Positions 1-64,000 are shown, numbered from the stretch's first letter. The stretch: DNA of 64,000 nucleotides from Haloarcula vallismortis ATCC 29715 (GCF_000337775.1 NZ_AOLQ01000069.1:1-64000), one strand, 5' to 3'. Made by a program: numbers and translations. The notes: generated by a model from the sequence alone, not told the origin.

Positions 1-580
1 TGACTGAGAGGCCATACAGTATCGTACTGAGTACTGTCGCTAAAACTAGACCGGCGGTGCCCAGCAGTACTGTCGGGTTCTGAAGGAGCACGGACTGGAG
101 GCTCAACACTGAAATGAACCCTAAACTTGCAAAGAACAAGGCTGGCGCGAACACGCTAACTGGACCGATATCGAAGTTCGTGTCGAGGTACTCACTCAGT
201 GCCAGTGGTAGGTAGCCGACAAATACCATGACGACTCCCGAGGCACCGAACGTTACGGAGGGCCTGGCGATTGCGAGATTCAGATACGAAAGGACAGGAG
301 GAAACGCAAGGAAGGTGGTGAAGACAAACACTCGGAACTGCTGTTGACGACCGCTCAAGGCACTTAGGACATACAGTATTGGGACTACGAGGGCGTACAA
401 CCCGGCGTTCGTAATCAGGTGTCCGAAGTCGAAATGAATGAACGACGACAAAAACGCTGCAAGCAGTGTTGGGTTCGCGTAATTAAAAACGAGTGATTCA
501 CCGATGCTTAGTGGAAGGCTATACCCGATCCACAGGAGTAGTGGAAACGAAAGAACAAGGGCAATATCGAATACCTGCAA
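1..580 (-). CDS. Rhomboid-family intramembrane serine protease, partial
   Basis: The gene runs off the left edge. The minus-strand frame is open from about 656 to base 1 and encodes a hydrophobic protein. Two rhomboid signatures are visible: a His-x4-His-x3-Asn pattern (HFDFGHLITNAG) and the serine-nucleophile loop GASG, followed by more membrane segments. Rhomboids cleave substrates inside the membrane. The catalytic histidine of the later helix would lie beyond the edge. No in-frame ATG or GTG is seen; the first usable start is TTG at 580, although the frame reads like coding sequence further upstream, so the true start is uncertain. A palindromic TATA-like sequence lies at 657-670. The family call is fairly secure; activity and substrate are unknown. 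Confidence 0.7.
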   Translation of the reverse strand, partial: MQVFDIALVLSFPLLLWIGYSLPLSIGESLVFNYANPTLLAAFLSSFIHFDFGHLITNAGLYALVVPILYVLSALSGRQQQFRVFVFTTFLAFPPVLSYLNLAIARPSVTFGASGVVMVFVGYLPLALSEYLDTNFDIGPVSVFAPALFFASLGFISVLSLQSVLLQNPTVLLGTAGLVLATVLSTILYGLSV

Positions 581-655
581 CTGCGCAGAAACGACTTGTC
601 GTACCGATCCTCTCGTCCGCTTGTCGGTGTCTTTCTTGATATGAGCGTGTATCCG

Positions 656-1025
656 TCTTATTTAAATAAGCGCTCGGCTATGGATATCAGACCTGATTCT
701 GCGGTGGGAGTGGACAAATCTGCTCGTTATAATAGCTGACATGAGGAACTGTAGAATCGCAGACATCGCTGCTGTTGGCGGATATCTCACGTATACGGGC
801 CACGTTGCTCCGGGAACGGACACGACCACGCGGCAGGTGTCATCGTGACAATCGTCAGGATAGTTCTCCCACAATGCGACAGTTCGCAACGGTATCTCAG
901 CGTTTCCAGATGGTAAAGTGCTCGAAAGCCAACCCGTGTACCTCCGGAAGGTCGCTCCAGTGAACCTGGGACTGCCGTCGCTGTGAAGGATACTAACGCT
1001 GAATCGTCGGACTGAGCGAGTTGTA
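656..1025. other. Intergenic stretch without a convincing gene
   Basis: This stretch of about 370 bases separates the rhomboid gene from the next minus-strand gene. A minus-strand open frame crosses it (662-1075) but overlaps the downstream gene and shows no recognisable domain or signal sequence. A perfect 14-base palindrome, CTTATTTAAATAAG, at 657-670 can serve as a TATA box for the rhomboid gene. I see nothing else here. Confidence 0.4.
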
Positions 1026-2318
1026 TTACTGCGTTTCCGTGCCGCCGTCGGTGGCACTTGGCTCGGACGGTGCATCGAGTTTCGGGAGCAGTCGGTACCC
1101 GGTCACTGTGCCGACTCCAGCGGAGAACGCGAGCGAGGCGACCAGTTGTGGAACTGGGCCGAAGCCAGCGCCCGAAACCGCTGACGCGACAAGTACCGTG
1201 AGCACGATTCCGACAAAACCGATTGCTGCTTCGCGGACAGCGATGCGGCGGAACCGCTGCCGACGGTCACTCGGCTGTGTCTGGAGTACCGGGCGGACAT
1301 CATGATATCGCGTCTGCACGAGGTAGTTCGTCACTACAGCGAGCAGGCCAGCGATGAACGACCACGATCCCCAGTTAACCCCGAATGCGGGGTCGAGATC
1401 AAGCGCGAATCCGCTCGGCTCGGCTGGCTGTTGGCTTTCGGGCGTCGACGGCACGGGTTCAGCGCCACCGCCGGCCACGGTTTCGGTCTCCTCTTCGCCG
1501 TCGGTGGGCATCTCAGCCGGTTCATCGGTCGGTGCTTCGACGCCAGCATCATCGTCACTGGCTCCAGCGGGCGTCTCGGTTGATTCGTCAACTGGTGTCA
1601 CCGTCTCTGGGTTAGCGCCGTCCCCGCCGTCAGTACCATTCCCATCGCTCGGATTGGTGTCGCCGCCACCGTTGGCTGTGTCTGTGCCGTCACTGTTGCC
1701 CACATCGGTGTCACCGTCATCGCTACCACTCGTATCAGCATTGTCGTCGCTGTCGCCATTGCTACCACCGCCCGCACTACCGCCATCTCCTCCACTGCCT
1801 CCACCGCCGCTACCACCGGTGCTTGATTCAGCATCGGGGACCTCCATCCTGTAGGTCACTGTCTCGGAGAGAGAGCTCGGGCTGTCGGCGTCGGTCGTCA
1901 CCGCGAACCCGAGTGTTGCCTGCTCGCCGGGCTCAAGCGTCATCGTGTTCCCCGTCTCATCGACCGACTCGCGTGTGCCCGCATCAGTATTCTTGTAGAT
2001 GTCCAGCCACTCGCTATCGTGTTCGAGCCGGAGCGTTGCTGCCTCGTCACTCCCAGTGACTCCGGAAAAACCGACGACGAATACGTCGTCGAATATCGTC
2101 TTCGTACTGGAAACAACGTCAACAGAAATAACAAGCTCGTCGTTGCTGTCAAACGACGCGTAGCGGTCGCCGTTGGGCGTGTCAGCCGGGGCCAGCGCAA
2201 CCCCGGTGTCCGCCTCCGGAGCGAGGTCATCGACAGGCTCGGAAAGCGGGGCCGCGCCCGTGGACATGACTGTCCCGCAGACGATGAACGCGAGTCCAAG
2301 GGCGAAGTACCATTTCAT
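1026..2318 (-). CDS. Membrane-anchored surface protein with DUF1102-like domain and Gly/Ser/Asp/Thr linker
   Basis: Predicted exported protein of about 430 residues. It has an N-terminal signal segment (MKWYFALGLAFIVCGTVMS), then a beta-rich domain at about 40-160 containing a TIFDDVFVV stretch like that of DUF1102 proteins. A linker of roughly 150 residues made almost only of Gly, Ser, Asp, Thr and Asn follows, then about three C-terminal membrane segments. The linker suggests a domain held away from the membrane. I prefer ATG 2318, which directly begins the signal peptide, over ATG 2336. The gene lies 82 bases downstream of a DUF1102 gene on the same strand and is probably cotranscribed. 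It could anchor the neighbouring secreted proteins; that is inference. Confidence 0.6.
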   Translation of the reverse strand: MKWYFALGLAFIVCGTVMSTGAAPLSEPVDDLAPEADTGVALAPADTPNGDRYASFDSNDELVISVDVVSSTKTIFDDVFVVGFSGVTGSDEAATLRLEHDSEWLDIYKNTDAGTRESVDETGNTMTLEPGEQATLGFAVTTDADSPSSLSETVTYRMEVPDAESSTGGSGGGGSGGDGGSAGGGSNGDSDDNADTSGSDDGDTDVGNSDGTDTANGGGDTNPSDGNGTDGGDGANPETVTPVDESTETPAGASDDDAGVEAPTDEPAEMPTDGEEETETVAGGGAEPVPSTPESQQPAEPSGFALDLDPAFGVNWGSWSFIAGLLAVVTNYLVQTRYHDVRPVLQTQPSDRRQRFRRIAVREAAIGFVGIVLTVLVASAVSGAGFGPVPQLVASLAFSAGVGTVTGYRLLPKLDAPSEPSATDGGTETQ

Positions 2319-2400
2319 ATCGCAGCCTGAAAGCATTAGATCAGTGCGTTTCCGGGTCAGTTACACTCTGTTGTAGTGCAGGTTCCTGCCGCCAGGACGA

Positions 2401-2988
2401 TCACACGTCGTAATCTTTCTGCCGAGCTGCGAAGACTATCTCACTAACATTGTCTATGTTCTCGTCAATATTCTCCTGAAGATTGATGACGATTGTAAGC
2501 GTAACATTGCCGGGATTACCGTTTCCATCATCGGAAGCAAGGTCCGCAGCGTATCCGCGTCCGGAATCGCCGTTACCGACGATAGAATTTCCACCGTGCT
2601 GTATATCCAGCAGCTTCCCGTCTCCAATGTAGCTCGTATTACCCGTATTATCTACTGAGACACCGACATCCTTGTCTCCTCTATTGACCACTTTCAGAGC
2701 GTCGTTAAATTTGGTTGTCGCGTTCTGATTGAGATCCTTCTGTTGAAGTTTGATTACAGAGTCACCGCCATCAGTTGCTGTGTCACCGGACGTGTCCTCT
2801 GTGTCGATTATGTTATTCGGGTCCCCGTTGGGCTCGAAGCCCAGAAGCGCATCTGAATCGTCAGAAGTATTGAGGTCAACTGTCCGCGTCGCCTCGACAG
2901 AGGAAAACGCACCAGAACCGAACGCGCCGCCGACAGTCGCACTGATTGTCCCGAGTCCGAGCAGGACACTGCGTCGATTGAGTCTCAT
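2401..2988 (-). CDS. DUF1102-type secreted protein
   Basis: Exported protein of 195 residues. The N terminus (RRSVLLGLG) leads a hydrophobic stretch ending in the signature GSGAFSSVEA-TRTV, which it shares with the proteins at 3166 and 4622. This form is typical of archaeal DUF1102 proteins and resembles SipW-dependent signal peptides of bacterial TasA-like fibre proteins. The mature part is acidic, rich in Asp, Asn and Gly, and ends in hydrophobic strands such as VTLTIVINL. It is divergently transcribed from its paralogue at 3166 across a region with a large palindrome. Likely role: a structural surface or matrix protein processed by the signal peptidase at 7400; function not shown. Confidence 0.7.
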   Translation of the reverse strand: MRLNRRSVLLGLGTISATVGGAFGSGAFSSVEATRTVDLNTSDDSDALLGFEPNGDPNNIIDTEDTSGDTATDGGDSVIKLQQKDLNQNATTKFNDALKVVNRGDKDVGVSVDNTGNTSYIGDGKLLDIQHGGNSIVGNGDSGRGYAADLASDDGNGNPGNVTLTIVINLQENIDENIDNVSEIVFAARQKDYDV

Positions 2989-3028
2989 CTGTTGTGTTAC
3001 ACAACGCTAGTCCACCAGTTACTATTGA

Positions 3029-3073
3029 CGTGCCTGAGCGTGGTTAATGCCGCCCATTAACGGCTCAGGCACG
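3029..3073. repeat. 45-bp interrupted palindrome in the divergent DUF1102 promoter region
   Basis: CGTGCCTGAGC at 3029-3039 is repeated exactly in inverse at 3063-3073, and an inner GTTAATG/CATTAAC pair continues the symmetry. It lies between the start codons of two divergent DUF1102 genes (2988 and 3166), so an operator is likelier than a terminator. Confidence 0.6.
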
Positions 3074-3147
3074 GCTATAACTCCACTCAAGCAGCCTAAT
3101 AGTAAGTCCCCGGAAACTGTTGTATCTGATACGGCACGGCCATAACG
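3068..3147 (+). promoter_or_regulatory. Duplicated promoter-like element upstream of the second DUF1102 gene
   Basis: GGCACGGCTATAAC (3068-3081) recurs with one mismatch as GGCACGGCCATAAC (3134-3147). Each copy contains an ATAAC box. The second lies about 20-25 bases before ATG 3166, as expected for a leaderless haloarchaeal transcript; the first overlaps the right arm of the palindrome. Confidence 0.4.
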
Positions 3148-3165
3148 TGCTGACTAACTACAACT

Positions 3166-3834
3166 ATGAATCGCAGAAACGTACTTACGGGACTCGGTGG
3201 ACTGGCAATCAGTGGTGGGGCGCTCTTTGGGTCGGGCGCATTTACGAGCGTTAGCGCGACACGTTCAGTAGAGGTGAATGTTTTCGGTGCAGATAGTGGT
3301 ACAAGCGGCCTCGTAGAGGGTGCAGAACAATCTACCGAAGACGAGATTGCGACGACGATCACCAACAACGCCGTCGACGTACTCGTTGATACGTCGTCTG
3401 CTGATGTCTCAGTCAAGGGGCCCAATGACACCTCTGTCGATGCAAACACCCTGTTCCCCGCTAATCCGGGGGCTTCGAACGGAGCGGACCCTGGTACGGA
3501 GGGAACATACGACAACGTGAGCCACGAGTACGTGAGCCTTGTCGCCAACGACGTAACGATCGTCTTTGGCGAAGAGAACGGCCTCCCGCCGAACTCGACG
3601 CTCGGATACAACGGGCTCTTCGAATTCATACCGAACAGCGACAACAGCGCCACGTTTGACGTTACGTTCGGGGGAAGCAATGGCGGCGATGTGCTTACGA
3701 AAGTCGATGAAAAGTCGGTTAGCGACGGCGCAGTTGTCTCGATTTCAAGCAGTACTTCGAGCAATGCCAAAGTTGCGACAGAAACTTCGGGTAAGAATGA
3801 AGACCTCGATATTAGCATTTCGAGCAGTAACTGA
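3166..3834 (+). CDS. DUF1102-type secreted protein
   Basis: Exported protein of 222 residues, paralogous to the protein at 2401-2988. It starts MNRRNVLTGLG, followed by a hydrophobic segment and the shared signature GSGAFTSVSA-TRSV. The mature region is acidic, rich in Ser, Asn and Thr, and predicted to be mostly beta. It ends in a Ser-rich tail and has no C-terminal anchor, so it should be released or assembled outside the cell. Gene order with its paralogues and a signal peptidase suggests it is a subunit of a surface structure. The DUF1102 family has no proven function that I know of. Confidence 0.7.
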   Translation: MNRRNVLTGLGGLAISGGALFGSGAFTSVSATRSVEVNVFGADSGTSGLVEGAEQSTEDEIATTITNNAVDVLVDTSSADVSVKGPNDTSVDANTLFPANPGASNGADPGTEGTYDNVSHEYVSLVANDVTIVFGEENGLPPNSTLGYNGLFEFIPNSDNSATFDVTFGGSNGGDVLTKVDEKSVSDGAVVSISSSTSSNAKVATETSGKNEDLDISISSSN

Positions 3835-4025
3835 CGATCTGGGCTCAATAACTCAAGAAACAGCGTAGTTTACTTTTAATTGCTGCGACCAGATTCTGTG
3901 ATGTAGTTCTTTCTCGTCATTGCTGCCGGCGGGCGATGAAGAATTTTCAAATCTAGTGACACCAAATTTTTATCTATTAAATATCTAATTCATACTCAGT
4001 TTGTTACCAGTGACACTCCAGAAGA

Positions 4026-4040
4026 CTTTTTATACTATAA
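4026..4040 (+). promoter_or_regulatory. TATA box for the winged-helix regulator gene
   Basis: CTTTTTATACTATAA lies about 20-28 bases before ATG 4056, the usual haloarchaeal distance for a leaderless mRNA. It ends an AT-rich 220-base gap after the DUF1102 gene, so a new transcript probably starts here and covers 4056-5914. Confidence 0.6.
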
Positions 4041-4055
4041 ACAAACCAATAGCTA

Positions 4056-4625
4056 ATGGCTGTGGGTGGGAAGCAAAGCGACCAGACAGGGGCTGGTAAC
4101 GCGATTACGCGGGATAAGGTGTTTGAATTACTCAGTAATCACCGCCGGCGATACGCGCTCCACGTAGCGAAGCAGACGGACGGTGCGTCTGAGCTGTCGG
4201 ATATCGCAGAACAGGTAGCGGCGTGGGAAAACGGAAAAGCGCAGAGCGAGATCACGTCCAGTGAACGCCATCGCGTGTACACGTCGATGCAACAGACGCA
4301 CTTGCCCGCGATGGACCGCGCGGGCGTGATCGACTACGACAACGGCACGGTCACGCTGACCGAGCAGGCGGCGGATCTCGACGTGTACATGGATGTCGTG
4401 CCGGAGGACTCCATCCCGTGGGGACAGTACTACCTCGGGCTGGCAGTCCTCTCCGGCGCTGTGGTCGGCGCGGCCGGGCTGGGCGTGTTCCCGGCGAGCG
4501 TGCCCGACCTCGCGTGGGCGGCCCTCGTCGTCGCGCTGTTCCTCTGCTCCGGGCTGTATCACGTCTGGCAGAGTCGACAACTCCGTCTGGGAGCTGGTGA
4601 GACGCCGCCGGATGTTGAAACATGA
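4056..4625 (+). CDS. Winged-helix membrane regulator (DUF7344-like)
   Basis: Protein of 189 residues. Residues 20-110 look like the winged-helix domain common in haloarchaeal regulators, with the signature ELLSNHRRRYALHV and a TVTLTEQAADLDVYMDVV wing region. Two membrane segments follow (about 125-170) and a short cytoplasmic tail. Such proteins probably read an envelope signal and act on nearby promoters. The stop overlaps the next start as ATGA at 4622, so it is translationally coupled to the LamG-like surface protein. It is the only clear DNA-binding candidate in this locus and could recognise the palindrome at 3029-3073; that is inference. Confidence 0.65.
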   Translation: MAVGGKQSDQTGAGNAITRDKVFELLSNHRRRYALHVAKQTDGASELSDIAEQVAAWENGKAQSEITSSERHRVYTSMQQTHLPAMDRAGVIDYDNGTVTLTEQAADLDVYMDVVPEDSIPWGQYYLGLAVLSGAVVGAAGLGVFPASVPDLAWAALVVALFLCSGLYHVWQSRQLRLGAGETPPDVET

Positions 4626-5914
4626 GCAAGAAGTGGACTCGCCGGAGTGCACTCGCGCTGATCGGTAGCGGTGCCGGGCTCCTTACCTGGGGGACTGGCG
4701 GGTTCACAGATGTGACTGCTGAGCGTCAGGTAAATATTGACACAACTGCTGACAACAGTTCCAGTGGTCCACTTGTCGGAGTAGAAATAAAAGCTACCAG
4801 CGGAGGGCCCGGAGAGACAGTGTCGCTAATAAAACTGACAAACAACTTGGGCGCAGATATCAACGTCGTATCGGCGAGTGTTGAGATTAAGGACAGTAAT
4901 GGGAACATCGTTCAGCCCGACACGCTGTTCAAGGAAAACACTAATAAGATTCTCGACATACCAGATACGATCGAAACAGAATCCACCAAGAGTATCAAAG
5001 CAACCCTTGACACGCTCTCGTCCACGCCCTCCGAATCTGACAACAGCACGTACGATGTCACTCTGTATGTCTCCGTTGCTACCAAAAACGACAATCAAAA
5101 GGTAACGCTCGAACGAGTATCTACCGTTACCTACGATGATCCGCGGCTTTCGTATTGGGACTTTGATGGAATAGACGGAAAAACTATCAAAGATATCTGG
5201 AGTGGCAACAACGCCAGCCGTCAATACGTAGGGCGGCGTCGTGGACGCTTTTATGGCTATGAGCCAGATCCGTTATCCATTGATGAGCGTGGCACCGTGC
5301 TTGATTTCCGCGGCGACAGATTCCGTTCAGGCGATGATGACGTTATTACGACATCTCCCTCTTCTAAATTAGATTTCACCGATGACTTTTCGCTCTCAGT
5401 TTGGATAAAACCGATTTCGATTCCGAATTGGTACGCGCGACTATTCAGTAAATGGAAATCTCCCAGGTATAATCAAGATTCTGACGCTGAGAAGGGATAC
5501 CAGTTTTTCCTCAGTGAAACTGGCAATATATATGACGATAAATTTGAAATTGGCATAGAAACTGGGCAGAAAAATGGAAAAACCAATGAGATAAACACGG
5601 GTGCAACAGTAAGCGGGGGTGATTGGAACCATGTTGTCTGGACCCACTGGCCGTCTAAACAACCTGATAGGGTATACGTAAATAGAAACAGTGAAATTGT
5701 TGACAAAATAGATGTTGACAAAATAAAACATCCGTCTGGGTCCGATGCACCACTCCGGATAGGCAACGGGATCGACGGTAATAGAAACCTTAGTTTTCCA
5801 TTCGATGGTCTCATGGACGAGCCAAAAGCCTACGACACCGCGCTCACCACCGAGCAGGTGCTAAACCTCCACAAGACAAGTGAAGCCGGCGATGGTGGTA
5901 GTATCGGTGGGTGA
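4622..5914 (+). CDS. Secreted LamG/concanavalin-like domain protein with DUF1102-type signal
   Basis: Protein of 430 residues. The N terminus (KKWTRRSALALIGSGAG) leads to GTGGFTDVTA-ERQV, the export signature of the DUF1102 proteins. Residues 35-170 form a beta domain. Residues about 175-415 carry LamG-like jelly-roll marks: FTDDFSLSVWIKP, WNHVVWTHW and PFDGLMDEPKAYDTALTTEQ. This fold often binds carbohydrate or surface polymers. The end is a short Gly-rich tail. The middle of the gene (about 5400-5730) is visibly richer in A and T than its neighbours, with codons such as ATA and AAA that are rare around it, suggesting recent transfer or domain acquisition. It overlaps the upstream regulator by four bases. 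Confidence 0.75.
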   Translation: MSKKWTRRSALALIGSGAGLLTWGTGGFTDVTAERQVNIDTTADNSSSGPLVGVEIKATSGGPGETVSLIKLTNNLGADINVVSASVEIKDSNGNIVQPDTLFKENTNKILDIPDTIETESTKSIKATLDTLSSTPSESDNSTYDVTLYVSVATKNDNQKVTLERVSTVTYDDPRLSYWDFDGIDGKTIKDIWSGNNASRQYVGRRRGRFYGYEPDPLSIDERGTVLDFRGDRFRSGDDDVITTSPSSKLDFTDDFSLSVWIKPISIPNWYARLFSKWKSPRYNQDSDAEKGYQFFLSETGNIYDDKFEIGIETGQKNGKTNEINTGATVSGGDWNHVVWTHWPSKQPDRVYVNRNSEIVDKIDVDKIKHPSGSDAPLRIGNGIDGNRNLSFPFDGLMDEPKAYDTALTTEQVLNLHKTSEAGDGGSIGG

Positions 5915-5973
5915 ATTCTGTGAGCGTATTGATTCAATAAATCACACTGCCCGTAGCGCGTGCAACGAACAAC

Positions 5974-6084
5974 ATGGTCAACAGCGAATCAAATGAAGCA
6001 GAAAACGTTGGTGTGCCGGTCCCGACGAGGATAGTGGCCACGTCACATCGCAGACTACCGGGTGTAAACGATGAAAATGAATAA
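5974..6084 (+). CDS. Possible 36-residue ORF overlapping the DUF5305 gene
   Basis: A short open frame (MVNSESNEAENVGVPVPTRI...) fills most of the 156-base gap after the LamG gene and ends 14 bases inside the DUF5305 gene. Its composition is acidic at the start and basic later, with no recognisable motif. It could be a real small protein or an upstream frame that couples translation to the next gene. No clear TATA box precedes it. Confidence 0.3.
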   Translation: MVNSESNEAENVGVPVPTRIVATSHRRLPGVNDENE

Positions 6085-7300
6085 TCTACTTTCAGTGTCT
6101 GTCCGCTCCGCCCTCAACCGCTGGTTTGTACTGGTACTACTCGTTGCACTTGCAGTAACGCTCGCTGGTGGCTACGTCACGTACGACAGCCACGTCGACG
6201 GCGCGGAAACGGTCGTCGAGCAGCAAACGACTGGCACGTGGACAGTGGAAAGCGAGTTCGAGCACGGCGCGACAGTGACGCGTGACACCGAGGTGTTCAG
6301 TGCCGGCGAGGAACTCACCAACCGGTCGCTGTATTTCACGACGGCGTCGCCCGAGCTTGAGGGCACATATACTGTCTCACACGACAACACTGACGGGAAC
6401 CCGGCAGACACCTCGACGGACCTGTCGCTGGTCATCCGTGCTGTTGAGGAGCGAAACGGGAATCAGGAGGTCCACTGGGAGACACGCGACTCGCTTGAGA
6501 CGCTCGACGGCGTTGAAATCGAGGACGGCGAAGCGACCGAAACGACCGTCAGTGTCGACATTCCGACAATTCTCAACCGCACCGAAGCAATACAAAACGA
6601 CCTCGGGGCCGCCCCCGGACAGACCGAGGTGTTACTCGTCGCCGACACGACCGTCGAGTCGTCGGTCGACGGGGAGACGTTCACCGACACCCGCACCGAC
6701 CGCATCGAGATCGTGCCCGGGCAGAGCGTCTATCGCGTTAGCACGACCACACAGGACGCGGGTTCCTACGAGGCGACCGAGCAGGTGACCCGGACTATTG
6801 AGCCGACGCGGCTGGAACTGTACGGCGGGCCTGCACTCTGTGTGCTTGGACTGCTCTCTATGGCCTTCCTTGGGACGGCACGCTGGCGCGGCTGGCTGGC
6901 AGTCACCGACCGCGAACGAGTGCGCAACGAGTTCGAGCGTGCGCGTGACGATTTCGACGAGTGGATCTCTACGGCACGGATTCCGGACGCCGGCGACCGG
7001 ACGCCCGTACCGACGGATTCGCTGGTCGACCTCGTCGACATCGCTATCGATAGTGACAGGCGGGTACTTGAACACGGTGATCAGTATGCTGTCCTCGTCG
7101 ACAGCGAAATTTACACGTACACGGCTCCGCCAGCCGTTGACCCGCTTGCGTCACCGGCGACTGGCGATACCGACCCTGTCGCAGAAGACACAGAACAAGA
7201 GACAGCGTCGCTTTCCAACCTGCTGTTCAGTGACTCGACCGAGAGCACTGGTGGGACACACCCTGATGAAAGCGACACGCGCGACTCGAACGACAGGTGA
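6071..7300 (+). CDS. DUF5305-type membrane protein
   Basis: Protein of 409 residues with one N-terminal membrane helix (about 15-35), a long extracytoplasmic beta-rich region (40-245), a second helix (about 255-275) and a cytoplasmic C-terminal part. This matches the haloarchaeal DUF5305 family, which commonly sits beside a signal peptidase I gene. It is followed by that gene after 99 bases. The role is unknown; an accessory to secretion or to assembly of the DUF1102 proteins is the natural guess. Starts at 6071 (MKMNN) or 6077 (MNN) are both possible. Confidence 0.65.
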   Translation: MKMNNLLSVSVRSALNRWFVLVLLVALAVTLAGGYVTYDSHVDGAETVVEQQTTGTWTVESEFEHGATVTRDTEVFSAGEELTNRSLYFTTASPELEGTYTVSHDNTDGNPADTSTDLSLVIRAVEERNGNQEVHWETRDSLETLDGVEIEDGEATETTVSVDIPTILNRTEAIQNDLGAAPGQTEVLLVADTTVESSVDGETFTDTRTDRIEIVPGQSVYRVSTTTQDAGSYEATEQVTRTIEPTRLELYGGPALCVLGLLSMAFLGTARWRGWLAVTDRERVRNEFERARDDFDEWISTARIPDAGDRTPVPTDSLVDLVDIAIDSDRRVLEHGDQYAVLVDSEIYTYTAPPAVDPLASPATGDTDPVAEDTEQETASLSNLLFSDSTESTGGTHPDESDTRDSNDR

Positions 7301-7357
7301 CACCATCGGCCAGCACGTCCTGTAATTGTTGATGGCTCTGCTCGACTGAGCAACACC

Positions 7358-7368
7358 GATTTATATTC
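7358..7368 (+). promoter_or_regulatory. TATA box for the signal peptidase gene
   Basis: GATTTATATTC lies 32 to 42 bases before ATG 7400, so the signal peptidase gene probably has its own start of transcription besides any readthrough from the DUF5305 gene. Confidence 0.5.
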
Positions 7369-7399
7369 TGCTGGTCTACATCGCGTAGCGATACACTGG

Positions 7400-8542
7400 A
7401 TGCTCCGAACATATGTGACGAGGGGGCTGACAATTGCTGGCTTCGTGTTGGTCCTGACACTCATCGTGGGCGCACTGGTCGGGCAGCCAGTGCTTTTGAG
7501 CTTCGTCGTGTCCGGCAGTATGTCGCCAACGATTCAGCAGGGGGATGGCTTCGTCGCGATTCCGGCGCAGGCCGCAGGCGACATTGAGCAGGGCGATGTC
7601 ATCGTCTTCCAGTCACAGGAGATTCGCGGTGGAGAACTGACGACACATCGAGTCGTCGGTGAAACTGAGCGGGGATACATTACGCGGGGGGATGCAAACC
7701 CGTTCACAGATCAGGATGGGGCTGAACCCCCAGTGACCGACAGCCAAATCGTCGCAATCGCTTGGCAGCCCGGCGGACAGGTGGTGACAATCCCGAACCT
7801 CGGCACTGCCATTCTCGCCGGCCGCGTCGTCGTGACGAATATTCTGACTGCGGTTACCACGGTCCTTGGGGTTGAGGGGGCAGCCGAGTCCTGGCAGGCG
7901 GGTACGGTGATGCTGGTCTCCGGCGTGATACTGTTCGCCATAAGCCTCGGCAGCGGGGTCGTGAACGGGTCGTCGCGCGAACGAGCGCGCTCGCGCGGGC
8001 AGGACACCTTCGATCCACGGTACGCCGCGCTCTTTCTGACTGCAATCATCATCGTCCCGGCCAACATCGCAATGGTGGCTCCGAGTTCGACCCACCAGAT
8101 CCCGTCGGGCGAGATCGCAGCCGGGAACAATATCGCCCCCGGCGACCCGGTCGAAGCAACGCTTGTCGCCAACAACGAAGACGCGCTGGTGACGATGCTC
8201 GTCGTGTTTAACGCCTCCGGCCGCACGACAATCGAGAATCGGTGGCTCGACGTTCCGGGCGGAGAGACGGACTCGACAGCGTTGTATGCACCTGCCCCGC
8301 CACGAGGCGAACAGAAGGTCGTGACTGTCTCTGAGCACCGTTACATCGTCTTGCTGCCGCCGACTGTTATTATCGCGATGCACGACATTCACCCACTGGT
8401 GGCACTGGGTGTGATCAATGCGGCGCTCACCGTGGCGGTACTGGCGTTCGTTATCGGATTACTCGGGACAGAGAAGCGGCGCGTTCGTGACTCTGACCGA
8501 GACATCTCGCTTTACCTCCGATTAAAGCGTCGACTGCTGTGA
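7400..8542 (+). CDS. Archaeal/ER-type signal peptidase I with extended C-terminal membrane domain
   Basis: Membrane serine protease (S26B family) that removes signal peptides at the outer face of the membrane. A first helix (about 10-30) precedes SGSMSP with nucleophile Ser40. The general base is His83 (LTTHRVVG) rather than lysine, as in archaeal, ER and SipW-type enzymes. The conserved ITRGDAN follows at 94-100. At 380 residues it is about twice the usual core; the extra part holds membrane segments, a beta-rich extracytoplasmic stretch and a final helix near 345. Its neighbours make the exported proteins at 2401, 3166 and 4622 its likely substrates (inference). Confidence 0.85.
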   Translation: MLRTYVTRGLTIAGFVLVLTLIVGALVGQPVLLSFVVSGSMSPTIQQGDGFVAIPAQAAGDIEQGDVIVFQSQEIRGGELTTHRVVGETERGYITRGDANPFTDQDGAEPPVTDSQIVAIAWQPGGQVVTIPNLGTAILAGRVVVTNILTAVTTVLGVEGAAESWQAGTVMLVSGVILFAISLGSGVVNGSSRERARSRGQDTFDPRYAALFLTAIIIVPANIAMVAPSSTHQIPSGEIAAGNNIAPGDPVEATLVANNEDALVTMLVVFNASGRTTIENRWLDVPGGETDSTALYAPAPPRGEQKVVTVSEHRYIVLLPPTVIIAMHDIHPLVALGVINAALTVAVLAFVIGLLGTEKRRVRDSDRDISLYLRLKRRLL

Positions 8543-8672
8543 CAGGACGATTATTCAGTGTCGCGTGGCGGTGCATTGTCCAGACTCATCGCCAACGGTA
8601 ACCCTAGAGTTTGCGGGCCGCGCTATCCCGCAACGGGCCAGCCTTGGCCGACCATGTCTCTCTTCACCCCAA

Positions 8673-9086
8673 TTACTCTGTTTCGACAGGTATCGTGTGG
8701 ACTCGCCGGAGTGGTTCGATGTGTGCTTTCGCCGCCTCGTCCAGCGGAAAGGTCCCATGGATGTCGGCCGGGACTCGGCCGTGGACGACGCGCCCGAACG
8801 GCCCGGCAGCGGTGGGATACACCTGTTCGGCCAACCGGGCGACGGGGGCTGCGACGTCGAGCCCTTCCAGTGCTTCCTTCACCGCCGCTTCGCCGACGTG
8901 GACCGACTCCCCCTCGATAAGAATGAACGCGAACGGCAGGTCATTGAACTGCGCCTGAAGGAACGCCTGAATCGCCTCGGATTCCCAGGGGACCGGCGTG
9001 ATGTCCGTGGCACAGCGGGTGATCGTCTCGGCAGCGCGCCGGAACAGGTCGGTACTGCCGTCGTAGACGAGAAGCGACTGAGTCAC
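8673..9086 (-). CDS. DCC (DUF393)-like thioredoxin-fold protein lacking the cysteine motif
   Basis: Protein of about 137 residues from GTG 9086 (VTQSLLVYDGSTDLF). The opening strand, turn and helix and the later PFAFILIEGESVHVG stretch recall DCC-family thiol oxidoreductases, but the usual YDGxCxxC is replaced by YDGSTDLF, so redox chemistry by that motif is impossible. A TTG or ATG further upstream would add a poorly conserved-looking N terminus. It is divergent from the gene at 9166. Function unknown; the family link is tentative. Confidence 0.5.
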   Translation of the reverse strand: MTQSLLVYDGSTDLFRRAAETITRCATDITPVPWESEAIQAFLQAQFNDLPFAFILIEGESVHVGEAAVKEALEGLDVAAPVARLAEQVYPTAAGPFGRVVHGRVPADIHGTFPLDEAAKAHIEPLRRVHTIPVETE

Positions 9087-9134
9087 ACCTACTGTACGTG
9101 TTTGGGCCGTTTGAACGTTGTGTCGCGTCACAAC

Positions 9135-9143
9135 GGCTTATAC
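9135..9143 (+). promoter_or_regulatory. TATA box for the small gene at 9166
   Basis: GGCTTATAC ends 22 bases before ATG 9166, fitting a leaderless transcript and supporting this start over the in-frame ATG at 9118, which lies upstream of the box. Confidence 0.55.
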
Positions 9144-9165
9144 TTCTACACCTCGACGGTCCTGT

Positions 9166-9474
9166 ATGGACGCGCGAGACGAACCGACGGCCAGACTCGC
9201 CCGACGACTCGAAACGGCACTGGAGTGCATGCTCGCTGATGAGGAGTCGTGGACGGTCACGACTGACGGCCCGGTCGTCGCTCGACTGCCCGACCGCGAG
9301 TTCGCGTTCGAACAGAGCGATGGCCCGGACGGACGCCGGTGGACAGTCGTGTTACGCGCGGACGGTGCGGTCGTGAGCAAGTTTGGCCAGTTCGAGACCA
9401 TCGATAGCGCCGTCGAAAGGGTCGAATCGCTTGCCCGGGCCGACGTTCGATACACGGTCTGCTGTGACGGGTAA
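9166..9474 (+). CDS. Conserved haloarchaeal small protein, function unknown
   Basis: Acidic protein of 102 residues (MDARDEPTARLARRLETAL...). An N-terminal helix is followed by an alternating strand pattern (SWTVTTDGPVVARLPDREFAFEQ) and a C-terminal helix and strand. It has two adjacent cysteines near the end but no metal-site pattern. The start is fixed by the TATA box at 9135-9143. I do not recognise a characterised family, and the neighbours do not suggest a pathway. Confidence 0.6.
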   Translation: MDARDEPTARLARRLETALECMLADEESWTVTTDGPVVARLPDREFAFEQSDGPDGRRWTVVLRADGAVVSKFGQFETIDSAVERVESLARADVRYTVCCDG

Positions 9475-9586
9475 CTGTCACAGTGCCGGACCCAACCCGT
9501 GTGGCTAACTCGGTACCGCCGCATCAGTCAGCAAACACCGCTTGGGGGGCAATCTCTATACGAATCCCACACCAACAGTTGGCCGT

Positions 9587-9766
9587 ATGAGTCTGCTCAA
9601 GAGCAAGCACCTCCTCAACGGAATCGTCTCGCTGGTGGTCAGCGTCGCTATCACTGTCTGGCTGGCTGATGACGAAGACGCGCCATGGAGCCTGACTGAT
9701 ATGGCCATGGCCGTCGCTGTTTCGTCGTTCCTGTCCGGCTTTTTCACCAGTTACTTCGCTGACTGA
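9587..9766 (+). CDS. Small membrane protein
   Basis: Protein of 59 residues beginning MSLLKSKHLLNGIVSLV. It has two hydrophobic segments (about 10-26 and 38-55) joined by an acidic turn (DDEDAP), so it is a predicted two-helix membrane protein with a positive N terminus. A TATA-like CTCTATACG lies about 25-30 bases upstream of ATG 9587, supporting this start over the ATG at 9542. Function unknown. Confidence 0.6.
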   Translation: MSLLKSKHLLNGIVSLVVSVAITVWLADDEDAPWSLTDMAMAVAVSSFLSGFFTSYFAD

Positions 9767-9826
9767 CGGTCGGGTGACTCCGACCAACGGGGGAACACCG
9801 ATGCCGCTCCGGCCCGTTCTCCCAGT

Positions 9827-10159
9827 ATGAACGAACCAGAACCCGTCGACGACTGGCCCCACCGCCCGTTCTCACCGGCGGAAGCCAGTGCCTTACTTGA
9901 CGACATCGACGGTGCCACCGCAGTCTGGGTGATGCACCACGACAACGACGTTCGGTCGGCCGTCGTGCTCGATGACCCTCCAGAGGACGCCGTCATCGAC
10001 ATGGTCGTCGAGACCGACACTGCCTTCGAGATGTACAGCTACACGAGCGGCGTCTGGATGGATTATGGCACACAACAGAAAGACGACCCGGATGCACCCC
10101 CAATGGCAGGGACACTGGAAAGCTACGACGTTCTTGCGGGAGAGTCCGAAACGGCCTGA
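9827..10159 (+). CDS. Small acidic haloarchaeal protein, function unknown
   Basis: Soluble acidic protein of 110 residues (MNEPEPVDDWPHRPFSPAEA...). It looks like a compact alpha/beta domain with strands at TAVWVMHHD and RSAVVLDD and a Tyr-rich stretch (FEMYSYTSGVWMDYG). No cysteines, metal site or membrane segment are seen. It lies 60 bases after a small membrane-protein gene on the same strand and 111 bases before another membrane-protein gene. I do not recognise the family. Confidence 0.55.
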   Translation: MNEPEPVDDWPHRPFSPAEASALLDDIDGATAVWVMHHDNDVRSAVVLDDPPEDAVIDMVVETDTAFEMYSYTSGVWMDYGTQQKDDPDAPPMAGTLESYDVLAGESETA

Positions 10160-10270
10160 CCGGTGCGACACATTGGCACCGCCGTTGCCGGGGCGAGCGG
10201 CCCGTGTCACCCGCGGACCGATGCGCTCGAAAAGTAATCATTAAACGGCCCGGCGACTGACCGTCCTGAT

Positions 10271-11134
10271 ATGCAACGACGAGCCGCGGCGGCGTACTTC
10301 GCGTTCTTCCTCGTTATCAGTGTTGCTGCGTACGCCTACATCGGCGTCGCGGAGAGTCAGCAGCCGGCGGTGTCGCTCGACGCTGACGCCGAACTGACCA
10401 ACGAGAGTACGTTCACTGTCGACGGAACGGAATACACGGCCACGAACATCCACATGTCCGGCGGCGGCGGCGGCCACGGCGGCGGTGGAGGCAGTATGGC
10501 AGCTGACCTCTCGTGGACGAACGAATCGTCACAGTACACTGCGACGGTAGAGCACAACACTACGACGACGTATCAGAACGACACCTACCGCGTGCTTACT
10601 GACAGCAACGAGAGTACGGTGACCCTCGAAGAAGAACTCAACGTCAGTGCGCTCCTCGCCGAGGACTCCTCGGTCAAGAACACACTGGCAACCCAGAACG
10701 GGACTGAGTACGTGGTCTACCGGTCGAACAACACGCAGGTCCCGCTAACTGAATGGCTCCCAGAGCCGGAAACGGTGTCGTTCTCCACCGGTGACACCTA
10801 CCCGTACGCGACCGACAGCGGTACTCAGGAGACCACGATATCCGAAGTGACTGCTGATGGCGCGACGCTCGAATGGGTTGCCCCGCGCGAGAACACAATT
10901 GAACTTTCCGAAGGTGGGAACGTCACGCTGAGCGGACAACAGTTCTTCACTCACTTCCCAGACCATCACACCGTCCAGATCGTCCCGATTCAGCAGTACG
11001 ACCAGTACCAGGCGACGCTCGACCAGCAGGACTACTTCCACGAGCGCAAGAACGGTATCTGGGGCGTCTCGATTCTCTCGGGCATCGCTGCCGTGTTGAT
11101 GCTTGGGATGGCGTATATGCCTGTCCGCGGATAA
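10271..11134 (+). CDS. Membrane-anchored extracytoplasmic protein, function unknown
   Basis: Protein of 287 residues with one helix at each end (about 8-25 and 263-283). The Asp/Glu/Thr/Ser-rich region between them carries many Asn-x-Ser/Thr sequons (NES, NTT, NDT, NVS, NGT, NNT), so it probably lies outside the cell and may be N-glycosylated. A Gly/His tract (GGGGGHGGGGG) sits near residue 65. The pattern DxxYPYATDSGTQ recalls no characterised enzyme. Probably a structural or sensory envelope protein; the family is not recognised. Confidence 0.6.
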   Translation: MQRRAAAAYFAFFLVISVAAYAYIGVAESQQPAVSLDADAELTNESTFTVDGTEYTATNIHMSGGGGGHGGGGGSMAADLSWTNESSQYTATVEHNTTTTYQNDTYRVLTDSNESTVTLEEELNVSALLAEDSSVKNTLATQNGTEYVVYRSNNTQVPLTEWLPEPETVSFSTGDTYPYATDSGTQETTISEVTADGATLEWVAPRENTIELSEGGNVTLSGQQFFTHFPDHHTVQIVPIQQYDQYQATLDQQDYFHERKNGIWGVSILSGIAAVLMLGMAYMPVRG

Positions 11135-11170
11135 CAACGACGTCTGTTTTCGGCTTTGTTACCGACTGAC

Positions 11171-11398
11171 TTACGCCTCGGCTGCCCAGGCGATGTACGC
11201 CAGCCCGACACCGATTACACCCATCAGGACCGCCGCGACCATCTGTATAATTGCCGCCGCCATCGAGGCGTGCGTCTGCCACGGTGTGCCGGCAACCGCC
11301 GCGAGCGTGGCGACGACGAGCAAGACGCCGACAGTGACACCTAGCGGGCGCAACGGCTGTGTGAGCACGCGCTGCACTGTACCGGTAGTTCCGTCCAT
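11171..11398 (-). CDS. Small two-helix membrane protein
   Basis: Protein of 75 residues with hydrophobic helices at about 18-36 and 44-72 joined by a short polar turn (GTPWQTHAS). The N terminus carries two arginines before the first helix. It converges on the gene ending at 11134 and is followed upstream by the tRNA-derived repeats. No domain beyond general haloarchaeal membrane proteins is recognised. Confidence 0.55.
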   Translation of the reverse strand: MDGTTGTVQRVLTQPLRPLGVTVGVLLVVATLAAVAGTPWQTHASMAAAIIQMVAAVLMGVIGVGLAYIAWAAEA

Positions 11399-11716
11399 AC
11401 TGGTGACATTCGCTGTCTTCGTGGTAAATGAACCGGTCTCGGACTATTCGCTGTCGCGCTGTTTTCGTTCATAGAACACGGCCGAGAGGGGGTTGAGCCG
11501 AAGAGCGACGGTCGTCCTCAGTTCGCTCGGACGCTGCGACTCTCAGGATTCAACTCCTTCCTGCCCGGTTCGTTCACCGATTCGCGCAGCTCATCGGTTC
11601 ACTGCACGGGCCGGGAGGGAGTTGAACCACCTGCACTTCGCTCACTACGTTCGCTCGTGCCGTAGTTCAACGCCCTCCGTAGCTGCTTTGCTCCTCACGT
11701 CCGTTCGTCGCAAAAG
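11399..11716. repeat. Region with several partial copies of the tRNA-Lys 3' end
   Basis: No gene is seen in these 318 bases. Bases 11608-11628 repeat exactly the 21 bases at the 3' end of the tRNA-Lys gene (11718-11738), 110 bases away and in the same orientation. Degenerate versions of the T-arm occur at 11665-11677 (inverted), 11545-11567 (inverted) and about 11485-11498. Partial tRNA 3' copies are the usual scar of elements that integrate at tRNA genes. No integrase gene is present in the window. Confidence 0.55.
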
Positions 11717-11790
11717 CGGGCCGGGAGGGAGTTGAACCCCCGACCATCTGGTTAAAAGCCAGACGCTCTGCCTAACTGAGCTACCGGCCC
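11717..11790 (-). tRNA. tRNA-Lys (anticodon UUU)
   Basis: The reverse complement folds into a full cloverleaf: acceptor GGGCCGG/CCGGCCC, D-arm GCTC/GAGC, anticodon arm TCTGG-CTTTTAA-CCAGA with UUU, a five-base variable loop and a T-arm with loop TTCAACT. There is no intron, CCA is not encoded, and the discriminator base is G. It decodes lysine codons AAA and AAG. Confidence 0.95.
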
Positions 11791-11824
11791 TCGCTATTCG
11801 CTCGGGGGAGCGGCGATTAAGACC

Positions 11825-12502
11825 TTACGGTCCGTCGTCGAAGTACGATTCGATAGCTTCACTGATTACCTCCCCGGGAGACGCCCCGTCGAGCGCGGCC
11901 TGCCGGCGGAGGCGACAGTAGGCATCGCGGCCGAGTTGTGTCCGCATCTCACCCAGCGCGTATCCGTTTCTGGCGAGTGCCGCGTCCACGGACGCGCCAT
12001 CATTGACACTGCTGGCGACCGACCGGATCTGGCGGACGGTGAGGTCGTGGTCGAGCGCGGCCCACGCCAGCATGAGGCGGGATTCGCCGGAGACCCTGGC
12101 GATGTGCTTGGCCGCCGTCGGCGCGATCTCTCCCATGGCGACGTGAATACGGACCGACCGCGGGAGATCGTGTACGCGGGACCACTTGCGGATGAACGAG
12201 ATTGACGCCTCGCCACCGGCCCGCTCGGACGCGGCCTTGTAGGACCCCTCACCACGGACCAAGGCTGCACATGCGGCCGCGCCCCGCAGAATGAACACGT
12301 TGTCGTCGGCACCAGCGGTGTTCTGGGAGAACTTCTCGACTGTTCTGGCGGCGAGTTCGAGGCTCTCAGGGTCGTCGGGATCGAACTCGATAGCCTCCTC
12401 GGGTCGCTGGCCAGTGAGTGCCGGGTCCCCGCGGATGACCGGTTTGCCGACCGGTGATTCACGGTCGGTCGATGGAATGTATTTATCGGGCCCCTCAGGC
12501 AT
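11825..12502 (-). CDS. DUF7119-like protein with ParB-type helix-turn-helix region
   Basis: Soluble protein of 225 residues. The first 60 are an acidic extension (MPEGPDKYIPSTDRESP...). Residues about 75-170 are helical with KAASERAGGEASISFIRKWSRVHDLP, a helix-turn-helix like that of ParB and KorB proteins, followed by IAPTAAKHIARVSGES, the IxxGHA-like segment of that family. The C-terminal 40 residues form another helical unit. This suggests a DNA-binding protein, without the CTPase part of true ParB. Its start lies just before 12500, divergent from nothing obvious. Target unknown. Confidence 0.6.
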   Translation of the reverse strand: MPEGPDKYIPSTDRESPVGKPVIRGDPALTGQRPEEAIEFDPDDPESLELAARTVEKFSQNTAGADDNVFILRGAAACAALVRGEGSYKAASERAGGEASISFIRKWSRVHDLPRSVRIHVAMGEIAPTAAKHIARVSGESRLMLAWAALDHDLTVRQIRSVASSVNDGASVDAALARNGYALGEMRTQLGRDAYCRLRRQAALDGASPGEVISEAIESYFDDGP

Positions 12503-12550
12503 CGATACGTGATTAGGGAGCGTCGCACAAAAGTACCCCGTACAGGGGTG

Positions 12551-12703
12551 TTAGTCGTCGGATACGCTCTCGCTCTCGCGCTCTTCGCTCATGTGCTCCC
12601 AGATCTCTGTGCAGCCACACCCGTCCTCGACATCGTCGAGGTGGTCTGTCGTTGGCTCTTCGCGCTCGGCATTGTCGTCGTGGGTCTGTTGTGCGTTCGT
12701 CAT
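12551..12703 (-). CDS. Very small acidic protein with a CGC motif
   Basis: Protein of 50 residues from ATG 12703 (MTNAQQTHDD...). About a third of the residues are Asp or Glu. A central DGCGCTEIWEHMSE segment recurs, from memory, in several haloarchaeal small proteins. The two cysteines and one histidine could bind a metal, but two cysteines alone cannot form a zinc finger unless the protein dimerises. A longer start at 12739 would add twelve residues with no clear need. Function unknown. Confidence 0.5.
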   Translation of the reverse strand: MTNAQQTHDDNAEREEPTTDHLDDVEDGCGCTEIWEHMSEERESESVSDD

Positions 12704-12974
12704 CGTTTCTCTCACAGCGACGACCGGAGTGGCCGCCACGGGATGTCGTACTCTTCTGTAATGGCCCCACTATCTTAAGGACGGACTCTGCTGTAAGCTT
12801 GGCCCGCACTGCGACTTACAGGCAACAAATGTATCTATCTCGTACAGCACCCACGAAATAGCGGGTTATTATGTCTGGTACAGTCACCGCATGACTGCGG
12901 CGGATTCGACCCGACCCCGGTGATACTTGCGACCGCCGATGCCCTCAGGTGTCCCGGGAATCTAATGAGATGTA

Positions 12975-13316
12975 ATGACGACCGACGTTCACCAGCTCGA
13001 CGACGGGGCCTGGATTTCCGTCAATGACTCGCGGGAAGTGAACGTCTCGGACCTGTGGTTGTTGGCTCGAAGCGACTTCTGTGGGTGTGAGACGACGGAT
13101 TTCCTCGCAGAGGGGTTCGTGGAAGTGGGCGTAGATTATCCGGATATTCAGGCCCGAATAGCCGGACAGTGCATCGCCTGCGGTGAAAGCGGCGTTACCG
13201 ACTGGCTGACGGTCGGCCGTGTCGTAGACCCTGACTCTGGCGAATTCTACGGTGTTGTCCACGAGAGCGTCCATTTTCCGGAGAAGCGTACCCGGCTTGC
13301 TAACGCCAAAAAATAG
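12975..13316 (+). CDS. Haloarchaeal protein with scattered Cys pairs, possible zinc binder
   Basis: Protein of 113 residues (MTTDVHQLDDGAWIS...). Two cysteine pairs, CGC near residue 37 and CIAC near 67, could form a zinc-ribbon-like site. The rest is acidic with short strands. It lies 92 bases before the siroheme-reductase gene on the same strand but separated by an AT-rich leader, so cotranscription is uncertain. No enzyme motif is seen. Function unknown. Confidence 0.55.
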   Translation: MTTDVHQLDDGAWISVNDSREVNVSDLWLLARSDFCGCETTDFLAEGFVEVGVDYPDIQARIAGQCIACGESGVTDWLTVGRVVDPDSGEFYGVVHESVHFPEKRTRLANAKK

Positions 13317-13408
13317 GAAATAATATCCTGTTTCGGGGAGTGGGGGAGACGGTTGACGGCAAAGTGTGTTGTATAAGTCTGTGAGACTTGTGGAAGAACA
13401 CATTAGCT

Positions 13409-15172
13409 ATGCCCAGTAAAGTCGAGAAATGGAAAGACGAGGTTTACGGTAACGAGATTCGGGAGCACCTGATGGAGTTTGCAGAGCAGGGCTGGGACGC
13501 CATTCCCGAAGACGAACACGACGCCTGGTTCGAGCGCTTTAAGTGGTGGGGCCTGTACCACCAGCGCTCCGGCCAGGAGTCCTATTTCATGATGCGCATC
13601 GGGACGCCGAACGGCGTCATCAAGCCCGGCCAGCTCGAAGTCATCGGCGAGGTCGCCAAGGAGTACGCCAGCGGGCCTGCCGACAACCCCGAGTTCGGCG
13701 ACGCCTACTGTGACTGGACGACTCGCCAGAGCATCCAGCTTCACTGGATCAAACTGGAGGATATCCCGGAAATCTTCGAGAAGCTCGAAGCCGTCGGCCT
13801 GGGAACGCAACAGGCCTGTGGTGACTCCTGGCGGAACATCGTCGGCTGCCCCGTTGCCGGCAAGGACAAACACGAGCACGTCGACGCCTGGCCCGTCGCC
13901 GAGGACCTCCACGAGACGTTCAAGGGCAACGACGACTACTCGAACCTCCCGCGCAAGTGGAAGGTCGCCATCGCCGGCTGTGACGAGGGCTGTGGCCAGG
14001 GCGACATCAACGATCTCGCCTTCGAGCCTGCCGAGAAGGACGGCGAACTCGGCTTCAACGTCCGTATCGGCGGCGGCCTCTCCCGCAAGGAACCGCGCCT
14101 CGCCCGCGACATCGACGTGTGGGTCCCGCCGGAGCAGGCCGCCGATGTGGCCCACGGCATGTCCACGCTCTTCCGCGAGCACGGCGACCGCGAGGACCGC
14201 TTCAACGCCCGCATCAAGTTCCTCATGGACGAATGGGGCCCCGAGAAGATGCGCTCGGTCCTGCAGGAGGAGTACGTTGACTTCGAACTGGAGACCGCCG
14301 GCGAGGACATGCGCGACCAGTACAGCTACAACACTGGGTCCCAGGACGGGCACAACGACCACGTCGGGATTCACGAACAGAAGGACGGCAACTACTACGT
14401 CGGCCTGAACGTGCTCGTCGGCCGCATGGGTGCCGACGACGTTATCGAACTCGCTGAACTCGCCGACGAGTACGGCTCCGGCGAGGTCCGACTCACCCAG
14501 CGCCAGAACATCATCGTTACCGACGTGCCCGAGGAGAACCTCGACGCGTTCACGAGCGAACCCCTACTGGAGGACTACTCCCCCGAGCCGTCGCCGTTCA
14601 TGCGCGGCTCCATCGCCTGCACGGGCACGGAGTACTGCTCGCTCTCTATCGTCGAGACGAAGAACCGTCAGGTCCGCTACGCCCGCTGGCTCAAGGACAA
14701 CGTCGAACTGCCCGAGGACCACAAGGACTTCCACATCCACCTCTCGGGCTGTACGGCCTCCTGTGCCCAGCCCCAGATCGCAGACGTCTCCCTGCGTGGC
14801 ATGAAAACCCGCAAGGACGGCGAACCGGTCGAGGCGCTCGACATCGGCCTCGGCGGCGGCCTCGGCGACGACCCGCGCTTTGCCGACTGGGTGGAGATGC
14901 GCGTCCCGGCCGACGAAGTCCCCGGCGCTATCAAGAATCTCGTCAACAACTTCGAGGACGCCCGCGAGGGCGGCGAGACCTTCCGTGACTTCGTCGAGGA
15001 CCGCGACGAGGAGACGCTGGCCGAGATGGTCGAACCCGAAGAGACTGACTACCACGACCCGTACATGCACAACACGAAGATGACGTGGTACCCCTACGCA
15101 GAAGACGACGACATGCAGTCCTCGCCCGCGCCGACCGACGGCTCCGGCGAGCCGCTGCCGTCCGACGACTAA
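13409..15172 (+). CDS. nirA: Ferredoxin-dependent nitrite/sulfite reductase (siroheme, 4Fe-4S)
   Basis: Assimilatory reductase of 587 residues using ferredoxin electrons to reduce nitrite to ammonium or sulfite to sulfide; the sequence alone does not separate the two. Two homologous halves are visible, each with a ferredoxin-like and a siroheme-binding part. The cluster ligands are Cys404, Cys410, Cys448 and Cys452 (CTGTEYC and CTASC), the Cys-x5-Cys...Cys-x3-Cys layout of this family. I choose ATG 13409 because MPSKVEKWKDE is a typical start; ATG 13388 would add seven residues. Siroheme shares its precursor precorrin-2 with the cobalamin genes downstream. No nitrate reductase or transporter lies next to it. 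Confidence 0.85.
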   Translation: MPSKVEKWKDEVYGNEIREHLMEFAEQGWDAIPEDEHDAWFERFKWWGLYHQRSGQESYFMMRIGTPNGVIKPGQLEVIGEVAKEYASGPADNPEFGDAYCDWTTRQSIQLHWIKLEDIPEIFEKLEAVGLGTQQACGDSWRNIVGCPVAGKDKHEHVDAWPVAEDLHETFKGNDDYSNLPRKWKVAIAGCDEGCGQGDINDLAFEPAEKDGELGFNVRIGGGLSRKEPRLARDIDVWVPPEQAADVAHGMSTLFREHGDREDRFNARIKFLMDEWGPEKMRSVLQEEYVDFELETAGEDMRDQYSYNTGSQDGHNDHVGIHEQKDGNYYVGLNVLVGRMGADDVIELAELADEYGSGEVRLTQRQNIIVTDVPEENLDAFTSEPLLEDYSPEPSPFMRGSIACTGTEYCSLSIVETKNRQVRYARWLKDNVELPEDHKDFHIHLSGCTASCAQPQIADVSLRGMKTRKDGEPVEALDIGLGGGLGDDPRFADWVEMRVPADEVPGAIKNLVNNFEDAREGGETFRDFVEDRDEETLAEMVEPEETDYHDPYMHNTKMTWYPYAEDDDMQSSPAPTDGSGEPLPSDD

Positions 15173-15372
15173 GTCCACGCTACTGGGCACTCTCGGTTCG
15201 ATTGTCGCTGAATCGCGTGGCTGCCCGCGTTTTGATTACTTCTCTTCTCTGCCGTGGCCGGGAGCGCGCTCCGTCGCGCGACCCGGGGAAGGGCAGGCTT
15301 GCCTGCAAACGGGACACAAATACAGTACTGTTGCTGCTGTCGAGCATACCGCGAGCGAAGCGAGCGGTTTCA

Positions 15373-15402
15373 CGCGAATCGCGACGCGATTCGCGCTTTT
15401 TT
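15373..15402 (+). terminator. Hairpin with T-run after nirA
   Basis: CGCGAATCGC-GAC-GCGATTCGCG forms a perfect 10-bp stem with a three-base loop, followed at once by CTTTTTT. It is a good candidate terminator for transcripts coming from nirA. Confidence 0.5.
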
Positions 15403-15410
15403 CGCCCACG

Positions 15411-15467
15411 TTTTTTCGCCGGGGTTGAGCGCTCGCCGACGGCGAGCGCGAACCCCCGGTGAAAAAA
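15411..15467. terminator. 57-bp near-perfect palindrome, bidirectional terminator-like
   Basis: TTTTTTC (15411-15417) pairs with GAAAAAA (15461-15467), CCGGGGTT with AACCCC-GG, and GCGCTCGCC (15429-15437) with GGCGAGCGC (15441-15449) around a GAC loop. A T-run follows the stem on both strands. It lies 45 bases before the 5' end of rnpB and could insulate the gene. Confidence 0.5.
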
Positions 15468-15479
15468 GGTGGTTGGTAA

Positions 15480-15487
15480 GCCTTATT
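15480..15487 (+). promoter_or_regulatory. TATA box for rnpB
   Basis: GCCTTATT ends 25 bases before the inferred 5' end of the RNase P RNA at 15512, as expected for an archaeal promoter. Confidence 0.5.
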
Positions 15488-15511
15488 CGCCGCACTGGCG
15501 TAGCAGTATCT

Positions 15512-15957
15512 GGCAGCGGGAGGCCGGCTCCCGTGGCGCAAGCCATGAGGAAAGTCCCCCCACCTGTCGGACAGGTGACCGGGCGCAAGTCCGGGGCGGG
15601 AGACCGTCGGCTCTGGAACAGCAACGACACGTCGTCGCCGGACCAATGAGGTGTGCGAATCCCGAGCGAGGCTGTGTACCGCACCAGACGGTGTGGCACG
15701 CCGCCAAAGCGAGGGAGAGTTAACCCACCGAGGGCAGTTGCGCCCGGTGACTCCGGGTGCGCGTTTGTGGACCACATCCGTGCTCCACGCGTGGGCCGCT
15801 GACGCGCCCCACGCTTCCGGCGACGGACCGATGGAACGGCGAAACCTCACCGGTGCAAGGCCGCGTCGACAGGTAGTCCGACACCGCGCGCAAGCGCTGG
15901 ACGTGGCCGCTCAGCCGAATGCTGGCCCGAACAGAAGGGGGCTTACTCCCCGCAGCC
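15512..15957 (+). ncRNA. rnpB: RNase P RNA
   Basis: Catalytic RNA of ribonuclease P, which trims tRNA 5' leaders. The conserved block GAGGAAAGTCC is at 15547-15557 and its partner ACAGAAGGGGGCTTA at 15931-15945, the two universal core elements in the right order and spacing. The 5' end GGCAGCGGGAG pairs with the 3' end CTCCCCGCAGCC to form helix P1, which sets the limits to within a few bases. The length of about 446 nt fits archaeal type A RNAs. It stands alone between nirA and the ferritin-like gene. Confidence 0.93.
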
Positions 15958-16018
15958 ACGTTAGCCGCCGAGCCGTGGCTTCGATGGTTACAAGCCCGCG
16001 CCGGCCGCAAGCCAGAGT

Positions 16019-16630
16019 ATGACCGCAGCCGATCTTATCGACGCCGTTCGCGACGACCAGCAGACGGAACTCTCCCGACTGGGTTCCTCGAAGACGCTGT
16101 ACGCCGACACCCGCGGCGAGATGGAACCGGACGTGGTGCTGGCAGCGGCGGCCGCCCGCGAGGAGGCGGCCCACGAGACGTTCGACGCCTGGAGTGACGA
16201 CGGCCACGACGACGCGGCGGCGCTGTTCGCCGACGCGGCGGCCGAGACGGCCGAGCGTCGTGACAGTCTCGACGCCGACCCGGTCGACCGGACGCCCGCG
16301 ATGCACGCCGTGCTCGACGGCCTCGACGGGACCGTCGAACGCCTCGGCGGCTTCGTCGGCTGGTCGCTCGTCGACAAGAAGGTCAAAGAGCAGTACACCG
16401 GTTTCTTCACCGGGCAGGCGGACCCACAGACGGCGAGTACGTTCCGCAGCGCCGGGAGCGACGTGGTGGACCTCCGCGACGAGGCTGCCGAACTCCTTGA
16501 TGCGGTGTGTGAGAGCGACGACGACTGGGACGCGGCGGAGGCCGCTGCCATCGACGTGGTCTCGACAGCCTACGACGAGTACTTCGAGACGCTGGAAGAC
16601 CTCGGCGTGAACCCCAAGCCGGTCTGCTAA
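16019..16630 (+). CDS. Helical, possibly ferritin/rubrerythrin-like protein
   Basis: Soluble protein of 203 residues, nearly all helical and Ala-rich, with repeated acidic helices ([41 protein letters not shown]). Glu and His residues spaced along the helices, such as EEAAHETF, recall the ferritin-like four-helix fold, and I recall rubrerythrin-like labels for homologues. A di-iron site cannot be confirmed from the sequence. It begins 61 bases after rnpB and ends 49 bases before uvrB. The location beside a repair gene hints at stress protection (inference). Confidence 0.5.
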
Positions 16631-16679
16631 CCCTTCACGAACCACGCGGCTCAAGTCCGTCCAGCCCGACATCTGGGTA

Positions 16680-18740
<2,061 letters not shown>

Positions 18741-18837
18741 TTCCTCGGTCCGCTCAGCCCGCGTCGGACCTGGGGAACCGATTTGTACCCTGACGTGAAA
18801 TGGTACGTATCTCGACGGTAACTGTTGGGGCTGGACC

Positions 18838-20388
18838 ATGCTCGACTACATCCGCTCTCTGTGCCGTGGCTTCTCACCGGCCGGTCTCGTCGTCGCCGGC
18901 CTCGGCTTCTTTCTGACCCGGTTTACTGTCACGCTGGCGGTCAGTGGCGGCCCGACAGCGTTCGTTTTCGGCGGCGTGCTACCGCTGGTCCTCGGACTGG
19001 GGCTGTCGGCGTTCGGTGTCGCCCTCTCTGTCGGTGAGTTCGAACGCGGGTTCGTTCGGACAGTCACGCTGTGGTGTCTGGCCGGTACCGGCGCGATGTT
19101 TGTCCTTGTTCTGTTGACGCTGGTCGGCAACGGCGGGATGGGACCGCTGTCCGCTGGGGGGAGTCGGACATATCTGTCGAATTTCCTCATTGGCGGCGGC
19201 GTCGGCGGGGCGCTCACCGGCGTCTACGCCGGGCGGTCGAACCGACAGCGACACGAACTCGAACAGCAGGCCGCCAGGCTGGACCTGGTCAACCGTATCC
19301 TTCGAGACAGGGTGTTGAACGCGCTGACGGTCATCCGGGGCCGGGTAGAGATCGCGGAGTCCCGAGACAGCGTGGGGACGGCCGACGTCCTGTCGGTCAT
19401 CGACGACCGTTCGGCCGGCGTTCAGCAGGTCGTCGAGAACATGAAACACATCACCCACGACGGGACTGATCTGTCGCTGGACGTCGTTCCCGTGGTCCCA
19501 TGCGTGGAATCGGGCGTCGACGCAGTCCGGGAGACCCACCCGACCGCGGAGTACGACTTGCGGACCGACGTGCCAGCGGACCTGCAGGTGCGGGCGAACG
19601 CGATGCTCGATACGCTCGTCGCCCATCTGGTCGAGAACGCGGTCGTCTACAACGACAGCGACAGCCCCCGGGTCGAGGTCACAGTCGCCGAGAGCGAGGA
19701 CACAGTGACTATCAGCGTCAGCGACGACGGCCCGGGGTTGCCCGAGCGGCAACTCGACTTGCTCGACCGCGGAGAGATAGGTACCTACGAGGACCGCTCG
19801 ACCGGCTTCGGGCTGGACCTCGTTCGCCTGCTTGTGCGGAGCTACGGCGGGCAAACGGGGGCGACCGTTACGGACGAGGGGACGACGATAACGCTGACAC
19901 TGCCGCGAGTTTCGGCCGACGGCGGGGTCGTGACGCCCCGGTCGAACGACGTGCTGGGACTGTCGCCGCGTCGCCTGGGTCTCGCGGCCGGGACGTCGCT
20001 CGTTGCTGGCGTCGTGATGGGCGTACCGATGCAGCTACTCTCCGGGAGCGTCCCGGTCATCGGCGCGCTGTACGGCGTCCAGAACGCCCTGGTCGGGTGG
20101 ATAACTCATACCTTCCACAGCGTCGTCTTCGGCCTGGTGTACGCCGCGCTGGTCCAGACTGCGCCGGACCACCGCTCCGACCGGGTCCGATACCACGGAA
20201 TCGCTCTCGGCTGGTCGCTCGCGCTCTGGCTCGTCGCCGGCGGGCTCATCATGCCGGTGTGGCTCTCGCTTGTCGGTATCGAGGCGAGTCTCCCGAATCT
20301 TAGCGCGGTGGCACTGCTGGGGCATCTCCTCTGGGGTGGTTCTCTGGCTGCGCTCTACCGCTATGGCTGCCGTGTCTGGCCTCCCTGA
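18838..20388 (+). CDS. Membrane sensor kinase homologue lacking the phospho-acceptor histidine
   Basis: Protein of 516 residues. About four membrane helices (15-130) precede a dimerisation helix LVNRILRDRVLNALTVIRG (150-168), where the usual HDxRN-type histidine is replaced by Asp157. An HATPase domain follows with N-box HLVENAVVYND (about 262-272), G1 DDGPGLP and G2 STGFGLDLV. A C-terminal block of four more helices (375-505) follows, which is unusual for kinases. With ATP-binding motifs intact but no phospho-acceptor, it may act as a pseudokinase or transfer phosphate by another residue. No response regulator gene is adjacent. It lies 97 bases downstream of uvrB. Confidence 0.75.
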   Translation: MLDYIRSLCRGFSPAGLVVAGLGFFLTRFTVTLAVSGGPTAFVFGGVLPLVLGLGLSAFGVALSVGEFERGFVRTVTLWCLAGTGAMFVLVLLTLVGNGGMGPLSAGGSRTYLSNFLIGGGVGGALTGVYAGRSNRQRHELEQQAARLDLVNRILRDRVLNALTVIRGRVEIAESRDSVGTADVLSVIDDRSAGVQQVVENMKHITHDGTDLSLDVVPVVPCVESGVDAVRETHPTAEYDLRTDVPADLQVRANAMLDTLVAHLVENAVVYNDSDSPRVEVTVAESEDTVTISVSDDGPGLPERQLDLLDRGEIGTYEDRSTGFGLDLVRLLVRSYGGQTGATVTDEGTTITLTLPRVSADGGVVTPRSNDVLGLSPRRLGLAAGTSLVAGVVMGVPMQLLSGSVPVIGALYGVQNALVGWITHTFHSVVFGLVYAALVQTAPDHRSDRVRYHGIALGWSLALWLVAGGLIMPVWLSLVGIEASLPNLSAVALLGHLLWGGSLAALYRYGCRVWPP

Positions 20389-20435
20389 CTCCCGCAAGAC
20401 TGTTCGCCGAATCCTGTTATCATCTACGCTTGGAC

Positions 20436-20457
20436 TAATACAACCAAAATTGTTTTA
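20436..20457 (+). promoter_or_regulatory. Cobalamin-regulon operator, site 1 (cbiTLFG)
   Basis: TAATACAA-N6-TTGTTTTA is an inverted repeat with one arm mismatch. It ends 25 bases before ATG 20483 and occupies the position of the TATA box, so a protein bound here would block transcription. The same motif precedes every other cobalamin or cobalt unit in the window. Confidence 0.75.
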
Positions 20458-20482
20458 CGCGCTACTGCAGTTGTATAGCGTG

Positions 20483-21091
20483 ATGTCCCGCGTCTCGCTC
20501 CCACACGATGCGAAGGCCGGTCCCACCAAGCCGGAGGTCCGGGCCGTCCTCGCTAGCAAACTCGCTCTCACCGGGTCCGACCACTTCGCGGAGGTCGGGT
20601 CCTGTACCGGTGCCGTCACCATCACGGCGGCGCGCCGGGCCGGGCGGGTCACTGCGCTCGAACGCAAGGGGAATCGACTCGACGTGACTCGCAAGAATCT
20701 CGCGGCCAACGACATCGACGCCGATGTCGAACTGCGCGAGGCCGAGGCCCCGGAGGGCCTGCCGGACGACGCCGACGCCCTCTTTCTCGGCGGGTCACGC
20801 AACTACGAGGCCATCCTCGACCACGCCGTCGAGACCGGCGTCGACCGCATCGTGATGAACGTCTCGCGGCTCGAAGTCGCCGGCGCGGCGACGGAGGCGT
20901 TCCGCGAACGCGACATATTAGAGGAGGTCGTCCAGTTCCAGGTGAGCCACGGCTACGAACTCGCCGGTGCGACGAGCTTCAACTCGGAGAACCCCGTCTA
21001 TATGCTCGTCGGCAGCGCCAGCGAGGACGTTGCCGCCGACGGCGCTGGCGGGCCGAGTGACGCCGATACCGCGAACGGGGGGCAGCGATGA
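20483..21091 (+). CDS. cbiT: Cobalt-precorrin-6B C15-methyltransferase (decarboxylating)
   Basis: SAM-dependent class I methyltransferase that methylates C15 and decarboxylates the acetate chain in the corrin pathway. The SAM site is AEVGSCTGAVTITAARR (about 37-53), and ALERKGNRLDVTRKNL carries the acidic ribose ligand. It has 202 residues from ATG 20483, the expected size. The longer open frame upstream (from 20270) overlaps the previous gene and the operator and is rejected. It overlaps cbiL by ATGA. The C-terminal 25 residues are an acidic low-complexity tail. Confidence 0.9.
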   Translation: MSRVSLPHDAKAGPTKPEVRAVLASKLALTGSDHFAEVGSCTGAVTITAARRAGRVTALERKGNRLDVTRKNLAANDIDADVELREAEAPEGLPDDADALFLGGSRNYEAILDHAVETGVDRIVMNVSRLEVAGAATEAFRERDILEEVVQFQVSHGYELAGATSFNSENPVYMLVGSASEDVAADGAGGPSDADTANGGQR

Positions 21092-21885
21092 CCCTCTACG
21101 GTATCGGCCTCGGTCCCGGCCAGCCGGACCTCGTGACGGTGCGGGGCAAGCGCGCTCTCGAATCTGCCGACGTGGTGTACTCGCCGGGCCGACTCTCGCG
21201 CTCGGTCGCGACCGAACACGTCCCCGAGGAGCGCATCGGCGACCTCGACTTCCCGATGACGCGCGACGAAGAGAAGCTCCGTGCGGCGTGGAAGGACGCC
21301 GCCGCCGAGATTGCGCCGACGGCCCGCGACGGCGACGCCGCCTTCGTCACGCTGGGGGACCCGAACGTCTACTCGACCTTTGGCCACCTCCGCCGGACCC
21401 TCGCGGCGTTCCACCCCGAGGTCGACCTCGAAGTGGTGCCCGGCGTCAGCGCCATGTCGGCCTTTGCGACGGCGCTGGGCGTCGAAATCACCGCGGGGTC
21501 GAGCCTCGCACTCCGGGAAGCCGACCGCGGCGCGTCGCCGACCGGCCCCGACCGGATGATTCTGTTCAAGGTGACCGATGCGCCGGCGACCCACGAGGGC
21601 CTGATTGAGGCCGGCTACGACGTGGTGTACGGCCGCCGGCTGTTCATGGAACAGGGCGAGACAGTTGTCACGGACGACCCGAGCGAGATCGACGAGCGAG
21701 ACTACTACACGCTGGCCTACGCCGAGAAGCCCGAGACCCGTGTCGAGCAGGCGACTGACGCCTTCCTCGAAGCGGCCGACGAGAGCGGTGTCGTAACCGA
21801 TGGCGGCGAGAACGGCTCCGGGGAACTACTGCGACAGGAACGCTCCGAAGCCGCCCTGTGCGGTGACGAGGTGAACCATGACTGA
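21088..21885 (+). CDS. cbiL: Cobalt-factor II C20-methyltransferase
   Basis: SAM uroporphyrinogen-type methyltransferase of 265 residues adding the C20 methyl, an early step of the anaerobic route. The P-loop-like GIGLGPGQPDLVT starts at residue 5, LGDPNVYSTF is the second conserved loop and VVPGVSAMSAFA the third. These separate CbiL from the C11 and C17 enzymes by the Pro-Asn-Val-Tyr-Ser-Thr pattern. It overlaps cbiT (4 bases) and cbiF (8 bases), so the operon is tightly coupled. The C-terminal 30 residues are a weakly conserved extension. Confidence 0.88.
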   Translation: MTLYGIGLGPGQPDLVTVRGKRALESADVVYSPGRLSRSVATEHVPEERIGDLDFPMTRDEEKLRAAWKDAAAEIAPTARDGDAAFVTLGDPNVYSTFGHLRRTLAAFHPEVDLEVVPGVSAMSAFATALGVEITAGSSLALREADRGASPTGPDRMILFKVTDAPATHEGLIEAGYDVVYGRRLFMEQGETVVTDDPSEIDERDYYTLAYAEKPETRVEQATDAFLEAADESGVVTDGGENGSGELLRQERSEAALCGDEVNHD

Positions 21886-22789
21886 CGACACGACGACCCC
21901 CGACGACGAGGTATCGACGGAGGCGGCCGAGACAGACCCCCAGACAGCCATCGACTCCGTCGCCGGCAACCGTGACGACCGCGTGTACGAGCACAGTGCC
22001 GGCGACGAGCAGGAGGGCATCCCCTTCGTCGGGGCCGGGCCGGGCAATCCCCGGCTGCTGACTGTTGCCGGCAGGGAACTGCTGGCCGACGCCGACCTCG
22101 TGGTCCACGCAGGGTCACTCGTCAACAGCGAACTGCTCGATGAATACTGCGAGGACGCCGAAACGGTGTCGTCCATCGGCAAGGACTTAGAAGAGCTGAT
22201 TCCGCTGATGCGGGACGCCTACGAGGCCGGCGACACCGTCGTCCGGCTCCACAGCGGCGACCCGGCGATCTACGGCGCGGCGCTGGAGCAGATGGACGCG
22301 CTCGAACACGAGGGCGTCCCGACCTACATCGTCCCCGGTGTCACGTCGGCCTTCGCCGCCAGCGCGACGATGCGGACCCAGTTGACGCTCAACGAGGTCG
22401 CCAACCACGTCGCCTTCACGCGCCCGCAGGGCAAGACGCTCGACGAGGACGAGGACCACATCTCCGAGTTCGTCGGCATGGGCGACGTGACGACCTGCAT
22501 CTACCTCGGGACCCACGCCGTCAGTGAGACGATGGACCGCCTGCTCGAAGATGGGCACGACCCCGAGACGCCCGTGGCGGCCATCTACCACGCGTCCTGG
22601 CCCGACGAGGACGTTATCGAGGGGACAATTGCGACCATCGGCGAGAAACTGGAAGACGCCGGGTATCGGGCGTCTGCAATGGTCGTGATTGGTGATGCCG
22701 TTGGTGGTGAGGACTACGAACGGTCGTTCCTCTACGGCGACTGGGCGAACCGTGGAAGCGACGCGGATTCACAGGAGGCTGACGACTGA
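21878..22789 (+). CDS. cbiF: Cobalt-precorrin-4 C11-methyltransferase
   Basis: Tetrapyrrole methyltransferase of 303 residues. An acidic N-terminal extension of about 45 residues, typical of halophiles, precedes VGAGPGNPRLLTVAG. LHSGDPAIYGA, IVPGVTSAFAASAT and FTRPQGKT are the C11-enzyme signatures. It adds the C11 methyl group that enables later ring contraction chemistry. It overlaps cbiL by 8 bases and cbiG by one. The C-terminal half ends in an acidic tail. Confidence 0.9.
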   Translation: MTDDTTTPDDEVSTEAAETDPQTAIDSVAGNRDDRVYEHSAGDEQEGIPFVGAGPGNPRLLTVAGRELLADADLVVHAGSLVNSELLDEYCEDAETVSSIGKDLEELIPLMRDAYEAGDTVVRLHSGDPAIYGAALEQMDALEHEGVPTYIVPGVTSAFAASATMRTQLTLNEVANHVAFTRPQGKTLDEDEDHISEFVGMGDVTTCIYLGTHAVSETMDRLLEDGHDPETPVAAIYHASWPDEDVIEGTIATIGEKLEDAGYRASAMVVIGDAVGGEDYERSFLYGDWANRGSDADSQEADD

Positions 22790-23760
22790 TGAGCACTGAC
22801 ACAGACGACGACTCTGGTTCACACGGTTGCAAAGCACCCGATTCAGACGGCGAAGTAGCCGAGAACATCGCTATCGTGGCCTTCGAGCGGAAGATGGACA
22901 CGGCCGAGAATATCGTCGACGGCATCGGCGACCGCTACGAGTCCATCGACATCCTCGAATACCACGGCGACGTGTTTGAGGAGTACTGGGGCGAATACGA
23001 CTGCTTCATCGGTCTGATGGCCAGCGGTATCGCGATGCGCAAGACGGCCCATCTGCTCGACGACAAGTGGGACGACCCCGCTATCTGTGTCGTCGACGAG
23101 GAACTCACATGGGCCATCCCCATCACCGGCGGCCACCACGGCGCGAATCAGGTCGCCGACGATCTGGCGTCGATGGGCGCGGTGCCGGCGATGACGACCG
23201 CGAGCGAGGCCGCCGACAAGCAGGGCGTCGAGAAGCAGGCCAAGGCGCTCGACGCCCACGTCGTCAACGGCGACTCGACGGTCGCGACGAACCTTGCCGT
23301 GCTCGACGACGAACTCGGCCCAATCGAGCGTCTCGATGGGCCGAAAGCCGTGCTGGTCGACGACGACGTGACCGTTCTGAAGCGCAACAAAGACGACGGC
23401 GTCGTGCTCGGCTGTGGCAGCGTCGCCGGCGCGGATGTCGAGCAGTTCCACGCAGCCTGGGAGCAAGCGCTGGACGAGGCCGACCTCGACCGCAGCGATG
23501 TGGAGTTTATTGCGACAGGCACCCGGAAAGCCGACGAGGAGGGGATGCTTGCCGCTGCAGAAGAGTGGGGGCTGGGCGTCATTGCCTTCGAGAAGGAGAC
23601 GCTGGAGGAGTTCGAGGGACCGACCCCCTCGCGGTCGAAGGAGCTCATCGGCTGGCCGGGCATCGCCGAGGCGTCGGCCATCGCCGCCGGCAGCGAGCAC
23701 GACCTGCTGGCCGAGAAGACCCGCTACGACGAGGCCGTTACCGTCGCCATCGGGCAGTAA
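22789..23760 (+). CDS. cbiG: Cobalt-precorrin-5A hydrolase
   Basis: Protein of 323 residues that opens the delta-lactone of cobalt-precorrin-5A and releases acetaldehyde in the anaerobic route. The N-terminal part has GLMASGIAMRKTAHLL, and the middle has PITGGHHGANQVADDLA, the main CbiG signature. The C-terminal domain (about 190-320) carries GCGSVAGADVEQF and LAEKTRYDEAVTVAIG. Its start codon overlaps the cbiF stop. It is the last gene of this operon; the next start of transcription is at about 23868. Confidence 0.9.
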   Translation: MSTDTDDDSGSHGCKAPDSDGEVAENIAIVAFERKMDTAENIVDGIGDRYESIDILEYHGDVFEEYWGEYDCFIGLMASGIAMRKTAHLLDDKWDDPAICVVDEELTWAIPITGGHHGANQVADDLASMGAVPAMTTASEAADKQGVEKQAKALDAHVVNGDSTVATNLAVLDDELGPIERLDGPKAVLVDDDVTVLKRNKDDGVVLGCGSVAGADVEQFHAAWEQALDEADLDRSDVEFIATGTRKADEEGMLAAAEEWGLGVIAFEKETLEEFEGPTPSRSKELIGWPGIAEASAIAAGSEHDLLAEKTRYDEAVTVAIGQ

Positions 23761-23867
23761 TACCGTCACTTTCCTGACCGCTGTCCGCCCGCTCCCGACT
23801 TCTTGCATGCGAGCGGTCGCTGTCCACTCTTGTGGCGCTGCAACTTGCGCACCGCGCTACAACTCTA

Positions 23868-23878
23868 AACTTATTTAC
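23868..23878 (+). promoter_or_regulatory. TATA box for the SDR gene
   Basis: AAACTTATTTA ends 28 bases before ATG 23907. It lacks the ACAA-N6-TTGT operator, so this gene is probably not controlled with its cobalamin neighbours. Confidence 0.5.
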
Positions 23879-23906
23879 CATGTGCGGCTGTGGTGACAGG
23901 TGTCGT

Positions 23907-24671
23907 ATGACAACACTACTCGAAGCCAAGACAGCAGTCGTCACGGGTGGCGCGAGCGGGTTCGGCCGGGCGATCTGCCGACGGTACGCGGAGCACGGCG
24001 CTGACGTGATTGTCGCAGACCAGCAGGAAAAGCCCCGTAAGGGCGGTCAACCGACCCACGAACTGGTCGAAGCCGAGACCGACCAGACGGCACACTTCGT
24101 CGAGTGTGACGTGACCAATCCCGACGATCTGGAAGTGGCTGTCGCCGCGGCCGAGGAACTGGGCGGTATCGATATCATGGTCAACAACGCCGGTATCTCC
24201 GAGATTGCGGACTTCTACGAGACCACAGAGGAAGATTACGACCGCCTCATGGACGTGAACACGAAGGGTGTGTTCTTCGGTGCGAAGATCGCAACCGAGG
24301 CGATGCGGGAGAACGGCGGCGGGACCGTCATCAATATGTCAAGCTCGGGCGGTATCCGCGGTACCGGGCTGCTGGTCAACTACTGCACTTCCAAAGGTGC
24401 GGTTCGACTGTTCACCTACGCGCTCGCGGACCGCCTGAGCAACTACGATATCAGAGTCAACGCCATCCATCCCGGCTACAGCAAGACCCAGATGTTTGAG
24501 GACGAGCGGATCGACGACACGACGAAGATGATGCTGAAGGAACTCATCCCCTCCGGCCGCTTTGGCGAACCCGAGGAGATCGCCGACGCGGCGACGTTCC
24601 TCGCCAGCGACATGGCCTCCTACGTCAACGGCGAGAGCCTCGTCGTCGATGGAGGACTGAGCAACACCTGA
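23907..24671 (+). CDS. Short-chain dehydrogenase/reductase
   Basis: NAD(P)-dependent oxidoreductase of 254 residues, classical SDR type. The cofactor loop is TGGASGFGRAI (about 14-24), NNAG is present, and the catalytic set is Ser in MSSSGGI with Tyr-x3-Lys in YCTSK. The C terminus SYVNGESLVVDGG is standard. The substrate cannot be read from the sequence; FabG and glucose dehydrogenase relatives look alike. It sits between two cobalamin operons but has its own promoter. A role as the missing precorrin-6A reductase is conceivable but unsupported by family. ATG 23907 is preferred over 23832, which precedes the TATA box. Confidence 0.8.
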   Translation: MTTLLEAKTAVVTGGASGFGRAICRRYAEHGADVIVADQQEKPRKGGQPTHELVEAETDQTAHFVECDVTNPDDLEVAVAAAEELGGIDIMVNNAGISEIADFYETTEEDYDRLMDVNTKGVFFGAKIATEAMRENGGGTVINMSSSGGIRGTGLLVNYCTSKGAVRLFTYALADRLSNYDIRVNAIHPGYSKTQMFEDERIDDTTKMMLKELIPSGRFGEPEEIADAATFLASDMASYVNGESLVVDGGLSNT

Positions 24672-24791
24672 TTCTCTGTCGCGGTATTCGCACGACCACG
24701 GACACAACCGGCCGACGCTCTGTGTCTTCTCGATCAGGAACTCCGACTCCCGTGACAAGCTGACTTTCCCTGCTAACACCTCCAGTTGCAC

Positions 24792-24813
24792 TAGTACAAG
24801 CACAATTGTTTTA
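24792..24813 (+). promoter_or_regulatory. Cobalamin-regulon operator, site 2 (cbiH operon)
   Basis: TAGTACAA-N6-TTGTTTTA shares its right arm exactly with site 1. It ends 24 bases before the ATG at 24838, the same geometry as site 1, and again covers the TATA position. Confidence 0.75.
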
Positions 24814-24837
24814 TGCGAAAGCGGCGTTGTATTCACC

Positions 24838-24888
24838 ATGCGCCACAGTATCGAGATTCGACCGTCGGTTCTCGGAGCGCCAGGATGA
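24838..24888 (+). CDS. 16-residue leader peptide overlapping cbiH
   Basis: An ATG at the expected start of a leaderless mRNA opens a 16-codon frame (MRHSIEIRPSVLGAPG). Its TGA stop overlaps the cbiH start as ATGA at 24885. Because the operator/TATA spacing places the transcript start here, this frame would be read first and cbiH by termination-reinitiation. It may simply couple translation or may serve an attenuation role. No other evidence for the peptide. Confidence 0.4.
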   Translation: MRHSIEIRPSVLGAPG

Positions 24889-25811
24889 GCAGCGACGGAC
24901 GCCAGTCGGCAGCCGCCACGACCGAGGCGACGCGCCCCGCTGACTATGGGACGTTGTACGTCGTCGGCATCGGGCCGGGGCTGCCCCACGACATGACCCA
25001 GCGGGCGAAAGACGTCATCCAGACTGCCGACTGTATCATTGCCTCGAACCTGTATCAGGAGTTCCTGCGGAAAGACGGGACGCTTCCACCCCAGTCGGCT
25101 GAACTCGACGGCGAAACCGACGACGGCGAAATCGCCGATGAGGAAGGGGCCGTGCTTGAACGGCCCGACGGCAGCCGGCAGACCCTTATCCGGTCGTCGA
25201 TGGGCAAGCAGGTCGAACTCGCCCGCGAGGCCTTCGAGCGCGTCCGGGCCGGCGAGGACATCGCCCACGTCTCCGGCGGCGACCCGAACGTCTACGGGAA
25301 GTCCGACCTGCTGTTTACGATGGCCGACGCCGACGACGCCGACGATGTGCCAATCGAAATCGTCCCCGGCGTGACCGCGGCGCTGTCGGGCGCGGCGAAC
25401 CTCGGCGCGCCGCTGTCGAACGATTTCTGTACGATTTCGCTGTCCGACAAGTGGCGCGGCTGGGAGGAAATCGAGGAGAAGCTTCGAGCGGCCGCCATTT
25501 CGGGCTTCGTCGTCGTTCTCTACAACTGCTGGCGCGACTACGAGCGAGCGGTCGATGTTCTGCGGGAGGAACGAGCCGACGACGTGCCCGCCGCTATCGT
25601 TAACGACTCCGGCCGCGGCGAGGCCGGTCGGAACCTCGACGACGAGACGGAAACCATCACCACGCTCGGCGAGCTGTCCGAGCACGACGATAAGGTCGGC
25701 GGGATGGGATCGTCCATCGTCGTCGGCACCCACGAGACCGAAGTCTGGCGCAACGACTACCAGGAGTTCCTCGTCACCCCGCGCGGCGGGCGTGACGTCG
25801 ACGATTTCTAA
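24885..25811 (+). CDS. cbiH: Precorrin-3B/cobalt-precorrin-3 C17-methyltransferase, copy 1
   Basis: Ring-contracting methyltransferase family, 308 residues. After about 20 halophilic residues come VVGIGPGLPHDMT, HVSGGDPNVYGKSD and IVPGVTAALSGAANLGAPLSNDFCTISLSD, which are CbiH signatures, and LYNCWRDYERAVDVL. Compared with copy 2 there is an insertion near residues 60-90 (DGETDDGEIADEEGA). ATG 24885 is preferred; a longer in-frame start at 24813 overlaps the operator. It is followed after two bases by the second cbiH. Confidence 0.85.
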   Translation: MSSDGRQSAAATTEATRPADYGTLYVVGIGPGLPHDMTQRAKDVIQTADCIIASNLYQEFLRKDGTLPPQSAELDGETDDGEIADEEGAVLERPDGSRQTLIRSSMGKQVELAREAFERVRAGEDIAHVSGGDPNVYGKSDLLFTMADADDADDVPIEIVPGVTAALSGAANLGAPLSNDFCTISLSDKWRGWEEIEEKLRAAAISGFVVVLYNCWRDYERAVDVLREERADDVPAAIVNDSGRGEAGRNLDDETETITTLGELSEHDDKVGGMGSSIVVGTHETEVWRNDYQEFLVTPRGGRDVDDF

Positions 25812-25813
25812 CA

Positions 25814-26959
25814 ATGAGCACTGACAACACCACCGACGCGAGTACCGAGACAGAATCGAACTGCGGCGCGGGCGAGGCGCGAAGCGCCTCGGAAAGCGCG
25901 AGTAGCGCGGAACGGAGTTCCGCGGACCGTTCGAGCGGGCAAGGCCCGCGAGAAGACGGCACCGTCGCGAGCGCTGACAGCAGCTCGAAATGCGGCGCAA
26001 GCGCCTCCACGAGCGAGGCGAGTACGTCGACGGAAACGAGCACGGAGGCCGACGACACCAGTTCGAAGTGCGGTGCCAGCAGTTCCTCGTCGTCATCCAG
26101 CAGTAGTTCCTGCGGCGCGTCATCGTCGTCAGACTCTTCGGACGAAGAGGAAGAAGTCGGTGCGACCGTCGACGATTTCGACGCCGAACCGGGCCAGCTC
26201 ATCGCCGTCGGCCTCGGTCCCGGCCAGCCCGACGGAATGACCGCCCGCGCCCGCTCTGCGCTGCTGGACGCCGAGCACATTGTCGGCTACACGACTTACG
26301 TCGAACTGCTGCCCGACGAGGTGACCGACGCCGCCGAGGACATCTACAACACGCCGATGTGTGGCGAGGTGTCCCGAACGGAGGAGGCCATCGACCGTGC
26401 GCTGGCGGGCAACGACGTGGCGATTATCGGCAGCGGCGACCCGAACGTGTACGCGCTGGCCGGCCTCGCGCTGGAGATCATCGAGTCCAAAGGCGCGACG
26501 GCGACGATGCTTGATTTCGACGTAGTCCCCGGCGTCCCGGCAGCCCAGTCATGTGCGGCTCGCGTCGGCGCGCCGCTGGTCAACGACACCGTCTCTATCT
26601 CGCTGTCGGACCACCTCACCGACATGCCGACCATCGAGTCACGGCTCCACGCCGCCGCGAAAGAGGGCTTTACCATCACCATCTACAACCCCTGGAGCCG
26701 GAAACGGCGGGACAACTACGAGAAGTGCTGTGAGATTCTCCTGGAACACCGCGACCCGGAGACGCCCGTTGGTGTCGTCCACGCCGCCGGCCGCGAGGAC
26801 GAGCAGGTCGAGATCGTCGAACTCGGCGAACTCCCCGAACTCGGTGAAACAGACCTCGTCGACATGACCACAACCCTGCTCGTGGGCAACGAGGACACCT
26901 ACGTCTGGGACGACCGGATGGTGACCCCGCGGGGCTACGAGACCAAGTACGACTACTGA
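25814..26959 (+). CDS. cbiH: Cobalt-precorrin-3 C17-methyltransferase, copy 2, with Cys-Gly-Ala repeat tail
   Basis: Protein of 381 residues. The C-terminal 255 form a complete CbiH: AVGLGPGQPDGMT, IGSGDPNVYALAG, VVPGVPAAQSCAARVGAPLVND and IYNPWSRKRRDNYEKC. The N-terminal 120 are unlike any methyltransferase: Ser, Thr, Glu and Ala with four Cys-Gly-Ala motifs at Cys17, 60, 86 and 100, ending in DSSDEEEEVG. Cys at regular places in a disordered tail could bind cobalt or an iron-sulfur cluster. The serine runs use several codons, so simple slippage is unlikely. The DNA of the tail also carries three perfect hairpins (25873-25949). The next gene is a ferredoxin, two bases later. Confidence 0.88.
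   Translation: MSTDNTTDASTETESNCGAGEARSASESASSAERSSADRSSGQGPREDGTVASADSSSKCGASASTSEASTSTETSTEADDTSSKCGASSSSSSSSSSSCGASSSSDSSDEEEEVGATVDDFDAEPGQLIAVGLGPGQPDGMTARARSALLDAEHIVGYTTYVELLPDEVTDAAEDIYNTPMCGEVSRTEEAIDRALAGNDVAIIGSGDPNVYALAGLALEIIESKGATATMLDFDVVPGVPAAQSCAARVGAPLVNDTVSISLSDHLTDMPTIESRLHAAAKEGFTITIYNPWSRKRRDNYEKCCEILLEHRDPETPVGVVHAAGREDEQVEIVELGELPELGETDLVDMTTTLLVGNEDTYVWDDRMVTPRGYETKYDY
25873..25949. repeat. Three consecutive perfect hairpins inside cbiH copy 2
   Basis: CGAGGCGC-GAA-GCGCCTCG (25873-25891), CGCGGAAC-GGA-GTTCCGCG (25906-25924) and GCGGGC-AAG-GCCCGC (25935-25949) are perfect inverted repeats with three-base loops, spaced about 30 bases apart, in the low-complexity coding part. 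Similar hairpins lie before rnpB. Confidence 0.65.
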
Positions 26960-26961
26960 TT

Positions 26962-27234
26962 ATGTACCGAATCACCATCGACCGCGACGCCTGCGACGGC
27001 GTGTTCGCCTGTCTCGTCCGCGACGACCGCTTCGTCGAAGACAGCGAGGGACTTGCGGCCATCGAGGTCGACGACCGGACAGCAATCGAGGCCATCTTCG
27101 ACGACGACCGCCGGGACGACGCCGAGCAGGCCGCCGCAGCCTGTCCGCTGGACGCGATTCACGTCGAATCGGTCGAGGAGGACCCGGGAGCCGTCGATGC
27201 GCCGGCGAGTGACACCGAGGAGGTCCAGCCATGA
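26962..27234 (+). CDS. Ferredoxin, 3Fe-4S-like
   Basis: Small acidic protein of 90 residues. CDGVFAC (Cys-x5-Cys) near residues 11-17 and a later CP near 55 match a three-cysteine ferredoxin site such as that of 3Fe-4S ferredoxins; a classical 4Fe-4S site would need another cysteine between. It probably gives electrons to a step of corrin synthesis, for example the methyltransferases with Cys tails or the Fe-S domain of CbiX downstream. It starts two bases after cbiH copy 2 and overlaps the next gene by ATGA at 27231. Confidence 0.8.
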   Translation: MYRITIDRDACDGVFACLVRDDRFVEDSEGLAAIEVDDRTAIEAIFDDDRRDDAEQAAAACPLDAIHVESVEEDPGAVDAPASDTEEVQP

Positions 27235-27896
27235 GCGTCGAAACCGGCGCGCCGACCGACATGCTCGCGGCCCATCCCGAAACGGCGTACTTCTGGGGGC
27301 GGGTCGCCGCCGACGGCGAGTGCGAGGACGGCTGTATTACCGTCCGGACCAGCGACGAGACGGCCGCCCGGCGGCTCGCCTCAATCGCCGGTGCGGAGCG
27401 GGCCGACCGCCGCATCGTCGAGCGGGCCTACGCCCACGACACCTCGATTACACGCCGGGAGGAGGAGTTCACGGTGCAGGTCGTCGGCGGCCTTGCCGAC
27501 CGCGCGAGCGCCGCCCTCGGCCTGCCCTTCGACGGTGACTCGGGTGGGTATCGATTCGACGCGCTGGCCGACTACGACCGCCAGCTCCTCCGGGGGCTGC
27601 TCGAAGGCTGTGGCACGGTCTGTTTCAAGTCTGACGACGAGGCGGTCGGCATCTCCTTCGTCCACAGCGACGAACGCCTCCTCCGGACGATTCAGACGCT
27701 GCTTGACCGCTGTCCGGTCGACGCGCCCTATGACGACCTCTCGGAGACCTCGTCGGGCTACTGGTTCGGCGTCGACGACGACGTGGCACCTGTCCTCGGC
27801 GACTGGCTGTACGAGGGCAGCGAGGAGACGGGGCTGTTCGCGCCGAGCCGTCGGCGCAAGCTCCGGAAAAGCATCGAGCGAGTCCGAGAACGATGA
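27231..27896 (+). CDS. LAGLIDADG-like protein of the cobalamin operon, probably domesticated
   Basis: Protein of 221 residues without an intein. Two repeats recall LAGLIDADG endonucleases: AYFWGRVAADGE (19-30, with Asp28 in the catalytic position) and LLRGLLEGCGTV (119-130), where the second catalytic Asp is replaced by Cys127. Each is followed by the family's helix-strand continuation, such as SDERLLRTIQTLLDRC. Loss of one catalytic Asp suggests no cleavage, as in bacterial WhiA, a regulator derived from the same fold. It overlaps its neighbours by four bases at both ends, so it belongs to the operon. It may bind DNA, RNA or tetrapyrrole; function unknown. Confidence 0.6.
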   Translation: MSVETGAPTDMLAAHPETAYFWGRVAADGECEDGCITVRTSDETAARRLASIAGAERADRRIVERAYAHDTSITRREEEFTVQVVGGLADRASAALGLPFDGDSGGYRFDALADYDRQLLRGLLEGCGTVCFKSDDEAVGISFVHSDERLLRTIQTLLDRCPVDAPYDDLSETSSGYWFGVDDDVAPVLGDWLYEGSEETGLFAPSRRRKLRKSIERVRER

Positions 27897-29116
27897 GCGA
27901 AGCCATCACTGCCCCCGAGACGCTGGGTGACGAAGCCGTGCTGCTGGTCGGCCACGGCTCCCGGCGCGAGAAGTCGAACGAACAGGTTCGCGACCTTGCA
28001 GTCGAGCTAGAGGGGCGACTGGGTATCCCGGTCGACGCGGCCTTTCTCGAACTCGCGGAGCCGGCCATCGACGAGGCTATCGCGGGGCTGGCCGGGGCGG
28101 TCTCTCAGGTATCGGTGGTCCACCTCTCACTGTTCGCCGCCAGCCACGTCAAAAACGATGTGCCCCTGGCCGTCGAGCAGGCCCGCGAGGCCCATCCCGA
28201 ACTGACGATCAACAACGGCGCACACCTTGGCGTCCACCCGGCGCTGCTCGACCTTCTCGACGACCGTGCGGCGACTGTCGAGGCCGAACTGGGCGTCGAC
28301 CGCGAGGCCGACGAGGTGGCCGCCGTCATCTGTGCTCGCGGGTCCAGCGACCCGGACGCCAACGCCGACGTGCACAAGCTCGCCCGCCTGCTGTACGAGG
28401 GTCGTGAGTTCGACCGCGTGGAGGCCTCGTTCATCGGCGTCACCGAGCCGTTGCTGGATGACACGCTCCACGACATCGCCAAGACCCGACCCGACGCTGT
28501 CGTCGTCATCCCATATATGCTCGGCGACGGCGTACTGACCGGCCGTATCAAGGACGGCGCGCGGGAGTTCGACGAGGAGTACCCCTACGTCGACGCCGCG
28601 CCGGGCGAGCCACTCGGGACAGACACGCGCCTGCTCGACGTGCTGGGCGACCGCTGGCAAGAAGCCCGAACCGGCAGCGTCGAGATGTCCTGTGACACCT
28701 GCAAGTACAAGGTCGAACTCGACGGCTACGAGGAAGACCAGGGCGGCGCTCGCGCGATGCTGCGGGCGCTGACCCACCAGGCCGAACACGCCGACCGCGA
28801 GAACGTCGACGACGACCCGCACGTCCACGACGCGCCCGAGAAACACGTCGCCGTCTGCACAAACCAGACCTGTGCTCAAGACGGCGCCCCAGCGGTCCTC
28901 GAACGGCTCCGGCAGGCCGCCCGCGACAGCGACCAGTGTGACGCCCGCATCACGCGGTCATCGTGTCTCGGCCGCTGTGGCGAGGGCCCGATGGTCGCCG
29001 TCTACCCCGACGGCGTCTGGTACGGCGGCGTCGAAGACGAGGATGCCGCCGAGATTGTGTCCTCGCATCTGGACCGCGACCGTATCGTGAGCGAACTCGT
29101 CGACCAGACCCTTTGA
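27893..29116 (+). CDS. cbiX: CbiX-type cobaltochelatase fused to a thioredoxin-like 2Fe-2S domain
   Basis: Protein of 407 residues. The first CbiX module (about 14-130) has both metal-binding histidines, in LLVGHGSRREKS and FAASHVKNDVP. The second (140-255) keeps the fold but has ARGSSDPD and LGDGVLTGRI, so its histidines are lost. A CDTCKY motif links to a C-terminal 2Fe-2S ferredoxin of the thioredoxin fold (CTNQTCAQDGA and SSCLGRCGEGP). It inserts cobalt into sirohydrochlorin in the early-cobalt route. The Fe-S domain may sense redox state or supply electrons. It overlaps the previous gene by ATGA. Confidence 0.85.
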   Translation: MSEAITAPETLGDEAVLLVGHGSRREKSNEQVRDLAVELEGRLGIPVDAAFLELAEPAIDEAIAGLAGAVSQVSVVHLSLFAASHVKNDVPLAVEQAREAHPELTINNGAHLGVHPALLDLLDDRAATVEAELGVDREADEVAAVICARGSSDPDANADVHKLARLLYEGREFDRVEASFIGVTEPLLDDTLHDIAKTRPDAVVVIPYMLGDGVLTGRIKDGAREFDEEYPYVDAAPGEPLGTDTRLLDVLGDRWQEARTGSVEMSCDTCKYKVELDGYEEDQGGARAMLRALTHQAEHADRENVDDDPHVHDAPEKHVAVCTNQTCAQDGAPAVLERLRQAARDSDQCDARITRSSCLGRCGEGPMVAVYPDGVWYGGVEDEDAAEIVSSHLDRDRIVSELVDQTL

Positions 29117-29145
29117 GCATACACCCATACAACACTACGACACCC

Positions 29146-29517
29146 ATGAGCTGCTACGAAATCGAGGCCCTCCGACTGGGCCTCATGAACGTTCTCGGTA
29201 CCGAAGACGACCACGCCCGCCAGCACGCCGAACAGGAGCTGGAGGGGCACATGACCGGCCCTATCGAGGCGCTTGCCGGCGCGGAGACGCTTGCCGCAAT
29301 CGAGCGGCATCTCGACGCCGCGCTTGTCGACCTCGAAGAAGAAATCGCCGCGACCCCCGAAGACGACTCCGAATACGACTACCTCCGGGGGCGACTCGTC
29401 GCCGTCCGCGACGCCGAGCGGGCGGTGTCGCGCATCACCATGCAGGGCGAGGATGTCCTCGCCGGACTCGGCGAGGCCCACGACGTGCTTCACGAGGCCT
29501 TCCCAGTCGATGAGTAG
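29146..29517 (+). CDS. DUF3209 protein of the cobalamin operon
   Basis: Soluble helical protein of 123 residues beginning MSCYEIEALRLGLMNVLG, the signature I recall for DUF3209, a family found beside cbi genes in haloarchaea. It is acidic and Ala-rich, with helices across 20-110. There is no obvious catalytic residue; Cys3 and a few histidines could bind metal. It starts 29 bases after cbiX and overlaps the next gene by eight bases. A scaffold or metal-delivery role would fit but is a guess. ATG 29146 is chosen; longer frames run inside cbiX. Confidence 0.75.
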   Translation: MSCYEIEALRLGLMNVLGTEDDHARQHAEQELEGHMTGPIEALAGAETLAAIERHLDAALVDLEEEIAATPEDDSEYDYLRGRLVAVRDAERAVSRITMQGEDVLAGLGEAHDVLHEAFPVDE

Positions 29518-30769
29518 CCAGCGCATCCCGACCGCCGACCTCGGGGACGTAGCACCAGCCCGGTCGCGCCACCAGGGACGGCGCTCGGCGGTCACGCTGA
29601 CCGATGGCTTCGCCGTCGTCGGCACTGCTGACGGAGACCTGCAGGCATTCGACGTGTCGACGGACTCCGGCCCGCCACGGCAGCGCTGGCAGTACGACAC
29701 CGATGGCGAACCGAGTGTCGTTGCTGCGGTCCCATTCGACGGCGGCGTCGTCGTCGGCGAACGCAGCGCTCGCGGCGAAATCCGCTGTCACGATGCCAAC
29801 GGAGATCTGCGATGGCGGTACGAAACCCGGACCGACCTGGGCGACCCACAGCAGGAGACGCGCTTCCTGCTCCCCTTCGTGGCCAGCCTTACGGCTGTCG
29901 GTGACCGCTGCTACGCCGCCGCCCGGCGGTACGAACGCCGGACAGACGACGACGGAAACGACCTGCGCCACTTCGAGAGCGTCGTCTATGCCTTTGGACC
30001 CGATGGAACCATCGACTGGAGCCACCGGACCGACGGCTCCCCAATCTCGATCGACGCTGACGAGAACCGCATCGCCGTCGCGTACAACCGGTGTCCCGGT
30101 GACCACCAGCACGGCCTCGTCGTCCTCGACGCCGACGACGGCGACCCGCGCTGGATGTGGGACCCCGGGACCGACGGCCAGCGCCGCGTCGGTGACGTTG
30201 CGCTGCTGGCTGACGGCGCTGTCGTCTCCAGCCACGGCGACTACTGTGGCTATCGGCTCGACAGCGGCGGTCGGGAGCGCTGGCGCGTCCCGCTGGCGAC
30301 GCCGACCGACGTAGGCGGGGACACCGTCTACGCCTACCCGAACCACGTCCACGCGACGGACAACGGCGCGGTCTTTATCACCGGCAACACCTACCCCGAG
30401 GAGGGCCGCGAGACAGACGCTCGGCATCCGAGCGAGCATACCGCTATCGGCGTCTCGACCGACGGCGACCACCGCTGGGACGCGCCTGTCGGCGGTTTTG
30501 CCAGCGGACTTGGCACCGACGGCTCGCTACTCGCGGTCCCCGGCGCGCAGAACTTCCGGGACCGCGACGCCGACGACCACGCACTGCGGCTGTTCGATGT
30601 CGTCGACGGTCCCATCGACACGCTGGACGCGGACGGTGTCGTGACAGCGGCCGCGGTCTCTGATGGGACCGCTGTCGCCGTTGAGGAGCCGGTCGTCTAC
30701 CACGACGAGGGCCGCGAGCGCGGCGCGTATCGGCTGCATCGAGTTGGGATAGCACAGCTTTCTTGTTGA
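29510..30769 (+). CDS. PQQ-type beta-propeller protein
   Basis: Protein of 419 residues with repeated short strands of the quinoprotein/BamB propeller form: AVVGTADGDLQAFDV, GVVVGERSARGEIRCHDANGD, VVLDADDGDPRW and AVVSSHGDYCGYRLD. Aspartate-rich turns follow each blade. There is no signal peptide, so it is probably cytoplasmic. Binding partner unknown; such propellers often act as scaffolds. It is the last gene of the operon that starts at site 2, overlapping DUF3209 by eight bases. ATG 29510 is preferred; the frame upstream is a shadow. Confidence 0.7.
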   Translation: MSSQRIPTADLGDVAPARSRHQGRRSAVTLTDGFAVVGTADGDLQAFDVSTDSGPPRQRWQYDTDGEPSVVAAVPFDGGVVVGERSARGEIRCHDANGDLRWRYETRTDLGDPQQETRFLLPFVASLTAVGDRCYAAARRYERRTDDDGNDLRHFESVVYAFGPDGTIDWSHRTDGSPISIDADENRIAVAYNRCPGDHQHGLVVLDADDGDPRWMWDPGTDGQRRVGDVALLADGAVVSSHGDYCGYRLDSGGRERWRVPLATPTDVGGDTVYAYPNHVHATDNGAVFITGNTYPEEGRETDARHPSEHTAIGVSTDGDHRWDAPVGGFASGLGTDGSLLAVPGAQNFRDRDADDHALRLFDVVDGPIDTLDADGVVTAAAVSDGTAVAVEEPVVYHDEGRERGAYRLHRVGIAQLSC

Positions 30770-30917
30770 CGCGTTCCCGTCCTAATTTTGGCCGATAGCG
30801 GCCCGAGTGAATACTTTTTGTGTAGGTCTGGTGTTCCCGGTTTGGCTCCGATTACTGTGTTATGTGGTGTCAAACTAACCATTCGCCAGCTGTAGTGTCT
30901 CGGTATGGGTGCCAAGC

Positions 30918-31598
30918 ATGGCCGATAACACAGACCAGAACCACGAGGGGGAGTCGGAGGCGGACGCCAAGACTGATGACGACAGCGCCGTCGACGACCG
31001 CCCAACCGAGCGCGAGCGAGAGTTCGCACAGATGCAGCGCCGGCTCAATGAACGGGAGATGGGGCTCGACCAGCGAAGCGCGGAACTCGACCGGCGCGAA
31101 GAGAAGATTGACACCCGTGAGGAAGAACTCGACCGACGGGAGACGGAACTAGACGAGCGGGAGTACCAGCTCGATGAACGTGAAGCCGAGCTCAACGACC
31201 GTGAGACCGACCTTGACGAGCGTGAGGCCGAGCTGACAGAGTACGACGCACAGTTATCCGAGCGCGCTGCGGAACTTGACGAGCACGAGGAGACGCTGAA
31301 CACCTACCTTTCGGGGCAGATGGCGGACGTAGAAGAGTCGGTCACGGAGACGATGCACGACGCACTGGACCGGTACGAGGCGAGCCGGTCGGCCGGCCAG
31401 TTCGGTCCGACCGGGACGATGCTCGTCGGACTGGCCGGCGTGGCGCTCGTCGTCGCTGGCATCGGGTTCGGTGCACTGGCATCGGCCGGCACAGCCCCGT
31501 TCAGTGTCGGCGGAACGACGGCGGACCTCGCTGTCGCCGCCGTCGTCGCTGTCGTCGGGCTGGCGCTGAATCTCGGGACGGTCGCCGGAAAAATCTGA
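30918..31598 (+). CDS. Coiled-coil protein with seven-residue repeats and two C-terminal membrane helices
   Basis: Protein of 226 residues. After an acidic N terminus, residues about 35-125 are tandem seven-residue repeats of the type LDEREAE, a strong heptad pattern for a long parallel coiled coil of about 13 nm. Two membrane helices follow (about 158-180 and 195-220). The coil would project into the cytoplasm. There is no enzyme motif. It has its own upstream gap of 148 bases with no operator-like site, so it probably is not part of the B12 regulon. ATG 30918 is chosen over 30909. Function unknown; envelope organisation is a guess. Confidence 0.7.
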   Translation: MADNTDQNHEGESEADAKTDDDSAVDDRPTEREREFAQMQRRLNEREMGLDQRSAELDRREEKIDTREEELDRRETELDEREYQLDEREAELNDRETDLDEREAELTEYDAQLSERAAELDEHEETLNTYLSGQMADVEESVTETMHDALDRYEASRSAGQFGPTGTMLVGLAGVALVVAGIGFGALASAGTAPFSVGGTTADLAVAAVVAVVGLALNLGTVAGKI

Positions 31599-31610
31599 GT
31601 CGCGTCGTCG

Positions 31611-32321
31611 TCAGTCTGCCGTCGCGGGATAGTCCAAGTCGTCCACGGCTGGGGTATCGCCGTCTCCGAGCCATGCGTGAACACCAGCAATGGTGGCCCA
31701 CAGCACCAGCTGCCCGAACACGACCGTCCAGCGGTAAGCCGCAGCGAGCGCGGCGGGTACGTCGCCGTGGACCGGATTTGCCGGCGCGAGCGCGACCGGA
31801 ACTGCCAGCAGTACGAGCGGCAGCGCCATGGCCCCAAGTCGAACTGCGGTGTGGCGACGCTCCGTCCGTCGGTATGCGAGCCCGGCGAGCACCGCGACCA
31901 GCGCACCCAGCGCCATCAGGCCGGCGTACCAGGCGAGGCGCGTCTCCGTTCCGAGCGCCTGCTCGACGCCCGGCGGCTGTGGCGGCAGGACGAGCCACGG
32001 CGCGCCGGAGACGGTGAGAAAGCCGGCTCCCGCAAGCGCCAGTCGCTTCGTCGCCCCCGAACCGGGAATCGCGGGTTCGAGGAAGAAGTACGCCATTCCG
32101 AAGGCTGCGACGCCGAACAGCAGGCCCCAGAGGACGCCGCCGCCGATGCTCGCGACGGTCGTCGTGATCCCGGAGACGACGGGACCGCCCCCGCCGTGGC
32201 TGTGTTCGAATGTCTCCAGTCCGGCAGTGAAGGTGTTCCCGACCGTCGCGACGAACAGGCCGTAGACCAGCCCACCCGCCACGCCGGCCACCGCGCCGCG
32301 TTCGAGGTAGTCAGTCGCCAT
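31611..32321 (-). CDS. cbtA: Cobalt transporter subunit CbtA
   Basis: Integral membrane protein of 236 residues with about six helices (for example 10-30, 48-75, 88-112, 125-145, 155-178 and 190-215). A HSHGGGGP motif between the first helices is a likely metal site. The APWLVLPPQPPGVE stretch is the CbtA signature. It is predicted to import cobalt for B12. The start overlaps the cbtB stop by one base (TGATGG order), so translation is coupled. It converges on the coiled-coil gene at 31598. Confidence 0.85.
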   Translation of the reverse strand: MATDYLERGAVAGVAGGLVYGLFVATVGNTFTAGLETFEHSHGGGGPVVSGITTTVASIGGGVLWGLLFGVAAFGMAYFFLEPAIPGSGATKRLALAGAGFLTVSGAPWLVLPPQPPGVEQALGTETRLAWYAGLMALGALVAVLAGLAYRRTERRHTAVRLGAMALPLVLLAVPVALAPANPVHGDVPAALAAAYRWTVVFGQLVLWATIAGVHAWLGDGDTPAVDDLDYPATAD

Positions 32322-32527
32322 CAGTGGCAGGTAATCCCGGCACTGTGTCGGAAGTTGTGCAGCGAGTCGTGCAGCATCGGGTCCTGCACGAACAGCAGCG
32401 TGAAGCCGAGTGCCGCCACCAGTGCAACGGCGATGGCGATCTGTGGGCCGGTCAGTGCCCCTCTGGCGCGTTCGATGCGGTCGTACACGCTGTCCGTGGC
32501 GCGTGCGGTGTCAGTGTCATCCTGCAT
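32321..32527 (-). CDS. cbtB: Cobalt transporter subunit CbtB
   Basis: Small protein of 68 residues from ATG 32527 (MQDDTDTARA). It has one membrane helix (about 28-47) and the family's C-terminal metal-binding tail with the motif HDSLHNFRHSAGITCH. It partners with CbtA in cobalt uptake. The start at 32614 is rejected because it overlaps the operator and adds an unrelated N terminus. The gene lies 19 bases downstream of operator site 3. Confidence 0.88.
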   Translation of the reverse strand: MQDDTDTARATDSVYDRIERARGALTGPQIAIAVALVAALGFTLLFVQDPMLHDSLHNFRHSAGITCH

Positions 32528-32545
32528 TGAAATCTCGTTTGTCTC

Positions 32546-32567
32546 AAGAACAAGTAAGGTTGTAAAA
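32546..32567 (-). promoter_or_regulatory. Cobalamin-regulon operator, site 3 (cbtBA)
   Basis: On the minus strand the site reads TTTTACAA-N6-TTGTTCTT. The core ACAA-N6-TTGT is intact and the outer arm is weaker. It ends 18 bases before the cbtB ATG (32527), putting cobalt import under the same control as synthesis. Confidence 0.6.
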
Positions 32568-32591
32568 CTTCCGCCTGATACAGACCGGGGG

Positions 32592-34745
32592 TTATCGTTC
32601 GCTGGCGACGGCATCGACGCGCTCGGCGGTTAGCGCGTCCAGCGGAACGACCGATGCGTCTGTCTCGGCCGCAACGAGATCGAGTAATCCGGCGCGGCTA
32701 CCCTCGCCCGCGTCTACGACGACGGTTCGGTCAGCTGCCTCACCGAGCGTCCGGGCCGCGGTTCTGGTCGCTTCGACCGGACTGCCCTCGGCGGTGTTGG
32801 CCCGGCCGTCGGTCACGACCACGACGACCCCGGCGTCCGGTGCTGCCCGACCCAGCACCTCGCGCGCGGCTGTCAGCCCGTCCGGCAGCGGCGTCCGGTC
32901 GCCGGTCGGGAGGTTCTTCAGGTGCCGGGCTGCCAGCGAGACACTGTCAGTCGGCGGGAGGACCACATCTGCGCCCTCGCCGGCGAAGGTGACAAACGCC
33001 ACCTCGTCGCGGGCTTGGTAGGCGTCTTTCAGGAGCTCCAGCACGGTTCCTTTTGCAGCCTTCATCGCCGGGCGCATCGACGCGCTCGCGTCGACGGCGA
33101 ACACCACCAGCGTCTCCGCGTCACCCGCTCGCACGGACTTGCGGAGGTCCTGCGATTCGACGCGGCCGCTCCCGCGACTGGCTGCCGCACGGACCGACGC
33201 TGCGGCGTCGACCTCGTCGTCGCGGCCGGCACGCTCGGTACGCACTGTTGCCCCTCGCTTTGTGCCCGTCGCATCCGCACGCCCGCTCGCCGTTCCACCG
33301 TCTGTGTCGACCGATGGTGCATCCACGTCGGGTGCGCCGCTGTCGCCGACCGCTGCTCTGGATTGGCCCGGCAGTAGCGGAGTGGCGTTTTCGGGGTCGT
33401 CGGACTGGTCGGACTCTCCCTCTTCACTGTCGTCTCCAGCCTCTCTGTCGCCGTCACCGGCTTCGGCCTCCTGTTGCCTACCGTCACTGTCGGCCGACGC
33501 CGGCGTCGGCTGTTCGCCGCGCTCGCCCGACTCATCGTCGCTCTCCCCGGATTCTTCGCTGTCATCCGGGCGCTGTTCCTGCTGTTCGCTCCTGTCCCCG
33601 CCGTCGTCAGAATCGGCTCCCTCGTCGGCCGATTCGCCGCCAGCCTCGTCCCCGCCGTCGGCGTCACTTTCCTCGCCATCGCTCTTTCCGTCCTCGGTGG
33701 ATTCCTCCTCTGTGTCCTCTTCGTCGTCCTCGAAGTGGTCGTCGAGCACGTCGTCCACGTCCGGCGCGTCCTCGAAGGGCCGGGACGTGAGCCGATGGGG
33801 CAGCGCGAACTCGGCGGCCCGCTCGATGTCCGATTCGAGTACTGTTGTTCGCCCATCGAGCGCAGCGAAGGTCCGGGCCGCCCTCGCCATGGCGATGTCC
33901 CCGCGGTGGCCGTCGAGGCCGGCGTCCCGACAGAGTTCGGCGATCTGTTCGCGGAACTCGCGGGCGAGGTCGACTTCCGGAAGTAGCTCGCGGGCTGTCC
34001 GCAGTCGCTCACCGGGGTCGCGGTCGTTCGGTTCGTCCGCCGTCGTCTCGCCACTGTCAGCGCCGAGTGCCTGTTCGATGATGGCGACTCTATCGTCGAG
34101 GTCCTCGCAGGCCGACACCTCGGTCTGGAGGGCAAAGCGGTCCCGCAACTGCGGGCGCAGGTCGCCCTCCTCGGGATTCATCGTCCCGACGAGCGTGAAC
34201 TCGGCGGGGTGGGTGACGGTGACGCCGTCGCGCTCGACCCGGTTTTGCCCGCTCGCGGCGGCGTCGAGCAGCACGTCGACGAGGTGGTCGTCTAGCAGAT
34301 TCACCTCGTCGACGTAGAGGATGCCACGGTTCGCGCGGGCGAGCAGGCCGGGGTCGAACTCGTGGTCGCCGTCGAGCGCGTCAGCCACCGACAGCGTGCC
34401 CACGACGCGGTCCCGGGTCGCGCCGAGCGGGAGCGTGACAAGTGGAACCGACCGCGTCTCGACGGGCGGGTCCGAGCGCTGTCGACAGTCCGCGCATTGT
34501 TCGTCGGGGCGGCCCGGCGGACAGCCGTAGGGGCAGTCCGCGACCGCGCGCTGCTCTGGCAACAGGTCGGCGAGGGCGCGCACTGCCGTCGATTTCGCCG
34601 TCCCCTTTTCGCCGCGGACCAGCAGCCCGTCCAGGTCGTCGTCCGTCGCAACCGCGAGCAGACCGTCCTTGAGGTCCCGCTGGCCCACCACGGCCGCGAA
34701 CGAGGTCCCCTGCGAAGCTTTTTTGCCCGCGCCGAATACAACCAT
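32592..34745 (-). CDS. chlID: ChlI/ChlD-type chelatase ATPase subunit fusion
   Basis: AAA+ motor for metal insertion, 717 residues. The N-terminal ATPase (1-300) has Walker A RGEKGTAKST and the Walker B region GILYVDEVNLLDD. A very acidic linker follows (about 340-520, mostly Glu, Asp and Ser). The C-terminal vWA domain has the MIDAS motif DASASM near 555 and a later TDGRAN. It fuses the small and large ATPase subunits that work with CobN. Four cysteines near residues 60-90 (CPYGCPPG, CADCRQ) may bind a metal. Its start codon lies inside operator site 4, shared with the divergent cobN. Confidence 0.88.
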   Translation of the reverse strand: MVVFGAGKKASQGTSFAAVVGQRDLKDGLLAVATDDDLDGLLVRGEKGTAKSTAVRALADLLPEQRAVADCPYGCPPGRPDEQCADCRQRSDPPVETRSVPLVTLPLGATRDRVVGTLSVADALDGDHEFDPGLLARANRGILYVDEVNLLDDHLVDVLLDAAASGQNRVERDGVTVTHPAEFTLVGTMNPEEGDLRPQLRDRFALQTEVSACEDLDDRVAIIEQALGADSGETTADEPNDRDPGERLRTARELLPEVDLAREFREQIAELCRDAGLDGHRGDIAMARAARTFAALDGRTTVLESDIERAAEFALPHRLTSRPFEDAPDVDDVLDDHFEDDEEDTEEESTEDGKSDGEESDADGGDEAGGESADEGADSDDGGDRSEQQEQRPDDSEESGESDDESGERGEQPTPASADSDGRQQEAEAGDGDREAGDDSEEGESDQSDDPENATPLLPGQSRAAVGDSGAPDVDAPSVDTDGGTASGRADATGTKRGATVRTERAGRDDEVDAAASVRAAASRGSGRVESQDLRKSVRAGDAETLVVFAVDASASMRPAMKAAKGTVLELLKDAYQARDEVAFVTFAGEGADVVLPPTDSVSLAARHLKNLPTGDRTPLPDGLTAAREVLGRAAPDAGVVVVVTDGRANTAEGSPVEATRTAARTLGEAADRTVVVDAGEGSRAGLLDLVAAETDASVVPLDALTAERVDAVASER

Positions 34746-34755
34746 ACTTGTATTA
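34734..34755 (+). promoter_or_regulatory. Cobalamin-regulon operator, site 4 (chlID and cobN)
   Basis: GAATACAA-N6-TTGTATTA is a near-perfect inverted repeat. The N6 spacer contains the chlID start codon on the minus strand, and the site ends 25 bases before the cobN ATG at 34781. One bound protein could therefore control both divergent genes. Confidence 0.78.
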
Positions 34756-34780
34756 GTGCAAACGGAGATTTAATAACGTT

Positions 34781-37700
34781 ATGCCACAGCTAGGACTCTA
34801 CACCGCGACGGAGAACGAACTCGGGGCCGTCCAGCGGGCCGCGGGCGAGGTCGACGCCGACCTCGTCGTGCGCTCGGAGAGCGACCTCGACGACGAGCCA
34901 GCGGTCGAGGCGTTCGTCGACGAACTGCTCGACGCCGACGCCGTCGTCCTCTGGCTCCACGGGGCCGAGGACAGCATGCCCGGCTACGAGATGGCCGTCG
35001 AGCGGTTGCGCGAGGCGGGCGTCCCGCTCGTGGTGAAAGCGACGGGTGACGCCTTCGCCTTCGAAGACACGTCGGTTCCCGATGAGCACCGCGACACCGT
35101 GTACGACTACCTCGACAAGGGCGGGGCGAGCAACGTCGCCAACTGCGTCCGCTACCTCGTCGCGCAGTACGGCGACGCCGACCCCGCGTTCGACGATCCG
35201 GTGACGCTCCCGACGGAGGGCGTCTACCACCCCGACCACCCCGGCGCGAGCATCGAGGACCTGCGCGCGACGTTCGACCCGGCGAAGCCGACCGTCGCCG
35301 TCTGGTTCTACGAGTCCCACTGGACCCACGAGAACACCCGCTACGTCGATGCACAGGTCCGGGCCATCGAGGCCCAGGGCGCGAACGCGCTCCCGATATT
35401 CTGCGAGCCGGCGACCGACGCCGACGGCCAGTGGAACGCCGAGCAGGTCACCGAGGAATGGCTCCTCGATGCTGACGGCAATCCCCTCGTCGACGCCGTC
35501 TGCTCGTCGTTCATGTTCTCGCTGTCGATGGATGAACGCGGCCGCAGTGCTGACGACGAGGGCCAGAGCGCCGAAGACGTGTTCCTCGACAAACTCGGCG
35601 TGCCGGTCATCCAGACCGTGACAACGATGCGCTCTCGCTCGCGCTACGACAGCAGCGACACGGGCGTGATGGGCTTCGAACTCGCGCTGTCGGTTGCGCT
35701 GCCGGAGTTCGACGGCAACGTCATTACCCACCCCATCTCGGGCAAAGAGCGAACCGACGACGACGCCGGCATCGGCAGCGCGCCGAAACAACACTTCCCC
35801 ATCGACGACCGCATCGACCACGTCGCTCGGCTGGCGGTCAACTGGGCCGAACTGCGACATACGCCAAACGACGAGAAGAACGTGGCCGTCGTCCTCCACA
35901 ACTACCCGCCCAGCGACGACGGCATCGGGACGGCGTTCGGGCTGGACTCGCCGGAAAGTACCGTCAATCTGCTGGAGGAACTGGACGCTCGGGGCTATGA
36001 GTTAGGAGAGACGATGCCCGATAGCGGACAGTCGCTGGTCGAACGGCTCACCGCACAGCTAACCCTCGATGACCGCTGGGTCGCACCCGAAGACGTGCGC
36101 GAGATGAGCGTCGACACCGTCTCGCCGACCCAGTACGACGAGTGGTTTGAGACTCTTGACGACGACTTCCGCGAGAACGTCATCGAGGAGTGGGGCGACC
36201 CGCCGGACCGCCCGTTCGCCATCCCTGGCGTCGAGTTCGGCAACGTCCTCGTGACGGTCCAGCCGCCGCGTGGCTTCGGCATGGACCCCTCGAAGGTGTA
36301 CCACGACTCGGACCTCCAGCCGCCCCACGACTACGTCGCCTTCTACCGCTGGCTCCGCAACAGCTACGAAACCGACGCCGTCGTCCATCTCGGAACCCAC
36401 GGTAGTCTGGAGTGGCTGCCGGGCAAGACCGTCGGGCTAGACGGCGAGAGCGCGCCGGACCAGCTCATCGACGACATCCCGAACGTCTACCCGTACATCG
36501 TCAACAACCCCGGCGAGGGGACACAGGCGAAACGGCGCTCCTACGCCGCTATCGTCGACTACCTGACGCCGGTAATGGCCAACGCCGGGACATACGACGA
36601 CCTCGCCGACTTAGAGGAACTGGCCGACCGCTACCGCGAGGCGGGCATGGAGGACGCCCGGACCGACGACGGCGAACACCTCGCCGAGCAGATTCGCCAG
36701 ACAGTGGACGAACTGGACCTTGCCGTCGAACTCGGGATTGCGGGTGAAATTGACGAGAAAGCCGACGTGCGCGGCCCGGACGAGGCGGGGTCGACACTGG
36801 CCGAAGGCGAAGTCGCTGGCGAGGACCTCGACATCGACGACCTCGTCGAGCGCGTCCACGAGTACCTCACTGACGTGAAGACGACCCAGATCCGGAAGGG
36901 GCTGCACACGATGGGCGAGCCGCCGACCGACGACCGACTGGTCGACTATCTGGTCGCCCTCACGCGCCTCGAAAACCCCGGCGCACCGTCGCTACGCGAG
37001 AGCGTCGCGGGCGTGCTCGGCGTCGACTACGACAAACTCCGGAACGCGCCGGGCGAGTACGACGAGGCGCTGGGGATGACCTACGCCGAGGCGGCCGACC
37101 ACGTCCACGAGACCAGTAAGGACCTCGTCCGGACGCTGGCCGAGTACGACTTCGACGTGCCCGAGAGCGAACTCGAAGACAGCAGTTCGGAGGTGAATAT
37201 GAACCTCCTCGTCGTGGATATCGAACCGCTCGGGGACGCCCGCGTGCGGTCGGGCGCACACGAGGACCTCCGTGCCGCGCTGGCCTACATCTGCGAGGAG
37301 GCGGCCCCGCGGGTGGCCGGCGCGGCCGACGAGATTCCCCGCACTGCCGACGCGCTGGCCGGCGAGTACGTCCCGCCCGGCGGTTCGGGCGCGCCGACCC
37401 GCGGCGGCGTCGACCTGCTGCCGACAGCCCGGAACTTCTACACGCTGGACCCGCGGAAGGTTCCGGCCAAGACGGCCTGGGACGTGGGCAGCGAGGTCGC
37501 CGACGGCGTGCTGGAACGGCACGAAACGGACGAGGGTGAGTACCCCGAGGAAATCGGCGTCGTCGTCTGGGGGACGCCGACAGTCCGGACCCGCGGTGAG
37601 ACCATCGCGCAGGTGCTTGCCCTGATGGGCGTCGAACCGGTCTGGTCCGATGCCGGCCGCGTCGAGGACGTGGAACCGATTCCACTCGATGAGCTCGGCC

Positions 37701-38668
37701 GTCCGCGCATCGACGTGACGACGCGCGTCTCCGGACTGTTCCGGGACGCCTTCCCGGCAGCCGCGGGGGTCGTCCACGACGCCGTCGACGCCGTCGTCGA
37801 CCTCGACGAGCCACACGAGATGAACTACGTGAAGAAACACGTCGAGAGCGAGGTCGAAGACCTCGTATCGGATGGCATGGACGAAGGCGACGCCGAGAGC
37901 GCGGCGAAACACCGCGTGTTCACGACGCGCCCCGGCGGTTACGGCGCGGGGACGAACAAGGCCGTCGACGAGGGCAACTGGGACGACCGCTCGGACCTCG
38001 CCGACGTGTACGTCCAGTGGGGCGGCTACGCCATGGGCTCCCGCGGCCGGGTCAGCGAGGCCCACGAGTCCTTCGAGCGCCGCCTCTCCTCGGTCGATGC
38101 GACGGTCAAAATCGAGGACACCGCCGAGCAAGACGAGTTCGACTCCTCGGACTGGTACGCCTTCCACGGCGGCTTCATCTCCGCGGTCACGGAAATCGCC
38201 GGCGAGGAACCGAACTCCTACGTCGGGGACTCTTCGGACCCCGACAACGTCGATGTCTACACCAACGAGGAGAAGGTCCGCAAGGCGATGCGCGCCCGCG
38301 TGCTGAACCCCTCGTGGCTCGACTCGATGGAGGAACACGGCTACAAGGGCGCTGGCGACCTCTCCACGACGGTCGACGTGGTGCTTGGCTGGGACGCGAC
38401 GACCGACGTGGTCAGCGACACGCTGTGGGAGGACGTGGCCGAACGCTACGCCTTCGACGCGGACCGACAGGACTGGCTCCGGGACGTGAACCCCTGGGCG
38501 CTCGACTCGATCACCGAAACGCTGCTTGAGGCTATCGACCGCGGCCTCTGGGACGCCGACGACGAGACGCGCGACCGGCTCAGGGACCTGAATCTGGAAG
38601 TGGATGGCGATCTCGAAGCGCGCAACAGCGGTGCAGAACGGACGGAGGTGCCTTCAGATGACGATTAA
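34781..38668 (+). CDS. cobN: Cobaltochelatase large subunit CobN
   Basis: Large subunit of the ATP-dependent cobaltochelatase, 1295 residues, which inserts cobalt into hydrogenobyrinate diamide in the late-cobalt route. Typical blocks are present: VHLGTHGSLEWLPGKTVGL with the metal-handling histidines (about 532-550), the PPRGFGMDPSKVYHD segment, YVPPGGSGAPTRG (near 865), and TTRPGGYGAGTNKAVDEG (near 1048). The full family length is kept. It works with ChlID transcribed from the opposite strand. It overlaps cbiC by 11 bases. In this genome it coexists with early-cobalt (CbiX, CbiG) genes. Confidence 0.93.
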   Translation: MPQLGLYTATENELGAVQRAAGEVDADLVVRSESDLDDEPAVEAFVDELLDADAVVLWLHGAEDSMPGYEMAVERLREAGVPLVVKATGDAFAFEDTSVPDEHRDTVYDYLDKGGASNVANCVRYLVAQYGDADPAFDDPVTLPTEGVYHPDHPGASIEDLRATFDPAKPTVAVWFYESHWTHENTRYVDAQVRAIEAQGANALPIFCEPATDADGQWNAEQVTEEWLLDADGNPLVDAVCSSFMFSLSMDERGRSADDEGQSAEDVFLDKLGVPVIQTVTTMRSRSRYDSSDTGVMGFELALSVALPEFDGNVITHPISGKERTDDDAGIGSAPKQHFPIDDRIDHVARLAVNWAELRHTPNDEKNVAVVLHNYPPSDDGIGTAFGLDSPESTVNLLEELDARGYELGETMPDSGQSLVERLTAQLTLDDRWVAPEDVREMSVDTVSPTQYDEWFETLDDDFRENVIEEWGDPPDRPFAIPGVEFGNVLVTVQPPRGFGMDPSKVYHDSDLQPPHDYVAFYRWLRNSYETDAVVHLGTHGSLEWLPGKTVGLDGESAPDQLIDDIPNVYPYIVNNPGEGTQAKRRSYAAIVDYLTPVMANAGTYDDLADLEELADRYREAGMEDARTDDGEHLAEQIRQTVDELDLAVELGIAGEIDEKADVRGPDEAGSTLAEGEVAGEDLDIDDLVERVHEYLTDVKTTQIRKGLHTMGEPPTDDRLVDYLVALTRLENPGAPSLRESVAGVLGVDYDKLRNAPGEYDEALGMTYAEAADHVHETSKDLVRTLAEYDFDVPESELEDSSSEVNMNLLVVDIEPLGDARVRSGAHEDLRAALAYICEEAAPRVAGAADEIPRTADALAGEYVPPGGSGAPTRGGVDLLPTARNFYTLDPRKVPAKTAWDVGSEVADGVLERHETDEGEYPEEIGVVVWGTPTVRTRGETIAQVLALMGVEPVWSDAGRVEDVEPIPLDELGRPRIDVTTRVSGLFRDAFPAAAGVVHDAVDAVVDLDEPHEMNYVKKHVESEVEDLVSDGMDEGDAESAAKHRVFTTRPGGYGAGTNKAVDEGNWDDRSDLADVYVQWGGYAMGSRGRVSEAHESFERRLSSVDATVKIEDTAEQDEFDSSDWYAFHGGFISAVTEIAGEEPNSYVGDSSDPDNVDVYTNEEKVRKAMRARVLNPSWLDSMEEHGYKGAGDLSTTVDVVLGWDATTDVVSDTLWEDVAERYAFDADRQDWLRDVNPWALDSITETLLEAIDRGLWDADDETRDRLRDLNLEVDGDLEARNSGAERTEVPSDDD

Positions 38669-39383
38669 CACAGACGACGCGACAGACGGCGAGACGAACA
38701 GCGAGGACGACTTCGAGGAGTACGCCGACCTCGGCGCGACCACCTCGAACGCGATGGACATCGCTGAAACGTCGATGGACCGCGTACGCGAACTCGTCCC
38801 TGACGAGACGCCGGCCGACCGCATCCGGCAAAAGTCCGTCCACGCGACCGGTGACCCCGAGTTCCAGCATTTGATGCGGTTCACCGGCACGGACGACGAC
38901 GAACCGGTCCGTGCGGGCGCTCGTGCCGTGTTGGACGAACAGCCCATCGTCACCGACATCACGATGGTCAAAGCGGGCATCACCGGTCGCGGGCACGACT
39001 GTCCCGTCCGGAAGGCCATCGGCAACGGTGCAGAGCTGGCCGCCGAGACCGGGATGACCCGCACGGCGGCGTCCGTACTCGAACTCGACAAGCAGGGCGT
39101 CTACGACGGGGCCATCGCCGTCGTCGGGAACGCACCGACGGCGGCGCTCGCGCTGTCTGACTGCATCGAGGACGGGACGCGCCCGGCGGTCGTCGTCGCC
39201 ACGCCGGTCGGCTTCGTCAAGGCTGCCGAGAGCCGAAAGCGGCTCCGGGACGTCGCCGCCGAGTATGGCGTCCCGGCGATCACGAACGTCGGCCGCCGCG
39301 GCGGGAGCGGACTGGCCGCCGGGTTGACGAACGAACTGGTGCACGTCGCGTCAGATGTGCGCGAGGGGACGATCAACCTATGA
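38658..39383 (+). CDS. cbiC: Cobalt-precorrin-8 methylmutase
   Basis: Isomerase of 241 residues that moves a methyl group from C11 to C12 of the corrin ring. After a 30-residue acidic extension come EFQHLMRFTG, VTDITMVKAGIT and SVLELDKQGVYDGAIAVVGNAPTAAL, all typical; AVVVATPVGFVKAAESK-like sequence follows. The catalytic histidine is not obvious by eye. The start overlaps the cobN stop by 11 bases and the stop overlaps a small ORF as ATGA at 39380. Confidence 0.88.
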   Translation: MTINTDDATDGETNSEDDFEEYADLGATTSNAMDIAETSMDRVRELVPDETPADRIRQKSVHATGDPEFQHLMRFTGTDDDEPVRAGARAVLDEQPIVTDITMVKAGITGRGHDCPVRKAIGNGAELAAETGMTRTAASVLELDKQGVYDGAIAVVGNAPTAALALSDCIEDGTRPAVVVATPVGFVKAAESRKRLRDVAAEYGVPAITNVGRRGGSGLAAGLTNELVHVASDVREGTINL

Positions 39384-39457
39384 TCGTCCCCTCGATTTGG
39401 GCGAACGGTGACGAAGGAGCCGTGAGCCGGGAGGGCGACGCTTCGCTGGATGACTGA
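39380..39457 (+). CDS. 25-residue ORF bridging cbiC and cbiE
   Basis: A short frame (MIVPSIWANGDEGAVSREGDASLDD) starts in an ATGA overlap with the cbiC stop and ends in an eight-base overlap with the cbiE start (ATGACTGA). It exactly fills the gap, so ribosomes could pass cbiC, this frame and cbiE by reinitiation. Either a microprotein or only a coupling device; composition is ordinary for haloarchaea. Confidence 0.4.
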   Translation: MIVPSIWANGDEGAVSREGDASLDD

Positions 39458-40211
39458 AGACGACTACGACCTCGATGCCGGCCCGGACCCGGCAGATATC
39501 GCGGCGAGCGCGCCCGAGGACCCCGACACTGACCGGCCGGTCCACGCCGTCGGCATCGGCCCGGGGAACCCCGACTTCCTGACGCCGCGGGGCGAGCAGG
39601 CCATCCGCGAGGCCGACGCGGTCGTCGGCTTCGAGACGGTTGTCGACTTCGTTGCCGACCGGACCGACGCGGACCTGCTGACCTGTGGCTACCGTGACGA
39701 ACTCGACACGCTCGACGCCTTCGCCAAGCGCGTGGCGGAGGGCGAGCGCGGGACCGCGGTCGCGATGGGTGACCCGAACCACTCGGGCTACCAGTTCGTC
39801 GGGAAGGTCCAGCGGGCCGTCGACCGCCCGGTCCGCGTCGTACCGGGTATCTCGTCGCTGCAGATGGCCGCCAGCCGTGCCCGGACGCCGATGGAGGACA
39901 CGACGTTTGTCACGCTGCACAAGAGCGGCGACCTCTCGGCAGATCTCGACCGGCTTCGGAGCGATGTGGGCGACCGACACCTGCTCGTGTTGCCCCGGCC
40001 CTTCGACCTGATGCCCGAAGACATCGCCGCCGAACTGCTGGACGCTGGCGGCGACCCCGACCTCCCGGCATTGGTCTACGAGCGACTGACCCACGACGAC
40101 GAGGCCCGGACCGCGACGACGCTCGGCGACCTTGCCAAAGATGCCGGCGGTGACAGCAGGGACGACACGCGGTTTTCGGACCTGTCGGTGTTCGTCGTGC
40201 GGCGAGACTGA
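39450..40211 (+). CDS. cbiE: Cobalt-precorrin-7 C5-methyltransferase
   Basis: Tetrapyrrole methyltransferase of 253 residues that methylates C5. An acidic extension of about 30 residues precedes AVGIGPGNPDFLTPRGEQAI, followed by MGDPNHSGYQFVG and VVPGISSLQMAASRA. It pairs with CbiT, which methylates C15 and is encoded 18 kb away as a separate gene. It is the last gene of the cobN operon, and the next gene converges on it after 15 bases. Start ATG 39450 is supported by the overlap with the small ORF. Confidence 0.88.
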   Translation: MTEDDYDLDAGPDPADIAASAPEDPDTDRPVHAVGIGPGNPDFLTPRGEQAIREADAVVGFETVVDFVADRTDADLLTCGYRDELDTLDAFAKRVAEGERGTAVAMGDPNHSGYQFVGKVQRAVDRPVRVVPGISSLQMAASRARTPMEDTTFVTLHKSGDLSADLDRLRSDVGDRHLLVLPRPFDLMPEDIAAELLDAGGDPDLPALVYERLTHDDEARTATTLGDLAKDAGGDSRDDTRFSDLSVFVVRRD

Positions 40212-40226
40212 GGCCGTTTGCTGCAG

Positions 40227-40694
40227 TCAGCTACCTGCGGCGGGCTCTTGCTGCCGTCGCCTGTACTCGTTTATCAGGCGGAACGCCAGCACGTACCCGA
40301 TAGCGGCGAACACGACGGCCAGAATGATGTTGCCCGTCCACAGTCGGACCAGCACGTCACCGCCCATCGACAGTGACACACCCTCGAACGACAGCCCAGG
40401 CACCGGCCCCAGAATCCGGTTGCCGAGCCAGAAGCTCGACGCGTATACGCCCCACTTAACTGGCGGATTGAGTATCAGCACCGAGGCAAACAGCGCGACC
40501 TTGCTGAGCTGTCTGAACAGGTACGCGAGGACGAGAAAAGCGATGAATCCAGTGCCAAGCGTCGGTAGCGCGGTGAGAAACACGCCGACGCTGAAGCTCA
40601 CAGCGACCTCCTGCGGAGAATGCTCCTCGACCAGCGCGGCCACTAGCTTCTCTTTGACCTGGTCTCGCGTCTGCACTACTCGTCGGCGAACCAT
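40227..40694 (-). CDS. DUF2062 membrane protein
   Basis: Protein of 155 residues. A charged amphipathic N terminus (RRRVVQTRDQVKEKL) precedes three or four membrane helices and the family signature PTLGTGFIAFLVLAYLF and NPPVKWGVYASSFWLG. DUF2062 proteins are widespread and uncharacterised; some lie beside glycosyltransferases. Here it stands between cbiE and the second cbiX without obvious link to B12. Confidence in the family is fair. Confidence 0.7.
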   Translation of the reverse strand: MVRRRVVQTRDQVKEKLVAALVEEHSPQEVAVSFSVGVFLTALPTLGTGFIAFLVLAYLFRQLSKVALFASVLILNPPVKWGVYASSFWLGNRILGPVPGLSFEGVSLSMGGDVLVRLWTGNIILAVVFAAIGYVLAFRLINEYRRRQQEPAAGS

Positions 40695-40771
40695 CTACAT
40701 GCCAGAATGTACCGTGGGTACAAATCGCTTCCTCTCGTCCGACGGTGCTCGGCACTGCTGCCGCGACAGCC

Positions 40772-41545
40772 CTAATCGCCCTCGCCGTCGGTCGCCATTG
40801 GTCGATTTGTCGCGGCCAGCGTCGCCTCGAACGTCTGTGGTGTGCGTGCGTCGGCCATCGTCCGTGCCGTCTCGACGGCGGTCGCGATAGCCTCGGTGAC
40901 AAGCGGGTGGTCGTCCAGCGTGTCGGTGTAGGCGAGGCCGCCCCTGTCGAGGTCGAGTTTGGCGGGGATCTGCGTCTCAGTCGCGTCGGTGGGCGCGAGA
41001 AAGAGCGGCACGGCGACGGCGTGGTCGTGGGTGAGGTTGTACCTGACACATTCGACGGCGGGGTTTTGCAGCAGATAGCACGGTTCGACCTCGCCGAAGG
41101 CCGAGCGCTCGCGCAGACGCTCGGCGTGGTACTCCGTCACCTGTCGCTGATACGGCTTCCCGCTGGAGCCGAAGGCGACGAGCGCGACGGAGGCGTTGGC
41201 GGCCTCCGGAACCGCAGCGGCGGCGCGGTCCCGGAGCGCTTCGGTCAGCAGCGGGCTCCGTCCAACTGGTTCACAGTAGTGCGTCTCGGCGTCGACCGCG
41301 TCGAGCACCGCGGGCACGTCCGTGACTGTCGCGTGGTCGTGAGCGACGGTCATCGGCAGCGCGAACACGCGGTCGGCGTCGATGGCTACCAGGTCGTCGC
41401 GCAACTCCCGACGGGGTTCGTGGTCGTAGGTCAGCACCGTCACATCAGTGGCTACCCCGCGCTCGCGCAGGCGGCGAGCGTGTGTCTCGTAGGGCGCAGC
41501 GCGTGACGTGTCCCGACCGATGAGCAGGAGTGTGTCGTGTGGCAT
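40772..41545 (-). CDS. cbiX: CbiX-like two-domain protein with missing metal ligands
   Basis: Protein of 257 residues with two CbiX-like modules. In the first the usual GHGS is IGRDTS, so the first histidine is lost, while VAHDHATVTDVP keeps the second. In the second module both are lost (AFGSSGKPYQ and LFLAPTDATETQIP). It may be a chelatase using another ligand, or a metal-binding or scaffolding relative. It is preceded by the best operator copy of the window (41559-41586), so it belongs to the regulon. ATG 41545 is chosen. Confidence 0.7.
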   Translation of the reverse strand: MPHDTLLLIGRDTSRAAPYETHARRLRERGVATDVTVLTYDHEPRRELRDDLVAIDADRVFALPMTVAHDHATVTDVPAVLDAVDAETHYCEPVGRSPLLTEALRDRAAAAVPEAANASVALVAFGSSGKPYQRQVTEYHAERLRERSAFGEVEPCYLLQNPAVECVRYNLTHDHAVAVPLFLAPTDATETQIPAKLDLDRGGLAYTDTLDDHPLVTEAIATAVETARTMADARTPQTFEATLAATNRPMATDGEGD

Positions 41546-41558
41546 TGGTAGCTCCCAA

Positions 41559-41586
41559 CGCTAAAACAAGCTGAGTTGTTTTAGCG
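41559..41586 (-). promoter_or_regulatory. Cobalamin-regulon operator, site 5, perfect palindrome (cbiX-like gene)
   Basis: CGCTAAAACAA-GCTGAG-TTGTTTTAGCG: 11-bp arms match perfectly around a six-base spacer. It is the most symmetric of the five sites and ends 13 bases before the start codon of the minus-strand gene. Confidence 0.78.
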
Positions 41587-41808
41587 AAAGTTGGCTTGCC
41601 TGAACGTTGGCAGGAACCCACTAATACCTTTTGGTCACCCCATTCACGACTCGATGAGATGGCGAATCTGGACTGGCTCAGACGGTCGAACACCCGTCTT
41701 TCGGAACGGCGCTCAGGATCAGTCACGCCCCCCTCGTGGCGTTCCGGGTGGACCGCTGTCCGTCCTCACTACCCGAATCTTATGCCCTCGCCACTGCAAG
41801 CCTGCGGT

Positions 41809-42297
41809 ATGGATGTCAGAGAGAGCGACCTGCCCGGTGTCGGCAAGAAACACGAGGTGGACATCGGGAACGGTGAGCAACTGGTCATCGTCACCCACAA
41901 CACCGGGAACCGAGAGCTGTATCTGAAAGAGAGCCCGGACGCCGACTCCGAGAAGCTGATCGAACTCTCAGACCGGATGGCTCGGATAGTCGGGACGATC
42001 CTCGAAGGGGCGTACTTCCAGCCGGTCTCGTCTGACCACGTTGAGACGATGCTGACCGAGGGAACGCTGCTAGAGTGGTACGCGGTCGAGGCTGACTCAC
42101 CGCTTGTCGGCGAGACGCTCGTGAGTGCGAACGTCGGCCAGCGGACGGGTGTGACCGTTATCGCGATCCAGCGCGACGGTGAGGTCATCTCGGGGCCGGC
42201 ACCCACAACGACGATAGAGGCCGACGACACGCTCGTTGTTGTGGGCGAGCGCGAGAGCTGTGAGGCCTTCGAGGCCCTTCTGACCGGTGACCTGTAA
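41809..42297 (+). CDS. TrkA-C domain K+ efflux regulator (KhtT-like)
   Basis: Protein of 162 residues. The N-terminal half (1-80, GKKHEVDIGNGEQLVIVTH...) resembles the KhtT/YhaT N domain, and residues 85-160 form a TrkA-C (RCK C-terminal) domain (GTLLEWYAVEADSPLVGETL...DTLVVVGERESCEAF). Such proteins bind small ligands and gate a CPA2 antiporter. The antiporter gene follows 33 bases later, as in bacterial khtTU. ATG 41809 is chosen; a TATA-like GAATCTTATG lies about 25-30 bases before it. Confidence 0.8.
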   Translation: MDVRESDLPGVGKKHEVDIGNGEQLVIVTHNTGNRELYLKESPDADSEKLIELSDRMARIVGTILEGAYFQPVSSDHVETMLTEGTLLEWYAVEADSPLVGETLVSANVGQRTGVTVIAIQRDGEVISGPAPTTTIEADDTLVVVGERESCEAFEALLTGDL

Positions 42298-42330
42298 GAT
42301 GGGCGAGCCGCGTACTGGGGGTCGGTAGCT

Positions 42331-43545
42331 GTGGCTGACTTGCTCGCTGTCGGCATCCTGTTTGCCGCCGTCGCGCTCGCCGGCGTCGTGGCCACCGCCG
42401 CGAACAAGTCAGTGATCCCGTTCTACATCGTCGTGGGGATGGTGCTGTCACCGTCCGTAGCCGGCGAGTTCACCGTTGCCGGCTACGGACTGCCGGTCGT
42501 CGAATCGTCCGAGTTCATCGATATCGGGGCCGAGCTGGGGATCGTCTTCCTGCTGTTTTTCCTCGGCCTGGAGTTCAACCTCGACCGGCTTCTGGCGAGC
42601 AAAGAGCGCATCGGCGCGGTCGGTGCTATCGACCTGGTCATCAACTTCGGAACCGGCCTCCTGCTCGGGTTCGCCCTGTTCCGGGACCCGCTCGCGGCCT
42701 TTCTGGTCGCCGGCATCGTCTACATCTCGTCGTCGGCGATCATCACGAAGTCGCTGATCGACCTCGGCTGGATCGCCAACGACGAGTCCGACCCGATGCT
42801 CGGGACGCTCGTCTTCGAGGACCTGTTCATCGCCGTCTACCTCACCGTGGCGGCCGCGCTGGTCACCGGTGGCTCTGACGTCACTGCCGCCGCGATGTCG
42901 GTCGGCACTGCGCTCGCGTTCATCGTGGGTCTCCTCGTGCTTGCCCACTACGGCACGCCGTGGTTCGAGCGCGCCCTCCGGACGACGTCGAACGAGTACA
43001 CGGTGTTGCGGGCGATCGGCATCACGGTCCTCATCTCCGGCGTCGCCCTCGCAATCGGCGTCAGCGAGGCCGTCGCCGCGTTCTTCGTCGGGATGGCGTT
43101 CGCGCCGACCTCGCACACCTACGAGCTGGAGAACCTCTTAGAACCCGTTCGGGACACGTTCGCAGCCGTCTTCTTCTTCTGGATCGGTCTCGAAACGGAC
43201 CCACGGCTGTTCGCCGGCGTCGCCGGCCTCGTCGTTGTGGCCGCCATCGTGACGACCCCGACGAAACTCATCTCCGGCTACCTCGGCGGCCGCACGTACG
43301 ACCTCGACCCGCGGCGCTCTATCCGCGTCGGCCTCGGGATGGTGACCCGCGGCGAGTTCTCGCTCATCATCGCAGCGGTGGCAGTGACCGGGGCCGGCAC
43401 GTCGCTGTCCGCCGAGATGGCGAACACGATCTACGCCTTTACCGTGGCCTACGTGCTTGTGATGAGTATTCTCGGAACGGTGCTGATGCAGTACTCCGCA
43501 CCGTTCGAGCGGATCGCGGTCGAACGGTTCGGGGACAGCACGTGA
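42331..43545 (+). CDS. CPA2-family K+(Na+)/H+ antiporter (KhtU/KefB-like)
   Basis: Integral membrane transporter of 404 residues starting at GTG 42331. About twelve helices can be counted. Typical motifs are VALAGVVATAANKSVIPFYIVVGM at the start, GLEFNLDRL, SSSAIITKSLIDLGW and VGMAFAPTSHTYELENLLEPVRDTFAAVFFFWIGL. It exchanges K+ or Na+ for protons under control of the upstream TrkA-C protein. No cytoplasmic RCK domain is attached. It converges on the dehydrogenase gene at 43561. Confidence 0.88.
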   Translation: MADLLAVGILFAAVALAGVVATAANKSVIPFYIVVGMVLSPSVAGEFTVAGYGLPVVESSEFIDIGAELGIVFLLFFLGLEFNLDRLLASKERIGAVGAIDLVINFGTGLLLGFALFRDPLAAFLVAGIVYISSSAIITKSLIDLGWIANDESDPMLGTLVFEDLFIAVYLTVAAALVTGGSDVTAAAMSVGTALAFIVGLLVLAHYGTPWFERALRTTSNEYTVLRAIGITVLISGVALAIGVSEAVAAFFVGMAFAPTSHTYELENLLEPVRDTFAAVFFFWIGLETDPRLFAGVAGLVVVAAIVTTPTKLISGYLGGRTYDLDPRRSIRVGLGMVTRGEFSLIIAAVAVTGAGTSLSAEMANTIYAFTVAYVLVMSILGTVLMQYSAPFERIAVERFGDST

Positions 43546-43560
43546 GCCGTCGTCGACCGC

Positions 43561-44607
43561 TTACAGTTCGCTGTCGGGAACGACGACGACCTTCCCGAAC
43601 CCTTCGCGGTCCTCGATAATCTCGTGGGCGCGGGCGATCTCGCTCATCGGCAGCGTCTCGCGGACCCGTGGCTCCATCTCACCCTTCCAGACGAGGTCCA
43701 GCACCTCGTCGGCCTGGCCGGGCGTGGCCATCGTCGAGCCGATGACCTGTAGCTGGTTCCAGAAGATGCGGTTGATATCGGTTTCGGGGTTGCCGCCGGT
43801 GGTCGCCCCGCAAGTGACGACTCGACCGCCTTTGACGAGGCTCTTGAGCGAGTCCTGCCAGGTCTGTGCGCCGATGTGGTCGACGACCATGTCGACGCCG
43901 CGGCCGTCGGTCAGGTCCCGGATCTCGCTCGCGAAGTCTGCCTCCTCGTAGTTGATTGTGTGGTCCGCCCCCAGTTCCTCGGCGTAGTCGAGCTTCTCTT
44001 GGCTGCTGGCGGTTGCGAACACCTCAGCGCCAGCGTGGTCGGCGATCTGGACGGCCGCGTGGCCCACGCCGCCGGACGCACCGAGGACGAGGACGGACTC
44101 GCCGGCTTTCAGGTCACCGCGGTCACGGAGCATGCGCCAGGCGGTCTGGAACACCAGCGGCGACGCGGCGGCGGTCTCCCAGTCGACGCCCTCCGGGACC
44201 GGCGTGAGGTTCTCGGCCGGCACGGCGGCGTACTCGCTGTGGACGCCCCGGACGTGTTCGCCGATGATGTGGAAGTCCGGCGCGAGCGTCGGGTCGCCTT
44301 TCCGTGTGAATTCGTCGCCGCCGCCGCTCTTGCCGGCGAGGACCGCGACCCGGTCGCCCGGCTCGAACCGCGAGACGCCGTCGCCGACCTCGTCGACGAC
44401 ACCCGCGGCGTCACTACCCGGGATGTGTGGCATCTTGAGGTCGACGCCGGGAAGGCCGCGCCGGGTCCAGATATCGAGGTGGTTCAGCGCGGCCGCCTTC
44501 ACGTCGATGACCACCTCATCGCGGCCGGGTTCGGGGTCGGGAAATTCGCCATACTCGAGCACATCACGGTCGCCGTGACTGTCGAACTGAACGGCTTGCA
44601 TCGTCAT
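43561..44607 (-). CDS. Zinc-type medium-chain alcohol dehydrogenase/quinone oxidoreductase family
   Basis: NAD(P)-dependent MDR enzyme of 348 residues. GroES-like N domain with DIWTRRGLPG and IPGSDAAGVVDEVGDGV, and a Rossmann domain with VLGASGGVGHAAVQIA and INYEEADFASEIRDLTDGRGVDMVVDHIG. Classical catalytic Cys and His of zinc ADHs are not clear, so it may be a zinc-free quinone oxidoreductase type. ATG 44607 or 44601 are both possible; a TTATAA box near 44625-44632 fits either. Substrate unknown. Confidence 0.8.
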   Translation of the reverse strand: MTMQAVQFDSHGDRDVLEYGEFPDPEPGRDEVVIDVKAAALNHLDIWTRRGLPGVDLKMPHIPGSDAAGVVDEVGDGVSRFEPGDRVAVLAGKSGGGDEFTRKGDPTLAPDFHIIGEHVRGVHSEYAAVPAENLTPVPEGVDWETAAASPLVFQTAWRMLRDRGDLKAGESVLVLGASGGVGHAAVQIADHAGAEVFATASSQEKLDYAEELGADHTINYEEADFASEIRDLTDGRGVDMVVDHIGAQTWQDSLKSLVKGGRVVTCGATTGGNPETDINRIFWNQLQVIGSTMATPGQADEVLDLVWKGEMEPRVRETLPMSEIARAHEIIEDREGFGKVVVVPDSEL

Positions 44608-44670
44608 CACTTCCCGTGGCTTGGTTATAAACGCCAGCCTCCCGGACGATACTAGTTGTGGTTGCACCAC

Positions 44671-44964
44671 TGTGACTGTTTAATCTGTGCCGCTCTGTCC
44701 CGTGATATATCTATTTACGACCAGTCTGCCTTCATAATATGGGGTGTATTTGCATGTATTGCGCTTATACTGTCACCCCGACCCCACGTATCTAGATACG
44801 CTGAATACGAGATAGAAATATAGGGATTGGACCATAGATACGTAAGAAAACTATCTATATGGCCGTACTTCTTGATAGTACAGAGCTGTCTTGGGCTGGT
44901 GTGTGCCACTCTCAACCATTGCTGACCCGATGAGGAGCATACTTACCGCTTGAACCCATTCTCT
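44671..44964. other. AT-rich intergenic stretch with a 14-bp palindrome
   Basis: No gene is seen in these about 290 bases. The stretch is clearly richer in A and T than its surroundings. CGTATCTAGATACG at 44787-44800 is a perfect palindrome, and related TATCTA and TAGATA words recur nearby (about 44706-44712, 44836-44842 and 44852-44858). They may be binding sites for a regulator of the downstream small membrane-protein gene. Confidence 0.45.
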
Positions 44965-44973
44965 ATGCCACCA

Positions 44974-45072
44974 ATGACACAGAGTTCAAACACACTCTCC
45001 GACCGCTCTCGGGGCGCTCTGGCACGCGACTTCGGGGGTCCTCGCCGCAGGACAGTGGTGACCGACCAATGA
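44974..45072 (+). CDS. 32-residue ORF overlapping the XapX gene
   Basis: A short frame (MTQSSNTLSDRSRGAL...; an in-frame ATG at 44965 would add three residues) ends with a TGA that overlaps the XapX start as ATGA at 45069. Its sequence is basic and polar. The overlap suggests translational coupling; whether the peptide itself acts is unknown. Confidence 0.35.
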   Translation: MTQSSNTLSDRSRGALARDFGGPRRRTVVTDQ

Positions 45073-45263
45073 ATCTTTCACTCGTTATTGTCGCGACGAT
45101 GACCGGCGTCGCTACCGGCGTTGTGTTCGGACTGCTGGATGTCCCCATTCCGGCCCCGCCGAACCTCGCCGGTGTGATGGGTATCCTCGGAATCCTTGTC
45201 GGCTATCGCCTCATCGAGTACTTCGACGTTGGGGTCAGCCTGCTGTCGCTGCTGAAAGTCTGA
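45069..45263 (+). CDS. XapX domain protein
   Basis: Membrane protein of 64 residues with two helices (about 3-23 and 33-50) around the typical DVPIPAPPNLAGVMGILGILVGYRL. XapX is named after a small ORF linked to xanthosine genes in bacteria; its function is unknown. A nucleoside hydrolase lies 4.6 kb away, which is too far to argue a link. Translation is probably coupled to the short upstream frame. Confidence 0.8.
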   Translation: MNLSLVIVATMTGVATGVVFGLLDVPIPAPPNLAGVMGILGILVGYRLIEYFDVGVSLLSLLKV

Positions 45264-45346
45264 GCAACTACACGGCTTTTGTCGACCCCAATCGTCTCAC
45301 ATTCGTTCCCGGAACGACGGCGACGGCAGCGACTCCACTGCCGCCG

Positions 45347-46084
45347 TCAGTGGTCTGGGTGCTCGGTCCCGTTGTGGTGCTGGTGAGTGCTTTCGTTCCC
45401 ACCGTGGTCGGTTCCAGCCTCCCCGTGGTCGTGATCGCGAGTGAGGCGGCCGTGATACGTGTCCAGCGTCCGTTCGAGCAGCGTCGTCCGCGTCTCGTGG
45501 CCATCGACCACCGGTTCGACCCATCGGGATTCAGTTCGCCAGTAGCCCATCACCTCGCCGGACGGCTCGATTACCTCCGCGTCGAGACCTTCGACGCCCC
45601 AGTCATCCGTGTACGCCTGAATAAACGAGACGACGACCGTCTCGATGTCGGCCGCAAGTTCGTGGCCGCGCGTGCTCTTCGTGACGTAGGTCAGCCTGAG
45701 CCGGCCGTCTTCGACGGTGAGTGAGTCGATATCGACGAACCACTTCCGCAGATTGGATTCGAACGCGGCCAACTCGGTGTCGGCAGCACCACCGGCTTCG
45801 CCGCCGCTATCGGTGTGTTCGCTGTCGTGGCTGTGTCCCTCGCCGTGGTCGTGATCGCCGTCGGCGTGCGTGTGGCCGTGTGTCTCGTCGTGGTGTGTCC
45901 CATTGTCTGCCTTCGCGGGCATTGCACTCGCTTCGGGCGTTGCCGTCGAGCCATCGGCCCCGGTGTCGCCGGACTGGCTGTTCTGTGCGCCGCCGAGGCT
46001 GCTACAGCCTGCGCTGGCCGCCGCAGCCAGCGCGAGGGTCCCGAGGAACCCACGCCGACTCCGTCGCTGGCTGGTGTCTGGCAC
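45347..46084 (-). CDS. His-rich Tat-exported lipoprotein
   Basis: Protein of 245 residues. The signal RRSRRGFLGTLALAAAASAGCSS is a Tat motif with a lipobox cysteine near residue 27. Then comes a linker with two histidine-rich stretches (HHDETHGHTHADGDHDHGEG near 63-85, and DHDHGEAGTDH...HQHHNGTEH at the C terminus) around a folded domain (100-205). It is probably a surface metal binder, for zinc, cobalt, nickel or copper. It starts three bases after the CehA-type gene stops, so the two are one operon. It may deliver metal to the phosphoesterase-like domain of that protein (inference). Confidence 0.75.
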   Translation of the reverse strand: MPDTSQRRSRRGFLGTLALAAAASAGCSSLGGAQNSQSGDTGADGSTATPEASAMPAKADNGTHHDETHGHTHADGDHDHGEGHSHDSEHTDSGGEAGGAADTELAAFESNLRKWFVDIDSLTVEDGRLRLTYVTKSTRGHELAADIETVVVSFIQAYTDDWGVEGLDAEVIEPSGEVMGYWRTESRWVEPVVDGHETRTTLLERTLDTYHGRLTRDHDHGEAGTDHGGNESTHQHHNGTEHPDH

Positions 46085-46087
46085 GGC

Positions 46088-49000
46088 TCAGGTCCCCCGT
46101 CGCGTTGCCAGCAGCGCTGCGCCGACGAGCGCGAGCAGTGTCACGACGGCAGTGAACCCGGGCCCGGACGTGGCGGTCGTCTCCGACTCTGTGGCTGCAG
46201 TGTCAGCTGTCGCCGTTGCCGCCGAGTCGCCCCCGGTGTCTGACGTGTCGGTCGCCGTTGCACCGCCGGATTCGCCGTTGCCGTCAGCCCCGGAATCGGC
46301 CTGCTGGTCGGTCGAAATCCAGACCGGGCTGGTCAGCGCTCGGTCGCCGTCCTCGTCGACGACGCGGAAGGCGACCCAGGCGTTCCCGTCGACGTCCACG
46401 TCGGTGCTCATGGTGTCGTTCGTGCCGTCCAGCGTGACGTTCGAGACGGTCGTCCCGTTCCGGATGACCTCGGCGTATGCGAGTTCGTCGAGGTTCCGGA
46501 ACGTTGCGGACGCCTCCACGGATGACCCGGCGGTCGTGTTCACGGTTTCACCGGGCATCTTGTCGTCGACGGTGAACTCAACGGCCGGACCGTACGTCGC
46601 GTACGTGTGCCCGTCTTTTACCGACTGGGCCCACTTCTCGGGCGTGACGGTCCCCTCGACGTATGCTCGGGTGCGGGCGCTGCCGTATTTCGCCGGGAAG
46701 CACTGCGAACAGTGGTCGTCGCTGACACCGGTCGCCGTGATCTCGTACCCCTCGTTCCAGAGGGTGAACAGCCCCTGCACGCTGGCAGCGTCGGACTCGC
46801 CGTACGGGCCGTTGTACGCCTCGATGGCGTCGACCATCGGGAGGTACTCCTCGTGTTGGCCGGGCGCGCTGTCGAGGCTGACGAAGCGGTCACCCGGATG
46901 GTTGATCTGGAACACCGTTGCGTTGTGCCTACTGCGGGACTCCTCGATGAACTCCACGAGCGTCCCGTCGGAGTCGACCATCTCCTCGCCGTGCATCGGG
47001 TAGGGGTTGAAGTGTCCGAGGTCGCCGGTCGTGATCTCCTCACTCCGGACAAACATGATGTCGCGTTCCTCGGCCTGTGCCTCCATCGATCCCCACCCGC
47101 CAATGGCGTTGTGGTCGGAGATGAACACTGCGTCGAGACCCGCCGATTGCTGGATGGCGACGAAGTTGTCGATGGGCGTCTTGCCGTCGAAGCTGACGCT
47201 GCTGTGGGCGTGGGGGTCGATGCCGACCCAGTTGCGCTCGCTGGGGTCCAGTTCCTCGGTGAACGTCGCGTTGACGCTGACTGCTTCGCCGGGCGTCACC
47301 GAGATGTTCTTCTCGACCGGTTCGGCGATATACCCGGTCCCGTGGTTGAACACCAGCGTGTATTTGCCGGGCGGGAGCTGGAACGAGGCCGTCCCGGCCG
47401 GCGTCGTCTGGGTGTAGACGGTCTGGACCGCGGTGCCGTCGTCGAGCACCGTAATCCGGGCGTCGGCGGGACTGACCTCACCCTCGTCGTCTATCGTTGC
47501 GGTGACGTTGACGGGGGCTGGCCCCTCCAGCGAGTCGAAGTCGGCAGTGGCTGTCTCGCCGCTGTTGACAGTGACGGACTTGGGATCCGATGCCGCGAAC
47601 CCGTCGGCGTCGGCCGTCAGCGTGTACTCGCCGGCAGGGAGTTCGAGTTCGTACGCTCCCGTCTCTGATCCGACGGTGTAGGTGAACGCACGGTCGCCCT
47701 TCGAGGCGGTGACGGTGGCCTGTGACACAGACTCGCTGTCCGTACTCTCGATGCTCCCGGTCACAGTTCCCGTCTCGGTTCCCTGCTGCTGGTTGTAGTA
47801 CTCGCTGGTCGCGCTACTTGAACCGTCTTCACCGACGAAGAGGGCAAACTCCGCTGACCGAGTTTCACCGGGGTTGAGGCGGTGTTCGAGCCACGGATCA
47901 ACCCATGTCGTCGAACCCGTGTACGAGGTAAAGGAGCCATTCCCGCCCCAGACGCCGTAGCTCACGCGATCACCGGTGAGTGCGGCCCATGGCTGATCGA
48001 GTGTGTCGGCGCTCACTGGCGGCGAGCGCGCCTCCTCGATTCTTCCCGAACCAGGGAGCCAGGTTGACTGGCCTTCGGAACTCAGTGCGGCCCCGCTCTG
48101 AAGCCGTTCGGAGTCGTTGATTGGGAGGCGCTGGTCGCCGCCGTTCTCCATCGTGGTGTTGATCCAGATGTGGCTGGAGTTGGCCGGCAACGTGTACGTT
48201 GTCGTGACGGAGACGTTCGGATTCGTGCTGACGTGGCCGGTCGCGGTGACGACCGCCGCGCCGTTTGGCCCGGTGGCGTTCTGGCGCTCGAAGGACTCGT
48301 ATACCGGCCACGTCCCGAAGTTGTTGAACGCGAACTCGGCGACGCCGATCTGGTCGGTCGTCAGCCCGTACGCGTTGGCGTCGTAGATACCGCCCGGCAG
48401 TGTGCCGAAGGGACCGTTGGTTTCGGTGCCGATGGCGGCGGCGACTTCGCTGTTTTTCAGGACGATTGTCTCGTTCGCCGGCGTCTCGCCGCCTTTGACT
48501 CGCTCACCGGTGACGGCGACTGGCCTGTCCGGGCGCTCGACGTGGCCCGACGAGGCCAGCCACTTCACGGTCCGGAAGAGGAACGGCCGCGTATCGGTTT
48601 GCTGGTGTTCGGCCTGCCACTCGTCGGTGAGATACGTCGTGAGCGACTTCTGGCTGCCGAAGGCAACGACGCGGCCGTTGTCACCGATGTCCCACGTCGC
48701 GGCCGCACCGACGATGCGCTCGCCACGGGGGTACTCTTTCTCTGTCGTGGAGTAGGTGTACTCGTAGGTATCGCTGTCACCGTACAGCAACGGGGCCTGT
48801 GTCCCGTTGTCCGTGCCGGTCACGTTGAGACTGACGCCATCGTACTCCACGGTGTCCACGGTGTTCATTATCGGATGGCGGCCCGTGTTGTGCAGGATGA
48901 CCCGCCACTCGTAGTCTTCAACCGTCTTGTTGGTCGGGTCCTGAACATTTCGGAGCCACTTGTCGCTCTCGCCGTTGAAATGCAGCCCGTACGGATCGGT

Positions 49001-49540
49001 GATGTCGTTGAGCTTGCTGGCGTGGCCCTGCAGCGGCGAGGTCCAGTCCCCGACGACAAACAGGCTGCCGCCGTTTCTGACGTATTCGTCGATTGCAGCC
49101 TGCTCGGCCTCGCTATAGGCTGTCTGTGGGACGGGGATGATGACCACGTCGTAATCCGACAGCCCGCTCGCTGCCGAACTGTTCCACGAGGTCAGTCCAC
49201 CGGTCGTCGACCGTTTCGTATCGACATCGTACCCGCGTTCACTGAGCCGGTTTGCGAACTTCGTGAACGTCGAGCCCTGATGGCTCCCGTCGATCAACAC
49301 GTCGACGCCGGCACCGCTGTTGTTGAGATCGACCGACCCGTCAGGAACCGGACAGCTCCCGTCAAGCTGACAGGTCGCCCCACCAGCTGCGGCCGTCTGT
49401 GTCATCGTCTGACTGTTCGCCGATACCACCTCGCTTTGTTTGCTCGGCGCAGCAGCGGCACTTCCGAGGAACCCAGTGCTGACAACCGAGAAAACGAGCA
49501 GTATGCTGAACGCGACTGCCCATATACAATTTTTATTCAT
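46088..49540 (-). CDS. CehA/McbA-type PHP metallohydrolase with PGF-CTERM anchor
   Basis: Surface protein of 1150 residues. A signal peptide (about 1-32) precedes a ThuA/DUF4350-like region (70-165: DYDVVIIPVPQTAYSEAEQAAIDEYVRNGG). A long beta-rich middle follows. Two carboxypeptidase-regulatory-like beta domains lie near 600-765. A PHP domain follows with DPHAHSSVSFDG (near 775) and ISDHNAIGGW. The C terminus SGPGFTAVVTLLALVGA...RR is a PGF-CTERM signal for archaeosortase lipid attachment. The hydrolase substrate is unknown. An 11-bp perfect inverted repeat sits at 49564-49598 in its promoter. Confidence 0.8.
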   Translation of the reverse strand: MNKNCIWAVAFSILLVFSVVSTGFLGSAAAAPSKQSEVVSANSQTMTQTAAAGGATCQLDGSCPVPDGSVDLNNSGAGVDVLIDGSHQGSTFTKFANRLSERGYDVDTKRSTTGGLTSWNSSAASGLSDYDVVIIPVPQTAYSEAEQAAIDEYVRNGGSLFVVGDWTSPLQGHASKLNDITDPYGLHFNGESDKWLRNVQDPTNKTVEDYEWRVILHNTGRHPIMNTVDTVEYDGVSLNVTGTDNGTQAPLLYGDSDTYEYTYSTTEKEYPRGERIVGAAATWDIGDNGRVVAFGSQKSLTTYLTDEWQAEHQQTDTRPFLFRTVKWLASSGHVERPDRPVAVTGERVKGGETPANETIVLKNSEVAAAIGTETNGPFGTLPGGIYDANAYGLTTDQIGVAEFAFNNFGTWPVYESFERQNATGPNGAAVVTATGHVSTNPNVSVTTTYTLPANSSHIWINTTMENGGDQRLPINDSERLQSGAALSSEGQSTWLPGSGRIEEARSPPVSADTLDQPWAALTGDRVSYGVWGGNGSFTSYTGSTTWVDPWLEHRLNPGETRSAEFALFVGEDGSSSATSEYYNQQQGTETGTVTGSIESTDSESVSQATVTASKGDRAFTYTVGSETGAYELELPAGEYTLTADADGFAASDPKSVTVNSGETATADFDSLEGPAPVNVTATIDDEGEVSPADARITVLDDGTAVQTVYTQTTPAGTASFQLPPGKYTLVFNHGTGYIAEPVEKNISVTPGEAVSVNATFTEELDPSERNWVGIDPHAHSSVSFDGKTPIDNFVAIQQSAGLDAVFISDHNAIGGWGSMEAQAEERDIMFVRSEEITTGDLGHFNPYPMHGEEMVDSDGTLVEFIEESRSRHNATVFQINHPGDRFVSLDSAPGQHEEYLPMVDAIEAYNGPYGESDAASVQGLFTLWNEGYEITATGVSDDHCSQCFPAKYGSARTRAYVEGTVTPEKWAQSVKDGHTYATYGPAVEFTVDDKMPGETVNTTAGSSVEASATFRNLDELAYAEVIRNGTTVSNVTLDGTNDTMSTDVDVDGNAWVAFRVVDEDGDRALTSPVWISTDQQADSGADGNGESGGATATDTSDTGGDSAATATADTAATESETTATSGPGFTAVVTLLALVGAALLATRRGT

Positions 49541-49563
49541 TACTTCCTGTACGGTATAGGTAC

Positions 49564-49598
49564 CGAATAGTTAAAATTTACCATAGCTTAACTATTCG
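49564..49598 (-). promoter_or_regulatory. Inverted repeat upstream of the CehA-type gene
   Basis: CGAATAGTTAA-N13-TTAACTATTCG has perfect 11-bp arms and starts 24 bases before the start codon at 49540 on the minus strand, overlapping the expected TATA region. It is likely an operator for the CehA/His-rich lipoprotein operon. Confidence 0.55.
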
Positions 49599-49870
49599 CA
49601 AATAGTGACTGTTTTCTGTAACAACCCACTACTATTCCAATGTCTCTAGAAAGCGTAACTCAGCCTTGGCTCCAGAGGTGGATAAACCCAGAGCTGTCGT
49701 TGAATATCGTACTGCCCGGCCGGTATAAGACGGCTTCGACGGACACACCTGCTCTGTCGGCCACACATTCCCACATACCGATTGTGGTCGCGACGACGAC
49801 CCGACAGATCCCCCACAGAACACTGGCGGTCTGTCTACAGCGATACGTGTGCCACGACCAGTACGTACCA

Positions 49871-49880
49871 GCTTTTAAGA
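49871..49880 (+). promoter_or_regulatory. TATA box for the nucleoside hydrolase gene
   Basis: GCTTTTAAGA lies 25-34 bases before ATG 49905, supporting this start over the in-frame ATG at 49782. Confidence 0.5.
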
Positions 49881-49904
49881 CCCGATGGGCGGAACTCGGA
49901 AGGT

Positions 49905-50831
49905 ATGTCACGTAAAGTCTTCTTCGATACGGACCCTGGCTGCGATGACGCGGTCATGCTGGCGATGGCGCTCGGTCACGAGGCAATCGATGTGGTCGGT
50001 CTCTCGACTGTCTGCGGAAATACGACTATCGAGAACACGACGCGAAACGCCCACGCGATACTGGGCCTCGGTGGCTACGACGTTCCGGTGTCCCGTGGCT
50101 GTGGCCGTCCGCTCGTCGATGATCTCACGACCGCCGAGTGGATTCACGGCGAGAACGGACTCCACGGCGACATCCCTGACGCAGACGGCGATACACGGGA
50201 CATCCACGGGGCCGACGCAATCGTCGAAGCCGCCCACGAGTACGGGGACGAACTGACGATTGCGGCCGTCGGGCCGCTCCCGAACCTGGCGATTGCACTG
50301 GCGAAAGAACCGCGCCTCCCCGACCTCGTCGACGACATCTATCTCATGGGCGGGGCGGCGATGACGACCGGGAACGTGACGCCGATGGCCGAAGCCAACT
50401 TCCACAACGACCCCGCAGCGGCCAGTCGCGTTCTGCAGGACGCCAACACGCGGATGGTCGGCCTTGACGTGACCAATCGTGCCACCGTCTCCCCCGAGTT
50501 TATACAGGAGTTCCGCAACGCTGGTGGCGTCCGCGGGACCATCGCCGAGTGGCTCGACTACCGGCCTGACTCCGGGACCTATCCTACCGCCGACGCACCG
50601 GCCATCCACGACGCCGCCGTCGTCGCCGACATCATTGACGAGTCGGTACTCTCCTTCGAGGAGTACTACCTCGATGTAGACACGACCGGTGGTCCTTGCC
50701 ACGGGGCCGTCATCTGTGACGAGCACGGCACGACCGACAACGAACCCAACAGCGAGGTGGCAGTCGACATCGACGTGGACCGCTACCGCGAGGTTCTCGA
50801 AACCGGTGTCAGGGCGTACGCGACAGACTGA
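49905..50831 (+). CDS. Nucleoside hydrolase (IunH family)
   Basis: Enzyme of 308 residues that splits ribonucleosides into base and ribose. The N-terminal DTDPGCDDAVMLAMAL (near 8-20) supplies the calcium-binding aspartates. VGLSTVCGNTT and IYLMGGA...GNVTPMAEANFHNDPAAA, with the substrate-binding Asn and Asp, follow. The family length is normal. Ribose could feed pentose catabolism, and pentose genes lie downstream on the other strand, but the specificity and link are inference. Confidence 0.85.
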   Translation: MSRKVFFDTDPGCDDAVMLAMALGHEAIDVVGLSTVCGNTTIENTTRNAHAILGLGGYDVPVSRGCGRPLVDDLTTAEWIHGENGLHGDIPDADGDTRDIHGADAIVEAAHEYGDELTIAAVGPLPNLAIALAKEPRLPDLVDDIYLMGGAAMTTGNVTPMAEANFHNDPAAASRVLQDANTRMVGLDVTNRATVSPEFIQEFRNAGGVRGTIAEWLDYRPDSGTYPTADAPAIHDAAVVADIIDESVLSFEEYYLDVDTTGGPCHGAVICDEHGTTDNEPNSEVAVDIDVDRYREVLETGVRAYATD

Positions 50832-50856
50832 TTCGACTCCTCAGTCTGTGACGGTG

Positions 50857-52032
50857 TTATTCGTAGACGTGGACGCTTCCAGTGGTGTTGTCTTCGATGT
50901 AGTCCCAGTCGTACTCCACGCCCAGGCCGGGGCCGTCGGGGACGCCAACTGTTCCGTCGTCGTCGACGGCGTCCATCAGGTCGGAGTAGCCGCCCTCGTA
51001 CACCGGCGGCTGGGTGTTCTGGCAGTCCGGGTGGACCAGCGCCATCTCGTAGTAGTTCGAGTTCCGGCAGGCGGCGATGCAGTGCCGCTGAGCGGGGCCT
51101 GGCGCGTGGAACTCCACGTCCAGCCCGAACGCTTCGGCCATCCGGGCCACCTTGATTGCGCCGGTGATGCCCGCGTCGTACTCGGGGTCGGCCCGGAGGA
51201 AGTCAGTCGCCTCGCTGGCGGCGAAGTCGGATTTGATTTCCAGCCCGCGGATGTGTTCGGTCTGGAGGATCGGCGTATCGAGTTTCTGTGCCAGCTTCTT
51301 GTGGGCGTGCTGTGAGATACCGCCGTCCCGGAACGGGTCCTCGTACCAGAAGAAGTCCTGTTCATCGAGCGCCCGACCCAGCTCCAGCGCGTCGGCGAAC
51401 GTCTCCAGTTCGCAGGCCGGGTCGTGCATCAGGTCCATCTCGTCGCCGACCGCGTCGCCGACAGCGTGGACCGCCTCGACCTCGCGGTCGAGGCTTCGGG
51501 CGTCGTCGCCGCCGCCCCAGCCGTGAATCTTGAAGCCACCGAAGCCCTCGTCCCGGCACTCCTCGGCGAAGTCGGCGAAGGCTTCGGGCGAGTCCAGTCC
51601 CCCGGCGTCGTCGCCGTGATACGTCGACGCGTAGGCGGGGATGCGCTCGCGATAGGTCCCCAGCAGCTCGTGAATCGGTGCGTCGTAGTACTTGCCGGCG
51701 AAGTCCCACAGCGCGATGTCGATGGGGCCAATACCCATCCGGTCGTACTTTCGGAGCGCGCGCTTGCATTCGGACCAATGCTTCTCGCGTTTCAGCGGGT
51801 CCTTGCCGATGAGGTACTGGGAGATGATGTTGTACTGGGCGGCTGCTGGTGAGTTCCCACCGACGTACTCGCCCGTGATTCCCTCGTCAGTGTGAATCTG
51901 GACACCGAATAGTTTCCGCGTGGTTGTCTCGCCCGGCGCATAGACCAGATTGAAGCCGTGCTTATCGGTCCCTACATCTTCGAGGGGGTACTCGAACTCT
52001 CGGCTTTCGATTTTCGTTATCGTTGGCGACAT
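50857..52032 (-). CDS. Enolase-superfamily sugar acid dehydratase, probably D-xylonate dehydratase
   Basis: Protein of 391 residues in the mandelate racemase/enolase superfamily. The capping domain covers 1-120. FKIHGWGGGDDARSLDREVEAV carries the Lys-x-Lys-like region, and MHDPACELETFADALELGRALDE, with the WYEDPFRDGG segment (Glu-Asp-Pro), supplies metal ligands. LQTEHIRGLE and later HAPGPAQRHCIAA complete the barrel. It should remove water from D-xylonate (or L-arabinonate) to give 2-keto-3-deoxypentonate. Its place with a xylose dehydrogenase homologue supports this. ATG 52032 is chosen; longer frames lack support. Confidence 0.8.
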   Translation of the reverse strand: MSPTITKIESREFEYPLEDVGTDKHGFNLVYAPGETTTRKLFGVQIHTDEGITGEYVGGNSPAAAQYNIISQYLIGKDPLKREKHWSECKRALRKYDRMGIGPIDIALWDFAGKYYDAPIHELLGTYRERIPAYASTYHGDDAGGLDSPEAFADFAEECRDEGFGGFKIHGWGGGDDARSLDREVEAVHAVGDAVGDEMDLMHDPACELETFADALELGRALDEQDFFWYEDPFRDGGISQHAHKKLAQKLDTPILQTEHIRGLEIKSDFAASEATDFLRADPEYDAGITGAIKVARMAEAFGLDVEFHAPGPAQRHCIAACRNSNYYEMALVHPDCQNTQPPVYEGGYSDLMDAVDDDGTVGVPDGPGLGVEYDWDYIEDNTTGSVHVYE

Positions 52033-52134
52033 TTGCCGGACATACTGTGGTGGGGATATTAAAGCTACCCCGCGACAGATGCACTGCTGCTGTTTGAGTG
52101 GCCGACATAGCAGCGACCGGAACCACGGGTTCAC

Positions 52135-52995
52135 TCAGTCCAGCGCGTCGAGACGACGAATACCGGGCTCACCCAGCCGAACCGAACAGCCGATGTACAG
52201 CGGTTCGATGACTCTGGGGTAGTCGAAGGACACCGCGTGTTCATGCAGCACCTTCGGGTCGCCGGCTTCGCCCTGCCACATATCGTGATGTGAGGGCAGC
52301 AACCGGGACAACTGGAGCTGGTTTGCGGCCTCGATGATCTCGTTTTCGTCCATATACCACTTCGTTCTGACACCGCAGTCCGGCTCGGGCTCGTAAATAG
52401 AACCGACGGTGCCAAACGCCAGCGCGCCCACATCGATGTCGAACCGCTCGCCAACGCCGGAAAATGCCTCTGCGGGCCGGCTGTCGCCGGCGTGGAAGAA
52501 CGTCCCAACGTCGTGCTCGACGACGTATCCTACCGGTTCGATGGCGTCAGGGTCGTTCGTCCCGGTCACGTGTACGGTGAAGTCGCCGATGGTGACCTCG
52601 TCACCGACGGCGATTTCGTTGCGCTGCTGGTCGGGCACCCGCATCTCACCGTCGTAGTCCGGGGAGTCATACGATGCCGACGGCGCATACAGGTCCGCTC
52701 CGAGCTGTTCGACCAGCGGGCCGTACGACGGCGGATGCATATGGTCGATGTGTTCGTGCGTGACGAGTGTCGCATCACATTCGGTCGCGTCGGCGGGGTC
52801 CATCGGCACTGGAATCATGCGGATGAGGTTCGGCGGGTCGCCAGTCCCGAAGTACGGGTCGATGTACAGCGTCGTCGACTGTGAGCGAAGTACGAAACCG
52901 TTACAGCCGAGATACCAGATCACGACGCCGTCGCCGGGGTCGGTCGCTTCTATCTCCTCACGGACGAACCAGTCGTCCCACGTTGACTGAACCAT
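52135..52995 (-). CDS. UlaG-like metallo-beta-lactamase-fold protein, probable pentonolactonase
   Basis: MBL-fold hydrolase of 286 residues. The zinc motif THEHIDHMH (His-x-His-x-Asp-His) is present, then FFHAGDSRPAE and LLPSHHDMW with further ligands. It resembles L-ascorbate-6-phosphate lactonase (UlaG). I recall the Haloferax pentonolactonase XacC being of this fold. Here it would open xylonolactone made by the dehydrogenase next door. ATG 52995 is annotated; a TTG at 53043 overlaps the stop of the upstream gene (TTGA) and could be the coupled start, adding 16 residues. Confidence 0.75.
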   Translation of the reverse strand: MVQSTWDDWFVREEIEATDPGDGVVIWYLGCNGFVLRSQSTTLYIDPYFGTGDPPNLIRMIPVPMDPADATECDATLVTHEHIDHMHPPSYGPLVEQLGADLYAPSASYDSPDYDGEMRVPDQQRNEIAVGDEVTIGDFTVHVTGTNDPDAIEPVGYVVEHDVGTFFHAGDSRPAEAFSGVGERFDIDVGALAFGTVGSIYEPEPDCGVRTKWYMDENEIIEAANQLQLSRLLPSHHDMWQGEAGDPKVLHEHAVSFDYPRVIEPLYIGCSVRLGEPGIRRLDALD

Positions 52996-53039
52996 GCGCC
53001 GAACTACATCTGGCCGGGTGAAAAAATCTCGCACCGCGT

Positions 53040-54122
53040 TCAATCGAGCGTGACCGTCGACTCCGTCTCGGAGGCCTCATACACCGCCTTAATCGTCTTG
53101 ATATCGACGAGGCCGTGTTTGCCGTCGGCATAGGGGTCAGTGTCGGTCAGCAGACAGTGAGCGAAGTACTCGAACTCCTCTTCCATCTGGTCGATCTGTT
53201 CGAAGCCGATGTCGACCGTCGTCCCCTCGTGGGAAAGCTGGAGCGCCCGGTCGTCCCAGGGGTAGAAGGCCGGTTCGACGCGGACTTTCCCCTCCGTTCC
53301 CAGCACGGAGATGTGGCTGTCGAGATGGGCGTTCTGGCTGGCGGTACACACCGCGTACACGTGGCCCGGGAAATCCACTTGGAACGCGCCGTGTTCGTCT
53401 GGCACGTCGGCGAACTCCGCTTGCACTGATGCGACGGTCCCTCGGACAGCCGTCGGGTCGGCATCCAGCAGGAACCGGCTCGTGTTCAGTGGGTAGATGC
53501 CGATATCCATTACGGCACACCCGCCGGAAAGATCCCCGTCCAGCCGCCACTGGTCGGGGTCGGGGACGAGTTCGAGGATCGGTTCGGTCATGTTTCCGTG
53601 TACGAACAGCGGGTCACCGATGTACCCCTCATCGATGAGGTCCTTGGCTCGCCGGACGGCTGGCTCGGTGTGCATCCGATAGGCGATCATCAGCGTCGCG
53701 TCGTGTTCGTCACAGACCTCGACCATTCGCTCGGCGCGCTCGATGGTGGCCTCCATCGGCTTCTCACAGAGGATCGCCTTGCCCAGTTCTGCTGCCGTCT
53801 CGACGTACGGAAGGTGGAGCGCGTTTGGGGTGACGATGTAGACGGCGTCGTACGCGTCACTCGCGACACCGTCGTGGAACTCCTCGTAGGTGATTGCGTG
53901 TTCGACTGTCTCTGAATCAGCCGCCACATCGGCCGCCTTCTCGCGGTCACTGCTGACCAGTACCGTCGTTTCACAGAGGTCCCCCGCGTTGACGGCGGGC
54001 ATCGCCTGTTCGGTGGTCCACCAGCCGACGCCGATCATCGCAAACCGAACGGGGCTGTCGGTTTCTGTCTGCTCCTGCCAGTCTCGACGGTCGAATCCGC
54101 CCGTGAGCGCGTCAACGTTCAT
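53040..54122 (-). CDS. gfo6: D-xylose 1-dehydrogenase (NADP+), Gfo/Idh/MocA family
   Basis: Oxidoreductase of 360 residues converting D-xylose to xylonolactone. It has a Rossmann domain (RFAMIGVGWWTTEQAMPAV) followed by LCEKPMEATIERAE, where Lys is part of the conserved EKP motif, and a beta-sheet C domain with GGCAVMDIGIYPLNTSRF. The sequence from MNVDALTGGFDRRDW matches, from memory, Haloarcula marismortui Gfo6 closely, which fixes the start at 54122. It is the first step of the oxidative pentose route; the lactonase and dehydratase genes follow on the same strand. Confidence 0.9.
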   Translation of the reverse strand: MNVDALTGGFDRRDWQEQTETDSPVRFAMIGVGWWTTEQAMPAVNAGDLCETTVLVSSDREKAADVAADSETVEHAITYEEFHDGVASDAYDAVYIVTPNALHLPYVETAAELGKAILCEKPMEATIERAERMVEVCDEHDATLMIAYRMHTEPAVRRAKDLIDEGYIGDPLFVHGNMTEPILELVPDPDQWRLDGDLSGGCAVMDIGIYPLNTSRFLLDADPTAVRGTVASVQAEFADVPDEHGAFQVDFPGHVYAVCTASQNAHLDSHISVLGTEGKVRVEPAFYPWDDRALQLSHEGTTVDIGFEQIDQMEEEFEYFAHCLLTDTDPYADGKHGLVDIKTIKAVYEASETESTVTLD

Positions 54123-54545
54123 ACAGGTGCGGTCTACTGGCTGGATATTATCTTTTGTGTTGGCACGCCCGTGTCGGCGTCCGCTGTCCCAGCTTTGAGA
54201 ATGGTAGTTCATATCTTATGTAAGTAAGTCCCGACAGGTGAGACAACTGTTCGGTATTGAGGAACAGACTGGCAGCCCAACCTGTAGACATTCCACAGCG
54301 ACTGTCGATAATCCGAACGGCGAATGCTGTTTCACGGGCCGTCTGTGGGCTTTTTTCGTCTATGCTCTCGGCTTTCCGTACCGAGAATAACGACAGTACA
54401 ACCGTTACGGCAGCTGTTCCGTTATATTGAACAGTCGATCGTTACGGAGCGGTACGGGTCGGTCGCCTGTTGGGGTCTCGAAGATCAGTACGAGATACCC
54501 GGTCTGTAACCGAAAGTCTGCTTCGCACGACGGTGGCTGCCTCGA
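54123..54545. other. Intergenic region of the pentose cluster
   Basis: No convincing gene lies between gfo6 and the aldehyde dehydrogenase gene. CTGTTC-N9-GAACAG at 54414-54434 is a small inverted repeat, and CGTTACGG occurs twice around it (54403-54410 and 54440-54447). These may be regulator sites or part of the promoter or leader of the minus-strand gfo6; the pentose regulator gene itself is not in the window. Confidence 0.4.
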
Positions 54546-55991
54546 TTAGCTGTTACGGTACACCGTCTTGATGTAGCTGAAGAACTCCAGGCCGGCGTCG
54601 CCCTGCTCGCGGTAGGTGTTCGTCGACGAGCGTTTGAGGCCGCCGAAGGGAACGTGCAGCTCCAGTCCAGTCGTCTTCTCGTTGATCTTGACCACGCCGG
54701 ATTCAGAGCGCTCGATGAACTCGTTTTCCTCCTCGATCCGGTCGGTTACGATGCTGGCCGAGAGACCGTAGTCGATATCGTTGGCGACCTCGACACCCTC
54801 GTCGAAGTCGGAGACCGAAATAACGGCGAGTACCGGCCCGAACACCTCTTCCTGTGCAATACGCATATCTGGCTCGACATCGGAGAACACGGCCGGCGAA
54901 ATGAAGTTCCCGGCGTCGTACTCGCCGCCGGTGAGTTCCTCGCCGCCCGTCTCGAGGGTTGCTCCCTCCGACTGTGCGATGTCGATGTACTCCAGACTCC
55001 CCGCGAGTTCATCCTCACTGACGTGGGGACCCATGCCGGCCCGGTCGAGGCCGTTTCCGATCTCGAGGGACTCGGCGTAGTCGACGACGGTATCGAGGAA
55101 TTCATCGTAGACATCCTCGTGGACGATAGCTCGGGAGGTCGCCGTACAGGCCTGCCCTGTCCCGCCGAAGGCCCCGGCTCCGACGATGTCAGCTGCCTTG
55201 TCCACGTCGGCGCTTGGCATGACGACCGTCGGGTTCTTTCCGCCCATCTCTGCCTGCGCACGCTTCCCGTTGCTCGTTGCCTGTTCGTAGACGTGCTCGC
55301 CGACCGAGGCGCTGCCGGTGAATGACACCACGTCGACGTCGTCGTGGGTGGTCAGCCGTTCGCCGACTTCGCTACCGGGGCCACAGACCAGATTGATAGC
55401 GCCGTCCGGGATCCCAGCCTCGTCCAGCGCCTCGACGATCATCGCGCCGACGGTCGGTGCCTGCATCGCGGGCTTGATGACGACGGTGTTGCCGACCGCG
55501 AGCGCCGGCGCGATCTTCCAGGCCGGAATCGCGATGGGGTAGTTCCACGGCGTGATGAGCGCCGCGACGCCCATCGGCTCTTTTTTCGTCTGCAGGCCAG
55601 CGCGGCCGCCGCTGGGCTGTTTGACAGTCCCCCCGAAGTCACGGGCCTTCTCCGCGTAGTAATAGAAGATATCAATCGCCCGCTGTACCTCGCCCTCGGC
55701 TTCACCGAGCGGTTTCCCCTCTTCGCGGGTCAGCGTCTCTGCGAGCTTGTCTTTCCGGGATTTCAGGATTTCACCGGTCTCACGCAGAATCGCACCGCGC
55801 TCCGGGCCAGGCATCCCGGCCCATTCGTCTGTTGCTGCTACCGCGGCTGCGACCGCGTCATCGGCCTCTGCCGCCGAGGCCACCGGAACCGTGCTGACGA
55901 CGTCAGTCCCGTCTGCCGGGTTCGTGATGTCTTGTGTCTCCCCGCGTCCGGTCCACTCGCCGCCGATATAGTTTTTATACGTCTGCGTCAT
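54546..55991 (-). CDS. 2-oxoglutarate semialdehyde dehydrogenase-like aldehyde dehydrogenase
   Basis: NAD(P)-dependent aldehyde dehydrogenase of 481 residues. It has the MGVAALITPWNYPIAIPAWKIAPALAVGNT motif, catalytic Glu in AQAEMGGKNP and catalytic Cys in GTGQACTATSRA, and FGPVLAVISV near the end. In the Weimberg pathway this enzyme makes 2-oxoglutarate from 2,5-dioxopentanoate, the last step. The cluster supports that, though specificity cannot be read directly. It is separated from gfo6 by 423 bases, so it may be its own unit. Confidence 0.85.
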   Translation of the reverse strand: MTQTYKNYIGGEWTGRGETQDITNPADGTDVVSTVPVASAAEADDAVAAAVAATDEWAGMPGPERGAILRETGEILKSRKDKLAETLTREEGKPLGEAEGEVQRAIDIFYYYAEKARDFGGTVKQPSGGRAGLQTKKEPMGVAALITPWNYPIAIPAWKIAPALAVGNTVVIKPAMQAPTVGAMIVEALDEAGIPDGAINLVCGPGSEVGERLTTHDDVDVVSFTGSASVGEHVYEQATSNGKRAQAEMGGKNPTVVMPSADVDKAADIVGAGAFGGTGQACTATSRAIVHEDVYDEFLDTVVDYAESLEIGNGLDRAGMGPHVSEDELAGSLEYIDIAQSEGATLETGGEELTGGEYDAGNFISPAVFSDVEPDMRIAQEEVFGPVLAVISVSDFDEGVEVANDIDYGLSASIVTDRIEEENEFIERSESGVVKINEKTTGLELHVPFGGLKRSSTNTYREQGDAGLEFFSYIKTVYRNS

Positions 55992-56361
55992 ACGTTTGAA
56001 TCATCTCATTCCCAATACTTACGCGTTTCCCATCCTTCGCTGTGTTCCGACGTTCGACGGTATGGAACGACGGCTGACGCCGATGGCAATGCCGAACACC
56101 AAGCATCGCAGCCAGCGTCGCCAGAACCAGCCCCGTGACGACCGGTCTACTGCGGCCCTAGCTGAAGGCCTCTAAAATAGCCACCGCTGTCAAACACCAA
56201 GACAACACGAAATCTGTGTGTGCCAGATGTGTCACAGCGCGAGGCGTGACTGTGTTACGGTTGTCTTGCTGAAAATACTATCCCCCTGTGCGTATCCTTC
56301 TCCCTGTGCTATCGCGCCTTGTTGCGTGCCACTATGCCCGCTCACTGAGTCCCACCATTCC

Positions 56362-56372
56362 AGTATATAAAG
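56362..56372 (+). promoter_or_regulatory. TATA box before the ORF at 56400
   Basis: AGTATATAAAG ends 27 bases before ATG 56400. It is the best promoter-like sequence in this gap and argues that something is transcribed to the right. Confidence 0.45.
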
Positions 56373-56399
56373 CCTTCCCATAGTATAACACGTGTATGT

Positions 56400-56615
56400 A
56401 TGTTATCGAGCACGCTGCCGACAGTCGCTACTGCTGGGTCAGCTGCCGTCGGTAATCCGCCTTCGCTATTTGATATAGCGGCTATTGATTTACTGATGCA
56501 AACAGCGCCGATCAAACGGTCCCAGCCAATGCACTGTAGTACCGCTCAGGCCTCTCGAATTAAGTCGAGCCACTCTGCCAGTGGCACTGTTTCACTATTC
56601 GATCCCAGAAACTAG
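56400..56615 (+). CDS. Possible small protein, 71 residues
   Basis: Frame of 71 residues (MLSSTLPTVATAGSAAV...) placed correctly behind a TATA box. It contains SLFDIAAIDLL, similar to PFDIAVLDLF in a frame at about 58282-58317. Unlike most haloarchaeal proteins it is not acidic. No family recognised; it may be spurious, with an RNA as the real product. Confidence 0.25.
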   Translation: MLSSTLPTVATAGSAAVGNPPSLFDIAAIDLLMQTAPIKRSQPMHCSTAQASRIKSSHSASGTVSLFDPRN

Positions 56616-56710
56616 GTGACAAGAAGGCGAATGCACGCACAAATATTGGGATAACGCTCTCATAATCAACTATCTGATGCTACTCGATGGCAGCGTTGTC
56701 CGTGCCGAGC

Positions 56711-56965
56711 TTAACAATGGACCTGTTCGTCACCGTCCACTCTTTCGAGAAGCGCATTCGCAAGTGCGCTCTTCCGGTGTGAGACCAGCAGATGGCAGTA
56801 AATATCGTCTTCACTGTCTGCACCACAGTTACACAGCGGGCAGCCGTATGTGTCGCTCTTTGCCGCTTCGGTCGCTCGCTCTGGGATGCTGGCCTGCATG
56901 TACGGACGTACGACCGTATCACACATAGCGGCTTCTAGGACTGCTATGTCGCCCTCAGTATGCAT
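56711..56965 (-). CDS. Small C2H2-like zinc-binding protein
   Basis: Protein of 84 residues. The segment CPLCNCGADSEDDIYCHLL followed by VSHRKS combines a CPxC knuckle with His residues of a C2H2-like site, a form I recall in haloarchaeal small zinc finger proteins. The N-terminal half is acidic. It could bind nucleic acid or protein. ATG 56965 or 56926 (MCDTVV) are both possible. It stands alone in this region. Confidence 0.55.
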   Translation of the reverse strand: MHTEGDIAVLEAAMCDTVVRPYMQASIPERATEAAKSDTYGCPLCNCGADSEDDIYCHLLVSHRKSALANALLERVDGDEQVHC

Positions 56966-57280
56966 ATAGAGTTTGCGGCGGTCCCGGGAAACACTGTCCC
57001 GCTACTTATCATGTATTCGGGCTATCGCCGCGACAAACCACAGTCACGCACCCACCTTGTGCCCCAGACAAGACTTTTCGGATAGACATGCTCACAAGCC
57101 GACACAGCTCGAGCGGTATCCGATACGAAAACAGCGGACTTCTCGATTATCTATTCCAGATACGTTGTTGAATATTGCGGTCTCTGTCTAGACGCACGGT
57201 CGAACAACCGTCGGCACGCGAGCATCGCCGAACAACTCAGTCACCGGCGGCTATTCGGCAATTCACTCGCCCTCGTGGAG
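56966..57280. other. Intergenic stretch upstream of the small zinc protein gene
   Basis: Between the zinc-finger gene and htpX, both on the minus strand, about 315 bases hold no gene I can support. A short TATA-like CTATATG lies at the end next to 56965. Confidence 0.4.
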
Positions 57281-58192
57281 TTACTGTGCTCGCTCCTGTA
57301 GCCGCTGTATTCGCTCGTCCATCGGTGGATGCGTCGATAGGAGGCGTGAAAACTCGCTGTCCGATTCGCTGTGAACGTATAGCTGCCGCAGGAGGCCCGG
57401 TTCCGGCTTCGACGCCTGTTCGATTTTCGCGAGCGTCCGGGCAAGCGCAACGGGATTCTCCGTTATCTCGACCGCGCGGTCGTCGGCTGCCAGCTCACGG
57501 CGTCTGGAATAGCCGAGTATCACCAGCGTTACGGCGAATCCGAGACCGGCAACGACCTGCAGCGAGTACCGCTGTGTCCGGCCAAGCCAGGTGCGTGACC
57601 ATGACGAGGGGTCGCCGCGCAGCAATGCGAGCGACCGGGCGATTCCACCGGCCAGTACGATAATAGGGAACAACACGAGGCCGATGAGCCCGACAAGTGT
57701 CTGGACGATGCTGTAGGCGACAGTCTGCACGAGCGCATCACGGGTCTCCAGATGCGCGAGTTCATGTCCCAGAAGTGCCTCGAATTCCGCTGCAGACAGC
57801 AGCTGGAACAGCCGTCTGTCGAGGACGATAGCTCCAGCGCCGCCACCGATGGCAAACGCGTTCGGGACCGGCAGCTCCGCCAGTAACAGCGTCGGTGTTT
57901 CGACATCCATCTGGCCGACAAGCGCGTCAAGACGGCGGTAGACTTCTGGTGCACGCGCCCGCGGGAGCTCGACTGCATCGAGGGATCGCTTGAGCCGCGC
58001 TGTTGCAGCCCAGTAGTTCAGGACGCCGAGAGTAATCGCCGTCCCAAGAATGGCCAGCGCGGCCATCACTGGTGACGGACGGCTGTTCCACACTGGAAGC
58101 AGCAGAATATATCCCACGTATGCCGCCACAAGATAGACCAGTAGCGACACCAGTCCGACGACGGTCATGAGTAGCCGTCGGGTCACAACCAT
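57281..58192 (-). CDS. htpX: HtpX-family membrane zinc protease
   Basis: M48 protease of 303 residues for membrane protein quality control. Two N-terminal helices (about 8-28 and 38-58) precede the zinc motif HELAH (near 140-146, LLGHELAHLETRD), two more helices, and the third ligand region RRRELAADDRAVEI. The C terminus has HPPMDERIQRL, the standard ending. ATG 58192 (MVVTRRLL) is chosen; the longer frame to 58432 has a poor N terminus. It separates two parts of the pentose cluster without being part of that pathway. Confidence 0.85.
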   Translation of the reverse strand: MVVTRRLLMTVVGLVSLLVYLVAAYVGYILLLPVWNSRPSPVMAALAILGTAITLGVLNYWAATARLKRSLDAVELPRARAPEVYRRLDALVGQMDVETPTLLLAELPVPNAFAIGGGAGAIVLDRRLFQLLSAAEFEALLGHELAHLETRDALVQTVAYSIVQTLVGLIGLVLFPIIVLAGGIARSLALLRGDPSSWSRTWLGRTQRYSLQVVAGLGFAVTLVILGYSRRRELAADDRAVEITENPVALARTLAKIEQASKPEPGLLRQLYVHSESDSEFSRLLSTHPPMDERIQRLQERAQ

Positions 58193-58446
58193 GTATGCCG
58201 GTACGCCGTTATCGGAAAAAACCGCTTCGGCGGTGTCACTGCCGACGCTTGCACACTTCGATGCTGCGTTTCTCGCTCTCGGACCATTTGATATAGCGGT
58301 ATTGGATTTATTTTGGTTAGCAAAACGGTCTCCTTTCTGCTGGAACGGCGACAGAACAGCGCTCTCGGCCGTGAGAATAGTGATGGCCGATAAGTGGTGT
58401 ACACGTAGCCGACACGCCTTTTTGACCGCCACACAGACGACTCAGT
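58193..58446. other. Divergent intergenic region with a repeated 14-mer
   Basis: Lies between htpX and the 2-keto-3-deoxypentonate dehydratase gene. It contains ATTTGATATAGCGG (58286-58299), shared with the gap at 56468. No gene is supported; a short plus-strand frame covering the motif is probably a shadow. Confidence 0.4.
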
Positions 58447-59163
58447 ATGCGAATCGCTCGCCTTCTGACGGACGATGGACCGGTTACCGGTGAATACGTC
58501 GACGGTGTGATCAACGCTGACGACGGCCAGTACACGGTCGGCCGCGACGGACGGCTGCTGTCGCCGTGTGAACCGACCGCGCTGTACTGCGTCGGTCGGA
58601 ACTACGCCGCTACGAACGACCAGATGGATTACGACCGGCCCGAGGAACCGGACTTCTTCATCAAGCCCCCGACGGCGTTACTCGCCCACGGGCAGGACAT
58701 TCCGTACCCGTCGTTCACTACCGAGCTCACCTACGCCGGTGAGCTAGTTGCGGTCATCGGTGAGCGGTGTCGCGGCCTCGACCCAGCCGATGTCTCCGAC
58801 GCCGTCAGCGGCTACACGATACTGAACGATGTCGATGCGCTGGACCAGCAGGGTCGAACCGCACGGAAGGCCTTTGACGGGTCTGCACCCCTAGGACCAT
58901 GGATCGAGACCGATATCGACCCAACTGCTATTGATATGCATACCGACATCAACGACGAACGCCGGCAGTCTGCCAACACCAGCGAGATGCTGTTTGGACC
59001 TCACGAGGTGGTCGCGTACCTCTCGGAGCGGTTCACACTCTATCCCGGCGACGTCATCGCCTTCGGCAGCCCGGCCAACCCCGGGACTGTCAAACCCGGT
59101 GACAGCATCGAGATAACCTACGACGGCGTCGGCACACTCCGCAATTCGGTCGCTGAGCCATAA
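58447..59163 (+). CDS. FAA-hydrolase-family 2-keto-3-deoxypentonate dehydratase
   Basis: Protein of 238 residues of the fumarylacetoacetase fold. YCVGRNYAATNDQM, EPDFFIKPPTALLAHG and ELTYAGELVAVIG include the acidic metal ligands, and FDGSAPLGPWIET is typical. The C terminus GDVIAFGSPANPGTVKPGD is standard. In haloarchaeal pentose degradation an enzyme of this family makes 2,5-dioxopentanoate from 2-keto-3-deoxyxylonate, linking the dehydratase at 50857 to the dehydrogenase at 54546. It is on the opposite strand from the other pathway genes. Confidence 0.8.
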   Translation: MRIARLLTDDGPVTGEYVDGVINADDGQYTVGRDGRLLSPCEPTALYCVGRNYAATNDQMDYDRPEEPDFFIKPPTALLAHGQDIPYPSFTTELTYAGELVAVIGERCRGLDPADVSDAVSGYTILNDVDALDQQGRTARKAFDGSAPLGPWIETDIDPTAIDMHTDINDERRQSANTSEMLFGPHEVVAYLSERFTLYPGDVIAFGSPANPGTVKPGDSIEITYDGVGTLRNSVAEP

Positions 59164-59272
59164 CAGTACCCGAGCTGCTGGAATCGTACCGTAGCGCCTT
59201 CTTTGGTACCTTTTCGATGAAGTAGTGGATTCAGACACCTGCGTGCGATAAACTACTATCTGCTATACGAAA

Positions 59273-61018
59273 TCACTGCAGCCGGGTCCGAATCGTCTCC
59301 GCGGTTTGCTCGCCGATGCCGTCGATAGCCGTCAGTTCCTCGTCGGAAGCCGATTTGACGCTATCCACGCTCCCGAAGCGTCGGAGCAGTCGCTTCCGCG
59401 TCTCGGGGCCGATTCCGGGCACGTCGTCCAGCGTCGTCGATACTTCGTCTCGGAGTGTCTGGTGGTACTGGACGGCAAAGCGATGCGCCTCGTCGCGAAC
59501 CCGTTGGAGCAGGTGGAGCTGCGGGGCGTCGTCGTCCCAGTCGTACACGCGGTCGGGCGTGACGACCAGCTCCTCGTCTTTTGCCAGTGCGATGGCGGGC
59601 ACGTCCCAGCCGGTCTCGGCGAGTGCGTCGCGGGCTGCCCCGAGCTGGCCGTCGCCGCCGTCGATGAGCAGCAGGTCCGGGTCCGGGCGGTCATCCCGGC
59701 CCTCGACGGCACGCGTGGCCCGCCAGCGGAGGAGTTCGCGCATGTTCGCGTAGTCGTCGTTTTGCTCGGTGAGTTTCTTCCGCCGGTAATCGCTTTTCTC
59801 GGGTGTCTCGTCGACGAAGGTGACGTTCGAGCCGACGGCCGAGCGGCCCTGGGCGTGGCTCACGTCGAACCCCTCGATGCGGCTCGGACGGTCGATGCCC
59901 AGCGCGTCGGACAGACGGCCTGTCTTGTCGTCGGTCCCGCCGCGCTGGCGGGCGTTTTTCAGCGCGAGGTCGACCAGCGTCGCTTCCCGGCCAGCGCCGG
60001 GCACACCGAGCGTGACGCCCTCGCTCTCCAGCCAGGCCTCGATGTCTGGGTCGGCGGGGTTTTCGGCACAGAGAATCCGGTCCGGCAGGTCCCGCTCGGC
60101 GTAGTACTGTGGGATGAACGCCCGGTACACCCCGGCGGTCCCTTCACCGTCCGGTGCGTCGAGCGTGTGCCGGTCCCGCTCTACGAGCTTGCCGCCCTCA
60201 GCGTGGAGCCGGGCGACGATAGCTCGCTCGCCCTCGATAGCGGCCCCGAGAACGTCCGTCGTCTGGTAGCCCCCGGAGTCACTGACGGCGGTGTCGCCCT
60301 CGCCGTGGAGCGCCTCGACAGCCCCGAGCTTGTCCCGTAGGTTTGCGGCGCGCTCGAACTCCTGATTCTGTGCGGCGGCCTCCATCTCGCGGCGTAGCGG
60401 GTCCGCGAGCACGCCGGTTTCGCCCTCGAAGTACCGCGTGACGGATTCGACATCCTCGGCGTACTCGGCGTCGCTGATTTCGCCGGTGCAGGGCGCAGTA
60501 CAGATGCCCATCTCGTAGTCCAGACAGGGCCGGCCCCGGTTGCTGTACTTGTGGTCGGAACACCCTCGCAGCCCGTACGTCTCTCGAAGGGCTTTCACCA
60601 CCGTCTCGACCCGCCCTTTGTCGGTGAATGGGCCATAGACCGTCGCGCCGTCCTCTGGGTCGCGGGTCACCTCGATTCGGGGAACGGGATGGTCGGTTAG
60701 CTGGACCAGCGGGTACGATTTGTCGTCTTTCAGCCGGACGTTGTACGGTGGCCGGTGGCGCTTGATGAGGTTCGCTTCGAGCAACAGTGCCTGCGTCTCT
60801 GTGTCGGTGACCGCGAAGTCGATGGTCTCGGCCCGTTCGACCATCTTGGCGATGCGCTCGCTGCGCGGGTCGGCGTATGAGCGCACGCGGTCCCGCAGGT
60901 CGACGGCCTTCCCGACGTAGAGGACCCGGCGCGTGTCGTCCCGGCCCTGCTCGAACAGGTACACGCCCGGCTCCCGTGGCAACGACCCCGCGCGTTCTCG
61001 AATCCCGTCGGCGTCCAT
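59273..61018 (-). CDS. uvrC: Excinuclease ABC subunit C
   Basis: Dual-incision nuclease of nucleotide excision repair, 581 residues. The GIY-YIG domain at the N terminus (PGVYLFEQ...[13 protein letters not shown]) makes the 3' cut. A Cys region ([25 protein letters not shown]) and a UVR motif ([21 protein letters not shown]) follow. The RNase H-like domain has [19 protein letters not shown] and [12 protein letters not shown], and the C terminus ends with helix-hairpin-helix repeats ([14 protein letters not shown] and [13 protein letters not shown]). Complete. Confidence 0.96.
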
Positions 61019-61051
61019 TAGCTCAGGGTTGGTGCTCGGCGGGGTTGAACG

Positions 61052-61678
61052 TCACGGGAGCGGGTCGTCGGGCGGCGGCTGTGCCGTCTCTTCGGCATCG
61101 GTCGGGGGAGCCTCCGGAACGATGGCAGCCTCGATTTGCTCGACGACGCTCTCGTCGTCCGGGGCAGCGAGTTCGATGTCGTCATCGCCGGCGACGCGCA
61201 CGACGAGCAGGCGGTCGCGACTCCAGAGATAGACTCCGAGAACAACAGCGGCAAAGGCCAGTGCGAGGCCGCCGAATAGGCGCATCAGGTCGTCCAGTTG
61301 TGCCATCAGTGTCAGCATCGTCTGAAGAATCCCCAACATGCCGCCGATACCGACGGCGCTTGCGGCTCCGCCGCTGTCCAGTGAGACGTTGCCGACGAGA
61401 CTATCAAGACTCACAGTCATCCCGGCGGCCACCAGCACAATACCGACGACCAGCGCCTTCACGCCGAGTTCGAGAAACGACCAGTCACCGCTCGTGGTGG
61501 CGTCGACACCCTCGACGTTGGGTCGGTCGACCTGCCGGTAGTTCGATCCCTCGCGGTCGGGCGTGAACACGAGGACGCGGTGACTCGTCACGACCACCCC
61601 GCCACGGTCTAGCCGAACGTCTGCTTCGATCACCTCGCCGTCGTACAGGAGGCTCTCGGCCCGTGCGACCCAATCCAT
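61052..61678 (-). CDS. Haloarchaeal membrane protein with PH-like N-terminal region
   Basis: Protein of 208 residues. The N-terminal part (1-60, MDWVARAESLLYDGEVIEADVRLDRGGVVVTSHRVLVFTPD) resembles PH-like domains that recognise membranes. Two or three hydrophobic segments follow (70-95, about 100-125, 135-155), then a strand region (RDRLLVVRVAGDDDIELAAPD) and a Pro/Asp-rich tail. It lies 33 bases from uvrC on the same strand and may be cotranscribed. Function unknown. Confidence 0.55.
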   Translation of the reverse strand: MDWVARAESLLYDGEVIEADVRLDRGGVVVTSHRVLVFTPDREGSNYRQVDRPNVEGVDATTSGDWSFLELGVKALVVGIVLVAAGMTVSLDSLVGNVSLDSGGAASAVGIGGMLGILQTMLTLMAQLDDLMRLFGGLALAFAAVVLGVYLWSRDRLLVVRVAGDDDIELAAPDDESVVEQIEAAIVPEAPPTDAEETAQPPPDDPLP

Positions 61679-61752
61679 ACACCCCGTTTACTGCGGAGAC
61701 GTGTATATTCTGCCCCCGTAACCGCTAACTGTGCGCCCTCGAACATGACAGT

Positions 61753-62292
61753 ATGACCGCCGACCCCCGCTGCCCTCACTGCTCGGAGAAAGTCAGTGCG
61801 ACCGCGACGTGGTGTATGCACTGTGGCCGGGACTTCGATAGTCCGGTCGACGCCGGAACCGGGACAACGGTTCTCGATGCTGGCGGCAGCCAAACTACGT
61901 CAGACCTCGAAGCGGCCCTCAACGCTGGCGACCTCAACGGAATACGGGGAGCGCTCGCCAGAAGCGAGCGAGGGGCGACGCTGGTCGGTATCGGCCTCGC
62001 CGCTATTGCGCTTTTTACACTACCCTACGCCACGCCGTCGGGCAATACACTCTGGTACCTCCTCGCGGTCGCTGGCGCGGGCGCGGTGGCCGCCACGCAG
62101 GCGACGGCTGACGACGCGGTGAGGACTGGCGGGAAGGCCCTCGCTGTCGCGCCGTTCTTCGTGGTGTTCGCCGACGTGCTTCAGGGCTACCTCGTGTCGG
62201 GACTAGTGAGTGCCAGCCCGACCGTCCTGTTCGGGCCGGCGATATACGCCGGACTGGTCATGTTCGGCGTTCGCCGATACCGTCGTCGCTGA
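61753..62292 (+). CDS. Zinc-ribbon membrane protein
   Basis: Protein of 179 residues. The N terminus has two CxxC pairs, CPHC (about 7-10) and CMHC (21-24), which form a zinc ribbon. A disordered linker (30-70) leads to about four membrane helices (75-175). The ribbon would sit in the cytoplasm. This layout is common in haloarchaea and not characterised. It is divergent from the PH-like membrane protein. Confidence 0.65.
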   Translation: MTADPRCPHCSEKVSATATWCMHCGRDFDSPVDAGTGTTVLDAGGSQTTSDLEAALNAGDLNGIRGALARSERGATLVGIGLAAIALFTLPYATPSGNTLWYLLAVAGAGAVAATQATADDAVRTGGKALAVAPFFVVFADVLQGYLVSGLVSASPTVLFGPAIYAGLVMFGVRRYRRR

Positions 62293-62419
62293 GCGGGTTT
62301 TGTCGCCGCAGCCGGGTCGAGCCGTCGTCCACCTCGCCGAGCGTAGCGGCTACCTGTTCGACTGCCCTGTCGGCCGCGGCCGCTCGCTGGGCGTCCGTGA
62401 GCGGGGTGTGGCGGCCCAT
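62258..62419 (-). CDS. Small ORF, 53 residues, with promoter-like upstream
   Basis: A minus-strand frame (MGRHTPLTDAQRAAAADRAVEQ...) with a helical, acidic-basic N-terminal half typical of haloarchaeal small proteins. An ATATTTA box lies about 25-30 bases before ATG 62419. It overlaps the end of the zinc-ribbon gene by 35 bases tail to tail. No motif; may be real. Confidence 0.35.
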   Translation of the reverse strand: MGRHTPLTDAQRAAAADRAVEQVAATLGEVDDGSTRLRRQNPLSDDGIGERRT

Positions 62420-62591
62420 AAACTGATATGACTGTTCAACTGGTAAATATTTCCTGAAGGGTACAACGGTTGTCTGAGTTACTCCGGCGCGAGCGACCCG
62501 ACTGCCGAAGGGGACGCGCTATTTTGCTTCGCCCGGTATCAAAACTACCATGCCTCCCGGATTCGAGAGTATACCTACTACAGGTGGTTCT

Positions 62592-63695
62592 GTGACCGAA
62601 AAACGCGAATACAAAGACGAGTATCAGGACAAGACGCTGTATCTCCCGGGGCCGACAGAGGTGCGCGAGGACGTTATCGAGGCGATGGCCGAGCCGATGT
62701 TCGGCCACCGGATGGACCGGATGACGGACCTCTACACCACCATCGTCGAGGACACGAAGGAGTTCCTCGGGACCGACAACGACGTCATCGTGCTCACGGC
62801 GTCGGGCACGGAGTTCTGGGAGTCGACGACGCTCAATCTGGTCGAGGACAGCATGCTCGTGCCGACCTCCGGCGCGTTCAGCGAGCGCCAGGCCAACGTC
62901 GCAGAGCGACTCGGCAAGGATGTCGACCGCATCGAGTACGACTGGGGCACGGCGGTCAAACCCGATGACATTCGCGACGCGCTCGAATCCGGTGACTACG
63001 ACGCCGTCGGGGCCGTAATGAACGAGACCTCGACCGGCGTCCGCAACCCCATCGAGGAAATCGGTGACGTGGTCGCCGAGTACCCGGACACCTACTTCAT
63101 CGTCGACGCCATCTCCTGTCTCGGCGGCGACCAGATTGACATCGAAGCCCACGGCATCGACGCCATCTTCACGTCCACGCAGAAGGCCTTCGCGATGCCG
63201 CCCGGACTCGCAGTCTGTGCCGTCAGCGACGCCGCCTACGAGCGGGAACTGGAGAAAGAGTCGGCGTCGTGGTACGGCGGCTTCCAGCGCTGTCTGGACT
63301 ACTACGACCGGAAGGGACAGACCCACTCCACGCCGGCGATTCCGCTCATGCTCGCCTACCGCAAGCAGATGAAGCACATGCTCGATGAGACCCACGATAC
63401 CCGCGACCAGCGTCATCAGGAGATGGCCGAGTACACACGCGAGTGGGCCCGCGAGCACTTCGACCTCTATCCTGAGGAAGGCTACGAGTCCCAGACTGTG
63501 ACCTGCATCGAGAACACGCAGGATATCAACGTCGCCGAGACTGTCGAGGCCGTCTCCGAGGAGTACGACATGCTGTTCTCCAGCGGTTACGGCGACATCA
63601 GCGAGGAGAGTTTCCGCATCGGACACATGGGCGAACATACCGTCGAGAGTATCAAGGAATTAACCGACGCAATCGAAGACGTCGCTGATCTGTAA
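62592..63695 (+). CDS. Class V aminotransferase (alanine-glyoxylate/serine-pyruvate type)
   Basis: PLP enzyme of 367 residues. LYLPGPTEV at the start, LTASGTEFWE for phosphate binding, FIVDAISCLGGDQ with the cofactor aspartate and the Schiff-base lysine in FTSTQKAFAMPPG all match this class. The C terminus contains FRIGHMGEH. It probably moves amino groups among alanine, serine, glyoxylate and pyruvate; the exact pair is not clear. GTG 62592 (VTEKREY) is chosen because homologues start this way; ATG 62550 would add 14 residues. Confidence 0.85.
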   Translation: MTEKREYKDEYQDKTLYLPGPTEVREDVIEAMAEPMFGHRMDRMTDLYTTIVEDTKEFLGTDNDVIVLTASGTEFWESTTLNLVEDSMLVPTSGAFSERQANVAERLGKDVDRIEYDWGTAVKPDDIRDALESGDYDAVGAVMNETSTGVRNPIEEIGDVVAEYPDTYFIVDAISCLGGDQIDIEAHGIDAIFTSTQKAFAMPPGLAVCAVSDAAYERELEKESASWYGGFQRCLDYYDRKGQTHSTPAIPLMLAYRKQMKHMLDETHDTRDQRHQEMAEYTREWAREHFDLYPEEGYESQTVTCIENTQDINVAETVEAVSEEYDMLFSSGYGDISEESFRIGHMGEHTVESIKELTDAIEDVADL

Positions 63696-63833
63696 AATAG
63701 GCAAAACCGAGGAAGGCCGGAGCTATGGCTCGATCTGGAGGTGCTTGCTGCTACCGGTTGGCGTTTTCATAGTTTGATAATGCTGGGAAGACTATATTAC
63801 TGCTTGCTACTTTGATGTAGGTAGACAAACTGT

Positions 63834-64000
63834 ATGAGTAAGAGTAACAGACGGAGTACGGATGGCGGCTCCTCACCACCGATGAACGTAACCAGAAAAC
63901 AGTTCGACTGGAGCGAGACGCGACCGAGCGCGGCCGTGACCGAGCACATCTCCGCAATCACCGGCCGAGAGCAGACCGCCTTCGCACCGCTGTACGAGAC
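63834..64000 (+). CDS. HalOD1-domain protein, partial
   Basis: The gene runs off the right edge; 55 codons are seen. The sequence FDWSETRPSAAVTEHISAITG...PLYE is the beginning of a HalOD1 output domain, found in many small haloarchaeal signalling proteins of unknown mechanism. ATG 63834 or ATG 63882 (MNVTRKQF) are possible starts. Nothing can be said about the rest. Confidence 0.65.
   Translation, partial: MSKSNRRSTDGGSSPPMNVTRKQFDWSETRPSAAVTEHISAITGREQTAFAPLYE

Follow-up and report, generated by a model that had tools for sequence, protein, structure and literature searches.

By sequence, seven genes at positions 1026-8542 of a 64,000-nucleotide stretch of Haloarcula vallismortis ATCC 29715 (hereafter the window) form a haloarchaeal Tat-fimbriae (tafi) cluster, four of whose products score above the cut-offs of NCBIfam equivalog models for Taf proteins. 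This system is already known, and the locus adds another instance of it: tafi was described by Galeva et al. (iScience 2025, 28:111793), as cited in PMC12687288, according to which haloarchaea use the Tat system to export parts of thin filamentous appendages, with TafA as a core component. All four modelled proteins (TafA, TafC, TafE and TafF), the twin-arginine signals and the class of organisms are common to the described system and to ours, and we found no basic difference between them; the DUF5305, DUF7344 and signal peptidase genes carry no Taf name in NCBIfam. None of the NCBIfam hits at the locus was to a TafB or TafD model; by elimination, those letters may belong to two of the three. 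The cluster, together with the cleavage, strand exchange and subunit roles proposed below, is very probably the best explanation of the locus as a whole. A preliminary description of this DNA had suggested that the locus could build a matrix or surface fibre; this guess appears to be right in kind, given the four Taf fimbrial proteins and a solved 'Pilin' in the wider family, although 'could build' understates what is known, because Tat-fimbriae had already been described in 2025. Its observations were confirmed overall, and its interpretation was partly supported.

The seven genes were confirmed by reading the sequence at the positions where the preliminary description had placed them. On the minus strand, tafF (1026-2336; NF052523, 592.7 bits, cut-off 420) encodes, as read from the sequence, a signal region, a beta domain at about residues 60-165, a low-complexity linker of Gly, Ser, Asp and Thr, and two C-terminal transmembrane (TM) segments, and is likely a membrane anchor that spans the S-layer. 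Next to it on the same strand is tafE (2401-2988; NF052522, 213.8 bits, cut-off 155) for the fimbrial adapter protein, which has a twin-arginine (RR) signal and a GSGAF motif, its signature GSGAFSSVEATRTV occupying residues 24-37 (2878-2919, minus strand). Divergently from these, on the plus strand, tafA (3166-3834; NF052520, 227.2 bits, cut-off 190) encodes the major fimbrial subunit, whose signature GSGAFTSVSATRSV (residues 22-35, 3229-3270) contains, judging from its sequence and conservation, the predicted cleavage site and a candidate donor strand, the mature chain being predicted to start at A25 (window position 3238). The remaining four genes are also on the plus strand. A winged-helix regulator of the DUF7344 family, carrying two TM helices (4056-4625; PF24035, E = 7e-28), shares a 4-nt overlap, at its stop codon, with the start of tafC (4622-5914; NF052521, 522 bits, cut-off 410), the product of which has an RR signal, a GTGGF motif within the signature GTGGFTDVTAERQV (residues 24-37, 4691-4732) and a C-terminal LamG/ConA-like lectin domain (residues 237-413; PF13385, E = 2.9e-19), and is likely an adhesive minor subunit. 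The DUF5305 protein (6071-7300; PF17231, E = 9.7e-62) consists of a TM segment, an ectodomain, a second TM segment and an acidic cytosolic tail. An ER-type signal peptidase I (7400-8542; TIGR02228, 65 bits, cut-off 51.85) is extended at its C-terminus by TM segments and what is probably a beta ectodomain; its catalytic motifs are invariant, and we assigned the Ser-His-Asp residues by motif to S40, H83 and D98/D104. The winged-helix membrane regulator, the DUF5305 protein and the archaeal-type signal peptidase with extra domains had all been recognized as such in the preliminary description.

That description had also pointed to a signature common to the three exported proteins starting at 2401, 3166 and 4622, and indeed TafE, TafA and TafC match the 14-residue pattern G-[ST]-G-x-F-[ST]-x-V-x-A-x-R-x-V exactly, each preceded by a twin-arginine signal (NRRSVL, NRRNVL and TRRSAL, respectively). 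We built a profile from their N-terminal module (44 residues, comprising the RR signal, GSG and the AF strand) and ran it against the whole 3.92 Mb Haloarcula genome. Only the genes of these proteins contained the full module, at E = 1.6e-20, 8.9e-20 and 8.1e-14; the best of the remaining matches (E = 9e-4) spans the RR signal part alone, and nearly all further matches are weak and restricted to that part. Since the full module is found in just these three genes genome-wide, the signature is not due to chance. With cleavage at GSG|AF, the Taf proteins would have Phe at P2' and Val at P5'. Among 72 related proteins, Val is conserved at P5' in 58, Ala at P7' in 70 and Arg at P9' in all 72; these three positions played no part in selecting the proteins, while P1'-P3' had in part been set by the pattern used in the search. 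From P5' to P15' the odd positions are mostly Val or Ala, with the invariant Arg at P9', and the even positions are polar, a pattern by which the stretch after the predicted cut reads as an amphipathic strand.

These features suggest a mechanism in which TafA, TafC and TafE would be exported by twin-arginine signals sharing one cleavage-site motif, and the dedicated peptidase would cut at about GSG|AF, the exact site being predicted. The cut would free the amphipathic strand AF[ST]xVxAxRxVxV at the new N-terminus, which, as in TasA, may then be inserted in the following subunit by donor-strand complementation. We infer the donor-strand step because our structure models of mature TafA (pLDDT 28.6) and of the signal peptidase (pLDDT 35.5), built with four homologues each, were both unusable; the motif spacing and strand alternation in the Taf proteins, as compared by sequence, are compatible with an N-terminal donor strand. 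TafA would form the shaft and TafE the adapter, whereas TafF, a membrane protein that has a long flexible linker, would anchor the fibre across the S-layer, and TafC, through its LamG domain, would act as an exchangeable adhesive end. The DUF5305 protein and the peptidase ectodomain may form a membrane assembly site, and the DUF7344 protein would regulate the divergent transcription units.

The resemblance of the locus to a TasA-SipW fibre system, which the preliminary description had proposed, holds in kind, as a fibre with a dedicated signal peptidase, but not as membership in the TasA and SipW families. In the tapA-sipW-tasA operon of B. subtilis, too, a dedicated ER-type signal peptidase is encoded beside the fibre proteins, with minor subunits beside the major one, and Phe stands at P2' with a strand directly after the cut. 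TasA, with its Phe at P2', is cleaved by the dedicated ER-type SipW (PMC10269814), and its donor strand is formed by residues 28-38, which come right after the signal peptide, with F29 and I32 making hydrophobic contacts (PMC9674648); the spacing of A28-F29-N-D-I32 matches that of A-F-x-x-V in the Taf proteins. One could thus suppose that the locus is a true TasA-SipW system, in which a SipW orthologue processes haloarchaeal homologues of TasA/camelysin, as the predicted P2' Phe, the similar strand spacing and a weak match of the peptidase to the SipW model NF046067 would allow; we regard this as improbable. That match reaches 36.2 bits against a cut-off of 190, and the peptidase is instead an ER-type S26 enzyme by TIGR02228, differing from SipW also by its long membrane/ectodomain extension and its DUF5305 partner. 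Moreover, neither PF12389 (TasA/camelysin) nor TIGR04088 (SipW-cognate signal) has a match in the locus or in the host genome, nor in the two other Haloarcula genomes of our 59-genome sample, yet each model detects B. subtilis and, in other genes, 26 of the 59 haloarchaea, TIGR04088 also Haloferax volcanii; on these negatives we rejected TasA membership of the locus at family level. An hhalign comparison of the Taf family with haloarchaeal TasA proteins gave a probability of 0.1%, its sensitivity being limited by the three sequences on the TasA side. From the absence of PF12389 and TIGR04088 matches and this hhalign result it follows that Taf and TasA are, as far as sequence comparison can detect, separate systems.

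True TasA/camelysin-family genes of other haloarchaea occur apart from tafi-type loci, and we compared ten such loci (L147-L156; e.g., L147:7654-8974) with the cluster. Like the tafi cluster, they are haloarchaeal, have DUF7344 in most cases (seven of ten) and in several an S26 peptidase nearby. However, they differ in the subunit family, have short or other peptidases (by HMM, five contain a shorter SipW-like peptidase domain, and none has the long-extension peptidase), lack DUF5305 in all ten cases, and are absent from this genome, which further argues against a true TasA-SipW system here.

The membrane protein that the preliminary description had called DUF1102-like is TafF; its membrane anchoring stood, in the form of two TM segments, but its DUF1102 identity did not. 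PF06510 (DUF1102) has no match in the locus or in the whole genome, while 53 of 145 haloarchaea are positive, and we rejected a DUF1102 identity for the tafi-locus proteins on that result. That the locus is a DUF1102 surface-protein locus, as the title of that description had it, is accordingly hardly credible, even though PF06510 has weak matches in two of 51 fibre proteins (best E = 0.0011) and, in other haloarchaea, the same long signal peptidase is encoded no more than 10 kb from 52 of the 75 DUF1102 genes (e.g., in L120 and L121). Because the DUF1102 genes lie near the same peptidase, their loci can be seen as a sister type of the tafi cluster, and these neighbourhoods suggest an uncharacterised fibre-type locus.

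Homology to a deposited structure links the tafi subunits to a probable filament. In phmmer searches TafE matches PDB 9p0a, named 'Pilin', with E = 4.3e-12, and TafA does so with E = 6.6e-5 over residues 1-181, while a profile of the 51-member family matches it at 6.3e-28 across the full mature length, the motif GTGAFSSVEADRTV being in common. We take 9p0a to be a filament because of its name and its three identical chains. A protein nearly identical to it (E = 1.4e-101) is encoded in L084, where it adjoins the same peptidase, DUF5305 and DUF7344 genes; that locus lacks TafF. 9p0a is a TafE/TafA-like paralogue belonging to another haloarchaeal family. This homology bears on a further reading, namely that the exported proteins act separately, as surface lectins or lectins associated with the S-layer, have a common signal and cleavage module and form no fibre. 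The LamG domain in TafC would fit such lectins, as would the occurrence of the N-terminal module alone on very diverse proteins in 293 of 391 genomes. However, the NCBIfam Taf equivalogs are based on described fimbriae, the deposited multi-chain 'Pilin' belongs to the family, and the gene order is strictly conserved, so that we give this reading very little credence compared with the Tat-fimbriae.

Conservation of gene order was assessed at 33 tafA loci of the class: the peptidase is present in 32, DUF7344 in 32, TafF in 25 and DUF5305 in 24, with L051 as the sole locus that has neither the peptidase nor DUF7344. DUF5305 is not nearby in nine of these 33 loci, which rules out a strict requirement for it in cis. 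The closest named TafA loci are those of H. argentinensis and H. sebkhae, with TafA 79% identical to ours. In relatives of TafC the N-terminal half is kept and the C-terminal domain is swapped, being LamG in several, bactofilin-like, or unrecognised, a pattern that would be expected of an exchangeable adhesive end; at the TafC position of L056 (10398-11567), for example, a bactofilin-like beta-helix domain replaces LamG. In L044 (704-1822; G101:C1:1172-1822), tafF is adjoined by an additional copy of DUF5305 that a TAG codon interrupts and that may have remained, in decayed form, from the other Haloarcula gene arrangement. On viral contigs we found no relatives of either TafA or the signal peptidase, and a comparison with PHROGs yielded nothing useful.

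The long peptidase and DUF5305 extend well beyond the tafA loci. Across 116 genomes the peptidase occurs in 89 and DUF5305 in 91, with both in 89 and DUF5305 alone in two (hypergeometric P ~2e-23, with phylogeny ignored), and DUF5305 lies within 10 kb of 117 of 130 peptidase genes, compared with about 0.8% expected. At 40 loci picked by the peptidase, we found DUF5305 in 38 and DUF7344 in 32, and an HMM detected a TafE-type protein in 32; a regular-expression count of RR-GSGAF (40/40) was discarded since it was inflated by out-of-frame ORFs, and the HMM count was used. At loci with the N-terminal module only (L075-L094, n = 20), the long peptidase and DUF5305 were each present in 18. By sequence comparison, then, the peptidase and DUF5305 constitute a class-wide module that is linked to Taf proteins, 9p0a-type pilins and DUF1102 proteins and is separate from true TasA loci; both the module and its separation are new here, and are the parts worth following. 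The literature that we searched contained no mention of DUF5305 or DUF1102. Being linked to the peptidase class-wide, the DUF5305 protein is a candidate assembly partner for it. We also put forward, quite tentatively and as a possibility that we would not bet on, that the long peptidase and DUF5305 are the constant core of a haloarchaeal fibre-assembly pathway serving several unrelated-looking subunit families (Taf, 9p0a-type pilins and DUF1102), in which the peptidase ectodomain with DUF5305 would receive the cut subunit and hand its N-terminal strand on to the fibre as it grows, so that cleavage and polymerisation would be coupled. If the two proteins do assemble fibres, the mechanism would be testable for a whole archaeal class, and it would account for a housekeeping-type enzyme being duplicated and dedicated. 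Two adjacent genes for Sec11-like signal peptidases of 302 and 236 aa, probably the general peptidases, lie on another contig (L068, G000:C21); as this pair represents the other candidates in the genome, the tafi-locus peptidase is an extra copy.

The divergent tafE/tafA promoter region (2989-3165) contains an imperfect dyad (TTACTATTGAC..GCCTGAGC / GCTCAGGC..AATAGTAA), which lies between the two genes and is a possible shared operator. The dyad is kept in close Haloarcula relatives, but the entire intergenic region is 91% identical there, and its conservation is therefore uninformative. The same region also has two copies of GGCACGGCYATAAC. The GC content is about 52% in positions 2001-6000, over the fimbrial genes, compared with 60-68% across most of the window, and this low GC resembles that of fast-exchanging surface islands.
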